Notes under the pieces: model-generated
The model's database searches: none
What the model was told of the DNA's origin: nothing
Seen by the model: only the letters and a program-made list of their open reading frames with translations
In this document: positions 1 through 43,676 of the stretch, piece by piece
Layout of the letters: each line of letters starts with the position of its first letter
How positions within the stretch are numbered: position 1 is the first letter of the stretch
Position numbers and translations under genes: made by a program
Source: Opitutaceae bacterium
GTDB lineage: Bacteria > Verrucomicrobiota > Verrucomicrobiia > Opitutales > Opitutaceae
Direction: 5' to 3'
Assembly (NCBI GenBank): GCA_015075305.1
Contig: JABTUS010000014.1
Coordinates: forward strand, 1 to 43,676
Length of the DNA stretch: 43,676 bases

Positions 1-179
1 ACGAAGACGACCAGCACGGCGAGTAGGTAGGCCTCCAGGAGCTCGAAGAGGCCGGCGAGGCCGACGAGGCTCAGCAGGAAGCAGAGGGCGGCGTTGATGG
101 TGTTGCGGTTGAACACCACCCCGACGCCGCAGGCGACGGAGAGCGTCGCGAAGAGATAAAACATGAAGTCAGCGTTCAT
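1..179 (-). CDS. nuoJ: NADH-quinone oxidoreductase subunit J (N-terminal part, cut by window start)
   Basis: Reading leftward from an ATG at 179-177 gives a hydrophobic protein beginning MNADFMFYLFATLSVACGV, followed by VVFNRNTINAALCFLL and a second hydrophobic stretch. Two membrane segments and the phrase N-T-I-N-A-A-L-C-F match the start of NuoJ/ND6, which sits in the membrane arm of proton-pumping complex I. The start lies 3 bases beyond the nuoI stop codon, which is ordinary nuo operon spacing. Only 59 codons are visible; the rest, and presumably nuoK-L-M-N, lie outside the window. The identification rests on context as much as on sequence, because ND6 is poorly conserved. Confidence 0.85.
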   Translation of the reverse strand, partial: MNADFMFYLFATLSVACGVGVVFNRNTINAALCFLLSLVGLAGLFELLEAYLLAVLVVF

Positions 180-182
180 GGC

Positions 183-722
183 TCAGTGGGCGTTGCCGTG
201 CTCGGCCGCGGCCTTTTTCCGGTCCCATTTGTAGTGCTGGTCGGGCAGCGTGCCGCCGAGTTCGTACAGGCGGGCCTTGTCGTTGACCAACTCGGCGCGG
301 GTGTAGCCCGACAGCGAGAACTGGTTCTGGAGGAAGATGGCCTCCTCGGGGCAGACCTCCTGGCAGAGACCGCAGAAAATGCAGCGGAGCATGTCGATTT
401 CAAAGGCCCTTGGAGCCTTTTCGACGTGCGCGTCCGGTGAATCGGACGGGATGTCGCCGGGGGTGATCCTAATCGCCTTCGGAGGGCAGACAAACTCACA
501 GAGCTGGCACGAGACGCATTTCTCCCGGCCGTTCGGATCCTTCACCAGGGTCGGTACACCGCGGTAGTTGACAGGGATCTCGGGACGCTGCTCCGGATAC
601 TCCAGCGTCACCTTGGGCGCAAACATGTGCTTCCACGTCGTCGACAGTCCCGACAGGATCTGCGGGATGTAGGTCCGCTCTGCGAACGTCAGCGGCTTGC
701 GATCAACGGGAACGATGGCCAT
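183..722 (-). CDS. nuoI: NADH-quinone oxidoreductase subunit I (two [4Fe-4S] clusters)
   Basis: This is the 8Fe ferredoxin-like subunit that carries clusters N6a and N6b on the peripheral arm of complex I and passes electrons towards NuoB. Two complete cluster motifs are visible, CVSCQLCEFVCP and CIFCGLCQEVCP, each CxxCxxCxxxCP. I chose the ATG at 722, giving 179 residues starting MAIVPVDRKPL. The frame stays open upstream to a TTG at 788, but that would overlap the nuoH stop and add 22 low-complexity residues with no family resemblance. The gene lies between nuoH and nuoJ in standard order. The product is soluble and docks on the membrane arm. The start is less certain than the identity. Confidence 0.95.
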   Translation of the reverse strand: MAIVPVDRKPLTFAERTYIPQILSGLSTTWKHMFAPKVTLEYPEQRPEIPVNYRGVPTLVKDPNGREKCVSCQLCEFVCPPKAIRITPGDIPSDSPDAHVEKAPRAFEIDMLRCIFCGLCQEVCPEEAIFLQNQFSLSGYTRAELVNDKARLYELGGTLPDQHYKWDRKKAAAEHGNAH

Positions 723-774
723 GGAAGAATGGGTTGAGTGTTGGGCGTGCGTACTGCGACCGTTGGTATCCTGG

Positions 775-1929
775 TCAGAAACGCTCAAGGAGGGCGATCA
801 CGATCGCGTAGAGCACGAGGTTGCCGATCGAGAGCGGCAGCAGCTTCTGCCAGCCGATCTTCATGACCTGGTCATACCGGAAACGGGGAAGCGTCCAGCG
901 CACCCACATGAAGAAAAAGATGAAGAACAGGACCTTTCCAATGAACAGCAGCGTAGCGAGCGCCCCCAGGAGCACCGGGTTGTCGCCAAGCGACAGCCAG
1001 TCGGAGAGCGTCGAAAGGGGAATCCAGGGAAGCGGATTCCAGCCTCCCAGAAACAGGAGTACAAACACGGCGGAGCCAACAATCATGTGGCAGTACTCGG
1101 CGACAAAGAACAGGGACCACTTGAAGGCGCCGTACTCCGTGTGGAAGCCTCCCACGAGATCGGCCTCGCACTCGGCCATGTCGAAGGGCAGGCGATTTGT
1201 TTCCGCGAAAAGCGCGACGAGGAAGACAAACGCCGACACCGGCATGAGAAACACAAACCACATGCCTCCCCACAGGCCCGCTTGGCTCTGGCTTTGCACG
1301 ACATCAAAGAGGCTCAGCGTTCCCGCGCCGCCGGGGGCATTGACCCAGAGAAACACCGGAAGAACCGAGAGCGTCATTGAAAGCTCGTAGGAAATCAGCT
1401 GCGCCGATGCACGGACGCCTCCGAGGAACGGATACTTTGAGTTTGAAGCCCAGCCCGCCAGAATGATCGCATAGACTCCAAGCGATGCGACGGCGAACAC
1501 TGCAAGCAGTCCGACGTCCACGTTGGCGAGAATGATCGGAGCAAGCTCCCCGGCCTTGTCGAAATAGGCCCCAAAGGGCACCACGGAAACCGTCGTCAGC
1601 GCCGGAATCATCGCGAGTATCGGTGCCAGGACAAAATAGAGCTTGTTCACATGCCCGGGAATCGGGTCTTCCTTGAACACGAATTTTCCACCGTCCGCCG
1701 CGAGCTGAAACAGACCCAGGTGCTGCAGGATTGGGACAATGACGGGTATTCCCGCGAGGAAGGGCGGCACCGTGCGATTCGGTCCCGGGCGTCCTTGTAT
1801 CCACGCCGAAATCTTCCGCTCCGCCATCGAGCATGCCGCCGCAATCGGAAAGAGCACGACTATCACGGCAAGTCCCTGAAGCACGAGGCGCAGCCAGTGC
1901 GGCAGATTGAAATAGAGTGAGAGGTCCAT
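775..1929 (-). CDS. nuoH: NADH-quinone oxidoreductase subunit H (quinone-site membrane subunit)
   Basis: This 384-residue multi-pass membrane protein forms the quinone-binding interface with NuoB and NuoD. Diagnostic stretches are ERKISAWIQGRPGPNR near residue 37 and AETNRLPFDMAECEADLVGG in the middle, the latter being the highly conserved acidic loop of NuoH/ND1. About eight hydrophobic segments are visible, and the length is a little above the usual 320-350. It starts at ATG 1929 and follows nuoG by 48 bases. No frame damage or missing key residues were seen, so this looks like a functional complex I component. Confidence 0.96.
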   Translation of the reverse strand: MDLSLYFNLPHWLRLVLQGLAVIVVLFPIAAACSMAERKISAWIQGRPGPNRTVPPFLAGIPVIVPILQHLGLFQLAADGGKFVFKEDPIPGHVNKLYFVLAPILAMIPALTTVSVVPFGAYFDKAGELAPIILANVDVGLLAVFAVASLGVYAIILAGWASNSKYPFLGGVRASAQLISYELSMTLSVLPVFLWVNAPGGAGTLSLFDVVQSQSQAGLWGGMWFVFLMPVSAFVFLVALFAETNRLPFDMAECEADLVGGFHTEYGAFKWSLFFVAEYCHMIVGSAVFVLLFLGGWNPLPWIPLSTLSDWLSLGDNPVLLGALATLLFIGKVLFFIFFFMWVRWTLPRFRYDQVMKIGWQKLLPLSIGNLVLYAIVIALLERF

Positions 1930-1977
1930 GGTTGGGTCAGCGTGGGTGTGCTCCTCGCGAGTGATCGAAACGGAAAC

Positions 1978-3669
1978 TCAAGCCCCTGCTCCTTCCGCGG
2001 GCACCGCTGGTTTGAAATGCAGGCTCGCACCTTCAGCAAACCGCAGCCGGGACCAGGGTGTCGCGTCGAGCAGTTTCCCTGTGTCGGGAAGCGTACGGTA
2101 GGTTACTTTCGAAAGCATCGGGATCTCAGCGGCCAGCACTTCCCACAGTGCATGCACATCCGACGGCAGGGCGGGGCCGCCAAGTGCCGTGATCAACCGC
2201 GACAGCACCTGGAGATCGTCGTGGGTCCCCGCCTTAGGCGGCACCGCCCTGGCAAACTTCTGCAGCCGGAACTGCTGGTTCACAAGCGTGCCCGCCTTCT
2301 CGAAGACCGTGAGCGTTGGAATGACCACGCCCGCTGCATCCGATGTGGCATTTGCATGAGTGCCAAGATGCACGATTGAAACCCGTCCAAGCAGAAGCGG
2401 TGAAATCCCCGCGGCGGTCAGGTCCTCACCGATGGAGATCACGAGTTTGACCGTTCCGGATTCAATGTCCCCGGCCAGCTTGTCCAGCCGCGGAGCGGGC
2501 AGGTCGGAGATGAGTCCCGTCACCAGCGCACCGCGCATGTTTGGATTGCGATCGCTCGAAATCAAAATGCCATCTCCCGGACCCTCGCGGGCCACAAGAT
2601 GCACGGCTGCCTTCGACACCTCCGCCAGCCTGCGGGTCAGGAACTGCTCCTCAACGGAACTGCGACCGGACCCAACAACCGCGATCGAACCGGCGGTCTC
2701 CTCCAGAAGTTCCGCCGCGCGTGAAATCAACGCATCCAGCGGCTCAGGGCTGGACAAGCGGTCCTCGGCGGCAACCGCCTTGTAGAGCAGCCGCCCACTG
2801 TCCGCCATCCAGGTGTCGTTGACTTCGTCATTGCGGCGCGGGGTTATGCGATGAATGACGCCCTCTCGCGACCAGACAACGGTGTTTGCTCCAACGGATG
2901 ACTCCGTGTCGATGCTGTTCGTCTGTTTGAGAAACCAGACGCGCATGCGGAATCGGAAGTCGGTCGACGTCAGCGCGCCCACGGGACATATGTCCACCGT
3001 GTTGAGGGAATAGTTGTTCTCGAGCGCCTTGCCCGGATAGCAGGTCAGTGTCGAATAGCTGCCGCGATCGGTGAAGCCCAGAACGTCATCTTTGGCGACC
3101 TCCTTGCAGAACCGGATACAGCGCGAGCAGAGAATGCAGCGCTCGTCATCGAGCACGACACGCGGGCCCAGAAGCGTGCGCTTGGGCTTCACGTTCTTCT
3201 GCTCGATGAACCGCGAATATCCGCGCCCATACCCTGTCGATTGTTCCTGCAGCATGCACTCGCCCGCCTTGTCACAAATCGGGCAGTCCAGCGGGTGATT
3301 GATCAGGAGAAATTCCGTCACACCCTCGCGGCAGTCCTTGATCTGTGGAGTCTGGGTGCGGACGTGAAGCCCCTGGCTCGCGTTCGTCGCGCAGCCAATC
3401 TGCGGCCGCGGGATCCAGTTGACCTTCTGTCTGCCGGTGGCCGGGTCCATCACGGGGGCCTTCGTCGCCGGATCGACGGCGGGCATGCCCAGTTCAACCA
3501 GACACATGCGGCAGTTGCCGACGATGCTGAGCTTCGGATGGTAGCAGTAATGCGGAATATCCACGCCAACCAGACGAGCGGCGTCGATGACGTTGGTGCC
3601 CTTCGGGACGGCAATCTCCTTGCCGTCGATGTTGACCGTGACGAGGTCTGGTTTGGCAGGTTGGGTCAT
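1978..3669 (-). CDS. nuoG: NADH-quinone oxidoreductase subunit G (short form, iron-sulfur)
   Basis: This peripheral-arm subunit relays electrons from NuoF/E. The N-terminus shows the plant-type [2Fe-2S] pattern (CYHPKLSIVGNCRMC), then the His/Cys cluster region (HPLDCPICDKAGEC), then a CILCSRCIRFC site, and further on DICPVGALTSTDFRFR. The remainder is a reduced molybdopterin-oxidoreductase-like domain without cofactor residues. At 563 residues it is much shorter than the roughly 900 of the E. coli protein; short NuoG proteins lacking the long C-terminal region are common outside the enterics. The start is ATG 3669, 35 bases after the nuoF stop. The C-terminus ends in a plain Ala/Glu/Gly tail. 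Confidence 0.95.
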   Translation of the reverse strand: MTQPAKPDLVTVNIDGKEIAVPKGTNVIDAARLVGVDIPHYCYHPKLSIVGNCRMCLVELGMPAVDPATKAPVMDPATGRQKVNWIPRPQIGCATNASQGLHVRTQTPQIKDCREGVTEFLLINHPLDCPICDKAGECMLQEQSTGYGRGYSRFIEQKNVKPKRTLLGPRVVLDDERCILCSRCIRFCKEVAKDDVLGFTDRGSYSTLTCYPGKALENNYSLNTVDICPVGALTSTDFRFRMRVWFLKQTNSIDTESSVGANTVVWSREGVIHRITPRRNDEVNDTWMADSGRLLYKAVAAEDRLSSPEPLDALISRAAELLEETAGSIAVVGSGRSSVEEQFLTRRLAEVSKAAVHLVAREGPGDGILISSDRNPNMRGALVTGLISDLPAPRLDKLAGDIESGTVKLVISIGEDLTAAGISPLLLGRVSIVHLGTHANATSDAAGVVIPTLTVFEKAGTLVNQQFRLQKFARAVPPKAGTHDDLQVLSRLITALGGPALPSDVHALWEVLAAEIPMLSKVTYRTLPDTGKLLDATPWSRLRFAEGASLHFKPAVPAEGAGA

Positions 3670-3704
3670 TTCAACAAAAATTCAGTGCTTGCCGGATCGC
3701 GTGA

Positions 3705-5066
3705 TCAGATGAGTTCCAAGGGCTCTGATGTCTTGGCGCCCTTCTTTGCGTCGGCGTAGGCTTTGAACTCGTCTCCAAACTTGGCGACGAAACTCTGGGT
3801 GGGCCAGGAACAGGCCTCGCCAAAAGCACAGATCGTGCGGCCGGCGATTTGGTCCGCCACGTTCTTCAGGAGGGCCCCATCCTCCGTCCGCGCCTCCCCG
3901 TGCACCATCCGCGTGGTGATTTTCTTCATCCACAGCGAACCTTCGCGGCATGGCGTGCACTGGCCGCAGCTCTCGTGGGAGTAGAAGGCGTTGATGTTGG
4001 CCAGCGCCTCGACCATGTTGACGCTGTCGTCCATGACAATGACGCCGCCGGATCCTCCCATCGACCCGATCATCGCGAGCGAATCGAAATCCATCGGAAT
4101 GTCCTCGATGCCCCAGTCATAGTCGACCAGTTCGGCACCAACCTTCCGCTTGCCCTTGTAGCGTTCGCCCACCTTCAGGACCTTGGCAGAGGAGCCGCCG
4201 GGGATGATTGCCTTGAATGTCCGTCCTGGAAGCGGCCCCCCGCAGACCTCATACAGAAGCTCACCGAGTGTGATCTTGCCGACCTCATATTCGTAGTAGC
4301 CGGGCTTCCTGACGTGTCCCGAAACACACAGGATGCGGGTTCCCGTGTTGTTGGGCGTGCCGATCTTCGAATACGCCTCGCCGCCCATGTCGATGATGTG
4401 CTTCACGTGGCACAGTGTCTCCACATTGTTCACGATCGTCGGGCACTGGTACAATCCAAGGACCGCCGGAAAATACGGCGGCTTGATGCGTGGATAGGCC
4501 CGCTTGCCCTCGAGCGATTCGATGAGCCCGGTTTCCTCCCCGCAGATGTAGGCGCCCGCTCCACGGTGGACGTAAATTTCGCAGCCATACGCGGTGCCGA
4601 GAATGTTGGGACCGACAAGATTGTGCCGACGCGCCTCATCAATGGCGTTCTCGAGGATGCGGGCGCCGACCGGAAACTCCCCGCGGATGTAGATGTAGGC
4701 CTGCTTCACGTTGTTCGCGAAGCATGAAATCATCGTGCCCTCGATCAGTTGGTGCGGATCCTGGTGAATGATGTGGCGGTCCTTGAATGTGCCGGGCTCG
4801 GATTCGTCCGCATTCACGATCAGATAGATCGGCTTGCCGCTCTTCCGGTCGACGAGCCCCCATTTGACACCACAGGGGAAACCTGCTCCGCCACGCCCGC
4901 GCAGTCCGGATTTCTTCACGTCATCGATGAGCTCCTCCGGCCTGCGCGTCACGGCCTTCCTCAGAATCTCGTATCCGCCATGGCGCAGGTAGCAGTCGAT
5001 GTCGGGCGTGTAGCCCGCTTCATCGATGTGCTTGAAGATCATCCGGCGTTGTTCGGGAGCTGGCAT
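3705..5066 (-). CDS. nuoF: NADH-quinone oxidoreductase subunit F (FMN, NADH site)
   Basis: This is the NADH-oxidising subunit, with FMN and cluster N3. The glycine-rich FMN/NADH region is visible as SGLRGRGGAGFPCGVKWGLV near residue 50, and the N3 cluster motif as ESCGQCTPCREG in the C-terminal third. Typical NuoF phrases (VNADESEPGTFKDR, GAGAYICGEETGLIESLEG) are present. The 453-residue length is slightly long for the family (about 430-445). It starts at ATG 5066, 57 bases after nuoE. With nuoE and nuoG it forms the NADH dehydrogenase module, so this complex I uses NADH and is not one of the 11- or 12-subunit forms that lack NuoEFG. Confidence 0.97.
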   Translation of the reverse strand: MPAPEQRRMIFKHIDEAGYTPDIDCYLRHGGYEILRKAVTRRPEELIDDVKKSGLRGRGGAGFPCGVKWGLVDRKSGKPIYLIVNADESEPGTFKDRHIIHQDPHQLIEGTMISCFANNVKQAYIYIRGEFPVGARILENAIDEARRHNLVGPNILGTAYGCEIYVHRGAGAYICGEETGLIESLEGKRAYPRIKPPYFPAVLGLYQCPTIVNNVETLCHVKHIIDMGGEAYSKIGTPNNTGTRILCVSGHVRKPGYYEYEVGKITLGELLYEVCGGPLPGRTFKAIIPGGSSAKVLKVGERYKGKRKVGAELVDYDWGIEDIPMDFDSLAMIGSMGGSGGVIVMDDSVNMVEALANINAFYSHESCGQCTPCREGSLWMKKITTRMVHGEARTEDGALLKNVADQIAGRTICAFGEACSWPTQSFVAKFGDEFKAYADAKKGAKTSEPLELI

Positions 5067-5123
5067 TTCGAATATCGGTTTTGAGCAGGGTGGAGCGCTG
5101 GGTGTCCGCTTGATCGAAGTTTC

Positions 5124-5615
5124 TCAGGTTTTTCGCTCGGCCGCCTTCGCCTTGATCTGGTCGCTGAGCAGTCTGGCCTTGGCCGGGTCCACATTCTCAT
5201 GGAGTTCGTCATCGATAAGCACCACAGGAGCCGTGCCGCAGCTTGCAAGGCACTCAACAAACTCGATCGTCACCTCTCCATCGGGTGAAATCTCGCCCTG
5301 CTTCGTCTTGAATTCGTCCTCGAACGCCGCGCAGGTCTTGTAGCCTCCCATGAGCGCGCAGGACAGCGTGCGACAGACCTTGATGTGCCTGCGCCCGATC
5401 GGCTTCTGCCTGAACATCGGATAGAAGGTGACCACCTCGTAGACGTTGATCGGCTGAAGCTCCAGTTTCGCCGCCACCCATTCGATGGCCTCTCTCGAAA
5501 TATGACCGACATCCTCCTGAATCAGATGCAGGAGAGGAAGTGTGGCGCTGCGCTTTGACGCGTAGTGCGGGATGACGTCGTCGATCCGCTTCAGGGTTTC
5601 AGGCTTCAGATTCAC
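5124..5615 (-). CDS. nuoE: NADH-quinone oxidoreductase subunit E ([2Fe-2S], thioredoxin-like)
   Basis: This 163-residue subunit carries cluster N1a next to NuoF. The N-terminal helical part (LPLLHLIQEDVGHIS) and the thioredoxin-like C-terminal part with CRTLSC and ECLASCGTAP give the four cluster cysteines. I use GTG at 5615 because the encoded start (NLKPETLKRIDDVIPHY) matches the family N-terminus. The frame remains open upstream through the 91-base gap to nuoD, but no ATG or plausible start occurs there. A GTG start without an obvious ribosome-binding site is unremarkable in this window, where few genes show one. Confidence 0.95.
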   Translation of the reverse strand: MNLKPETLKRIDDVIPHYASKRSATLPLLHLIQEDVGHISREAIEWVAAKLELQPINVYEVVTFYPMFRQKPIGRRHIKVCRTLSCALMGGYKTCAAFEDEFKTKQGEISPDGEVTIEFVECLASCGTAPVVLIDDELHENVDPAKARLLSDQIKAKAAERKT

Positions 5616-5706
5616 AGGAAAATCTCGGGATTGGTCAGAGCCGCGACGTGCCCGGTGAAACTCGTCGCAGGCGGTAGCGAGTTGGAGTTGCAGGACGCCC
5701 GGTTCT

Positions 5707-6939
5707 TCATCGATCGCATTCCCCCATCACAAAATCCAGGGAGCCCAGGATTGAAACGACGTCCGAAACCATGGCGCCCACGCACAGTTTCGGCAGGATC
5801 GAAAGATTGCAGAATGACGGGGAGCGAATTTTCAGCCGCCAGGGCACGCCTCCTCCGCGCGACACCACGAAGAAGCCCAGCGCGCCCTTGGGATTCTCCG
5901 CCTCAAAATAGACCTCGCCGGCGGGCATCTGCGGCCCCTCGGTGACCAGCATGAAGTTCTGGATCAGCTCCTCCATCTTGGTCAGAATCTTGGCCTTGGG
6001 CGGAGCAAAGATCTTCTTCGCATCACTGGCATACCAGTCTCCGCCTGGGAACCTGGCGATCACCTGCCTGACAATGCGGATCGACTGCTTCATCTCTTCG
6101 CCGCGAACCAGATAGCGGTCATAACAATCGCCCCTTTCGCCGACAGGAACATCAAACTCGTACTGCTCGTAGCCGAGGTAGGGCTTGTCCTTTCGCAGAT
6201 CGAGCGGGACACCCGAACCGCGCAGGTTGGGCCCCGTCAGCCCGTAGGCGATCGCGTCTTCCTTTGAAATCACGCCAATGCCCACCGTCCGGTCCATGAA
6301 CACCTTGTTCCGGGTGAGAAGCTTGAGGATCTCGTCGAGAATCGGCAGAAACTGGTCGCAGAAGGCGCTCACGCGGTCGAGCCACCCGTCAGGGATGTCC
6401 CTCGCAACGCCGCCGATGCGCGTGTAGCTTGTCGTGAAGCGGGCCCCGGTCAGCTCCTCGAAAAGTTTGTAGAGCTTTTCGCGTTCAGTGAAGGTGTAGA
6501 GAAACACCGTCCAGGCGCCGACATCGATTCCATACGCCCCGAGGCCCAGGAGATGCGATGAAACCCTCGCAAGCTCGGATGCGATCACGCGGATGGCCTG
6601 GCAGCGAGGCGGCACATCCAGCCGTGCCAGACGTTCAACCGCCGTGGCGAAGGCGACGTTGTTGGCAAGCGGAGCGATATAATCGAGACGATCCGTGTAC
6701 GGAACGAACTGATTGTAAGTCATGTTCTCCGCGATCTTCTCGTCCCCGCGATGGAGATAGCCGACAATCGGATCGCACTTCGTCACAGTTTCGCCATCGA
6801 GCTCCAACTGCAGGCGAAGCACGCCGTGCGTGGACGGATGGGACGGCCCGATCGAAAGGGACATCTGCTCCGTCTGAAACTCCTGTGCGGCGGAGGCTCC
6901 TTTGGCAGCGGTGTCGGGAAAGGCAAATTCAGTGGCCAT
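5707..6939 (-). CDS. nuoD: NADH-quinone oxidoreductase subunit D (49-kDa subunit)
   Basis: NuoD forms the quinone pocket with NuoB and derives from the [NiFe]-hydrogenase large subunit. Conserved stretches include SIGPSHPSTHGVLRLQLELDGE near the N-terminus, VGYLHRGDEKIAENMTYNQF, and the C-terminal ILGSLDFVMGECDR, which ends the family almost invariantly. The 410-residue length is normal. Translation starts at ATG 6939, 44 bases after the nuoC stop. The first 25 residues are an unconserved Ala-rich extension, and a later start at the internal Met before SLSIGPSHP is possible but would be shorter than usual. Confidence 0.97.
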   Translation of the reverse strand: MATEFAFPDTAAKGASAAQEFQTEQMSLSIGPSHPSTHGVLRLQLELDGETVTKCDPIVGYLHRGDEKIAENMTYNQFVPYTDRLDYIAPLANNVAFATAVERLARLDVPPRCQAIRVIASELARVSSHLLGLGAYGIDVGAWTVFLYTFTEREKLYKLFEELTGARFTTSYTRIGGVARDIPDGWLDRVSAFCDQFLPILDEILKLLTRNKVFMDRTVGIGVISKEDAIAYGLTGPNLRGSGVPLDLRKDKPYLGYEQYEFDVPVGERGDCYDRYLVRGEEMKQSIRIVRQVIARFPGGDWYASDAKKIFAPPKAKILTKMEELIQNFMLVTEGPQMPAGEVYFEAENPKGALGFFVVSRGGGVPWRLKIRSPSFCNLSILPKLCVGAMVSDVVSILGSLDFVMGECDR

Positions 6940-6983
6940 GGACTGGGTTCAAGCTCTTGCGCTGGGCGAGGAGTCGCGTGGTT

Positions 6984-7607
6984 TCAGGAGGGTTTTTCCG
7001 ACTTTTCGTTCCAGCTCTCGTCTTTGGCGCGAGGCTCGGCTTTGGCCATGTTGATTTCGCCGCTGCTGGCAACAAAGGGACCGCCTGCCATGGGAGCGGG
7101 AAGCACCGGCGTGCCCGTCTCGGCAGCGACTTCGAGATCCGGCAGGACCGTCTCGATCCCGGCGAGGGGAAATTCCTTTCGAAGCGGATGATGCGGATAG
7201 CCGTCCCACATGAGGATTCGCCGGAGGTCCGGATGTCCCGTGAAGGCGATGCCAAACATGTCGTACGCCTCCCGCTCCAGCCAGTCGGCCCCCGGCCACA
7301 GTGAAACGACTGAAGTAATCGACGGCTCGCGGTCGTTCAGGCAGTCCGCGGCAAGACGGAGGTACGTGTGACCGCTCGTGGAAAAGAGGTGATACACAAC
7401 CGTGAAACGCGGCGTGGCCTCCTCGCCGTTGTCAATCGCGGTCAGGTCGGTGAGCAAATCGAACCCTTGTGAATCGCGAAGGAAGGCGAGAACCGCGGAA
7501 ATGTCGGCGGCAGGAACGTTGAACGCAGGATGATCCGCGGACGGTCGTTCCCCCAGTTGCGGAAACGACTGCTTGAGTGCGGCGGGAGCATCGACAGTGG
7601 CGGACAT
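6984..7607 (-). CDS. nuoC: NADH-quinone oxidoreductase subunit C (30-kDa subunit)
   Basis: NuoC is a structural subunit of the hydrophilic connecting fragment. The signature EREAYDMFGIAFTGHPDLRR followed by ILMWDGYPHHPLRKEFPL is clear. The 207-residue protein starts at ATG 7607 (MSATVDAPAALKQ). The reading frame continues upstream for 78 codons into nuoB, but that part is a shadow with none of the family's residues. After the signature there is a tail of about 55 unconserved residues that may be flexible. Separate nuoC and nuoD genes, rather than a fused nuoCD, fit most non-enteric bacteria. Confidence 0.95.
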   Translation of the reverse strand: MSATVDAPAALKQSFPQLGERPSADHPAFNVPAADISAVLAFLRDSQGFDLLTDLTAIDNGEEATPRFTVVYHLFSTSGHTYLRLAADCLNDREPSITSVVSLWPGADWLEREAYDMFGIAFTGHPDLRRILMWDGYPHHPLRKEFPLAGIETVLPDLEVAAETGTPVLPAPMAGGPFVASSGEINMAKAEPRAKDESWNEKSEKPS

Positions 7608-7659
7608 TGAATGGTCTCGAGTGGCGAACGAAATGTGCGGTGTGGCGGGCAGGGTTGGA

Positions 7660-8169
7660 TCAGGCCGACAGCAAACTCTTGGCTGAGCGCTCGTCGCGCA
7701 TTTTTGTCTGAAGCTTGACCAGGGCATCCAATAGCGCCTCGGGACGCGGCGGGCAGCCGCTGACATAGACGTCGACCGGAACAATGCGATCGACTCCCTG
7801 CAGTGTCGCATAGCTGCGATACATTCCGCCTGAGCTCGCACAGGCGCCCATCGCGATGACCCACTTTGGCGCGGCCATCTGGTCGTAGATGCGGCGAAGA
7901 TGGGGGGCCATCTTGTACGTCACCGTGCCGGCCACGATCATGCAATCGGCCTGGCGCGGGGAAAAACGAAAAACCTCTGCACCAAAACGCGCGATGTCGA
8001 ACCGGCTGGCCGCCGTCGCCATCAACTCAATGGCGCAGCACGCAAGACCCATGGGCATCGGCCAGACCGAGTTTGACCGGATCCAATTGATCACCGCGTC
8101 CGCCCGGGTGACCACGACGTCTCCCTCGATCTTGGTATTATATGCGAATTCGGTGTTGGTTGAAACCAT
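7660..8169 (-). CDS. nuoB: NADH-quinone oxidoreductase subunit B (cluster N2)
   Basis: NuoB holds the terminal [4Fe-4S] cluster N2 that reduces quinone. The tandem cysteines in [23 protein letters not shown], the GTVTYKMAP stretch, [13 protein letters not shown] and [19 protein letters not shown] supply the four ligands and the family signature. It is 169 residues long, starts at ATG 8169, and has the usual length. It is the first gene of the visible operon; nuoA, normally directly upstream, is absent from the next 585 bases on either strand. A promoter must lie just upstream, but I could not define its hexamers convincingly. Confidence 0.96.
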
Positions 8170-8587
8170 GGCGTGATTGAGCGCTGAAGATTGAGCCTAG
8201 CCCGAACAAACCTGCCAAGGGTTGCAAACCCCACCCACCCGCGCAAGTGACTTTTTCCCCTGCCGAGATATGCGCGGCAGGTAATCACCTTCACTTAATG
8301 CAGCGCAGAAGCCCACCTCATGAAATATGCGCCCTGCATGTCATCACAACTAATTCAGCGCGTGACGGGCAATTCGGTGCATTCCACGCAGGATGCACGG
8401 CGAGGAGCCCAGCATCGAAGCGGGCTGGAACCGAGAACCTAGTTTCCGACAAGTCTCTGGCAAATACCGCTTGTCAGCGCGAGATGCGCGCTCGATTGCG
8501 AACACAGCAGCGGGCGTATCGGGCGACGACCAAGCGCCTCCTCAAAGACCGATGTTCGAAACAAATGGTGCCATGCATGGCCCATCG
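8170..8587. other. Intergenic region upstream of nuoB, no gene
   Basis: No reading frame here resembles a protein in either direction. It must contain the promoter and leader of the nuo operon on the minus strand. Possible hexamers such as TTGGCA and TAGGCT exist, but none has good spacing, so none is called. nuoA is not hidden here: no short hydrophobic frame with the NuoA pattern was found. Confidence 0.6.
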
Positions 8588-8791
8588 TCAAAACGACACG
8601 GTCGTGCTGATGATCCACTCGCCCGGCGTTTGGAAGCGGTAGTTTAGAATCTGGCCTTCGGAGTTGGCCGTCTGAGGGAGGATGCGCTGGTTGTCGAAGA
8701 GGTTGTTTACATTGAGCTGAATCGAGGTGGTGGCGTCCATCCTTGCGACGTGCGATGGAAGCGTCAGTTTGTCGACCGGTGTCGATTTCAA
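8588..8791 (-). pseudogene. C-terminal remnant of a TonB-dependent receptor
   Basis: The frame ends with [16 protein letters not shown], a short linker, and NYRFQTPGEWIISTTVSF before a TGA at 8590-8588. This is the typical last beta-hairpin and terminal aromatic residue of a TonB-dependent outer-membrane receptor: a NVNNLFD motif, then an R-x-P-R/G-E-W strand, then a C-terminal Phe. Only about 50-60 recognisable residues remain of a protein that normally exceeds 700. Homology stops where the divergently oriented kinase gene begins, so the receptor was probably deleted when that region was rearranged. The fragment is too short to fold as a barrel. Confidence 0.7.
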
Positions 8792-9999
8792 AGGATTATC
8801 CAGATGCCGGTGACTCCGCTCGCGAGCGGCTCGAGCGCGACCTCCGCTCGACCGTGCGGGAGCTGAATGACGTCAAAGCGGCGCTGGATGAGCATTCGAT
8901 CGTGGCGATCACTGACGCCGCCGGAATCATCACCTACGTCAACGACAAGTTCTGCACGATTTCGAAATACCCGAGGGACGAATTGATCGGCCGCGATCAT
9001 CGGATCATCAATTCGGGTTTCCATTCAAAGGCGTTTTTTCGCGACTTGTGGGGCACAATCGGCGGAGGTCGGGTCTGGCGGGGAGAAATAAGAAACCGCG
9101 CAAAGGACGGCACACTCTACTGGGTCGACACGACAATCTTTCCGTTTCTCGACGAGAATGGAAAACCCATTCAGTATGTCGCAATCCGCACCGACATCAC
9201 GCGACGAAAGTCCGATGAAGAGGCGCTCCAGCAGCTGGCTTCCGAGTTGGCCGAAAAGAACCGAGAACTCGAAGCCATTGTCTACACGGTTTCCCACGAT
9301 CTGCGCTCGCCGCTCGTGAACATCCAGGGGTTTGGCAGACAGCTTCAGCGCGCCTGCGATGCGATCACCGCGGCCGCCCATGAGGCCGGTGACTCGCGCT
9401 GCGTGCCTGTCGGACGGCTGACACAGGCGGTTGATGTCACGATTCCCCAGGCGCTGCGCTTCATCAATGCGGGCATCGGCAGGATGGATGCCCTGATCGC
9501 CGGACTTCTGCGGTACTCGAGGCTGGGCAGGGTGGCGCTGGCGATGCAACCGCTCGACATGAACAGCATCCTGGGCGAGGTTGTTGCGGCGATGAAGTTT
9601 CAGCTCGATGAGGCGGGTGCCACAGTGCGTGTCGATTCACTTCCCATGTGCATGGGCGATGCGGTGCAAACAAACCGCGTCTTCGCGAACCTCCTCGACA
9701 ATGCGCTGAAATACCGCAGTCCGGAACGCCCGCCAGTCATCGAGGTGCGGGGGGAGGTGCGCAATGGACAGGCGGTCATTTCGGTGGCGGACAATGGCAT
9801 GGGCATCGCAGCGGAACATCAGGCCAGGGTGTTCCAGATATTCTTTCGACTGGATCCTGACAAGTCACCGGGGGAAGGCCTTGGGTTGACGATTGCCCAA
9901 CGTGTGCTCGAGCGGCAGAAAGGCAGAATCTGGATGCAAAGCCGGCTTGGTGAAGGGACCACATTTTTTATTTCACTGCCCGCAATTGAGTCGAACTGA
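8755..9999 (+). CDS. PAS-domain sensor histidine kinase, cytosolic
   Basis: This is an autophosphorylating sensor kinase that probably donates phosphate to the response regulator encoded next to it. With the ATG at 8755 the product is 414 residues: a short coiled-coil lead-in, a PAS domain at about 43-152 ([20 protein letters not shown] and a PAC-like end [10 protein letters not shown]), HisKA with the phospho-accepting His181 in [14 protein letters not shown], and HATPase_c with [17 protein letters not shown] and [12 protein letters not shown]. No membrane segment is seen, so the signal is cytosolic. The frame opens earlier at a TTG (8743) that overlaps the receptor remnant. The next gene follows 7 bases after the stop. 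The architecture resembles the small-regulator kinase pairs of the phytochrome-like group. Confidence 0.92.
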
Positions 10000-10006
10000 A
10001 GAAACC

Positions 10007-10438
10007 ATGAATGACCTGCCAACCATATTGATCGTCGATGATGATGAGGGACACGCCATTCTGATTCGCGAGAATCTCGAGGGCGCTGGAGTAAGGAATA
10101 CAATCATCCATTTCAGCGATGGACAGCGATTCTTTGATTACCTGGCCTTGGTTAGGACCCGGCTTCCGCGCGCCTTTGTGATCCTGCTGGATATTCGGAT
10201 GCCCAGGATGGATGGATTCGAGATACTACGGCGCTTGAAAGCGGATTCCGTGTTGAGGAAAATCCCTGTCATCATGCTGACGACCACCGACGACAGCCGG
10301 GAGGTCGAGCGCTGCCACGAGCTGGGTTGCAGTCTCTATCTGCAAAAACCGGTCGATCAGGATAGATTCAACGAGTCAATCCGTCGGCTCGGGTGGTTTC
10401 TGCCTCTGATGATGGTGCCGTCAGTCCCGGCCGCCTGA
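10007..10438 (+). CDS. Single-domain response regulator (CheY/Rcp1-like)
   Basis: This 143-residue protein is a lone receiver domain. The acidic pocket is DDDEG near residue 11, the phospho-acceptor is Asp62 in VILLDIRMPRMDGFE, the switch Thr is in MLTTTDD, and the conserved Lys is in LQKPVD. Its pattern (ILIVDDDEGHAILIRENL) and the long insert before the acceptor Asp resemble Rcp1-type regulators that partner phytochrome-like kinases. It starts at ATG 10007, immediately after the PAS kinase gene, so the two are probably cotranscribed cognates. There is no output domain, so it must act by protein contact or phosphorelay. Confidence 0.93.
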   Translation: MNDLPTILIVDDDEGHAILIRENLEGAGVRNTIIHFSDGQRFFDYLALVRTRLPRAFVILLDIRMPRMDGFEILRRLKADSVLRKIPVIMLTTTDDSREVERCHELGCSLYLQKPVDQDRFNESIRRLGWFLPLMMVPSVPAA

Positions 10439-10450
10439 TCCTGTCAGCCC

Positions 10451-11506
10451 TTGCCCGCCGCTCTTCCCGCCTCGCGCCTGCTGGTCGTCGATGACGATGA
10501 GGGTGTTCTCGTGCTCATGTCGGCGGCGCTGGTCGCCGAGCACCACGTTGTCAGCACCGCACGCTCGGCCCTCGCGGCGCGTCTGGCGCTGAAACATGAG
10601 AGACCGGATCTCATGATTCTCGACCTGAAGCTTCCTGATGGGGAGGGAGCCGATCTGGTCGCCCAGTTGCAGGAGGTCGCACCGGTTCCGTTTGTGATCG
10701 TGACCGGCCAGGGAGATGAGAAGGTCGCCGTTGAAATGATGAAGCAGGGTGCGCTGGACTACGTCCTGAAGGACACGGCGCTGATCAATCTGCTTCCGGG
10801 CGTGATCCGGCGGGCATTGAGGATTGTCACGCAGCAGCAGGCGCTTGCCGCGGCGCGCGTGGAGCATGAGCGGCTCGAACGGGAGATTCTTGCGGCCAGT
10901 GAACGCGAACGGCAGAGCATCGGGGCCGATTTGCACGACAATCTCGGCCAGCAGCTCACCGCGCTGGAACTCATGTGCACGACGCTCAAGGCCGATGCGG
11001 CGTCGCATCCCGAGCTCGCACAACGACTGGCGGCCATGGGTCGGATGCTCCGAGACGCCATCACGCAGACACGTGCCCTGGCACGGGGATTGGTTCCCGT
11101 CGGAAGCGAGCCCGGTGCATTGCAGGATGGTCTGACCGAACTGGCCGGACGAATTGCCACCCTGGGTCGCGGAACCTGCCGGCTGGAATGTCCCAAACCA
11201 GTGCTGGTGCCCGATCCCTACGTGGCGGGGCACCTGTACCGGATCGCGCAGGAAGCGGTGAACAATGCGGTCAAGCATGCACGGGCATCCCGGATCGTCA
11301 TCCGGCTGATGGAAACAAAGTCCGACTTGACCCTGGAGATTGCCGACGACGGCACGGGAATGGCGCGGGAGGAGCGTGCCAGTGGCAGGCACGGGATGGG
11401 CTTGGGTGTCATGCAGCACCGCGCAAGAGCCGTCGGGGCGGAGCTGACAGTGGCGTCCACGCGCAATGGCGTGACGGTGACCTGCCGTCTGATGAAGCGG
11501 CCATGA
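10451..11506 (+). CDS. Hybrid REC-HisKA_3 histidine kinase (NarL-type kinase)
   Basis: An N-terminal receiver domain (residues about 8-122, acceptor Asp58 in LMILDLKLPDGEG, Lys in YVLKDTA) is joined by a coiled coil to a HisKA_3 dimerisation domain with His162 in ERERQSIGADLHDNLGQQL, then a HATPase_c domain (AQEAVNNAVKHARA, DDGTGM, GMGLGVMQHRARAVGA). This is a soluble kinase that can receive phosphate at one end and transfer it to a NarL/LuxR-type regulator, exactly what is encoded next. The frame is closed upstream by the TGA of the preceding gene, so the start must be the TTG at 10451 or a later, less likely codon. The stop overlaps the next start (ATGA). It is probably the middle step of a relay. 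Confidence 0.9.
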   Translation: MPAALPASRLLVVDDDEGVLVLMSAALVAEHHVVSTARSALAARLALKHERPDLMILDLKLPDGEGADLVAQLQEVAPVPFVIVTGQGDEKVAVEMMKQGALDYVLKDTALINLLPGVIRRALRIVTQQQALAAARVEHERLEREILAASERERQSIGADLHDNLGQQLTALELMCTTLKADAASHPELAQRLAAMGRMLRDAITQTRALARGLVPVGSEPGALQDGLTELAGRIATLGRGTCRLECPKPVLVPDPYVAGHLYRIAQEAVNNAVKHARASRIVIRLMETKSDLTLEIADDGTGMAREERASGRHGMGLGVMQHRARAVGAELTVASTRNGVTVTCRLMKRP

Positions 11507-12225
11507 AGAAAGCGGAACGCAGGCCATCACCCATTCCATCCCTGTCAGGAGAGCGGCCCGGGGCGCTGGTTCGTCGGCGCATTCTTCTTGTGGACGATCA
11601 TCCTTTCATGCGCGCAGGCCTTGCGCAGTTGATCGATCGGCAGCCCGATCTGGTTGTATGCGGCGAGGCGGGGAATCCCGCCGAAGCGATGCTTTCGCTC
11701 TCCCGGTTGAAACCGGACCTTGTGCTCACAGATCTCACGATGCCGGGGCGAGGCGGGCTGGAGTTCATCAAGGACATCCTTGCCGCCGAGCCACACCTGC
11801 CGGTCCTCGTGGTCTCGATGCATGACGAACTGGTCTATGCCGAGCGAGTGTTGCGAGCCGGAGCAAGGGGCTACATAATGAAGGAGGCCGGAGGGGACAA
11901 TCTGCTGGCGGCCGTTCGACAGGTTCTCAACGGAGAGGTGCATGTGAGCCATCAGATCACATCCCGGATTCTCAATGCATTGTCCGACGCCAGGCCAAGA
12001 GGCTCGTCCTCTCCGATCCAGAAACTGACGGACCGCGAGTTTGAAATATTCCAGTTGATTGGCAATGGCAGAAGCACACGTGAGATTGCCTCCCAGCTTC
12101 ACCTGAGTTCCAAGACGATCGATGTGCATCGAAGCCACATCAAGCAGAAGCTCGGCCTGAAGGATGTGACGGCCCTGGTGCGGCATGCGGTGCGCTGGGT
12201 TGAAACCGGTGGCCGCCAGGGCTGA
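11503..12225 (+). CDS. LuxR/NarL-family response regulator
   Basis: This 240-residue regulator has an N-terminal receiver (RRRILLVDDHPFMRAGL, acceptor Asp77 in LVLTDLTMPGRGGLE, Lys in GYIMKEAGG) and a C-terminal LuxR-type helix-turn-helix (LTDREFEIFQLIGNGRSTRE and KTIDVHRSHIKQKL). It is the DNA-binding output of the four-gene signalling cluster. The ATG at 11503 overlaps the stop of the hybrid kinase by four bases, indicating translational coupling and cognate pairing. About 25 extra residues precede the receiver domain. The targets are unknown. Confidence 0.94.
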   Translation: MKKAERRPSPIPSLSGERPGALVRRRILLVDDHPFMRAGLAQLIDRQPDLVVCGEAGNPAEAMLSLSRLKPDLVLTDLTMPGRGGLEFIKDILAAEPHLPVLVVSMHDELVYAERVLRAGARGYIMKEAGGDNLLAAVRQVLNGEVHVSHQITSRILNALSDARPRGSSSPIQKLTDREFEIFQLIGNGRSTREIASQLHLSSKTIDVHRSHIKQKLGLKDVTALVRHAVRWVETGGRQG

Positions 12226-12290
12226 CGGGCGCGGTCAACGCCCGTCCATCCAGGACTTGCGCACCGGGCCCGTGATGTTTCCATCGGGGC

Positions 12291-13001
12291 ATGGGCAGCA
12301 ATGACTGGGTCGTTGGCTTCGATGCGGATGACACGCTCTGGCATAATGAGACGATTTTTGAGAGCGTGCATGTGAGATACCGCGCCCTGCTGGCGCGTTT
12401 TCACGACGCAGACACGGTCGATCGGGTGATGTTTGCGACGGAAATGCGGAACCTCGAGCGGTACGGTTACGGGATCAAGGGGTTCATGCTGTCCGCGATC
12501 GAAACCGCGATTGAGCTCAGCGAAGGCAGGATTGCCGCCGCTGAGATCCAGGAGCTCATCGTGCTCGGTCAGACCATGCTTTCGCATCCGGTGGAGCTTC
12601 TGGAAGGCATCCATGAAATCATACCGCGACTGGCCGGCAAACACCGGCTGCTTTTGGTCACGAAGGGCGACTTGAAGGATCAGCAGCGAAAGCTGGAGCG
12701 GAGCGGGCTCCTTCCGCATTTTTCCCATGTCGAAATCGTGCCGGAGAAGGACTTTTTGACATACGAGCGGATCCTTCGTCGCCACGATGTTGATCTCGGA
12801 CGGTTTGTGATGGTTGGCAACTCCGTGAAATCCGACATTCTGCCGGTGCTCGAACTCGGGGGAGCAGGAGTGCACATTCCCTATGCGCTCACCTGGGGAG
12901 CTGAGAAAGTGGATGTGATTCCCGCCTCGAACGGCAGGTTTCATCAATTGAATTCAGTCAGGGAGCTTCCCGCGCTGCTTTGCCAGCTTGTGGATCGATG
13001 A
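12291..13001 (+). CDS. HAD-superfamily hydrolase
   Basis: This 236-residue protein opens with WVVGFDADDTLWHNE, the HAD motif I with nucleophile Asp11 and acid/base Asp13. Motif II is LLVTKGD, motif III is the Lys region DLKDQQRKLERSG, and motif IV is MVGNSVKSDILPVLELG. A helical cap of about 90 residues follows motif I, as in phosphoglycolate phosphatase/DehII-like enzymes. The substrate cannot be told from sequence. It starts at ATG 12291, 65 bases after the LuxR regulator, and may be cotranscribed with it, though no functional link is evident. Confidence 0.9.
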   Translation: MGSNDWVVGFDADDTLWHNETIFESVHVRYRALLARFHDADTVDRVMFATEMRNLERYGYGIKGFMLSAIETAIELSEGRIAAAEIQELIVLGQTMLSHPVELLEGIHEIIPRLAGKHRLLLVTKGDLKDQQRKLERSGLLPHFSHVEIVPEKDFLTYERILRRHDVDLGRFVMVGNSVKSDILPVLELGGAGVHIPYALTWGAEKVDVIPASNGRFHQLNSVRELPALLCQLVDR

Positions 13002-13048
13002 GGGCGGGATCATCGCGGACGAATTTGTGAATGCCAATTGCCCGATGC

Positions 13049-14161
13049 TCAGGCTGCTGGAGGATCCTCTGCACCGGAGCGCCTCTGCGCCGGTACAGCC
13101 AGGGTCACCCGCAGCCCGCGACCGCTTGAATGATTGCGGGCGCGGATCGTGCCTCCGTGGAGCGAGGCGATGCGTTCGCACAGCGTGAGTCCGAGCCCCG
13201 CGCCCTGGGATGTTGAAGCGATCTCCGAATGGACATTGCGGACGAAGGGTTCGAATACACGGTAGTGCTGATCGACCGGCAGACCCGGACCTTCGTCGGT
13301 CATTACGAGCTGCCAGCGTCCGCCCCCCGCGAAACACTCGATCGTGATGGTGCCGTCGCGGGGAGAGACCGCGATGGCGTTTGAGAGCAGATTGAAGAAG
13401 AGTTGTCGAAGCAGGGCCTCATCGACAAGCTGCACACCGCCTGCGGATCTTGTTACAACGATGCGAATCCCATGTTCCCCGGCGATGCCTGAAGCATCGC
13501 GCGCGAGCGCATCGACCAACTCGGTCAGGTTGATGTGCTTCATGTTGACGAGAAGTGTCCCACTGCCGGCCTTTGTCAGAAACAGCACGCCATCGACGAT
13601 CCGCAGCAGGCGCGCCGTTTCCGCAGTGAGCTCACCCAGCATCAGCGCGGATTCACGATTGAGGGATGCATGCGGGAGAAGGCGTTCGGCGCGACGCTGG
13701 TTTTCCGAGAGAGCCGATTTCAATTCAAGCGCGGCGGCCTCGGTCAGCGCGTGTGTCTGTGAATTCGACGATTCCACTTTTTCAAACAGCTGGTTCAGTA
13801 CACCGCCGATGGCCGAAAGGTCATCCTGACCCTCGGTGAGATCGACCTGTCTGTCCATCGTGCGCTGGTTTGCGGTCTCGACGGAGGCGCGGAACGCCTT
13901 GAGCGGCCGAAGCAGCCGGCGCGCACCGATCCAACCCAGGGGGATGCAGCAGACCACTGCGGCGGCCAGTACGATTCCGGAGGCAAAAGAGAAATCAATG
14001 AGCTGATCGCGCTGCTGGGCGCTCAGACCGGTCTCTTGAAACATCCAGGCGCCGAAGAGCAGCGCGGCGCAGGTCAGGATGACCAGGGCCGCAGTCGCAA
14101 GCACAACGGCGCTCAGTCGGATGGCGACGTGACGGTCAAATGATCCTGCGGGCAAAGCCAT
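13049..14161 (-). CDS. HAMP-containing sensor histidine kinase with degenerate H-box
   Basis: With ATG 14161 the product has 370 residues: TM1 (about 15-40), a very short periplasmic loop, TM2 (about 58-78), a HAMP segment (RRLLRPLKAFRASVETAN), a dimerisation helix pair, and HATPase_c with QLFFNLLSNAIAVSP (N-box), DEGPGLP, VFEPFVR and GAGLGLTLCERI. The ATP-binding boxes look intact. The H-box position reads LTEAAALELKSAL where active kinases have a His followed by E-L/F-R/K-T-P-L, so Leu145 (codon CTT at 13729-13727) replaces the phospho-acceptor; CAT to CTT is one base. It may be a pseudokinase, a phosphatase, or a partner for another kinase. The frame is open further upstream, across the holA start. 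No response regulator is adjacent on this strand. Confidence 0.82.
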   Translation of the reverse strand: MALPAGSFDRHVAIRLSAVVLATAALVILTCAALLFGAWMFQETGLSAQQRDQLIDFSFASGIVLAAAVVCCIPLGWIGARRLLRPLKAFRASVETANQRTMDRQVDLTEGQDDLSAIGGVLNQLFEKVESSNSQTHALTEAAALELKSALSENQRRAERLLPHASLNRESALMLGELTAETARLLRIVDGVLFLTKAGSGTLLVNMKHINLTELVDALARDASGIAGEHGIRIVVTRSAGGVQLVDEALLRQLFFNLLSNAIAVSPRDGTITIECFAGGGRWQLVMTDEGPGLPVDQHYRVFEPFVRNVHSEIASTSQGAGLGLTLCERIASLHGGTIRARNHSSGRGLRVTLAVPAQRRSGAEDPPAA

Positions 14162-14284
14162 GGGAGATGCGGCGTCTGAGGATCCGCTCAAGGTGCTCGA
14201 AGGGCAAGCCTCCCGGATGCCGGGAAGCGCACCGGTTGAAATTCCCTCGCGTTCAGATCTCGAATCCGCGCACGCTTGCATCGC

Positions 14285-15424
14285 ATGTCTGAAAAGCGTT
14301 TCCAATTCATCTGTGGGGCGGATGACTTCCTCGTCAATCGTGCGGGGAAGGAGCGTCATGACGCGCTGGCGGAAGAAATCACGGATGAATTTTCGCGCGA
14401 TACACTCAGTGGATTCGCCAACAATGTCGGTGAGGTCGAGGCTGCGGTGAATCGTTTTCGAGAGAGTGTCCGGACGATCTCCATGTTCGGCGGGCGGCGG
14501 CTGGTATGGCTGAAGGATGTGAACTTCCTTGCCGACACCGTCACGGGGCGGGCTGAGGGCACGCTGAGCTGCGTCGAGGACCTGCAGGAGATTCTGGAAA
14601 CGGTCGATCCCCAGCACGTGGCGGTCCTGATCACGGCGTCACCCATCGATCGACGCCGGGCGTTCCCAAAATGGTGTGAAAAGCACGGCGATTTCGTCCT
14701 GGTGGGCGGTGGCGAGGGTGGGGCGACCGCCGAGGCGCTTGCCGGGATTGTGATGGCGGAAGCCAGAACGCTGGGAGCATCGTTCGGGCCCGGAGCGCTC
14801 GATCTGCTTCTGGCCAAGGTGGGTGCGAACACCCGGTTTCTGATCGAGGAAACGCGAAAGCTTGCAACCTATGCCATGCTTCCCGGCGTGCCGTCGGATG
14901 CTTCGACCGGGCGAGTGCTCATCGAGGAGCGCCATGTGGCGGAGCTGACCCCGAACGTCGCGGAGGGCGATTTCTTCGAGTCGGCGGAGGCGTTCTTCAG
15001 TGGTGATCTCGTCCGCACGCTCAAGGCCCTCGAATTGCACTTTTTTAACGGTGGTGACTCCCGGCCCGTGCTTGGAGCGCTGCAGAACCGCAATCGCCTG
15101 CTGCTGCAGATTCGTGCACTTGTTGATGCGGGGGAGGTGCGCGTCGGTCCGCGCGGGCTGGACGGCTTGTCACGCGCGGCGGGCGAATATGGCCGCCATT
15201 TTGCTGGTGCGGCTGACAAGAGCTCCTTCAATCTTTTCAGCCAGAACCCCTGGTATGCTGGCAGGCTCGCGGGTGGCGGAAAATTGCCGTCGATGAAGAG
15301 GCTGATCGACAATCAGTTCGAATTCGTGTCGGCCTTCGAGGAGATCATTCGCCGGCCAGGTGAGCAGCCGGAGGTGTTGCGCGATATGGCTGTACGCTGT
15401 CTGGCACCTGCCGCGGCGGGGTAG
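14285..15424 (+). CDS. holA: DNA polymerase III delta subunit (clamp-loader)
   Basis: HolA opens the beta sliding clamp in the clamp-loader complex. The 379-residue product begins MSEKRFQFICGADDFLVNR (the F-x-x-G-x-D/E-x-F/Y-L start of the family), includes LVWLKDVNFL and VAVLITASPIDRRRAFPKW typical of the domain I mini-AAA fold, and ends with the helical collar domain (NRNRLLLQIRALVDAG, NPWYAGRLAGGGK). The ATG at 14285 is preferred over an upstream in-frame TTG at 14276. It is divergent from the histidine kinase, with 123 bases between starts. HolA is weakly conserved, so the call rests on overall pattern and length. Confidence 0.85.
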   Translation: MSEKRFQFICGADDFLVNRAGKERHDALAEEITDEFSRDTLSGFANNVGEVEAAVNRFRESVRTISMFGGRRLVWLKDVNFLADTVTGRAEGTLSCVEDLQEILETVDPQHVAVLITASPIDRRRAFPKWCEKHGDFVLVGGGEGGATAEALAGIVMAEARTLGASFGPGALDLLLAKVGANTRFLIEETRKLATYAMLPGVPSDASTGRVLIEERHVAELTPNVAEGDFFESAEAFFSGDLVRTLKALELHFFNGGDSRPVLGALQNRNRLLLQIRALVDAGEVRVGPRGLDGLSRAAGEYGRHFAGAADKSSFNLFSQNPWYAGRLAGGGKLPSMKRLIDNQFEFVSAFEEIIRRPGEQPEVLRDMAVRCLAPAAAG

Positions 15425-15495
15425 CGGCAGGTCTTTGATGCAGTTCTGCGAGCATTGCCGGATCCCGTGTGTCAAGGCGGTGCGACTAAAAAGGA

Positions 15496-15525
15496 AAGAC
15501 CCGCCCCAGTGAGAGGGCGGGTCTT
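15496..15525 (-). terminator. Intrinsic terminator after the VPDSG-CTERM gene
   Basis: Perfect 11-bp inverted arms AAGACCCGCCC (15496-15506) and GGGCGGGTCTT (15515-15525) surround an 8-base loop. Read leftward, the stem is followed by TTTCCTTTTT, a U-rich tract, so it best serves the minus-strand gene ending at 15554. It may also stop holA transcripts from the other side, but no T tract follows in that direction. Confidence 0.85.
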
Positions 15526-15553
15526 GAGTCAAAATGGAATCAAGCCAGGCAGA

Positions 15554-16432
15554 TCAGGAGGCTTGCCTGCGACGGGAGATTCCGAAGAGAGCGAGGAGGC
15601 CCGCGCCGAGCAGCAATGCGGTGGATCCTGTATCAGGAACACTCGTGGCGCCACGCACTTCGAAGTTGTAAGTCCTGCTGGTACTGCCGGTGTTGATCGA
15701 GACGTTGTCGAAATAGTCGTCCTGGTTGATGTTGTAGGTGCCAATGCCCATCTGAAGACCGATCACGCGAGCATTGGGGAAATCAATGGGGTCACTGCTT
15801 TGGAATGCGGTCGCCCACTCGGCGAGCGAACGCAACGGCGGACCACCTGCGCCGCTGGGAATTTCAAATCCGCCATTCCACCACCAGCCTCCGGCGTTGT
15901 CGTTTCCGGATCCGGTATTCTGATCAATTGACAGATTGATCCAATCACCCTGTGTTGGGGTTCCCGCTCCATTTGGGAGGAGGTTCCAGTACGGCTCGTA
16001 TACAAGCGCGCCATAGTTGTCGCCAGATCCTGGCCCCGCAATGAGAAGCTTGATCGATGGGGCGGCAGCCGTTTCGGAGGTCGGGGACTTGAAGTAGCTG
16101 TAGCCCAGACTGATGTCAGCCAGCACGCTCGAGGCCGCGCCAAAGTCCCTGTAAGTGGTGACTTCTGCCTTGGCCGCAGTTGTCCCGTCGGTCGTCAGTC
16201 GGGCGGCCCCGGTGGGCAGCGGCTGATTGTTTTCGAGATTTCCACCGACGCCCGAAAGGTCGACGATGGTGGCGGTTCCGCCTGTGCGGACATCATTGGA
16301 ATACCAGGCATCCGGCACTTCCGAACCGGAAGCAACGGGAGTCTGAAAGGAATTGACGACGACTTGGCCAAAGCCTGGAGCCGCAATCAGGAGCGCAGTC
16401 AAGGCGGAGGCCGCTTGAACAACTAACTTCAT
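15554..16432 (-). CDS. Exported protein with VPDSG-type C-terminal sorting signal
   Basis: This 292-residue protein has an N-terminal signal peptide (MKLVVQAASALTALLIAAPG) and a C-terminal tripartite sorting signal: VPDTGSTALLLG, a hydrophobic helix, then basic SRRRQ. This is the VPDSG-CTERM variant of PEP-CTERM, known mainly from Verrucomicrobia and recognised by a dedicated exosortase that cleaves the signal and anchors the protein at the surface or in the matrix. No exosortase gene is in the window. The middle is Gly/Asn/Ser/Thr-rich with Trp-rich patches and looks like a beta-sandwich, but no family was recognised. A strong terminator follows, so it is probably monocistronic. Confidence 0.88.
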   Translation of the reverse strand: MKLVVQAASALTALLIAAPGFGQVVVNSFQTPVASGSEVPDAWYSNDVRTGGTATIVDLSGVGGNLENNQPLPTGAARLTTDGTTAAKAEVTTYRDFGAASSVLADISLGYSYFKSPTSETAAAPSIKLLIAGPGSGDNYGALVYEPYWNLLPNGAGTPTQGDWINLSIDQNTGSGNDNAGGWWWNGGFEIPSGAGGPPLRSLAEWATAFQSSDPIDFPNARVIGLQMGIGTYNINQDDYFDNVSINTGSTSRTYNFEVRGATSVPDTGSTALLLGAGLLALFGISRRRQAS

Positions 16433-16790
16433 GGCTGAATTTATTAAGTGAAACTGAACGTTGACCGGGAATTTCAGTTTGCGTGGTCATACGCACTTCC
16501 CGGATGGAATTACGCAGTGCCTAGCAAATTGTGTGCCGATCGCAAAAGCAGCCGTATTTTCTCCGCATGAGTGTCAATTAACTAATTACAAATAAACATA
16601 TTGTATGCTATTGTACCATGTCTAATGAATCAAAGAATTTATGCTAATCGAAAAGGTGACTGTAAATGACTTCGACAGCGCTCATCGGATGAAATTTTCA
16701 TCGATCATCACACCAATCGCGTAGGGCATTTCTGGCGGAAGCCATTGGATCGATCGCGGTCAGCAACGACCGACGGCACTCGCATCGCAT
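16433..16790. other. AT-rich intergenic region without a gene
   Basis: No credible reading frame was seen. The part from about 16540 to 16690 is clearly AT-rich (ATTA, AATAAACATA and TTTATG runs) compared with the surrounding GC-rich genes. It contains the upstream region of the VPDSG-CTERM gene on the minus strand, and lies downstream of surE. No confident promoter hexamers or hairpin are assigned. Confidence 0.6.
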
Positions 16791-17591
16791 TCAAACCTGT
16801 GGCACCGCCTGGAGGTTTCCAAGCGCCCGATAATCGATCAAGGTGTGGCTGATGCGGCCGGACTGGATTGCGCGATGGTCGGTGAGCTGATCTTTCGGCG
16901 AACAATCCGTGCCGTCCCGGAAAATGAATCGATGGGTGCCGTCATCGGCTGCCGGACTGAACAGCCCGGGCACGATGATGTGCGCGGGGATCGTGCGAAC
17001 GACCTCGGCATCCGGACGGCATGCGAGCGGAAAGTTGAGGTTGTGCACGATGAACGAACGGGACGGAGTCTCTTCTGCGAGTGACGGAACCATTCCGGCC
17101 GCGCGGGCAGCCGAAATCCGCACTGCCGCCAGAAGTTCCGCATCTGGCCGGCCCGATGCCAGCCGCAGGCGCTCGTAAAGCGCGGGCGACATCTCCTGGG
17201 AGAACGCCATCGCCGGATAGCCGTGAACCGCACCCTCCCAGGCGCCTCCGATCGTTCCACTGGCGAGGATGAAGCCAAGGGATGTGTTGCGTCCGATGTT
17301 TATGCCGGAAACAACCGCATCAATCTGAACGTCGCGCGGCAGAAGATGCGCGAGACCGATGTTGACGCAGTCGCTCGGAGTCCCGTCGACGCTCCAGGTT
17401 TCGCAGCCAAGGCCGACATCGACCTTTTCAGAGGTGACCGGGCGATGGCGGGATTTTGCCGCGCCGATCCAGCTCTGCTCCAACTTGGGCGCGACCACGT
17501 AGAGGGTGTGTCCCCCGGCACGAAGGGCGTGCACGAGTTCGTGAAGAAAGGCTGAGCCGATGCCGTCGTCGTTGGTTGCGAGAAGATTCAT
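16791..17591 (-). CDS. surE: 5'/3'-nucleotidase SurE
   Basis: SurE is a metal-dependent phosphatase acting on nucleoside monophosphates and is often linked to survival in stationary phase. The N-terminal MNLLATNDDGI carries the metal-binding Asp8 and Asp9, and Gly/Ser-rich active-site segments follow (VDGTPSDCVNIGL, VSGINIGRNTSLGFILASGT, GAWEG). The 266-residue length is typical. I start at ATG 17591 because it places the canonical (I/L)LxTNDDGI at the N-terminus; the frame also offers ATG 17618, which would add nine residues. It is a single gene here, without the pcm/rpoS neighbours of enterics. Confidence 0.95.
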   Translation of the reverse strand: MNLLATNDDGIGSAFLHELVHALRAGGHTLYVVAPKLEQSWIGAAKSRHRPVTSEKVDVGLGCETWSVDGTPSDCVNIGLAHLLPRDVQIDAVVSGINIGRNTSLGFILASGTIGGAWEGAVHGYPAMAFSQEMSPALYERLRLASGRPDAELLAAVRISAARAAGMVPSLAEETPSRSFIVHNLNFPLACRPDAEVVRTIPAHIIVPGLFSPAADDGTHRFIFRDGTDCSPKDQLTDHRAIQSGRISHTLIDYRALGNLQAVPQV

Positions 17592-17682
17592 CGTCACGAC
17601 GGTAGCGTGCGAGCCCATCCTGGCGATTCAGGAAACATGCACCGCCTTGCCTCGTACCGCTGCCTCGCCTAGGACATGCCGG

Positions 17683-17895
17683 ATGACATCCCTCGACAAT
17701 CTTACCGCCGCGTTTGAACTGCTATGGGAGGCCAAGGTCCATATTTCGCGAGCGACGGAAGGCCTGGATGCGGACTTTGCCGCACGGGTGCGGGAGGTGC
17801 ATGGACAGGTTGCGGCGACGCGGGATCAACTGCAGCACCTGCTCATCGAATTGCAGGAGAAGCATCCTCCCGCTGCGCGCCAGCCTCCGGCATGA
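17683..17895 (+). CDS. Small hypothetical helical protein
   Basis: This 70-residue frame starts at ATG 17683 (MTSLDNLTAAFELLWEAKVH). It is predicted almost wholly helical with heptad-like spacing (VREVHGQVAATRDQLQHLLI), so it may be a short coiled coil, ending in a Pro/Ala tail. It overlaps the 3' end of the radical SAM gene by 53 bases tail-to-tail. I do not recognise a family. Its composition looks protein-like rather than shadow-like, but with no homologue visible it could be spurious. A longer reading from 17560 would run across the surE start and is not supported. Confidence 0.45.
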   Translation: MTSLDNLTAAFELLWEAKVHISRATEGLDADFAARVREVHGQVAATRDQLQHLLIELQEKHPPAARQPPA

Positions 17896-18655
17896 CCCTG
17901 CGAATGGCGTCGGGAGGCGTGCCGGGAAGGTTTTTGCGGGTGTCGTTGGTTTTCCATCGACCTGAAAAATTCGGGTTGGCCCAGCAATGGCGGCAGATGT
18001 CCATGCGGCCCATCCGTTTCTCCTGGTATCCCGCCATGTAGTTCATGCCGAGCGGGACGGCGATGTGCGGAATCTGCATCACATCGACGCCCTTCGCCCT
18101 GGCGGCACCGAAGACAGGCGGGCCGCAGTACGGGAAAATGTGATCATTGAACAGCATCGGACCGAAGCAATTGCACCCACCGGTCGCCGGGGCGGTCGCG
18201 GTGGGGTCCACCGAATGCTCCCAGAAATAGGTGCCATCCCAAAGAGAGATTTTGGCTCCATATCGTTCCCGGAACCGCGCCAGCGCTTCATGACGATTGT
18301 AATTGGAATAAACCGACACGAACAGTCGGTCGAGGCAGTCCATGCCTTCATCGCTGATGCGATCGAGCAGGAGGCCGTTCGTGACCATGGTCATCCAGCC
18401 GATCGAACGGGAGCGCTTCAACCGGCGCAGGCCCTCGTTCAGGTGTTTCCAGAGAAAGGGCTCGCCCGGTCCGTGGATCGAAAGCGAGCGAATGAAATAG
18501 TCCGAGCGTTCCGTGTAGAACAGGAAGCGATCCAGTTGCTCAAGGGAGAGCTGGAACCCCTTGACATGCCGCATCAGATCAGCGTGCGCGCAGAGCTCGC
18601 AGTCGTTCTGGCAGGGAGAGGAAACCTCCAGTTTGAACTCGTAGATGGTCAGCAT
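17843..18655 (-). CDS. Radical SAM protein with SPASM-like cysteines
   Basis: This 270-residue enzyme has the radical SAM CxxxCxxC cluster at C15, C19 and C22 in SSPCQNDCELCAH, followed by a GGEP-like GPGEPF at 62-67. Further cysteines in the C-terminal third (C161, C163, C177, and C221/C224 in CRHCWANPNF) resemble an auxiliary-cluster SPASM or twitch region. Such enzymes frequently modify peptides. The gene starts 3 bases after an NHLP-leader-like gene, so the two are surely cotranscribed, and I infer that the upstream product is its substrate or carrier. The barrel is somewhat short for a full PqqE/AnSME-type protein. It could alternatively modify a protein or small molecule. Confidence 0.85.
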   Translation of the reverse strand: MLTIYEFKLEVSSPCQNDCELCAHADLMRHVKGFQLSLEQLDRFLFYTERSDYFIRSLSIHGPGEPFLWKHLNEGLRRLKRSRSIGWMTMVTNGLLLDRISDEGMDCLDRLFVSVYSNYNRHEALARFRERYGAKISLWDGTYFWEHSVDPTATAPATGGCNCFGPMLFNDHIFPYCGPPVFGAARAKGVDVMQIPHIAVPLGMNYMAGYQEKRMGRMDICRHCWANPNFSGRWKTNDTRKNLPGTPPDAIRRVMPEAGAQREDASPAIR

Positions 18656-18658
18656 CGC

Positions 18659-19012
18659 TCAGGATGGTTGCGTCGGATCCTTGGGCACCGGCGTCGCATT
18701 GGCAGCAGACCCGGGTGACGCAACGACGGGGGTCATGGACTGGTTTCTCGTGGCATGAAACAGAATCCGACTGATGTCTATTTCCGACAAGGCGCCCTGC
18801 CCCTGAATGATCGCCGGCAGCACCAACACCTGTTCCTCAATGGACTCCACGAATTGGAACTTGAAGTCGGACGGAACCGGATGTTCGGCCACCTGCTCCA
18901 ATGCGGCCCGGGGATCCGAGAGAGCCAGTGCGCGATACTTCCGATCAAACATGGCTCTGCGGAACACGGCGCGTACCGCGTCGTTCCATCGTTCGTTGGT
19001 CCATCCGTCCAT
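18659..19012 (-). CDS. NHLP (nitrile-hydratase-like leader) family protein, possible RiPP precursor
   Basis: This 117-residue product starts at ATG 19012; a TTG lies three codons upstream. Residues about 8-65 follow the NHLP leader pattern: an opening W-N helix, R-A-M-F-D-R-K-Y-R-A-L-A-L-S-D-P-R-A-A-L, then FKFQFVESIEEQVLVLP, compared with the family's A-L-x-D-P-x-F-R-x-x-L-x-x-D-P-x-A-A-L … V-x-V-V-E-D-T … H-L-V-L-P. After the leader comes a tail of about 50 residues rich in Ser, Thr, Pro, Asn and Ala (NQSMTPVVASPGSAANATPV) that could be the modified core. There is no GG cleavage site and no Cys in the protein. It directly precedes the radical SAM gene. A role as a non-RiPP partner protein is possible. 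Confidence 0.6.
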   Translation of the reverse strand: MDGWTNERWNDAVRAVFRRAMFDRKYRALALSDPRAALEQVAEHPVPSDFKFQFVESIEEQVLVLPAIIQGQGALSEIDISRILFHATRNQSMTPVVASPGSAANATPVPKDPTQPS

Positions 19013-19208
19013 TTGTCGCAACGGTTTTGGGCGCGATGGTTGAAGTCAACCCGCAAGGCCGTGTGAGGCCGAGGGCTGGCACCCGTGCCGCGTCCAGAGT
19101 GCGCATGCGCAAGAACTCTCGCGTCGCGAAAAGGCACATGGCGATCAGTTTCAAAGTGCGGGTGCGAAGATTGGAGGATTCCACAAGGATTTCCCAATGC
19201 GCTGCTTT

Positions 19209-19236
19209 GCGGGCTTTAGTTTGAGCGAAAGCCCGC
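19209..19236 (+). terminator. Hairpin with T-tract just upstream of the Tat glycosidase-like gene
   Basis: The arms GCGGGCTTT (19209-19217) and AAAGCCCGC (19228-19236) pair perfectly around a 10-base loop and are followed by TAGTTTTTCC. On the plus strand this is a good rho-independent terminator. It lies only 12 bases before the ATG at 19249 with no supported plus-strand gene just upstream, so it may be an attenuator or a leader structure for that gene rather than an end-of-operon stop. Confidence 0.7.
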
Positions 19237-19248
19237 TAGTTTTTCCGG

Positions 19249-21090
19249 ATGAAGTCCTCCCGTCGGCACTTTCTTTCAACTGCAGCGGCGGGTCTGGCGT
19301 CGGCTCCATGGATGAGTGCCGCGGCATCGAAGTCATCACCCGCACCCGTTTCGCAGCCTGGCCAGTCCGCAGGCGCAATCTCCCCGATGCGCGACTACCT
19401 GCGCCGGCACCACCGGAATCTTTTCACGACTGATTCCTGCACGCCTTTCTACAATCCGGAAATCTACCAGTCCGAGGACTTCACCCTGAAGTCCGGACAG
19501 GGAACCACGGGAACGCAGACGATTCCCGTGGGAGGACCGTACAAGGTGGCCGCGATCCGCAACTTTGTCACCACGGTGGCGCGGAACGGAGTGGACACGT
19601 ACCTGGTCAATCCCAACGCATCGCGCGCCTGGTATCCGAGTCGCAAGGTGCCGCGGATTCTCGACGGCTATCGTCGAGGCGACCGCGAGTTCTTTCGGGG
19701 TCATGCGATCTGCGCTGGAATCACTGAACCGACGGCAGTGGAGGGCTTCCTGGACCGCATGGTGGCTTTCTACGGCTGTTATCTGGATCTTGAGGAGGCG
19801 GGTGTCGACTGGGTGGCCGAGTCGGCTAGGGCGGCGCGCGAGGCGGGCATGGCGCCCTGGGCAAGCATACGGATGAATGACTTTCATGGCTCCGAAAACA
19901 TCGAGGGCAGCTTCATGAATCATCCGCTTCTGAAAAATCCGGAGATGCGGCTGAAGCGGGGATCCTATTCGCCCACCATAAGGAATGCGAATTATCGCAC
20001 GCCGCTGAACTACGAGAAGCAGGAGGTGCGCGACGCGATGATGGACCAGATCGAGGAGATTGTGAACGACTACGAGTTTGAAGGACTTGAGCTCGACTGG
20101 TTGCGCAATCCCAACTGCTGCGAACCAAACGCCGGCAGGGAAACCATCGGGATGATGAATGACTGGTTTCGGCAGATTCGGAGGCTGACTCGGGCGCGTT
20201 CGGCCAGGACGGGCAGGCCCTATCCCCTCGGCATGCGCATCCCCGGGACGTTGGAGACGATCAAATCCATCGGATTGGACATCGTCACGCTGTGTCGCGA
20301 GGGCACGCTCGATTTCATCAGCCCTTCGGCGTTCTGGTGCACGTCGTGGGAAATGCCGCATGATGAACTGCGACGCGCCGTCGGTGATGGTGTGGCCATT
20401 TACGGTGTGATCGAGGATGGGGTCAACACACTGGCATCGCGATCGCCTGAATTCGACATGACTCAGCGGCTGCGCTACATTTCATGCAGTCCGGAGCACC
20501 TCAACGCCAACGCCGCTGGCAAGCTGGTGCTGGGCGCCGACGGCATCGAGTGGTTCAATTTTTTCTGCACGGAGCAGGTGAGGCTTCCGGGGCTGACGTC
20601 CGACTATTCACTGCTGCGGGGCAAGCAGGATCTGGACGGGCTGCGGGGCCGGCCCAAGCACTATTCATTTTCCATCTGGTCGAACTTTTTCACGCAACTG
20701 CCCTTTGAAATACCCACCCAGCTTCCGGTTGTTCTCAATGCGGGCTGGCAGCATTCGTTTCGCCTGCCGATGTGCGAGGAGCCGCCGGACCGGAATCTCG
20801 AGCTGGTTGTGCAGGTGATTCTGAAGGCAGGTGAAAAGTTCACCGCCCTGCCGGTGTCCCTCAACGGCTGCTGGCCGACGATCGAATGCACGCCGAACGA
20901 TCAGCTGCTCTTTCCAGCCGGTTCATTGACGCATCACGTTCCGGAGAACACCGGATATGATTTCAAGTTCCCTGTCTCGCTGATCCGCGATGGATGGAAC
21001 GAGATCATTGTCGAAAACGGCGGCAGCCAGCCGATCACCGTCGTCTGCATCGAGCTTGCAGTCCGCCCGGGCGAACGGACCGGCGCATGA
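19249..21090 (+). CDS. Tat-exported putative glycoside hydrolase-like protein
   Basis: This 613-residue protein has a twin-arginine signal (MKSSRRHFLSTAAAGLASAP) and is therefore exported folded, probably with a cofactor or as an oligomer. The body reads like a TIM-barrel glycosidase-like domain: DTYLVNPNASRAWYP, GCYLDLEEAGVDW, a possible catalytic strand FEGLELDWLRNP, and LGMRIPGTLETIKSIGLDIV. The last 120 residues look like a beta-sandwich with mostly polar loops. No specific CAZy family is recognised, so the function stays open. Similar Tat-signal barrel proteins are frequent in Verrucomicrobia and Planctomycetes near DUF1501/PSCyt genes, as here. The hairpin upstream may control its expression. 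The next gene follows 10 bases after the stop. Confidence 0.75.
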   Translation: MKSSRRHFLSTAAAGLASAPWMSAAASKSSPAPVSQPGQSAGAISPMRDYLRRHHRNLFTTDSCTPFYNPEIYQSEDFTLKSGQGTTGTQTIPVGGPYKVAAIRNFVTTVARNGVDTYLVNPNASRAWYPSRKVPRILDGYRRGDREFFRGHAICAGITEPTAVEGFLDRMVAFYGCYLDLEEAGVDWVAESARAAREAGMAPWASIRMNDFHGSENIEGSFMNHPLLKNPEMRLKRGSYSPTIRNANYRTPLNYEKQEVRDAMMDQIEEIVNDYEFEGLELDWLRNPNCCEPNAGRETIGMMNDWFRQIRRLTRARSARTGRPYPLGMRIPGTLETIKSIGLDIVTLCREGTLDFISPSAFWCTSWEMPHDELRRAVGDGVAIYGVIEDGVNTLASRSPEFDMTQRLRYISCSPEHLNANAAGKLVLGADGIEWFNFFCTEQVRLPGLTSDYSLLRGKQDLDGLRGRPKHYSFSIWSNFFTQLPFEIPTQLPVVLNAGWQHSFRLPMCEEPPDRNLELVVQVILKAGEKFTALPVSLNGCWPTIECTPNDQLLFPAGSLTHHVPENTGYDFKFPVSLIRDGWNEIIVENGGSQPITVVCIELAVRPGERTGA

Positions 21091-21100
21091 GAATTTCCCC

Positions 21101-22027
21101 ATGAAAACTACGATCCCTGAGGCTCTCAAGGAGGACATGCCCCACACGCTTTGGGGCAAGGTGCTGAGCGCGACTCCCGTTGTCATGACGGTCGTGGCCA
21201 CGATGCTGGCCGGACTGTCATCCAGTGAAATGACGCGCGCGCAGTATTCGCGGTCGCTGGCCGCGCAGCAGCAGTCGAAGGCGGGAGATCAATGGAACTT
21301 CTTTCAGGGTAAGAAGCTTCGCGGCGTCGTGCACCGGAACACGATCGACATGATTTCGAGCACGAGTGAAGTGGGTGAGATTGACGAGGCCGGTGTGAGG
21401 CAGGCGCTCGGCCCGGCCGGCGCCATCCTGGACAGCGCCGAGGGAGGGGCGACGCTTCAGGCGTTGAAGGACAGGACGATTCCGGCGGTGTCGCCGGGCT
21501 TTGTGCCCACCGCTGAGATCGCCTCGGTGCTCAAGGCCGTGGAGCATGCGAAGCCTGACGATGAGATTCAGCCGCTGCTAGCGCGGGTTGACGACGAATC
21601 GCTTGCGCAAGCTGTAAAGTCAGCGCGGGATCAGGCCACGGCGCTCGATGGCCTCACCACGCCGATCGGCAGGACGCTTGATGGGGTTGAGAGGAGTCTG
21701 GCTGGAATCGCCGGACAGCAGGAGGTGAAGCGGGAATTCACGGTGGCGCGACTGATGTTCCATGCGAGGCGCTACGATGCGGAGGCTCGCATCAACCAGG
21801 TGGTGGCGGAGCTCTACGAACTTCAGGTCCGCAAGAGCAACGCGTCGGCTGAACGTCATCATGTGCGCAGCCAGCGGTTTTTCTACGGCATGCTGGCCGC
21901 ACAGATGGGAGTGATCGTGGCGACTTTCGCCATGGCGGCGCGGAAGCGGAACTTCCTGTGGTCGATCGCCGCGGTCGCGGGCGTGATCGCCGTGGGATTC
22001 GCCGTGTACGTCTACTTGTACGTTTAG
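21101..22027 (+). CDS. DUF4337-like membrane protein
   Basis: The 308-residue product from ATG 21101 has an N-terminal membrane segment (LSATPVVMTVVATMLAGL), then QQSKAGDQWNFFQGKKLRG, the most characteristic phrase of DUF4337 proteins (A-x-D-Q-W-x-x-Y/F-Q-x-K). A long soluble region follows with Ala/Glu helices, and two C-terminal membrane segments (residues about 260-305). DUF4337 has no established function. This copy is longer than usual because of about 120 inserted residues (RQALGPAGAILDSAEGG and beyond). It is cotranscribed with the Tat glycosidase-like gene (10-base gap) and converges on the DUF1501 gene 16 bases away. Confidence 0.65.
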   Translation: MKTTIPEALKEDMPHTLWGKVLSATPVVMTVVATMLAGLSSSEMTRAQYSRSLAAQQQSKAGDQWNFFQGKKLRGVVHRNTIDMISSTSEVGEIDEAGVRQALGPAGAILDSAEGGATLQALKDRTIPAVSPGFVPTAEIASVLKAVEHAKPDDEIQPLLARVDDESLAQAVKSARDQATALDGLTTPIGRTLDGVERSLAGIAGQQEVKREFTVARLMFHARRYDAEARINQVVAELYELQVRKSNASAERHHVRSQRFFYGMLAAQMGVIVATFAMAARKRNFLWSIAAVAGVIAVGFAVYVYLYV

Positions 22028-22043
22028 GCGGGTGCTCGTGCGC

Positions 22044-23513
22044 TCAAGCAAGGATGTCTTTCACGACTTCGCCATGGACGTCGGTGAGGCGGTACTGGCG
22101 GCCCTGAAATCGATAGGTGAGGCGCGTGTGATCGATTCCAAGGGTGTGCAGGATCGTCGCCTGCAGGTCGTGGATGTGAACGGGTTTGTCCGCGACATTG
22201 AATCCGAAATCGTCGGTTGAGCCATGCACAATTCCAGGCTTCACGCCTCCCCCTGCCATCCAGATGCTGAAGGCCCTGCCGTGATGGTCGCGGCCGTACT
22301 TTTCGCGTGACGCCTCGCCCTGTGCGTAGGGTGTACGCCCGAATTCTCCGCCCCAGATGACAAGAGTTTCGTCGAGCAGGCCGCGCTGCTTGAGATCCCT
22401 GACGAGCGCGGCGCTCGGCTGGTCGACATCCATCGCCAGGCTCGGCAGGCGGTCGTGCAGTCCGCCGTGGTGGTCCCAATCTCGGTGATAGAGCTGGATG
22501 AAGCGCACACCGCGCTCGGCGAGACGACGGGCCACGAGACAGTTGCGCGCGAAGGTGCCGGGCTCGTGCACCGCGGAGCCGTAGCTTTCAAAAGTCGCTG
22601 TCGACTCCTTTGAAAGATCCATCAGTTCCGGCACGCTGGTCTGCATGCGGTAGGCCATCTCCGCCTGGGTGATGCGGGTCTCGATCTCGGGATCACCCGC
22701 CCGTGCAAACTGCAGTTGGTTGAGCTCCGCGGCCCCGTCGAGCATCATTCTGCGGCGCTCGCGCGTGAGGCCGGGCGTGTCCGAAAGGTAGAGCACCGGT
22801 TCCCCCGCGCTGCGGAACTGCACGCCCTGGTGCCTGCTGGGAAGGAAGCCGCTTCCCCAGAGGCGTGCCAGAAGCCCCTGGCCGGCGCCCTTCTTGTTGA
22901 CGGAGATGAGCACGACGTACGACGGGAGGTTTTCGTTCAACTGCCCGAGCCCGTAGTCCGTCCATGCGCCCATGCTCGGGCGTCCCGGCAACTGGCTGCC
23001 AGTCTGGAAGAAAGTGATGGCCGGATCATGGTTGATCGCCTCGGTGTGCATCGAGCGGATGACGCAGATTTCGTCCGCTATCCCGCGCGTGTATGGCAGC
23101 AGATCGCTGAAGAGTACTCCCGATTTTCCCCCAGGCTGGAAGCCGAACTTGCTAGGCTGAAGCGCGAGGCGGGACTGCGATGCGACCATGCCCGTGACGC
23201 GCTGACCCTGGCGAACGGAGTCGGGCAGATCCTCATTGAAGCGCTGGCGCAGGACCGGCTTGTCATCGAGGAGATCGAGGTGTGAGGGGCCGCCCGACTG
23301 GAACAGGCAGATGATGCGCTTTGCGGTGGGCGCGAAATGTGGTAGGCCCGGCAGTCCGCCGATGCGTGCGCCGGCGGAGAGTGCGGCTGGCGGTTCGGCG
23401 AAAAGCTGACCGCGGAAGAGATGGGCGAGCGCGGCGGCACCGAGTCCAAGGCCGGCCTTGGAGAGGAAATCCCGCCTGGAATGAATCTGCTCGTAGTTGT
23501 TGCAGCACGACAT
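22044..23513 (-). CDS. DUF1501 (sulfatase-like fold) Tat-exported protein
   Basis: This 489-residue protein starts MSCCNNYEQIHSRRDFLSKA with a twin-arginine signal. Typical DUF1501 phrases are IICLFQSGGPSHLDLLDDKP, SDLLPYTRGIADEICVIRSM, WDHHGGLHDRLPSLA, LVIWGGEFGRTPYAQG and the C-terminal THTL-like HTLGIDHTRL. DUF1501 shares the alkaline-phosphatase/sulfatase fold and is expanded in Planctomycetes and Verrucomicrobia. It nearly always pairs with a PSCyt/DUF1553 protein, as here, 12 bases downstream of that gene. The substrate is unknown; a role in polysaccharide metabolism is generally assumed, not shown. No damage was seen. Confidence 0.93.
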   Translation of the reverse strand: MSCCNNYEQIHSRRDFLSKAGLGLGAAALAHLFRGQLFAEPPAALSAGARIGGLPGLPHFAPTAKRIICLFQSGGPSHLDLLDDKPVLRQRFNEDLPDSVRQGQRVTGMVASQSRLALQPSKFGFQPGGKSGVLFSDLLPYTRGIADEICVIRSMHTEAINHDPAITFFQTGSQLPGRPSMGAWTDYGLGQLNENLPSYVVLISVNKKGAGQGLLARLWGSGFLPSRHQGVQFRSAGEPVLYLSDTPGLTRERRRMMLDGAAELNQLQFARAGDPEIETRITQAEMAYRMQTSVPELMDLSKESTATFESYGSAVHEPGTFARNCLVARRLAERGVRFIQLYHRDWDHHGGLHDRLPSLAMDVDQPSAALVRDLKQRGLLDETLVIWGGEFGRTPYAQGEASREKYGRDHHGRAFSIWMAGGGVKPGIVHGSTDDFGFNVADKPVHIHDLQATILHTLGIDHTRLTYRFQGRQYRLTDVHGEVVKDILA

Positions 23514-23525
23514 GGGAGTTTCCGG

Positions 23526-26500
23526 TTAGTTCTTTGTGATGGTTTCGTCGAGCGACAGGATAAGGCTGGCCACGCTTGTGGCCGCGGCGAGTTCGACGGG
23601 TGGAATCATGGCGTCGACCGCGGACCCGCCCGTATGGGTGACATACGTATCGGCCTCCTCGGGATGCGCCGCGAAATCGATCCGGAGCCGGTTCCACGTC
23701 CTCGCGATGACTCCTGCCTCGGCATCGCTTGGCCGGCGTCCGGTGCTGGAGAGGAACGCAAATTCGGCGCGTTCGCGATCGCCGGGTCCGCCTTCCCTCA
23801 GCATGCGCGTGGCCAGCCGGCGCGCCGCCTCGACGTACCCCGTCTCGTTCCAAAGCGCCAGGGCTTGGAGCGGAGTATTCGTGCGCGAACGGCGCACGGT
23901 GCAGAATTCGCGGTCCGGCGCATCCAGCGAAAGCATCATCGGATGCGGCATCGTTCGTTTCCAGAACGTGTAGAGACTTCGCCGATGGAGATCCTCGCCG
24001 CTGCCAAGCAGCCACTTGGTGCCCGGGTAGGCGGCGCCGACGACGATGGAGTCATAGAGTCCCTCGGGCTGGTACGGAAACACGCTCGGCCCGCCGATGC
24101 GCGGCGCGAGCAGGCCCGACACGGCGAGCGCCTGGTCGCGTATCAATTCCGCGGGAAGCCGCACCCTCGGACCTCGCGCGAGGAGCCGGTTCTCAGGATC
24201 ACGCGCCACGAGAGCTGCATTGACCGCGGAGCTCTGCCGGTAGGTGGACGACAAGACCAGCTCTTTCATGAAGGCCTTGATGTTCCAGCCTCCGTCGACG
24301 AACTCGCGCGCCAGCCAGTCGAGCAGTTCGGGATGGCTCGGCCATTCGCTCTGCGACCCGAAATCCTCAAGTGTCTTGACCAATCCGGTGCCGAAGAGCT
24401 GCGCCCAGAAGCGATTCACAACAACCCGCCCGGTCAGGGGATGGTTCGGCTGGGTGAACCAGCGCGACAGACCCAGGCGATTCTTCGGGGCGCCTGCGGG
24501 CCAGGGAGCGAGCAGCTTTTCAGGTACTCCCGCGTCGAGCTTTTCGCCATGCGCATCATAATTGCCGCGGACGAGCAGGTAGGTTTGACGCGGTGTCGCC
24601 ATCTCCTCCATGACCATCGTCGTGGGAATTGTGCGGCGCAGGGCGAGGAGTTTTTCGGACATTTCGATCTCCTTTGCGAATATCTCCCGGCTCGCGGCGG
24701 AATCGCTCAGCAGTGCTTCAGCAAGCCACGCGGTTTCGTGAGGCTGGGGACCGCCCGCATCAATTGATGCCAGCGCGCGAGGCAGCGCGGTGGCGCGGAA
24801 CAGCGTGCGGATGGTTTCACTGGAGGCCGCCGGGGCGGCGCGGCGCAGGTCCTCGAGCGTGCCAACAAACCGGGTGGCGCCGGCGGCGTTGTCGGTGCCA
24901 ACCAAAAAATCGCGCGTCCCCGGACCACCGTGAAGATCGTCGTAGAGGGTGCGGCAGGCGATTTCACGGCCGTCCACAAACATGCGCACATCAGCCGCGG
25001 TCCTGCCGCCGGTGTAGGTCACGGCGATGTGATGAAGCTCATCAGTCTTGAGCCCGGCGCCATCCGTGCGCACGGTGACGGAATAGACAGGAAGCCGGTC
25101 AGCGATGCGGAGCTCCAGTTCCCCGTTGATCAGCCTGAGTTCGCGACCCTTGCCGAAGGAGGTGTCGGCGGGTGAACCCTGGTGATTGGTGCCGGAGAAC
25201 AGGGCGACGTCGGCCGGATTGCCGCCTGAAGGGCGCAGCCAGAGCGCGACTGTGACGCCATCCTTGTGGGTGAAATCGAATGTGGAACCCGGCAGCACCG
25301 GGGCACCGGCCTTCTCGTCGGGAGCAGGGACGGTGATGGCTGAGATGGATTTGTTGGCTTCGATTGCGGTGCGTGCGGCCTCCGCCAGGAGATTGATCTG
25401 CGGTCGCAGCGATTCGTCCCAGTTCCAGCTCGCCTGCGCCGCCTGGACGGCGGCCTGCGATGCGGCGAGATCCTTTTCGAGCCGGGTCAGCGCCGCCTGC
25501 TGCTGCCGGGTGGGTGCCGGGATCATGGGCACGGCATTGGCCACCCTGCCATCCTCGCCCCACTCGGGCACATTGTTGAAGAAGGCGGAGAGGCGGTAGT
25601 AGTCGCGCTGCTCGATCGGGTCGAACTTGTGATCGTGGCAGCGAGCGCACTCGAAGGTGAGTCCGAGCCAGGCTGTACTGACAGTTCGGATACGGTCGGC
25701 GACGTACTCGATGCGGTACTCCTCGTCGATGATCCCACCCTCGCTGTTGATGACGTGGTTGCGGTTGAAGCCCGTGGCGATGCGCTGGTCGAGGCTTGGC
25801 GAGGGCAGGAGGTCGCCCGCGAGCTGCTCGGTGATGAACACATTGTACGGCTTGTTGGCGTTGAAGGCCTCGATCACCCAGTCCCGCCAGCGCCACATGG
25901 TGCGGGTCGAGTCGTTGTTGAAACCATGCGTGTCGGCGTAGCGCGCGGCATCGAGCCAGTCCATGGCCATGCGTTCGCCAAAGTGGGGGGAGTTCAGAAG
26001 CCGGTCGACGGCGTCCCGGTAGGCGGATTCCCCGCGACGGGCTGCATCCGCGGTGAAGGCGTCAAACTCCTGTGGCGTCGGAGGCAGTCCGACGAGATCG
26101 AAGCTCACGCGGCGCAGCCACGCGGCCGGCGCCGCCTCGGGCGAGGGCGAAAGCCCTTCCGCGTGGAGTCGCTGAAGCACAAACGCGTCGATGGGCGAGC
26201 GTCCCCAGGATTTGCCAGCGATCCGCGGGACGGGCGGAAGCTGGGGAGGGATGAACGCCCAGTGCCGCTCGTAGGCGGCGCCTTCGGAGATCCACTGCTT
26301 GAGCAGCGCCAGCTGGGCAGGGGAGACATGTTTGTTGCTTTCCTTGGGAGGCATTCTTTCCGATTCGTCGTCGGAGAGGATGCGCACGATCATTTCACTC
26401 TCGTCGGGATTGCCGGGGATGATGGCGAAGAAGCCGTCTCGGTCCTGCGTGGCGCTCTCGAATTCATCGAGCCGCAGCTTCGCCTCGCGATGCGCGCGAT

Positions 26501-26669
26501 CCTGTCCGTGACACTGGAAGCAGTTTTCCGAGAGGATCGGACGGATGTCCCGGTTGAACTGAAGCGGTGTCGCAAAGAGATCCAGCACCGAAATGCCGAG
26601 GACTGCAAAGGCGCGCAGCGCGAATCGGAGGCAGGGCGTGCCGGAATGCGAGGGCGATGGGGATGACAT
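23526..26669 (-). CDS. PSCyt1-DUF1549-LamG-DUF1553 exported cytochrome-like protein
   Basis: This 1047-residue protein has an N-terminal hydrophobic export segment, then a PSCyt1 heme c site CFQCHG at residues 50-55, a DUF1549 domain (SPIDAFVLQRL, MAMDWLDAARYADTHGFN, and a second CxxCH in CARCHDHKFDP), a concanavalin/LamG-like insert at about 450-620 (VTVALWLRPSG, ELHHIAVTYTGG), and a C-terminal DUF1553 domain (LSRWFTQPNHPLTGRVVVNR, TPLQALALWNE). This architecture is the standard partner of DUF1501 and is characteristic of Planctomycetes and Verrucomicrobia. A periplasmic redox role in breaking down complex glycans is inferred in the field, not proven. The start is ATG 26669. Confidence 0.93.
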   Translation of the reverse strand: MSSPSPSHSGTPCLRFALRAFAVLGISVLDLFATPLQFNRDIRPILSENCFQCHGQDRAHREAKLRLDEFESATQDRDGFFAIIPGNPDESEMIVRILSDDESERMPPKESNKHVSPAQLALLKQWISEGAAYERHWAFIPPQLPPVPRIAGKSWGRSPIDAFVLQRLHAEGLSPSPEAAPAAWLRRVSFDLVGLPPTPQEFDAFTADAARRGESAYRDAVDRLLNSPHFGERMAMDWLDAARYADTHGFNNDSTRTMWRWRDWVIEAFNANKPYNVFITEQLAGDLLPSPSLDQRIATGFNRNHVINSEGGIIDEEYRIEYVADRIRTVSTAWLGLTFECARCHDHKFDPIEQRDYYRLSAFFNNVPEWGEDGRVANAVPMIPAPTRQQQAALTRLEKDLAASQAAVQAAQASWNWDESLRPQINLLAEAARTAIEANKSISAITVPAPDEKAGAPVLPGSTFDFTHKDGVTVALWLRPSGGNPADVALFSGTNHQGSPADTSFGKGRELRLINGELELRIADRLPVYSVTVRTDGAGLKTDELHHIAVTYTGGRTAADVRMFVDGREIACRTLYDDLHGGPGTRDFLVGTDNAAGATRFVGTLEDLRRAAPAASSETIRTLFRATALPRALASIDAGGPQPHETAWLAEALLSDSAASREIFAKEIEMSEKLLALRRTIPTTMVMEEMATPRQTYLLVRGNYDAHGEKLDAGVPEKLLAPWPAGAPKNRLGLSRWFTQPNHPLTGRVVVNRFWAQLFGTGLVKTLEDFGSQSEWPSHPELLDWLAREFVDGGWNIKAFMKELVLSSTYRQSSAVNAALVARDPENRLLARGPRVRLPAELIRDQALAVSGLLAPRIGGPSVFPYQPEGLYDSIVVGAAYPGTKWLLGSGEDLHRRSLYTFWKRTMPHPMMLSLDAPDREFCTVRRSRTNTPLQALALWNETGYVEAARRLATRMLREGGPGDRERAEFAFLSSTGRRPSDAEAGVIARTWNRLRIDFAAHPEEADTYVTHTGGSAVDAMIPPVELAAATSVASLILSLDETITKN

Positions 26670-26853
26670 GGATTCCGTCGGCTTGAAATGAGCCTGCCGT
26701 GATGGGTTGGGAATAGTTGAGAGCGAGGATTCGGGCCCGCCAGTCTGAACATGCAGTCAGTCCATGAAAGTGGGGCATGCGTTTTCATCGCCATGCCCGT
26801 CGATGCGTGCGAAATAGCGAAAATTGGCGCTGGCACCTGCGTTGGGACAGGCC

Positions 26854-28029
26854 TCAGGCAAGACACAGCTGCTGGGGTATCCCTGGAATGAATACGTCAT
26901 CCATGCCCGGCAGAGTGGGGACTCTGCGGTTGCAGGCGATGGCCCAGAGCTCCCATTGGCCGTCGATGTAGTTGCGATTGGCAGGGAGGGCGCATGCCTG
27001 GGCAAAGAGGTACCAGGCGCCGCCGATTTGATAGAGGGCCGGGTGGCGACGTGATAGAGGGTGTCGTCGCGATAAAGTCCCTCCCATTTTGTCTGGAGCA
27101 CGGTGTCGACCTCGAGTTGCCTCCAGTCTCGGTCCGGGTGTGCGCTCACGGCCATGACCGGGCGCCAACGCTGGCCCTTGTTGAGTCCGACCTCGATCAG
27201 GAGCAGGTAGGTATGCCCGATCTTCTGGATCTGGTGCCATTCGTAGTAGGCGTCGCGTGTCGATGCGAAGATCTGACCCATGCCCCGCGGATCCGAGGCG
27301 TTGAACTGGCGCGTCCAGTGTCCGCCGTCGGTGGAGGTTGCGAGGCGGATTCCCGGCAGTGTGCCGTCCCTGCCGCGGTAGGAATAGTACATGAACCACT
27401 GCCATGAGCCGGGCGTTCGGCCGGGTTCACGCCAGACCGCAGACTGCGACACCATGGTTTCGTGAAATGGAGCGCCGGGCTCGGGCGCGAGGATGGGAGC
27501 GTCGCCATAACGTTGAAAACTCCCTCGGTTAATGGAGGCATACCGTCGCCGACCGGTGCGATAGCGAGTCCGATATGGTCTGGATGTTTCCAGCCGTGCC
27601 TGAGTAATAGAGGTAGTAGGCATCCTCCTCAGGAACGTGGAGGACCGTGTCCGGGCGCAGGGTGCGTGCGTCCCAGCCGCTGCCGCGGGGGCCAAAAACT
27701 GGGTTGGCGGGGTCCTGGTGCCAGGTAAAGGGATCCGACACGCTGGCCCAGGCCTTGCCGACCTCGCAGAGAAACCGGTCGCTCTTGGGAACTCCGGAAT
27801 AAAACATCACGAGCCTCGAAGGATCGCGGGGATTCGGCAGAATGCAGGCCTCCTGAAGCTGTTGGGACTGCCAGGCTGCATCGGAACGGTGAATGATGAT
27901 TTCGCCCCGGATCGTTTGCGGGGCTGGATCGCGCGCGCTGGCAGGCGGAATCGCCGCAAACGCAAACAGTGCGGCCAGAATCGGCGACACAGCAATGCGC
28001 GAGAAATGGGGAGATGCGCGGAAGTGCAT
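26854..28029 (-). pseudogene. Frameshifted five-bladed beta-propeller glycosidase-like gene
   Basis: A secreted protein begins at ATG 28029 (MHFRASPHFSRIAVSPILAA) and reads well to HVPEEDAYYLYYSGT near 27600. The homologous pattern then continues in other frames: HPDHIGLAIAPVGDG (about 27585-27545), then YGDAPILAPEPGAPFHETMV through LYHVATRP (27510-27050), then YQIGGAWYLFAQACAL to the stop at 26854. At least three frameshifts are needed, near 27595, 27540 and 27048; the last is explained by one lost base. Phrases such as GIRLATSTDGGHWTR suggest a GH43/GH130-like propeller. With three breaks it cannot make the full protein unless the assembly is wrong here. Confidence 0.72.
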
Positions 28030-28112
28030 GCGTTGCGGCAGGTCCGAGGCAAGACACATTCACTTGCCAAGGCGAGACTTGGCGGCGGTGCGAGTTGACC
28101 AATTTGCGAATC

Positions 28113-28871
28113 TCAACCGTCCGAGGTTCGTTCGCGCCTGACGGCGACAGTCTCAGGGGGCGGTGCGGCGCTGGCGGCTGACGTCGCTGATTCGGCGGCC
28201 GGTGCCGCCGGCGATTTCAATTGACGATCGCATTCGGCGATTGTGCGAAAAAGGGCGTTGATCTCCTCCATTTCCCCGGGTGTCAGCTTTGTCTTTGGCA
28301 CCGTCCGATCCGAGTAGTAGTAGGCGAGAGCGGGGTTGTATTCGAGATTGTCCCCGAGGTACACGGTGCCCGGATCGGCACCGGCGGCGAGGTATCCCTT
28401 GGCATCGTAGTTCTTCTGCTGGGTCGCACGTACGTCGACGTTCGCGAAATCCGGCGCGCCCGCGGGCTCGGGGTACCACGCGCCCTGGGTTGTGTGCACG
28501 CGCATGTGCACGGTGCGCGCGAGGCTGGGAGCTGGCTGGTTGACAATGGTGCGGACTCTGTCTTCCGCGCGGGCGCGCTTCAGTCGAATGGCCGCGATCT
28601 CGAGATGAGCGGGCCGGGTTGCGGAGGTTGACGCGGGTGAGGATGGTGATGCGTCGGACTGACGTGGACGCGGAGGAAGGGAAATCTCCACGACTACGTT
28701 GTCCTTCAGTCTGAGAATCTGCCGAGGGTAGCGAAGCACGCGGACGGATCCGCTCTCCATCCGGCTGGCGGGCTGGCCGTGCAAGGCGATGACCTCCTCA
28801 TAGGTCTGCCCGATTTGAGCGGCGTCGGCCGCTGCCGCGAGAATGACAAGACAGGGAATGACAAGTTTCAT
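28113..28871 (-). CDS. Secreted hypothetical protein with BamE/SmpA-like N-terminal region
   Basis: The 252-residue product from ATG 28871 has a signal peptide (MKLVIPCLVILAAAADAAQ) and then IGQTYEEVIALHGQPASRM, a G-x-s/t-x-x-x-V-x-x-x-x-G-x-P pattern seen in SmpA/OmlA-like small domains. The centre and C-terminus (AYYYSDRTVPKTKLTPGEME) match nothing I know and end in a Ser/Ala/Pro-rich tail. The frame starts seven codons earlier, but the inner Met gives the better signal peptide. It is divergent from the TonB-like gene and probably periplasmic. Confidence 0.65.
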   Translation of the reverse strand: MKLVIPCLVILAAAADAAQIGQTYEEVIALHGQPASRMESGSVRVLRYPRQILRLKDNVVVEISLPPRPRQSDASPSSPASTSATRPAHLEIAAIRLKRARAEDRVRTIVNQPAPSLARTVHMRVHTTQGAWYPEPAGAPDFANVDVRATQQKNYDAKGYLAAGADPGTVYLGDNLEYNPALAYYYSDRTVPKTKLTPGEMEEINALFRTIAECDRQLKSPAAPAAESATSAASAAPPPETVAVRRERTSDG

Positions 28872-29131
28872 GTCGGTGACTCGGAAAATCATGCCGAAGC
28901 TTTCCGCATAGAGCGGTCATCGCAGGCGTCCAATTCTGTACCCACCCTGCTTTTGATGAAATCCTTACGCAACGCGCGCGCGCAGCGGAAAGCGTGGCTG
29001 AAGGCACGCGTTGAAATGGGGAATATTTGAAGGTGCTCCGGGTGGGTTTCCCTATTGGGGCGTCGGTTGCCGCGGCGTGCTTTACTTCCGGTAAAACCGG
29101 GCTTTGCTTCACGATGTCCGACCGGACATCC

Positions 29132-29629
29132 ATGGCCAATCGATCCACCTTGAAACGAGCTCTCGCCGCGATGATTGCATCCGGGGCCGGAATTGTCGGC
29201 GCGTACGCTGCGCCCTTTCCCTTCGATCTGGGTCTGCCTTCGTTTGAAGTGCTGATGCAGTCGTTGCCGAAATGGGGGGATAATCTGGTCGAGGTGAATG
29301 TCTCCCGCGAACGCTACGATGTCGTGCGCAACATGGAGAAGGGGAGCAAGCCGCCGCAGATCTACTCCTCTCCGGTGCTCATGCCGGCAGCCTGGCCAAA
29401 GGACCTGCAGCGCGGGGAGTATGAAGCGGTGTTTTCGTTTTCCCTGGATCGTGAGGGTGCGATCACGGACATCCAGCGACTGTCGGAGCTGCATCCGGCG
29501 CTTGAACGGGTGGCGACGCTGTACATTGCGCGTCTCCGGTATTCCCCGGCTGAAAGGGACGGAAAGGCGGCGCCGGCCCGGGCCGAGATCACTCTGCGGT
29601 TTCAGACGGACGGCATTTTTCCGGACTAG
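29132..29629 (+). CDS. Secreted protein with TonB C-terminal-like domain
   Basis: This roughly 165-residue protein has a signal peptide or N-anchor (MANRSTLKRALAAMIASGAG) and a C-terminal region GEYEAVFSFSLDREGAITDI followed by VATLYIARLRYSPAERDGK and EITLRF, which follows the beta-alpha-beta layout of TonB C-terminal domains (V/A-x-F-x-I/V-D-x-x-G-x-V-x-x … F-x-P-A-x-x-x-G … V-x-V-x-F). It lacks the long Pro-rich span of a true energy transducer, so it is more likely a TonB-like accessory protein than TonB itself. ATG 29114 is an equally open alternative start. It stands alone between two minus-strand genes. Confidence 0.65.
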   Translation: MANRSTLKRALAAMIASGAGIVGAYAAPFPFDLGLPSFEVLMQSLPKWGDNLVEVNVSRERYDVVRNMEKGSKPPQIYSSPVLMPAAWPKDLQRGEYEAVFSFSLDREGAITDIQRLSELHPALERVATLYIARLRYSPAERDGKAAPARAEITLRFQTDGIFPD

Positions 29630-29669
29630 CCGAACGGGGTTGCGAAACGAAGGTCGCGTGGGTCGAGCC

Positions 29670-30395
29670 TCAGGCACGCGGACCGCGGGAGGGAGCATGC
29701 GGCTGCGCGGTGCCTTCGAGACTGCTCACCCGCCGCTCGATGCGTTCGACGGCGGACATCAGTCTCTGGTTGGCCTGGGCGACAGCGGGGTCAAAGGGCA
29801 GGGCGCGATGCGCGTCGGTGATGTACTGGCCGGACGTGAGGTGAAGTTGTGACTGCGCGCCGACAGCATCGGCGATCCGGTTCATGGCCCTCCACTGAAA
29901 ACGACTCATCATGAGCAGGGTCAGGAGCACGGATCCGCCTGCAATGCCTGCGATCCAGAGCAGCGTGCGGTGGGAGCGGTTCGTCGTCTGCTCCTGCTGG
30001 AAACGATCATAGTCGGCGCGGGTAGCTGCCTCCTGCTGCCGCTGGTTGACCAGGATGAGAGACGCTTTCAAGGCATCCAGTCTGGCAGTGAGATCCTCAT
30101 TCTGCCGGCGCGCGACCTCCTGCGCCTCGATGCGATTGCTCGCAATCGCGACCTGGGCGGCGCGCAGTTGCTCCCGCAGGAACTGGTACGATTCAAGAAG
30201 TTCGATGCGCGTGCGTTCGTCCGATGAAAGTCCCGGGCTGGCGGACGCGGCTGCTGGTGGGGTCGGTCTGGGAGTGACTCCGTTCGGGGGACTTTGTGCG
30301 AGGCAGAAGCTGGACGTGCTGCTCAATATCAAGGTCAGTGCGACGCACAATGACCGGTCTCGCTGCGGAAGAAAAGGGGTGTTTCGGAGGGTCAC
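29670..30395 (-). CDS. Hypothetical coiled-coil membrane protein
   Basis: This 241-residue protein from GTG 30395 has a signal sequence (SLCVALTLILSSTSSFCLAQ), a Pro/Ala/Ser-rich linker, a long charged coiled coil (about 55-135: ERTRIELLESYQFLREQLRA and on), one membrane segment (about 145-165: LLWIAGIAGGSVLLTLLMMS), and a C-terminal region ending in another coiled coil (VAQANQRLMSAVERIERRV). No family is recognised. The layout suggests an envelope scaffold with a periplasmic coiled coil. The GTG start is inferred because no ATG lies upstream of the signal segment. Confidence 0.6.
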   Translation of the reverse strand: MTLRNTPFLPQRDRSLCVALTLILSSTSSFCLAQSPPNGVTPRPTPPAAASASPGLSSDERTRIELLESYQFLREQLRAAQVAIASNRIEAQEVARRQNEDLTARLDALKASLILVNQRQQEAATRADYDRFQQEQTTNRSHRTLLWIAGIAGGSVLLTLLMMSRFQWRAMNRIADAVGAQSQLHLTSGQYITDAHRALPFDPAVAQANQRLMSAVERIERRVSSLEGTAQPHAPSRGPRA

Positions 30396-30588
30396 CGAAG
30401 GGAGGACGCTTCAACCGACGAGCCGGGTTGTCAACCCCGCCCCATTCCCCTGTGTTCCAGACTCGAGCCCGCTGATCGATGCATTGGAGGCGATCAGCGC
30501 CGAAAGGAGGTCGCGCCACGCGTTGGAAAGCCGCCTGCAGGCCCTGACATGCACCGGCGAGATCGGGCCTCTGCCGAGCCCTCGGGCT

Positions 30589-30789
30589 TTAATTGGGTTG
30601 GGCGGGCTTGGGTGAGGACAAGAGGTTCAGGCGGGCCTTTTCCTCCTTCTTCTCCTGCACGCGCTCGCTGGCTGGGATGGCGAATTCGGATCCCTTGAGA
30701 ACACAGCCCGGGCGGCCGGGGATGCAGTCTGTCTTGAGCCGCAGGCAGTAGTCGCGCGCGATGTCAAAGTGTGGGCAGGAGTAGCTCAT
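30589..30789 (-). CDS. Small four-cysteine protein at the end of the oxidase-like operon
   Basis: This 66-residue protein starts MSYSCPHFDIARDYCLRLKT. Its first 30 residues hold four cysteines (C5, C15, C22, C29) spaced for a metal or Fe-S site, followed by a charged tail (RVQEKKEEKARLNLL). The ATG overlaps the stop of the cytochrome b-ferredoxin fusion by four bases (ATGA), indicating translational coupling, so I infer a role in the same complex, as an assembly factor or small electron carrier. No family is recognised. No clear terminator follows; an 8-bp stem at 30471-30498 lacks a T tract. Confidence 0.7.
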   Translation of the reverse strand: MSYSCPHFDIARDYCLRLKTDCIPGRPGCVLKGSEFAIPASERVQEKKEEKARLNLLSSPKPAQPN

Positions 30790-32903
30790 GGTTCAAATTC
30801 CCAGCCGCGCGTTGGCTCGAAATCGAGCACACTCAGGCGGCGTTCATGCGCGTCAACCTCTCCACTCCAGTTGTGCGGTTCTCCTGAACCGCCGGTCAGG
30901 AGCTGAACGGTGACGTGATGTTTGCCGGGCGCAAGAGGGAGGCGCAGCTCACCCGCGGAAGCGCCATCCGACTGGACTCCCTTGGGTTTGAAGTTGTGCT
31001 CCTGAACGACACCGTCGATCTCGAGCCGCAGCGTCACCGGTGAGCGCGCGCGTTTCGCCGGAAGCTTTCCCCTCATGTGGATCGGACGCGTGTCCTCGGC
31101 TGCGGGGACTGCGACCGCGGAGGTGCCGTCGATCCAGTCGCCGTAGGCGCGGAACATGACGACGAATTCCGGATGGGCGGGATCGGGATTGTGGAAGCGC
31201 GCACTGGAGGCGACCAGCAGCAGGGCCATGCCCAGCGCGGCGACAGCGATTCCCGTCATCCATCCGATGGCGCGTGATGCCTGGCGCTCGTCTGGAGTCT
31301 CCGCCTTGCACAGGGCGGCGGCGACGGCGGCCAGGCGCTCGGGACGCAGGGGATCGAAGTTCACATGGGCGACACGCCGCGGATCGGCGCGATTGGGTCG
31401 CAGTTCAGGCTCGCGCGTGCCCGCGATGCGGGCGGGCATCCAGCGATTGCCTTCACGGCCGAAGGACTCGCTCGAGCCGCAGCCCACGATCAGCACGGCT
31501 GTGGCGCCCTTGGTGATGAGCCGCTCGATCAGCTTGGGCTCGACCCAGCCGGAACAAGGCACCTGCCGGATTTCGTAGCCAGGAATCCGGCGGGCCCAGG
31601 CTTCGCGGTCAAACAGCTCCCAGCCGCCGTCGCTCTGGGCGCAGACGAACGCGAGCGGCTTGGGCGCGCCCTTCGAGCGCTGGGTCGCGACGAACTCCTC
31701 GAGTTCGCGTCCCACGCGGCGCGCGTCGAACCACGCCATGCCGATGGCCTGCGTGTCGCAGGAGCCCGTGCAAATGCCGCAGCCGATGCAGCGGTCGGGA
31801 TCGATCTGGGCCTGCGACGGGAACGGCCTTCCGTCCTTGCGCGGCACCATCGTGATCGCGCCGAACGGACAATCGAGCGAGCAGAGCGTGCAGGAGAAGC
31901 AGCGCGAAGTCTCCACGGCCGCCTGGAATGATGCCCGGGGCCTGCGCCGCGCCATCCACCAGGGCACGGTTAAAAGCCCGATCGCGGCAAGACCGCCGGC
32001 CAGCCAGAGTCCGGGACCGCTCAGGCGCGTGCTCAGTTGCAGCGGCCAGAGGTACCACCAGTCCAGGCTGAAGGCGGCCGGCTTTACGGCCATCTGGGCC
32101 TGCGCGGTGTTGGTAGCCGGAACAATGAGCGATGCGGCGAGCACCGCTCCGACGAGCCAGATCATGAGTCTGCGGTCGGGCAGCAGCTTCGTCCGGCTGA
32201 GCCGCGCGAGGTGCAGCGCGAGTCCTCCCGCGATTGCCAGCGGCAGGGCCATGTGGAGGAAGAAGACGACAAAGAACAGCAGGGAAGGGACGGTGCGGTC
32301 CCGATTAAAAAGCGGCAGCATGGGCTCGCCAAAGATCGGGAGTACGTCCATCACCTTCATGGTTCCCTTTGCCACGAGCTGGGCGCGGTCGTCCCAGACC
32401 AGCCAGTATCCGGTCCACCCGATGAACCAGATGAGTCCCAGCATGGCGAATCCGCTGACCCAGACCAGCCAACGCGCCCCGCCAAACTTGCGCGCCAGGA
32501 AAACGCGCAGCGCGTGCATGAGAATCAGCAGCACCGCTAGATCCGACGAATAGCGGTGGATGCTGCGCACGATTCCACCCGCCGAGTAGGGACCGAGTGC
32601 TTCAAGCGAACTCCACGCCAGCTGCGAGCTGGCTGAATACCACAGGAGCATGAGAACCCCGGAGAGCACCGCGAGCACCAGCATGGCGTTTGCCGACGGC
32701 CCGAGCTGGGCGAGCGGATTGAACGCGCGCGGCCAGGCCCTCTCGATCAGCGTGTCAAGCCGCGTGAGCACGCCGTCGCCGGCTGAAAGCAGGCGCGCGC
32801 CGCGCACGGGCGGAAGCGGTGGTTCGACCGCGGGTGCGGTGCCCGGGACCAGCGTTTCGGCGAGTTCTTCGCAGTCGATGTCGGGATGGTGGTGGTGACT
32901 CAT
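30786..32903 (-). CDS. Cytochrome b - 2x[4Fe-4S] ferredoxin - FlpD/MvhD-like fusion protein
   Basis: In this 705-residue fusion, residues about 45-270 form a cytochrome b N-terminal-type four-helix domain with two His pairs 14 apart (H116/H130 and H217/H231), enough for two b hemes; FIGWTGYWLVWDDRAQ is typical. After two more membrane segments come two cluster motifs, CFSCTLCSLDCP (335-346) and CIGCGICTGSC (372-382). Residues about 415-500 resemble FlpD/MvhD (VPCSGWVEPKLIERL, LIVGCGSSESFG, EGNRW) with only C421, C450 and C475 kept; two usual Cys positions are Ser. A membrane segment and a beta-rich domain of about 130 residues end the protein. It probably links quinol or ferredoxin-level donors to the oxidase-like complex. 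Confidence 0.85.
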   Translation of the reverse strand: MSHHHHPDIDCEELAETLVPGTAPAVEPPLPPVRGARLLSAGDGVLTRLDTLIERAWPRAFNPLAQLGPSANAMLVLAVLSGVLMLLWYSASSQLAWSSLEALGPYSAGGIVRSIHRYSSDLAVLLILMHALRVFLARKFGGARWLVWVSGFAMLGLIWFIGWTGYWLVWDDRAQLVAKGTMKVMDVLPIFGEPMLPLFNRDRTVPSLLFFVVFFLHMALPLAIAGGLALHLARLSRTKLLPDRRLMIWLVGAVLAASLIVPATNTAQAQMAVKPAAFSLDWWYLWPLQLSTRLSGPGLWLAGGLAAIGLLTVPWWMARRRPRASFQAAVETSRCFSCTLCSLDCPFGAITMVPRKDGRPFPSQAQIDPDRCIGCGICTGSCDTQAIGMAWFDARRVGRELEEFVATQRSKGAPKPLAFVCAQSDGGWELFDREAWARRIPGYEIRQVPCSGWVEPKLIERLITKGATAVLIVGCGSSESFGREGNRWMPARIAGTREPELRPNRADPRRVAHVNFDPLRPERLAAVAAALCKAETPDERQASRAIGWMTGIAVAALGMALLLVASSARFHNPDPAHPEFVVMFRAYGDWIDGTSAVAVPAAEDTRPIHMRGKLPAKRARSPVTLRLEIDGVVQEHNFKPKGVQSDGASAGELRLPLAPGKHHVTVQLLTGGSGEPHNWSGEVDAHERRLSVLDFEPTRGWEFEP

Positions 32904-32965
32904 GCGGGTGAGTTGCTTCCTTGCTTTCGCGGACGATGATCGGTGCGGCGATCCCGGCGGAAGGT

Positions 32966-33028
32966 CACGACGAAGCGTGCCCCTCCAGCGGAGGGGGTGA
33001 AACTATTGGAGGGGCACGCTTTGTCGTG
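32966..33028. repeat. REP-like long inverted repeat between the SCO and cytochrome b fusion genes
   Basis: Two 22-bp arms (32966-32987 and 33007-33028) pair with a single mismatch around a 19-base loop; their common core is AAGCGTGCCCCTCCA and its complement. The element lies inside the operon, where it would form a very stable RNA stem between two coding regions. It is not followed by a T tract, so it may protect or process the transcript or be a transposable palindrome rather than a terminator. Confidence 0.85.
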
Positions 33029-33063
33029 CCCAGGGGACGCGCGTTGTGTGACTGCGTCGGAAG

Positions 33064-34065
33064 TCATGGAAGCGAAGCGTCGGCGGTGCGGGGTTCCCTG
33101 AGGAGGTGGAGCAGGCCCTCCCTCAGCCAGGCGCGGTGGCGCGGGTCCAGCGTGAACCGGAAGGCGACGTGCCCGCCGCGGTCGATCAGTTGGAAAAGAT
33201 TGGCGTGGTCGATGATCCCGGTTTCGGGATCGCGCGTGGCGGCAAACTGCAGACGTGTCAGCACGTCGCGCATCGCCGCGGGAGTTTCGCCGTTGACGTA
33301 TCGGAATTCCGGATACGCTAGGGTCTGCGCGGTGGCCATGGCGTCCATGATCTCCGCGGTTTCATATTCCGGGTTGAGCGACAGCGCCACCACGCGCAGG
33401 CCGGCGCGTTCGCTCGCGGGCAGTTCCGCAAGGATGGCGCGAAGCTCCTTGAAGATCTCGGGGCATGCGGTGGTGCAGGCGGCGTAGACGCCGGTCACGA
33501 GCACGACCTGGCCGCGGAGATCGGAGAAGCGGAAGGGCGCGCCCTTCTGGTCGGTCAGCGGCGCGTCCGGCACGGGAAGCTGTACGCGGATGCGGTCGCC
33601 CGGGAACGGTGGCAGGGTTTGTGCCGCTGAAGTGTCGATGGTGGCGTAGAAAACAAGTCCGGCGACCGAGGCGGCCACGGCGCCGAATCCGGCCAGAGCC
33701 GCTCCCCGGTGCCGCCACCAGGTCTGCGGCCTGCGGAGCGCGCGGCGTGCGTCGCGCCAGAGCATGAGGGCGACGAGCACGACGAAGAGCGGCTCGAACA
33801 GCATGACGCCGACGGCGGCCCACGAGACTCCGCCGGTCCGGGGATCGCCCCGGTAGCACCAGAGCTGAAAGTCACGCACGAAACTCCCGATGGCGCCATC
33901 CCCTGTGGGACCGAACACCGTGATCAGGAGGAACGCCTCATAGGCGACCAGGGCGCTGCTTAGAAAAACCAGCAGGCCGGGTCCGGTGAAGAACCGGCGG
34001 GCGGCGGATACAGCGCCGCCCGCCGGCACCGGAGCTACGTCCGATGCCTGGTCGGTCGCTAACAT
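33064..34065 (-). CDS. SCO1/SenC copper chaperone with N-terminal membrane extension
   Basis: This 333-residue protein ends in a thioredoxin-fold SCO domain: the copper site CTTACP and the third ligand His in GIIDHANLFQLID are present, with the family phrase VVLVTGVYAAC. SCO proteins load copper into the CuA centre of subunit II, encoded two genes upstream. Before the SCO domain there are three membrane segments over about 150 residues (ARRFFTGPGLLVFLSSALVA and others), more than the usual single anchor. The gene follows subunit I by 7 bases. Full metal ligands suggest it is active. Confidence 0.9.
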   Translation of the reverse strand: MLATDQASDVAPVPAGGAVSAARRFFTGPGLLVFLSSALVAYEAFLLITVFGPTGDGAIGSFVRDFQLWCYRGDPRTGGVSWAAVGVMLFEPLFVVLVALMLWRDARRALRRPQTWWRHRGAALAGFGAVAASVAGLVFYATIDTSAAQTLPPFPGDRIRVQLPVPDAPLTDQKGAPFRFSDLRGQVVLVTGVYAACTTACPEIFKELRAILAELPASERAGLRVVALSLNPEYETAEIMDAMATAQTLAYPEFRYVNGETPAAMRDVLTRLQFAATRDPETGIIDHANLFQLIDRGGHVAFRFTLDPRHRAWLREGLLHLLREPRTADASLP

Positions 34066-34072
34066 CGCGCGT

Positions 34073-35797
34073 TCACCTCACGGGCCATACGTCGGCGAGC
34101 GCCTTCCAATTGGCGAAATAGTAGACCACGAAGCAGGCGAGGAAAACCAGGGTCAGCACGATGGTGCCGCGCGTCGCGGTGTGGTTGCTGGCCAGAGAGC
34201 CAAGCTGCGCACCGGCCTGGATTGGCGGCGTGCCCCAGTCGGCCATGGGCCGGCCATTGTTCTTCTCTCCCCAGAGCACCGTGCCAACGCAGAGGAGAAC
34301 GAAGGCAAGCAGGCCGATGAAGGCCAGCACGCCGCCGATGCCGAGAACGCCGAGCCAGAGGTGAACGGCCGGGCCGTAGACGCCCTGCGCGTCGACATCC
34401 CAGCTGCGGCGCGAGGCGCCGAGCGATCCGGCGAAGGACATGCCGAAGGCCAGAAGCGTGATGCCGATGCCGAAGAGCCACGGCTGGATGCGGGCCAGGC
34501 CGCGCCAGATGAAGTCGCGCTGAAAGATCAGCGGGATCACGTAGTAGGCGAGCGCCATGAAGGCGAGGGTGGTGCCGCCGACGACAGTCACATGGAAGTG
34601 ACCCGGGATGCGCAGCGTGTTGTGGGCGATGATGTTGATCTGCTGCGTGCCGAGGGTGACGCCGGTGATGCCACCGAGGAAGCCGAAGATGATGACGGAG
34701 AGCACGGTGCCGGAAAGCGCGGGATTGCGCCAGGGCAGGGCGACGACCCAGCCGAAGAGGCCGCGGTTGTAGCCGCGTTCACGCATGGCGATCTCCACGC
34801 CGCCGGGGACGGTGAAGCCGTGGATCATGGAGGCGAGCACGGCCAGGTACATGGCGTAGGACGTGTTCCAGATCTTCCATGTGGAGCCGACGCCCGGATC
34901 AACGAGCAGGTGGTGGGCGGAGGCGAGGTTGATGAAGAGAATGTACAGTGCGAACGCCGAGCGGCAGACGGTTTCGTTCACCGGACGCGCGCCGACGATC
35001 ACATTGGAGAGCAGGTACCAGACCGTGACCATCGCGCAGACATTGACCTGCTGCGACTGGTGGCCGAGGCCCCACCAGATCATGCGGTACCAGATGGGAT
35101 CTGGTTGTGCGGTCCAGCCCATCGAGTAGGTGAAGGTCGGGATCATCGCCATGGCGCCGTGCAGGAGAGTGACGACCGCGATGATCGCGGCGGCGAGCGC
35201 TCCAAATGTCACAATCGGCATGGATCCCTCGTAGGCGTGGTCGCGCTTGGCGACATAGAGTGTCGCGAAGAAGTTGTAGACTCCGACGAGCGTGCCGACA
35301 GCGACGAGGATGATGCCGAGGTAGAACGCCGGGTGGGCGAGCAGCGGCAGGTAGGAGGTCATCATGACGTCGGCCTTTCCGACGAGGATGATCCAGTCCA
35401 CCATGATCGCGCCCGCCAGCATCAGGATGAACCCGACCCATGCGACCTTGCGCGAATAGAGCTTGGCGTTGAGCGGCGAGGTGCAGGCGAAGTAGAGGAT
35501 CGCGACTTCGAAGAACAGGATCCACAGGATCAGCATGTTGATGCCGTGGAAGGTGATGATACGGTAGAACCAGTCTGCCGGCAGCAGGTGCACGGTCTGC
35601 CAGCGGGTGAGGGCGAGGAGCAGCGCGGCGATGCCGCCGAACAGCAGGAAGACGATGCCGGCGACGGCGTTGAGCTTGATGAAACGCTGCGCGGTGAGGC
35701 AGACGCCGAGTCCGGTCGTGCTGCACACGCGCTTGGGTGCGTCGGGTGAGGCGAGCGAATGCGGGCCGATGGGAATGGTGGCTGAAGCTGTGGTCAT
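34073..35797 (-). CDS. Heme-copper oxidoreductase subunit I lacking the catalytic Tyr (B-family-like)
   Basis: This 574-residue membrane protein has all His ligands: H84 and H402 for the low-spin heme, H400 for the active-site heme, and H246, H295 and H296 for CuB (ASAHHLLVDPGVG; NTLRIPGHFHVTVVGGTT). After helix VI His246, active oxidases have a cross-linked Tyr at +4 (GHPxVY); here the sequence is GHQSQQVNV, so Gln250 sits there. No Tyr is found at the cbb3 position in helix VII either. Tyr-less B-family relatives with CuA have been proposed as NO reductases (eNOR-type), so this may reduce NO rather than O2. Operon: 18 bases after subunit II, 7 before SCO. Confidence 0.88.
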   Translation of the reverse strand: MTTASATIPIGPHSLASPDAPKRVCSTTGLGVCLTAQRFIKLNAVAGIVFLLFGGIAALLLALTRWQTVHLLPADWFYRIITFHGINMLILWILFFEVAILYFACTSPLNAKLYSRKVAWVGFILMLAGAIMVDWIILVGKADVMMTSYLPLLAHPAFYLGIILVAVGTLVGVYNFFATLYVAKRDHAYEGSMPIVTFGALAAAIIAVVTLLHGAMAMIPTFTYSMGWTAQPDPIWYRMIWWGLGHQSQQVNVCAMVTVWYLLSNVIVGARPVNETVCRSAFALYILFINLASAHHLLVDPGVGSTWKIWNTSYAMYLAVLASMIHGFTVPGGVEIAMRERGYNRGLFGWVVALPWRNPALSGTVLSVIIFGFLGGITGVTLGTQQINIIAHNTLRIPGHFHVTVVGGTTLAFMALAYYVIPLIFQRDFIWRGLARIQPWLFGIGITLLAFGMSFAGSLGASRRSWDVDAQGVYGPAVHLWLGVLGIGGVLAFIGLLAFVLLCVGTVLWGEKNNGRPMADWGTPPIQAGAQLGSLASNHTATRGTIVLTLVFLACFVVYYFANWKALADVWPVR

Positions 35798-35815
35798 GGG
35801 AGACGGGGCTCGGGG

Positions 35816-36367
35816 TTATTCGACGAAGATCTTTCCGGTCATCGCGTGGTGGCCGATGCCGCAGAATTCATTGCAGACGATGGTGTATTCGCCCTTTGAG
35901 GTGGGCGTGAGCGTGAGCACGTGGTCGTAGCCGGGGACGGCCTGGAAGTTCATGTTGAGCGGCTGGAGCGAGAAGCCGTGCTGCAGGTCGAGCGCGGAGA
36001 GGTGGATGCGGTAGGTCTCGCCGAGACGAAGGCGCAGGGCGGGATACCACTGCCACATGCGACCCATGAGATAGGCGTCGCCGCCGGGGGCGGGTTCGAC
36101 GATGGGAAGTTCCGCGGCGAGTGCGTTGGCGATGGGATTCTTGAACGTGCCGACGCGGTTCGTTTCAACGAATTTCTCGGTGCGTTTGTGGAAGTCATCC
36201 GGTTTGACGGTATAGGCTTCGCCGCTGCTGTTCTGTTTGCCGCGGAAGTGCCAGTAGGGCATCATCAGCGACATCACGAAACACCAGACGAGTGCGAGGC
36301 CGATCCAGAGTTTCTCATGTCCCGCGGGCGCGTGGAACCATGGACCTGTGAGTGGGCGCAGACTCAT
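35816..36367 (-). CDS. Cytochrome c oxidase-type subunit II with CuA site
   Basis: This 183-residue protein has one N-terminal membrane anchor (LWIGLALVWCFVMSLMMPYW) and a periplasmic cupredoxin domain. The CuA ligands are complete: H130 (LDLQHGFSL), then C165, E167, C169, H173 and M176 in CNEFCGIGHHAM. A Trp/Tyr-rich electron-entry patch lies near MWQWYP. A single anchor and short length match ba3/B-type subunit II. CuA implies electrons come from a soluble or membrane cytochrome c or cupredoxin, not directly from quinol. The gene starts at ATG 36367, 15 bases after the one-TM peptide. Confidence 0.93.
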   Translation of the reverse strand: MSLRPLTGPWFHAPAGHEKLWIGLALVWCFVMSLMMPYWHFRGKQNSSGEAYTVKPDDFHKRTEKFVETNRVGTFKNPIANALAAELPIVEPAPGGDAYLMGRMWQWYPALRLRLGETYRIHLSALDLQHGFSLQPLNMNFQAVPGYDHVLTLTPTSKGEYTIVCNEFCGIGHHAMTGKIFVE

Positions 36368-36382
36368 GATGAGGATGAGGGG

Positions 36383-36532
36383 TTAGGGAAGTTGGGCGGG
36401 TTTGGTCAGGAGGATTTCGATCCATCCCCACGCGGAGTAGGAAAGGAACGGGATGAGGACGCCCAGGACGAGAAGCAGCCAGGGGTTGTCCAACAGCTTC
36501 TGCCAGGGGTGTTTTTTGACTTCGTTGTTCAT
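36383..36532 (-). CDS. 49-residue single-TM peptide, probable small oxidase subunit
   Basis: The sequence MNNEVKKHPWQKLLDNPWLL begins a peptide with one hydrophobic helix (about 17-36) and a short tail, starting at ATG 36532. It overlaps the stop of the CuB-less paralogue by four bases and ends 15 bases before subunit II. Its place and form match accessory one-TM subunits such as IIa of ba3 oxidases or the small peptides of cbb3 complexes. No sequence family is recognised. Confidence 0.75.
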   Translation of the reverse strand: MNNEVKKHPWQKLLDNPWLLLVLGVLIPFLSYSAWGWIEILLTKPAQLP

Positions 36533-37971
36533 GGGTGGGAGTGAGCTAAAGAAGAGTCGGTCCGACGCCACCGGCTGATGCGGCGAACCATCACAGTGAG
36601 GAAGAAGATGCCACCGGCCACGGCCACGAGCCCGCCAACGCCCATGACGCTGAGGCCGAGGTATTCGCCGAGCGTGCGGACATGCTGCTCGACGCCGTAT
36701 TGTTTCCGGCCGAGCCCGTAGGCTCCGGCCCAGGCGAATCCCAGGCCGAACACGGCCTGGCCGGCGCCAAACAGGATGAGCTGCAGCCGGGCCCAGCGCG
36801 GCTCCGGAACGCTTGAACCTGCGGGAGCCACCGTGACGCAGAAATCGTAGGCCGCGGCCATGAGTGATATCGTGACGGCGCCGATCGCGCAATGATAGTG
36901 CCCCGGGACCAGCGTGCTCGATCCGCGGATCATTGCCCCCAGAAGAAATCCGAAAAGCGTGAGCAGACCGCTGCCGGCGAGAGCCGCAAAACGAAAATCG
37001 CGAAAGTCGACTTTGTCACTGTCGCGCCGGATGCGGGAGATCGCTGCGATCATGACGACGAGCACGACCGGGAAGATGGTCCAGCGCATGAGGTGCGTTG
37101 CCAGCGAGAAGTAGAGCGTCTTGGTTGTGCCGATGAACGCGAGCAGGGGAAGCAGGGCCTGGGGCAGCACCAGCGCCGCCATGAGCGCGGTCGTGGTGGC
37201 AGGGTAGAAGAGGTCGAATCCCGCCCACCGGCGCAGCAGGTGCAGCCACAGGGCAAGCATCGCGGCGACATTCCCCACTTGGAGGACATGGCCGCCCCCC
37301 CAGAAGAGGAGTTCATAGTAGGCGGAAGGCAGGGTGTCCGGAGTGGTCAGCCAGGAGGCAAGAAAGGTAAGCAGTGCCAGCACATTGGCGGCGGCGGCGC
37401 CGCGCAAGGCCACCACGACGGACGGGGCCATCGCGCGCGCGTCGGTGCGCGCCGGAGTGACCAGTGCCAGGGCGAAGAAAAGACCGGCACCTGAGAACCA
37501 GCAGATAAGTCCCGCGAAGAACATCGGATGATTGATCACGGGTACGTAGTTGGAGAGCACGGGCATCGCCCCGGGCATCAAGGCGCCTGCGAGCAGCCCG
37601 GCGATGCCCAGTGAGGCGAGAGCCAGTGCAATGACGGCCCCGCCGCGATGCATGCGCGGTCCGAGTGCAAGACCGAGGAAGGCCAGCGTTCCGGCCTGAA
37701 ACCACACGACAATTGCGAGGTCGACATGCACAACCAAGGCGCGCTTGAAGAACAGGGGGTCGGTGAACAGCCAGCCCAGAAAGGGCAGCCGCCCCACGAC
37801 GAGCATCAACGATAGCAATCCGGCGAGGACCAGGCTTCCGATGGCGAATAGAAACCATCCTCGTGCGGGCCACTCGTGAAAACCCGCACGCACCCCGGCA
37901 ACCACCGGGTGGGAGACGGATCCAGGCGCGGTGGCCGGCGGTGAAGAAATGGAATAGGTGGTTGGAGGCAC
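36529..37971 (-). CDS. Heme-copper oxidase subunit I paralogue without CuB ligands
   Basis: With GTG 37971 the product has 480 residues and about 12 membrane segments in the subunit I pattern. Heme ligands are kept: H82 in ALVVHVDLAIVVW and H358/H360 in TLVPGHYHCAIGAVT. Helix VI has H228 in WGGGHVLQVGNV, echoing the neighbour's GHQSQQVNV, but the helix VII HH pair is replaced: AFIGTTKTLYF has T282/T283 there. Two of three CuB ligands are missing, so it cannot be an ordinary oxygen reductase; it may carry hemes for electron transfer or structure. The longer frame upstream overlaps the ctaB promoter region and is unlikely. It is the first gene of the operon and lies just downstream of an FNR-like box. 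Confidence 0.8.
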   Translation of the reverse strand: MPPTTYSISSPPATAPGSVSHPVVAGVRAGFHEWPARGWFLFAIGSLVLAGLLSLMLVVGRLPFLGWLFTDPLFFKRALVVHVDLAIVVWFQAGTLAFLGLALGPRMHRGGAVIALALASLGIAGLLAGALMPGAMPVLSNYVPVINHPMFFAGLICWFSGAGLFFALALVTPARTDARAMAPSVVVALRGAAAANVLALLTFLASWLTTPDTLPSAYYELLFWGGGHVLQVGNVAAMLALWLHLLRRWAGFDLFYPATTTALMAALVLPQALLPLLAFIGTTKTLYFSLATHLMRWTIFPVVLVVMIAAISRIRRDSDKVDFRDFRFAALAGSGLLTLFGFLLGAMIRGSSTLVPGHYHCAIGAVTISLMAAAYDFCVTVAPAGSSVPEPRWARLQLILFGAGQAVFGLGFAWAGAYGLGRKQYGVEQHVRTLGEYLGLSVMGVGGLVAVAGGIFFLTVMVRRISRWRRTDSSLAHSHP

Positions 37972-37988
37972 GGCGCGGTTCGTCGCGC

Positions 37989-37994
37989 AGTCTA
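37989..37994 (-). promoter_or_regulatory. -10-like hexamer of the oxidase-like operon
   Basis: On the minus strand TAGACT (37994-37989) matches four of six bases of TATAAT. It predicts transcription starting near 37982, 11 bases before the GTG at 37971. The nearby FNR-like palindrome is centred exactly 41.5 bases upstream of that point, the spacing of class II FNR/CRP promoters, where a good -35 box is not needed. Confidence 0.5.
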
Positions 37995-38016
37995 GAGGAA
38001 GGCGAAAATGGTGGCA

Positions 38017-38030
38017 TTGACGTAGATCAA
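38017..38030. promoter_or_regulatory. FNR/DNR-family binding site (TTGAC-N4-ATCAA)
   Basis: TTGACGTAGATCAA is a near-perfect match to the FNR-family consensus TTGAT-N4-ATCAA and fits the relaxed DNR/NnrR form TTGNC/T-N4-A/GNCAA. It sits in the 100-base divergent region between the oxidase-like operon and ctaB. Relative to the minus-strand -10 it is centred at -41.5; towards ctaB a weaker GGTAAT (38051-38056) gives about -39.5. It suggests activation of both units under low oxygen or NO. No FNR-type gene is in the window. Confidence 0.65.
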
Positions 38031-38071
38031 TGTTTCCGCACACCCATTTGGGTAATGTCCATGGATTCCCG

Positions 38072-38980
38072 ATGAGCTTCCCCGCCGCCACTCCGCTTGC
38101 CGCCGATGCCGGTATCGGTGACAGGACCTCGATCCCCGGGGCGCTGCTTGCGCTGACAAAGCCACGGATAGCCTTCATGTCAGTCGTCACGGCAATGGTT
38201 GCCTATGGTACGGCGCGGCCCGATTCACCGGCGACCCTGGCGACGTTTGCGGGCACGGCGTTGTCGGCTGGAGGAGTGCTGTCGCTGAACCAATGGTGGG
38301 AGCGGGATCTCGATGCGAGGATGCGCCGCACGCTGGGTCGTCCGCTTCCGCAGTTGCGACTCAAACCGATGATGGCGCTCGGCTGGAGTGTGTGTCTCTG
38401 CCTTTTGGGTGTTTTCCTGCTGGCTTTGACCGTCAATATTCAGGCGGCGGTGCTGGCTGCGCTGACCATCGTGACGTATGGCCTGATTTACACTCCGCTG
38501 AAACAGCGCACGCCTTGGGCGACGGAGATCGGGGCGGTTTCGGGAGCCCTCCCAGCGCTCCTTGGCAATGCCGCGGCGGGAAATCTTTGGGCGGCTCCGG
38601 GGGTGACGCTGGCGACCATGCTGCTCTTCTGGCAAATGCCGCACTTCTTCGCCATAGGCTGGCGGTATCGTGATGACTATCGGGCGGCCGGATTCAGGTT
38701 GAGGCCGGCGATTGATGCCAGTGGTCGGTCGACAGCGTCATGGTCATTTGCCCACGCCGTGATGCTCCTGCCCGTTTCGGTTGTGCCCTGGAGACTTGGA
38801 TGGCTAGGAGCCATTTATGGGGTCACCACGCTTGTCGCCGGTTTGCTTTTCGTTGCCTGTGCATGGCGCTTCGTGGTCGCCAGCGATCGCGATCAGGCGG
38901 CGCGCAGGCTTTTCACTGCATCGCTCGTTTACCTGCTTGTATTCCTCGCAGCGCTCCTTCTGGACCAAATTCGTGTGTGA
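38072..38980 (+). CDS. ctaB: Protoheme IX farnesyltransferase (heme O synthase)
   Basis: CtaB adds the farnesyl chain to heme b, giving heme O for o- or a-type heme-copper enzymes. The UbiA-type prenyl-binding motif is clear in LNQWWERDLDARMRRTLGRP (N-x-x-x-D-x-D-x-x-M-x-R-T), with the second region WRYRDDYRAAGFRL; the N-terminus LTKPRIAFMSVVTAMV is typical. The 302-residue length and about nine membrane segments fit the family. It starts at ATG 38072; other upstream ATGs end quickly. It is divergent from the heme-copper operon and shares its FNR-like box, so it probably supplies that operon's heme. No ctaA is seen nearby. Confidence 0.95.
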   Translation: MSFPAATPLAADAGIGDRTSIPGALLALTKPRIAFMSVVTAMVAYGTARPDSPATLATFAGTALSAGGVLSLNQWWERDLDARMRRTLGRPLPQLRLKPMMALGWSVCLCLLGVFLLALTVNIQAAVLAALTIVTYGLIYTPLKQRTPWATEIGAVSGALPALLGNAAAGNLWAAPGVTLATMLLFWQMPHFFAIGWRYRDDYRAAGFRLRPAIDASGRSTASWSFAHAVMLLPVSVVPWRLGWLGAIYGVTTLVAGLLFVACAWRFVVASDRDQAARRLFTASLVYLLVFLAALLLDQIRV

Positions 38981-39060
38981 TTCGGCCCATGCGCAAGGGC
39001 GCAGCCATGGCTGAGTCGTTGTGTACAAATCGAGACAAGACCCTCAACTTTGCCACTATC

Positions 39061-39525
39061 ATGAAAACCATCCTTGCGCCGATTGATTTCTCGCCGATCA
39101 GCAAGCGTATTGTTGATGAAGCCGCCCAGCTTGCGCGCCACCTCAAGGGACGGCTTCATCTCCTCCACATCGTGCCCCCACCGATTGTCACGCAGAGTGA
39201 ATATGTCACCGAGAAGGGCGCTGAGTTTGCGGCGCTTACCGTTGATGCCATGGCTGAGGAGCTCAAGAAGGTGGCGCGCCCGCTTGAGGCGACGGGACTG
39301 GTGGTTGAAACCACAGCCGTGCTCGGATTTCCGGGCGAAGTGATCATCGAGAAGGCCAGGAAACTCAAGGCCGACTACCTCGTGGTGGGATCCCACGGGC
39401 ACGGCGCGTTCTATGATCTGATTATTGGGAGCACAACAAGCCGGGTTCTCAAACAGGCGGACTGCGCGGTGGTCATCGTACCCGCGGAGAGGAAGAGCCG
39501 GAGATCAAGGAACGGAGCAAAGTAG
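39061..39525 (+). CDS. Universal stress protein (UspA family, ATP-binding type)
   Basis: This single 154-residue Usp domain begins MKTILAPIDFSPISKRIVDE and has the ATP-binding motif G-2x-G-9x-G-S/T in GSHGHGAFYDLIIGSTTSRV. The start at 39061 matches the family N-terminus; the frame extends upstream to ATG 39008 without support. It lies 80 bases after ctaB on the same strand and may be cotranscribed. Usp genes are common members of FNR/DNR regulons, which fits the FNR-like box upstream of ctaB. Confidence 0.93.
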   Translation: MKTILAPIDFSPISKRIVDEAAQLARHLKGRLHLLHIVPPPIVTQSEYVTEKGAEFAALTVDAMAEELKKVARPLEATGLVVETTAVLGFPGEVIIEKARKLKADYLVVGSHGHGAFYDLIIGSTTSRVLKQADCAVVIVPAERKSRRSRNGAK

Positions 39526-39619
39526 GGATCTGCGCCCGGGCAGGGCGTGCAACCCGGCTCGATGTGGAAGGTATGGCCGCTGATCGAATCAACGGCCCGG
39601 CTCCTGCTGATCCTACAGG

Positions 39620-40015
39620 CTATTTTGATGCGGCATCCTTCACCGATCTGGTCGGGAGCCCGCTCTTCTTCCAGTCGGCCAGTCCGCCTGCGTTCGATGC
39701 CTTGTAGCCGAGCTTGTTGAGGGCTTCGGCGACGACGCTTGCCCGACGTCCGGAATGACAGTAAAGGATCAGCTGCCTGTCCCCGATCGTGGCGAGGAAG
39801 GGTTTCCACTCCTTTTGCTCGCCGTCAAAGTCCGACTTGGAGAGCAGCCGGGCTGGTTCGGCGACTCCGGTCTGCGCCCACTCCTTTGGCTCGCGCACAT
39901 CGATGAGGATCGCCTTGCCGTCGGCGACAAGCTGGGCGGCATCCTTGGGATTGATCCTTGCCGCATCCGCAAGGGCGATGGAGGCGAACAATGAGAAGAG
40001 CGCGAATAATTTCAT
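39620..40015 (-). CDS. Periplasmic rhodanese-domain protein
   Basis: This 131-residue protein from ATG 40015 has a signal peptide (MKLFALFSLFASIALADAAR) and one rhodanese domain: INPKDAAQLVADGKAILIDV, REPKEWAQTGV, and the active-site loop YCHSGRRAS with the catalytic Cys. Single-domain exported rhodaneses bind or transfer sulfane sulfur or act as sulfur carriers outside the cytoplasm. The longer frame upstream is a shadow without signal-peptide form. It is probably monocistronic. Confidence 0.93.
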   Translation of the reverse strand: MKLFALFSLFASIALADAARINPKDAAQLVADGKAILIDVREPKEWAQTGVAEPARLLSKSDFDGEQKEWKPFLATIGDRQLILYCHSGRRASVVAEALNKLGYKASNAGGLADWKKSGLPTRSVKDAASK

Positions 40016-40174
40016 GATCGTTTGCAGTGTGAACCGGGAGAAACGGGGAAGTATTCCGCACACATGGCTGCTGGCAAACATTGCTTTGGTGCCAGCCCGC
40101 GGACGCAGCGCGCCTGTCACTGGGCTGGTCAGAATTCTCGGGCTAGCTTCAGGCAAGCGGGCCCGCTTCGGTTT

Positions 40175-40741
40175 TCACTTCGCGGGCTGGAGCGGGTTGC
40201 GCCAGTTCAGGGTGGGAAACCGGGAAAAATCGGCGTTGTTGGTGTGGAGAACGGCGCGGTTCTCGATGGCATAGGAGGCCAGCACGGCATCGGAAACCAG
40301 AGATCCCGAGCCCATGGCCTGCGCGACGAGGGCCATCACTTTGGCAACGTGGCCCGCAGGCGGCGCGAGCACACGGACATGGGGGAGATTCAGCCAGGTC
40401 TCCACCACTTGGCGCGCGGTAGCCAGCGGCACGGCGGCGAAGCCTCGGGCGAGGACTTTGACGGCGCGGCCCGCCCGGCGCAGATGGGAAATGAGGACTT
40501 GCTGTTCCAGCGGGGAATGAAAGCCGCTGAGGAGGACGCGGCCTTCGCGCGCCCATTGCGGCACGCGCTCAAGGATTTCGATGAGGATGTGTCCTGGGCA
40601 CTGGCGCGGGGCGAGGAAGCCGAGCAGTGCTTCGGCCAGCAAAGCCGCGTTGCCGATGCCGACGATGCGCGCCGCCGCGTCAGCGGGGAGCGCGAAGCCA
40701 GGCGCGGCGGCAGGGGGATGGGCGCGGGGTTCATGCTTCAT
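40175..40741 (-). CDS. Chimera: DprA/SMF-like N-terminus fused to C-terminal half of a PIN toxin
   Basis: The 188-residue frame from ATG 40741 has two unrelated parts. Residues about 24-100 (ARIVGIGNAALLAEALLGFL, RVPQWAREGRVLLSGFHSP, RRAGRAVKVLARGF) follow a DprA/SMF-like DNA-processing family whose hallmark is GFHSPxE and a later P/V-A-R-G/S. From about residue 104 onward (ATARQVVETWLNLPHVRVL, SLVSDAVLASYAIE, LHTNNADFSRFPTLNWRNPL) it reads as the second half of a VapC-type PIN domain. The PIN N-terminus with its first catalytic Asp (usually LDTNVLL) is missing. The join is in frame, so a protein may be made, but neither part looks functional. An old deletion between two genes is the simplest origin. 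Confidence 0.6.
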   Translation of the reverse strand: MKHEPRAHPPAAAPGFALPADAAARIVGIGNAALLAEALLGFLAPRQCPGHILIEILERVPQWAREGRVLLSGFHSPLEQQVLISHLRRAGRAVKVLARGFAAVPLATARQVVETWLNLPHVRVLAPPAGHVAKVMALVAQAMGSGSLVSDAVLASYAIENRAVLHTNNADFSRFPTLNWRNPLQPAK

Positions 40742-40768
40742 TGTCCGCGCCGCCCATGCGATGGTTGG

Positions 40769-41008
40769 TCAATTGGAAATCTCGTCGCCGGCTTGTGGCG
40801 GCTGGTGTTCCGCGCCATCCAGAAATTTTCGCCAACCTTTCCCGGTGGCTCGCGCCGCCCGGGCTTCCAGATCGGGTTCCTTGAGCACGCGGGCGAGCGA
40901 TTGGGCGAGCGCGACAGCGACAAAATCCGATTCGCTCAAGCGCGAGAGCCTGGCACCCTCGCGCAAGGGGGAAATCAATTCCTCGGGAAGTTCAATGGTG
41001 GCGCTCAT
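40769..41008 (-). CDS. Antitoxin-like small protein partnering the PIN toxin
   Basis: This 79-residue protein starts MSATIELPEELISPLREGAR and has a short beta strand, then two helices (SESDFVAVALAQSLARVL) and a charged, disordered tail, like ribbon-helix-helix or UPF0175-type antitoxins that block PIN RNases. Its start overlaps the stop of the PIN toxin gene by 17 bases, so the order is toxin first. The annotation rests on position and length; no exact family is claimed. Confidence 0.65.
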   Translation of the reverse strand: MSATIELPEELISPLREGARLSRLSESDFVAVALAQSLARVLKEPDLEARAARATGKGWRKFLDGAEHQPPQAGDEISN

Positions 41009-41340
41009 GCCGGGTTCCACTATCGAGGAATTCCGCCGGGGTTTCAACCCTGATTCCAAGCAGCCGCGCCATGCGGAAATTCCGGGTGTTAAACGTGACG
41101 ATGACATCGGCACTGGCGGCAACGGCGAGTTCGGCGATAAAATCATCGTCGGGATCATGAAGAAAGGGGCGCAATCGGAAAGTAATCCGCACCTGCGTCG
41201 CATTGGCCGCCAAATCATCCAGGAAAGCCCCTATGTCCGCCTTGGTTACGCCCAGGTGCCCCAGTTGCTCCTCGTATTCCAGAAGAACCGCCGTGGAAAT
41301 CATCCAGTCCCATGATCCCGGCTGGCAAAGGTAAAGCCAA
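40992..41340 (-). pseudogene. PIN-family toxin, 5'-truncated by the RAYT-type element
   Basis: The visible part (ISTAVLLEYEEQLGHLGVTK, IGAFLDDLAANATQVRITFR, FLHDPDDDFIAELAVAASAD, VIVTFNTRNFRMARLLGIRV) matches the COG1569/PIN_3 toxin family from about residue 45 to its end. An ATG at 41303 allows a 103-residue product, but homology goes on upstream of it in frame (LCQPGSWDWM) and then stops at the border of the mobile element near 41341. The N-terminal segment with the first catalytic Asp (LDTNVLVSALLS in relatives) is gone. The residual protein keeps DPDDD and is unlikely to cut RNA. Confidence 0.7.
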
Positions 41341-41344
41341 GGGG

Positions 41345-41359
41345 GGTCAGTCCTTACTT
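41345..41359 (+). repeat. Left terminal inverted repeat of RAYT element
   Basis: GGTCAGTCCTTACTT, perfectly complementary to 41617-41631. The preceding GGGG is part of the wider end motif that occurs again, reversed, at the right end as AAAGGGTCA and near 43640-43676. Confidence 0.85.
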
Positions 41360-41399
41360 ATTGTATTGACAAGACGATCAGGAGTTGGGAGGAAGGGAG

Positions 41400-41600
41400 G
41401 TGGCAAGAGAAACGAGGATGGAGTTTGAGAGGGCGCGTTATCACGTGATCAGCAGGGGCAACTACCGTGGGTGGATATTCCGGGAGCGCGCTTTTCACAG
41501 CGCAGGTCTGGCGCTGTTTCCGCTTGCTCCACCCGCACGCTCGCAAGATTGATTGGGTGCTACATCCACCTCATGGTTGCCCTTCATCTTCACTTCCTTC
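41400..41600 (+). pseudogene. REP-associated Y1 transposase (RAYT) remnant
   Basis: From GTG 41400 the frame reads (M)ARETRMEFERARYHVISRG followed by NYRGWIFRERAF, the conserved RAYT/IS200-like N-terminus (R-x-E-F-x-x-A-x-Y-H-V-x-S-R-G-N). It drifts off after about 35 codons and stops at 41552. Another frame near 41550-41600 reads IHLMVALHLHFLL, a blurred form of the M-P/R-N-H-F-H metal-binding motif of the family. So about 150 residues of the enzyme are lost or scrambled, including a clean HUH motif. It cannot be active. Confidence 0.72.
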
Positions 41601-41616
41601 TACCGATAGGTGTTAG

Positions 41617-41631
41617 AAGTAAGGACTGACC
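41617..41631 (-). repeat. Right terminal inverted repeat of RAYT element
   Basis: AAGTAAGGACTGACC on the plus strand, perfectly complementary to the left repeat at 41345-41359. On the minus strand the fucosidase frame reads straight into it, which replaces the C-terminus of that protein with about 14 foreign residues. Confidence 0.85.
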
Positions 41632-41634
41632 CTT

Positions 41635-41983
41635 TAGTGCCCTCACTGATCCATTGGTCGACGTCGAGCCGGTCGGGCGCATAGGCGATCGACGTATCCG
41701 ATCCGCCCGGCAGCTCCGCCTCGACCAAGGCGCTCATGCCGAAATGGAGGAACATGCCATGCTTCATGGCCTCCCACTTTTTCAGTTTCTCCACGGAAAG
41801 CCGCTGCGCCCCGGGCAGCTTCTCATCATCGGAAGCCGACGAGCGCAGGGGGACACCGGCGGCCAGCGAAGGGATTGCGGGTGCGGATGCATTCTGTGCG
41901 GAGAGCCGGGCGCCGAGCAGAGCGCCGCCTGCCAGGGCGGATGCGCGCAGGAATTCGCGTCGCGAAGCGGATGAAGTTTTCAT
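41635..41983 (-). pseudogene. Alpha-L-fucosidase (GH29) N-terminal fragment
   Basis: This Tat-type signal (MKTSSASRREFLRASALAGG) precedes KLKKWEAMKHGMFLHFGMSA and YAPDRLDVDQWI, the opening of the GH29 barrel (K-W-x-x-x-K-x-G-x-F-x-H-F-G-x … L-D-x-x-Q-W). After about 115 residues the frame enters the RAYT element (EGTKGSVLTSNTYR) and stops at 41600. The catalytic nucleophile Asp and the rest of the roughly 450-residue enzyme are missing and do not occur elsewhere in the window. It is divergent from the sulfatase, so the pair once formed a locus for sulfated fucose-containing glycans. Confidence 0.82.
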
Positions 41984-42061
41984 GAGAGGAAGGAAGGGGA
42001 TGGGCTGCGAAAAGGTGGCTCGCCTCCGTTGGCCTGTGAAGCCAATATGGCCTCATCCGTC

Positions 42062-43483
42062 ATGAAACGCCGCCCGCGATTTCTCATCGCCCTTTTCCTG
42101 TATGCAACGGCCTTTGCGATCAACTGCCCGGCAGCCGATGGCCAGCGGCAGCCGAATATCCTCGTGATCTTTGCGGACGACCTCGGGTGGAGAGACGTCG
42201 GGTTCAATGGTGACCGCCGCTATGAGACGCCGCATCTGGACGCTCTTGCGAAACAGGCACTCGTATTCCCGAACGCTTGCGCGGCGGCGGGCAACTGCGC
42301 GCCGAGCCGCGCGTGCCTATGGTCCGGGCAGTACACGCCGCGCCATGGCGTGTACGCAGTTCGCCGCACGGATCGCGGCCCGAAGGACCTTCAGCGCCTC
42401 ATCCCGGTTCCGAACAGGGAGGAACTCGCGGCGGAGAAGATCACTCTGGCGGAATCGCTCCGCGCCGCAGGTTACCGCACGGGTCTGTTTGGCAAGTGGC
42501 ACCTCGGCAATTCTGCGCCGTACCGGCCGAAGGACCAGGGATTCGATGCGGTTTTTGAATCTCAGGGAAAGGGCGACCGCCGCACGCGGGAAATCTCCGA
42601 CGATCCCAAGGGAATTTTTTCGATCACGCGGGCCGCGCTGGATTTCATCGAGGCCGACAGGAGCCGGCCCTTCTTTGCGTTCATCTCCCATCACGCGATC
42701 CATACGCCACTCGAGGCGAGGGCGTCATCGGTCAGGCATTTTCAGGAGAAGTTGCCGGATCTCAATCGCAAGGACGTCCTCTATGCTGCGTCGACCCTGG
42801 ATCTCGACGACAGTGTCGGGCAGGTGGTCTCACGACTGCGGGAACTTGGACTTGAGGAGAACACGCTTGTCATATTCACGTCGGACAATGGGGGAACGCA
42901 GCAGTCGTCGCAGGAACCGCTGCGCGGCAACAAGGGCTGCTACTACGAGGGAGGCATTCGCGTGCCTTTCTTTGCGCGCTGGCCGGGTCGGATCGAGCCA
43001 GGCGTGAACGCGACGCCGATCATCAATGTGGATTTCTATCCGACCTTCCTTGCTCTCGCTGGAGCAAAGGCTCCCAGGGACTACCCGCTCGACGGGGCGA
43101 ACCTCCTGCCACTTCTCTCAGGCAGAGTCTCAACTATTGACCGCCCGATCTTCTGGCATTTCCCCGGTTACCTGGACGATCCGGTGATACGCGGGCGCGA
43201 TCCGGTTTTCCGCACTCGCCCCGTGACAGTGGTGCGGGAGGGCGACTGGAAGCTCCTCCTCTACCACGAGGAGTGGTTCCTTGACGGGGGCCGCGAAAAT
43301 TTGGCCGGCAATCACGCGGTCGAGCTGTACAACCTTGCGTTGGATCCTGGCGAACGGCGGGACCTTGCGAACGAGGAATCCGCCCGCCGCGATGCATTGC
43401 TGGACACGCTTTGGAAATGGAGTGAGCGCACCCAGGCGAAATTTGCCCACGAGCGCAACCCAGCCCGCAAGCCGCGATCCTGA
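42062..43483 (+). CDS. Type I sulfatase (formylglycine-dependent, exported)
   Basis: This 473-residue protein from ATG 42062 has a signal peptide (MKRRPRFLIALFLYATAFAI) and the alkaline-phosphatase/sulfatase fold. Metal ligands D39 and D40 are in ILVIFADDLGWRDVG; the C-x-P-S-R signature with C79, to be converted to formylglycine, is in NCAPSRACLWSGQYTPRHG; TGLFGKWHLGN and TSDNGGTQ complete the site. It is a complete S1-family enzyme that hydrolyses sulfate esters, likely on algal or other polysaccharides; the sub-family is not determined. It needs a formylglycine-generating or anSME maturase encoded elsewhere. Upstream in-frame ATGs (42029, 42047) are possible but spoil the signal peptide. 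Confidence 0.93.
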   Translation: MKRRPRFLIALFLYATAFAINCPAADGQRQPNILVIFADDLGWRDVGFNGDRRYETPHLDALAKQALVFPNACAAAGNCAPSRACLWSGQYTPRHGVYAVRRTDRGPKDLQRLIPVPNREELAAEKITLAESLRAAGYRTGLFGKWHLGNSAPYRPKDQGFDAVFESQGKGDRRTREISDDPKGIFSITRAALDFIEADRSRPFFAFISHHAIHTPLEARASSVRHFQEKLPDLNRKDVLYAASTLDLDDSVGQVVSRLRELGLEENTLVIFTSDNGGTQQSSQEPLRGNKGCYYEGGIRVPFFARWPGRIEPGVNATPIINVDFYPTFLALAGAKAPRDYPLDGANLLPLLSGRVSTIDRPIFWHFPGYLDDPVIRGRDPVFRTRPVTVVREGDWKLLLYHEEWFLDGGRENLAGNHAVELYNLALDPGERRDLANEESARRDALLDTLWKWSERTQAKFAHERNPARKPRS

Positions 43484-43642
43484 GGGGAGACCGGCCTGGA
43501 GCTGGCTGACGTTGTGGATCGCAGGGCGGGGCGCGCATGCCTGTCTGTCCATTCCCAGGAAATCACGGGCAGAAATTTTTTTTCCAGCCACCTGACGATC
43601 GAAGCAACGGCCCGTCCGGGAATAGTGCGAAAAGTGAGGTTT

Positions 43643-43676
43643 GACCCCTTTTGCCTTCTCGACCCCTTTTGCCTTC
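43643..43676. repeat. Tandem 16-bp repeat within a RAYT-type end sequence at window edge
   Basis: GACCCCTTTTGCCTTC occurs at 43643-43658 and again at 43661-43676, separated by TC. The preceding part from 43631 (AAAGTGAGGTTTGACCCC), read in reverse complement as GGCAAAAGGGGTCAAACCTC, resembles the RAYT element end at 41640-41610 (GGCACTAAAGGGTCAGTCCT). It probably marks the border of another such element lying beyond the window. The 193 bases after the sulfatase otherwise show no gene. Confidence 0.6.

Follow-up and report, generated by a model that had tools for sequence, protein, structure and literature searches.

The window, that is, the whole stretch of 43,676 nucleotides from an Opitutaceae bacterium that was analysed, contains a cluster of seven open reading frames, all on the minus strand and in the order given by a preliminary description of this DNA. 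The cluster and its flanking features, listed in the direction of transcription, are as follows:

38030..38980, plus strand: cyoE, encoding haem o synthase, divergent (TIGR01473 above cut-off)
38017..38030: FNR/DNR-type box, TTGATCTACGTCAA (minus-strand reading), 46-59 nt upstream of the GTG at 37971
36529..37971, minus strand: paralogue, a full-length homologue of haem-copper-oxidase subunit I that lacks the CuB His triad (inferred GTG start)
36383..36532, minus strand: TM peptide, a conserved small subunit of 49 aa with a single transmembrane segment (tblastn)
35816..36367, minus strand: subunit II, one transmembrane segment and a cupredoxin domain with the CuA ligand set (COX2)
34073..35797, minus strand: catalytic subunit I of the eNOR type, Gln250 at the Tyr position (COX1, E 7e-66)
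33064..34065, minus strand: SCO/SenC copper-insertion protein (SCO1-SenC) with extra N-terminal transmembrane helices (by hydropathy)
32963..33031: inverted repeat in the SCO-fusion gap, a copy of an interspersed palindrome (genome matches)
30786..32903, minus strand: fusion of a six-helix dihaem cytochrome b, two [4Fe-4S] clusters, FlpD, a transmembrane helix and a periplasmic beta domain (Pfam; topology inferred by hydropathy)
30589..30789, minus strand: Cys-rich peptide of 66 aa, accessory (tblastn, Cys-pattern search)

Gene order and conservation of the locus

The spacing of the genes is as originally reported. ATGA overlaps join the end of the paralogue (stop at 36529-36531) to the beginning of the TM peptide (start at 36532) and, likewise, the stop codon of the fusion to the Cys peptide, which starts at 30789. 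The gaps flanking the CuA subunit, subunit I, and SCO measure 15, 18, and 7 nt, and 160 nt separate SCO from the fusion. Pfam matches in the operon are COX1, COX2, SCO1, and, in the fusion, Cytochrome_B, Fer4, and FlpD. No ATG lies close to the N-terminus of the paralogue, whose frame stays open past 38190 and whose likely start is the GTG at 37971. The operon shares an intergenic region with the divergent cyoE, whose true start may be nearer 38072 and which lies divergently upstream in 9 of 16 relatives (L024-L027, L030, L033, L035-L037).

Six of the seven genes are kept together. The order paralogue, TM peptide, CuA subunit, subunit I, SCO, fusion is the same in all 16 relatives with this subunit I (114 searched), and it recurs in 62 of 80 loci, the best 80 of 179, which were collected with the paralogue profile and therefore do not yield a frequency of eNOR without paralogue. 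Some of these 80 loci are near-duplicates or come from the same genomes as L024-L039, and their taxa were taken from record titles, that of L096 giving no phylum. The operon is also present in a Pelagicoccus isolate (L078). In sixteen of the other 18 loci the contig stops within 3.6 kb of the paralogue; L083 has the full order apart from the TM peptide, which was not detected, and L107 is a genuine exception. The proposal that the genes form one unit, conserved in combination, thus stands for these six, across several phyla, and the outcome named in advance as refuting it, a lack of joint conservation, did not arise for them. The Cys peptide falls outside the conserved core, since, beyond the window itself, tblastn and one Cys-pattern search recovered it in L024-L026 (= L040-L042), L043, L049, and L054 alone. 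The palindrome in the SCO-fusion gap has 135 matches in its own genome (both strands and partial matches counted; three are the copy itself), and the gap is just 85 nt in the same-genus relatives L024-L026, which disfavours reading the repeat as an operon terminator or attenuator.

The catalytic core and its assignment to eNOR

The initial view of a respiratory NO/O2-reductase type is borne out. The catalytic Tyr of the A- and B-family oxygen reductases, present in the haloarchaeal and aa3-type comparators, is missing from subunit I of the window, as had been noticed at the outset: Gln takes its place in the motif GHQSQQVN, and GHxxQQ[VI]N occurs in 93 of 93 subunit I rows (82 distinct). The haem and CuB ligands are present (His84, His246, and His400 in 85/85 rows, His402 in 84/85, His295/His296 in 81/85); L003, the sole flagged row without [AG]HH, reads MHH. 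The cupredoxin subunit II, encoded upstream of subunit I, keeps Cys165, Cys169, His173, and Met176 in 85/86 rows, Glu167 in 84/86, and His130 in 86/86, while SCO keeps Cys197 and Cys201 in 79/79 and His287 in 77/79. The ligand counts for these three proteins took in rows with matches past a stop codon and four rows that lack a genuine subunit I (L069, L086, L088, L107), which were removed after the 85-row count; over all loci, the rows that run past a stop codon number 16 for the paralogue, 2 for subunit I, and 3 for the fusion. The TM peptide was found by tblastn in 16/16 relatives and also lies upstream of the CuA gene in Defluviimonas and Thermomicrobium.

In the literature, eNOR is defined by a Tyr-to-Gln change in helix VI together with a cupredoxin subunit II (PMC8756737, Table A4), and SCO has already been reported in ba3-a1 operons, a figure of the same source drawing such gene clusters (PMC6431628). 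The suggestion that the reductase was undescribed is accordingly not supported: because the Gln signature and the context fit eNOR, a novel reductase family is rejected, and the enzyme itself is of a known kind. Assignment to cNOR or qNOR does not fit, with Gln instead of Glu and a CuA subunit II instead of haem c. It is very probable, judged from sequence, that the operon encodes a predicted eNOR-type (ba3-a1) NO reductase with maturation and partner proteins. That the enzyme is instead a B-family oxygen reductase in which the Tyr has merely changed is highly improbable; its closest solved relatives are indeed ba3-type oxidases, but the invariance of the Gln, the association with NirK, the FNR/DNR box, and the NO reductase activity with reduced cytochrome c reported for ba3-a1 (PMC8879329) all argue against it. 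A verrucomicrobial isolate with NirK and eNOR has been described to convert 4 mM nitrite to 1.5-1.7 mM N2O (PMC13274419), and cytochrome c oxidase is a frequent label on eNOR genes (PMC8756737).

In a tree from which the accessions of the published eNOR trees were left out, the window copy falls in a group of 25 rows with the Gln-type sequences of Defluviimonas, Thermus, and Thermomicrobium at a weak support of 85/53, and two Tyr-bearing haloarchaeal B-type oxidases group with A- and C-type rows (100/99). L080_par was left out, and other long branches meet. L021_rel, a doubtful reading with a branch length of 10, is placed among the paralogues.

The CuB-less paralogue and the cytochrome b/Fe-S/FlpD fusion

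The longest frame of the paralogue has no Pfam match, and a shorter form matches COX1 at E 1.4e-7, below the curated cut-off; 33 of 48 family members match COX1. The paralogue profile finds eNOR subunit I at E 2.5e-44 and, by sequence, none of the solved structures. Its AlphaFold2 model (pLDDT 88.3) has haem-copper oxidases as top Foldseek matches, the Thermus ba3 enzyme among them. Clean alignments, from which rows with in-frame stops were left out, comprise 48 paralogue rows (A3) and 51 fusion rows (A4). The paralogue keeps the haem ligands; His106, His252, His382, and His384 are present in 48/48 rows, and the window copy has one of the three CuB His ligands. The helix VII HH pair is absent in 97 rows (88 distinct), 95 having no HH in the scanned region and two having HH elsewhere; a His at 295, found in 25/48 relatives, could be a second CuB ligand. 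Conventional reduction of NO or O2 by the paralogue is not expected; its most likely role is that of a haem-carrying partner in assembly or electron transfer.

Paralogue genes are also found where eNOR is absent, next to SCO and an ordinary (aa3/caa3-type) oxidase. Both this distribution and the loss of the CuB triad alongside invariant haem ligands could suit an NO/O2 sensor or sink, in which two haems without CuB would bind gas at the open haem. Such a function is unlikely, given that Pfam searches of the window copy and family members found no signalling domain, that the second haem could be capped by His252, and that SCO and oxidase neighbours fit biogenesis equally. In L197 a P450 gene lies beside a solitary paralogue; a P450-type NO reductase was considered for it, but none is named among the best 60 of 358 solved-structure matches, which are led by CYP125, YjiB, and CYP113A1.

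Searches at E<=1e-40 recovered the fusion in 17/17 eNOR genomes and in 0/98 others (115 genomes). By record titles, from loci that include the best 80 of 179, it accompanies eNOR in Verrucomicrobiota, Balneolota, Acidobacteriota, Myxococcota, and Spirochaetota, and it is present in split form in Defluviimonas (Pseudomonadota). The eNOR loci of Thermus and Thermomicrobium lack the fusion (about 17.7 kb fetched) and that of Defluviimonas lacks the paralogue (17.7 kb fetched), which is also missing from the whole genomes G690 and G797 (E<=1e-30). Because some eNOR loci lack one or the other, neither is needed for the catalytic core. On plasmids the paralogue has no match, and the fusion matches seven records, only Defluviimonas over >20% of its length.

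The four His and eight Cys of the fusion are present in 51/51 rows, and its model (pLDDT 89.0) has cytochrome b of bc1 as top Foldseek matches over about 280 columns. Pfam matches of the cytochrome b part are confined to its first half, and HdrA2 (NCBIfam) matches the fusion partially and far below cut-off. A loop placed on the outside carries D281, P287, and R293 in 51/51 rows, W283 in 44, and Y284 in 45. The residues from D281 to R293 have what we take to be the spacing of the PEWY quinol-site motif.

The most likely function of the fusion is transmembrane electron transfer, for which two candidate roles are put forward. As a CcoG-like assembly factor, it would pass Fe-S and haem electrons to periplasmic Cu(II), with SCO then loading CuA and CuB. 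This role, which we hold as a possibility somewhat short of even, is consistent with a position directly downstream of SCO in 16/16 relatives, with the existence of eNOR cores without the fusion, and with a layout resembling that of CcoG, a membrane protein that has two tetranuclear Fe-S clusters and, at its C-terminus, an Ig-like domain in the periplasm (PMC7558416). However, CcoG/FixG family domains are absent among the 19 Pfam families found in 51 members (E<=0.01), descriptions of CcoG include no dihaem cytochrome b, and the His of the periplasmic His-Met pair, though present in 51/51 rows, is Asn in Defluviimonas, which makes a copper site there doubtful.

An electron-input module that oxidises an outer-side quinol, or a cytosolic donor via FlpD and Fe-S, and feeds the reductase is an equally tentative alternative. 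The cytochrome b fold of the helices, the quinol-site-like loop, the predicted cytosolic placement of FlpD and the Fe-S clusters (hydropathy), and the restriction to exactly the eNOR genomes among the 115 searched speak for it. Against it, sequence search found no cytochrome b match for the latter half of the cytochrome b part, the operon genes include no Rieske protein or cytochrome c1, the FlpD residues Cys450 and Cys475 are each found in only 37/51 rows, and CuA is already an entry port. It is also conceivable, if rather doubtful, that eNOR, the CuB-less homologue, and the quinol-type cytochrome b/Fe-S/FlpD protein constitute one membrane assembly that takes electrons for NO reduction straight from quinol or from a donor in the cytosol; the paralogue, as a superfamily member with haem only, would then have a conserved partner role and serve ordinary oxidases in other lineages.

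Regulatory context, proposed mechanism, and relation to known systems

The FNR/DNR-type box is the sole strict match in the window, against 0.02 expected after mononucleotide shuffling. A predicted box precedes 54 of 55 verrucomicrobial copies and 0 of 24 other loci with enough upstream sequence, so that such regulation is not general for eNOR. The nirK of the same genome is also preceded by an FNR/DNR-type box, and two CRP-type regulators lie above cut-off in the genome, one of them about 4 kb from nosZ. NirK above cut-off is found in 10/17 eNOR genomes versus 14/98 others (Fisher p 2e-4), and at E<1e-20, a limit chosen afterwards, in 16/17 versus 16/98 (p 6e-10), both values uncorrected for relatedness; the eNOR genome G047 has no NirK-like match. 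A nirK with at least 57% identity lies inside the fetched flank of 16 of the 80 loci (best 80 of 179). NosZ above cut-off has no significant link with eNOR (4/17 versus 11/98, p 0.23), and at E<1e-30, again a limit chosen afterwards, the counts are 7/17 versus 12/98 (p 0.008), likewise uncorrected for relatedness. In the genome itself nosZ is truncated and divided between two frames; the pathway may accordingly stop at N2O or be in decay.

From the sequences, ligands, gene order, co-occurrence, and box that the analysis establishes, we infer operon activity, an electron donor, in vivo regulation, and roles for the fusion and paralogue. The enzyme would consist of subunit I (two haems, CuB, and Gln for the cross-linked Tyr), the CuA subunit II, and the TM peptide. 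Electrons would enter at CuA, probably from cytochrome c, and pass to the low-spin haem, with 2 NO being reduced to N2O at the haem/CuB site. Copper would be loaded by SCO and haem O supplied by CyoE, and the fusion would either reduce copper for SCO-dependent assembly or supply the enzyme with electrons taken from quinol or a cytosolic donor. A regulator of the CRP/FNR family (DNR-like) may turn on the operon together with nirK, and this co-induction would allow NO made by NirK to be removed.

Should the fusion feed or mature the enzyme, it would account for the electron or copper supply of these NO reductases, and a CuB-less homologue beside both NO and O2 reductases would, if true, be an unusual fate for the superfamily. 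The conserved companions point to a candidate eNOR partner system and could help separate this eNOR type from oxidases in genomes. No account of the roles of the paralogue and fusion was found in the literature searched, though Murali et al. 2024 (PNAS) may already describe both.

Among known systems, the ba3-type (B-family) O2 reductases resemble the locus in being nearest to subunit I among solved structures, in the top folds of the paralogue, and in a CuA subunit II, but retain the catalytic Tyr; to our knowledge, they have no companions like the paralogue and fusion. The enzymes cNOR and qNOR reduce NO within the same superfamily but have Glu, not Gln, as active-site residue (PMC8756737, Table A4), and cNOR has a haem c subunit rather than CuA. 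The cupric reductase CcoG/FixG is likewise a membrane protein with two [4Fe-4S] clusters and a periplasmic C-terminal domain, its gene adjoining oxidase assembly genes (PMC7558416), whereas the fusion has a dihaem cytochrome b and FlpD and no family match. The fusion shares with cytochrome b of bc1/b6f the four haem His at 14-residue spacing and the fold, but adds Fe-S and FlpD in an operon without a Rieske partner. Like HdrA2/MvhD-type modules it has Fer4 followed by FlpD, although it is membrane anchored and without a detected flavin domain. A protein with cytochrome b6, Fe-S (DMSOR_beta-like), and FlpD domains, RME88945.1, appears in Table A3 of PMC8756737, where it is not listed as an eNOR part, and the accessible parts of that source do not discuss the paralogue and fusion as eNOR partners. 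The closest match is eNOR/ba3-a1 itself, which shares the Gln for Tyr, the CuA cupredoxin subunit II, the SCO gene in the operon, and the NirK association, but is predicted in PMC8756737 to comprise two-subunit enzymes; any novelty of the present locus would lie in its conserved companions, the paralogue and the fusion, and not in the type of reductase.

Assignment of the reductase and conservation of the operon

Subunit I of the operon is a COX1 protein (E 7e-66) whose helix VI reads GHQSQQVN, with Gln where oxygen reductases have their cross-linked Tyr, and GHxxQQ[VI]N is found in 93/93 subunit I rows gathered (82 distinct). According to a passage of a paper on Chloroflexi, Gln at this position together with an adjoining cupredoxin subunit II marks eNOR (PMC8756737). 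Among solved structures, ba3-type oxidases come closest. A 57-row tree places subunit I with the Gln-type copies from Defluviimonas, Thermus, and Thermomicrobium (25 rows; weak support, 85/53) and two Tyr-bearing haloarchaeal B-type oxidases with the A- and C-type rows (100/99). The preliminary description had proposed a candidate undescribed reductase; by all sequence marks tested, the enzyme belongs to the eNOR type.

All seven open reading frames of the original description are present, on the minus strand.

Features of the operon region (window positions)
Minus strand, upstream to downstream: paralogue, 49-aa TM peptide, CuA subunit II, subunit I, SCO, cytochrome b/Fer4/FlpD fusion, Cys peptide
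36529 to about 37971, minus strand: paralogue
38017-38030: palindrome TTGATCTACGTCAA (FNR/DNR-type box), sole strict TTGAY-N4-RTCAA match in the window
Divergent from the operon: cyoE (haem o synthase), above the curated cut-off

Subunit I of this type (at least 69% identity) occurs in 17/115 genomes, the source genome counted, and the genes from paralogue to fusion keep an identical order in 16/16 relatives that have it. The fusion (E<=1e-40) has a match in each of these 17 genomes and in 0/98 others. When a genome collection was scanned with the paralogue profile, 179 stretches matched and the best 80 were retained; 62 of these best 80 carry the six genes in order, 16 break off at a contig end no more than 3.6 kb from the paralogue, one (L083) has the set minus only a detectable TM peptide, and one (L107) differs. 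By record title, the loci belong to Verrucomicrobiota, Balneolota, Acidobacteriota, Myxococcota, Spirochaetota, Planctomycetota, Calditrichota, and proteobacterial or unplaced bins. Joint conservation holds for six of the seven genes proposed as a unit and fails for the Cys peptide, which is shared with few relatives only. The inverted repeat between SCO and the fusion (32963-33031, in a gap of 160 nt) is a member of an interspersed REP-like palindrome with 135 matches in the source genome, both strands and partial ones included.

Beyond cyoE lie a protein at 38740-39525 that resembles a universal stress protein, and a rhodanese-domain protein (39620-40156); both have matches beside cyoE in two relatives (L025 and L026).

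Denitrification genes and the FNR/DNR-type box

NirK above cut-off is present in 10/17 eNOR genomes versus 14/98 others (p 2e-4), or in 16/17 versus 16/98 when weaker NirK-like matches are admitted under a limit set post hoc. NosZ above cut-off has no significant association with eNOR (4/17 versus 11/98); at E<1e-30 the counts are 7/17 and 12/98 (p 0.008). The nosZ gene of the source genome (C1:445995-447247) is missing its N-terminal part, is split over two frames, and carries two FNR/DNR-type boxes where it now starts. At 16 of the best 80 loci, the fetched flank contains nirK (at least 57% identity; one of the 16 partial); flanking matches of 28-41% identity were also seen and may be other copper oxidases. 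In one locus (L201), nirK and SCO genes diverge from the eNOR operon. A verrucomicrobium in culture that has NirK and eNOR is described as respiring nitrite to N2O (PMC13274419).

The box upstream of the operon compares with 0.02 matches expected in the window from 50 mononucleotide shuffles. It precedes the operon in 16/17 genomes, the contig of the 17th stopping there. Among the 79 genome-scan loci with sufficient upstream sequence, it was found in 54/55 verrucomicrobial loci versus 0/24 others, and the reversed pattern in 0/79. The source genome holds 27 box sites versus 9 for the reversed pattern, one box lying 138-151 nt upstream of the nirK start. Two CRP-type regulators of this genome score above cut-off, and nosZ lies about 4 kb from one of them. 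FNR carries an N-terminal Cys set, and none was seen in either regulator.

The subunit I paralogue

The paralogue is a full-length subunit I homologue (profile match E 2.5e-44), and its predicted structure (pLDDT 88.3) has the fold of a haem-copper oxidase subunit I (Foldseek matches to oxidase 7deg, E 7.2e-7, and Thermus ba3 1ehk, E 1.4e-6). The alignment places His106, His382, and His384 at haem-ligand positions and His252 at the position of one CuB ligand; all four occur in 48/48 rows. The helix VII HH pair is found in 0/97 rows (88 distinct); 95 lack HH throughout the scanned region and the remaining two have it elsewhere. Because helix VII has His at position 295 in 25/48 rows (Gln in the window), some relatives may retain two of the three CuB ligands. 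Paralogues separate from catalytic subunits in the tree (99/100), one doubtful long row (L021_rel) being placed among them, and their end branches are about four to nine times longer than those of the catalytic subunit in the pairs L033, L036, L038, and L078.

The paralogue can be separated from eNOR. In L107 and L198, of the Calditrichota group, it is followed by SCO and an aa3/caa3-type oxidase.

Paralogue block of a Calditrichota bin
L107 8980-16206: paralogue, SCO, aa3/caa3-type oxidase genes, and cyoE in one block; same block in L198

The L107 oxidase has the Tyr motif HPAVY, and its genome (G470) gave no eNOR match. L197 (5997-8559) has a solitary paralogue that follows a cytochrome P450 gene at a distance of 13 nt, with no other operon gene found within the 18 kb fetched. 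Two genomes with eNOR operons (G690, locus L200, and G797, locus L201) have no paralogue genome-wide at E<=1e-30.

The source genome holds two further homologues: a second degenerate COX1 homologue (C1:581110-582372; 497-aa open frame) with no HH or HxH motifs, and a haem-copper subunit (C6:311491-312729) that bears MHQGVGMW and THH motifs and clusters with the cbb3 row.

The cytochrome b/Fe-S/FlpD fusion

The fusion has six TM helices by hydropathy. Together with His116/130 and His217/231, spaced 14 apart and present in 51/51 members, they match what a dihaem cytochrome b needs; eight Cys, likewise in 51/51, fit two [4Fe-4S] sites. After these, the predicted topology has FlpD (model matched by 39/51 members), then one TM helix, and last a beta domain in the periplasm. 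The structure model (pLDDT 89.0) has cytochrome b of bc1 complexes as top matches over about 280 columns, a fold match that extends beyond the four-helix half covered by cytochrome b6. Helices five and six are joined by a loop reading D-x-W-Y-x-x-P-x5-R, which has the spacing of the cytochrome b quinol-site motif; the second cytochrome b half, sequence-searched alone, gave nothing relevant. In Defluviimonas the fusion is split between two genes: one (526 aa) encodes cytochrome b, Fe-S, and FlpD, and the product of the other (172 aa) matches the periplasmic part (E 1e-28, 87 bits; two-sequence search).

We found no account of a role for paralogue and fusion in the literature searched, the main eNOR paper lying outside that scope. 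One protein with the fusion's domain set is tabulated, not as an eNOR partner, in Table A3 of PMC8756737. A family search gave no CcoG match among fusion members. In its position behind SCO and its layout, the fusion recalls the cupric reductase CcoG as portrayed in part of PMC7558416, and copper reduction and electron input are about equally likely as its role.
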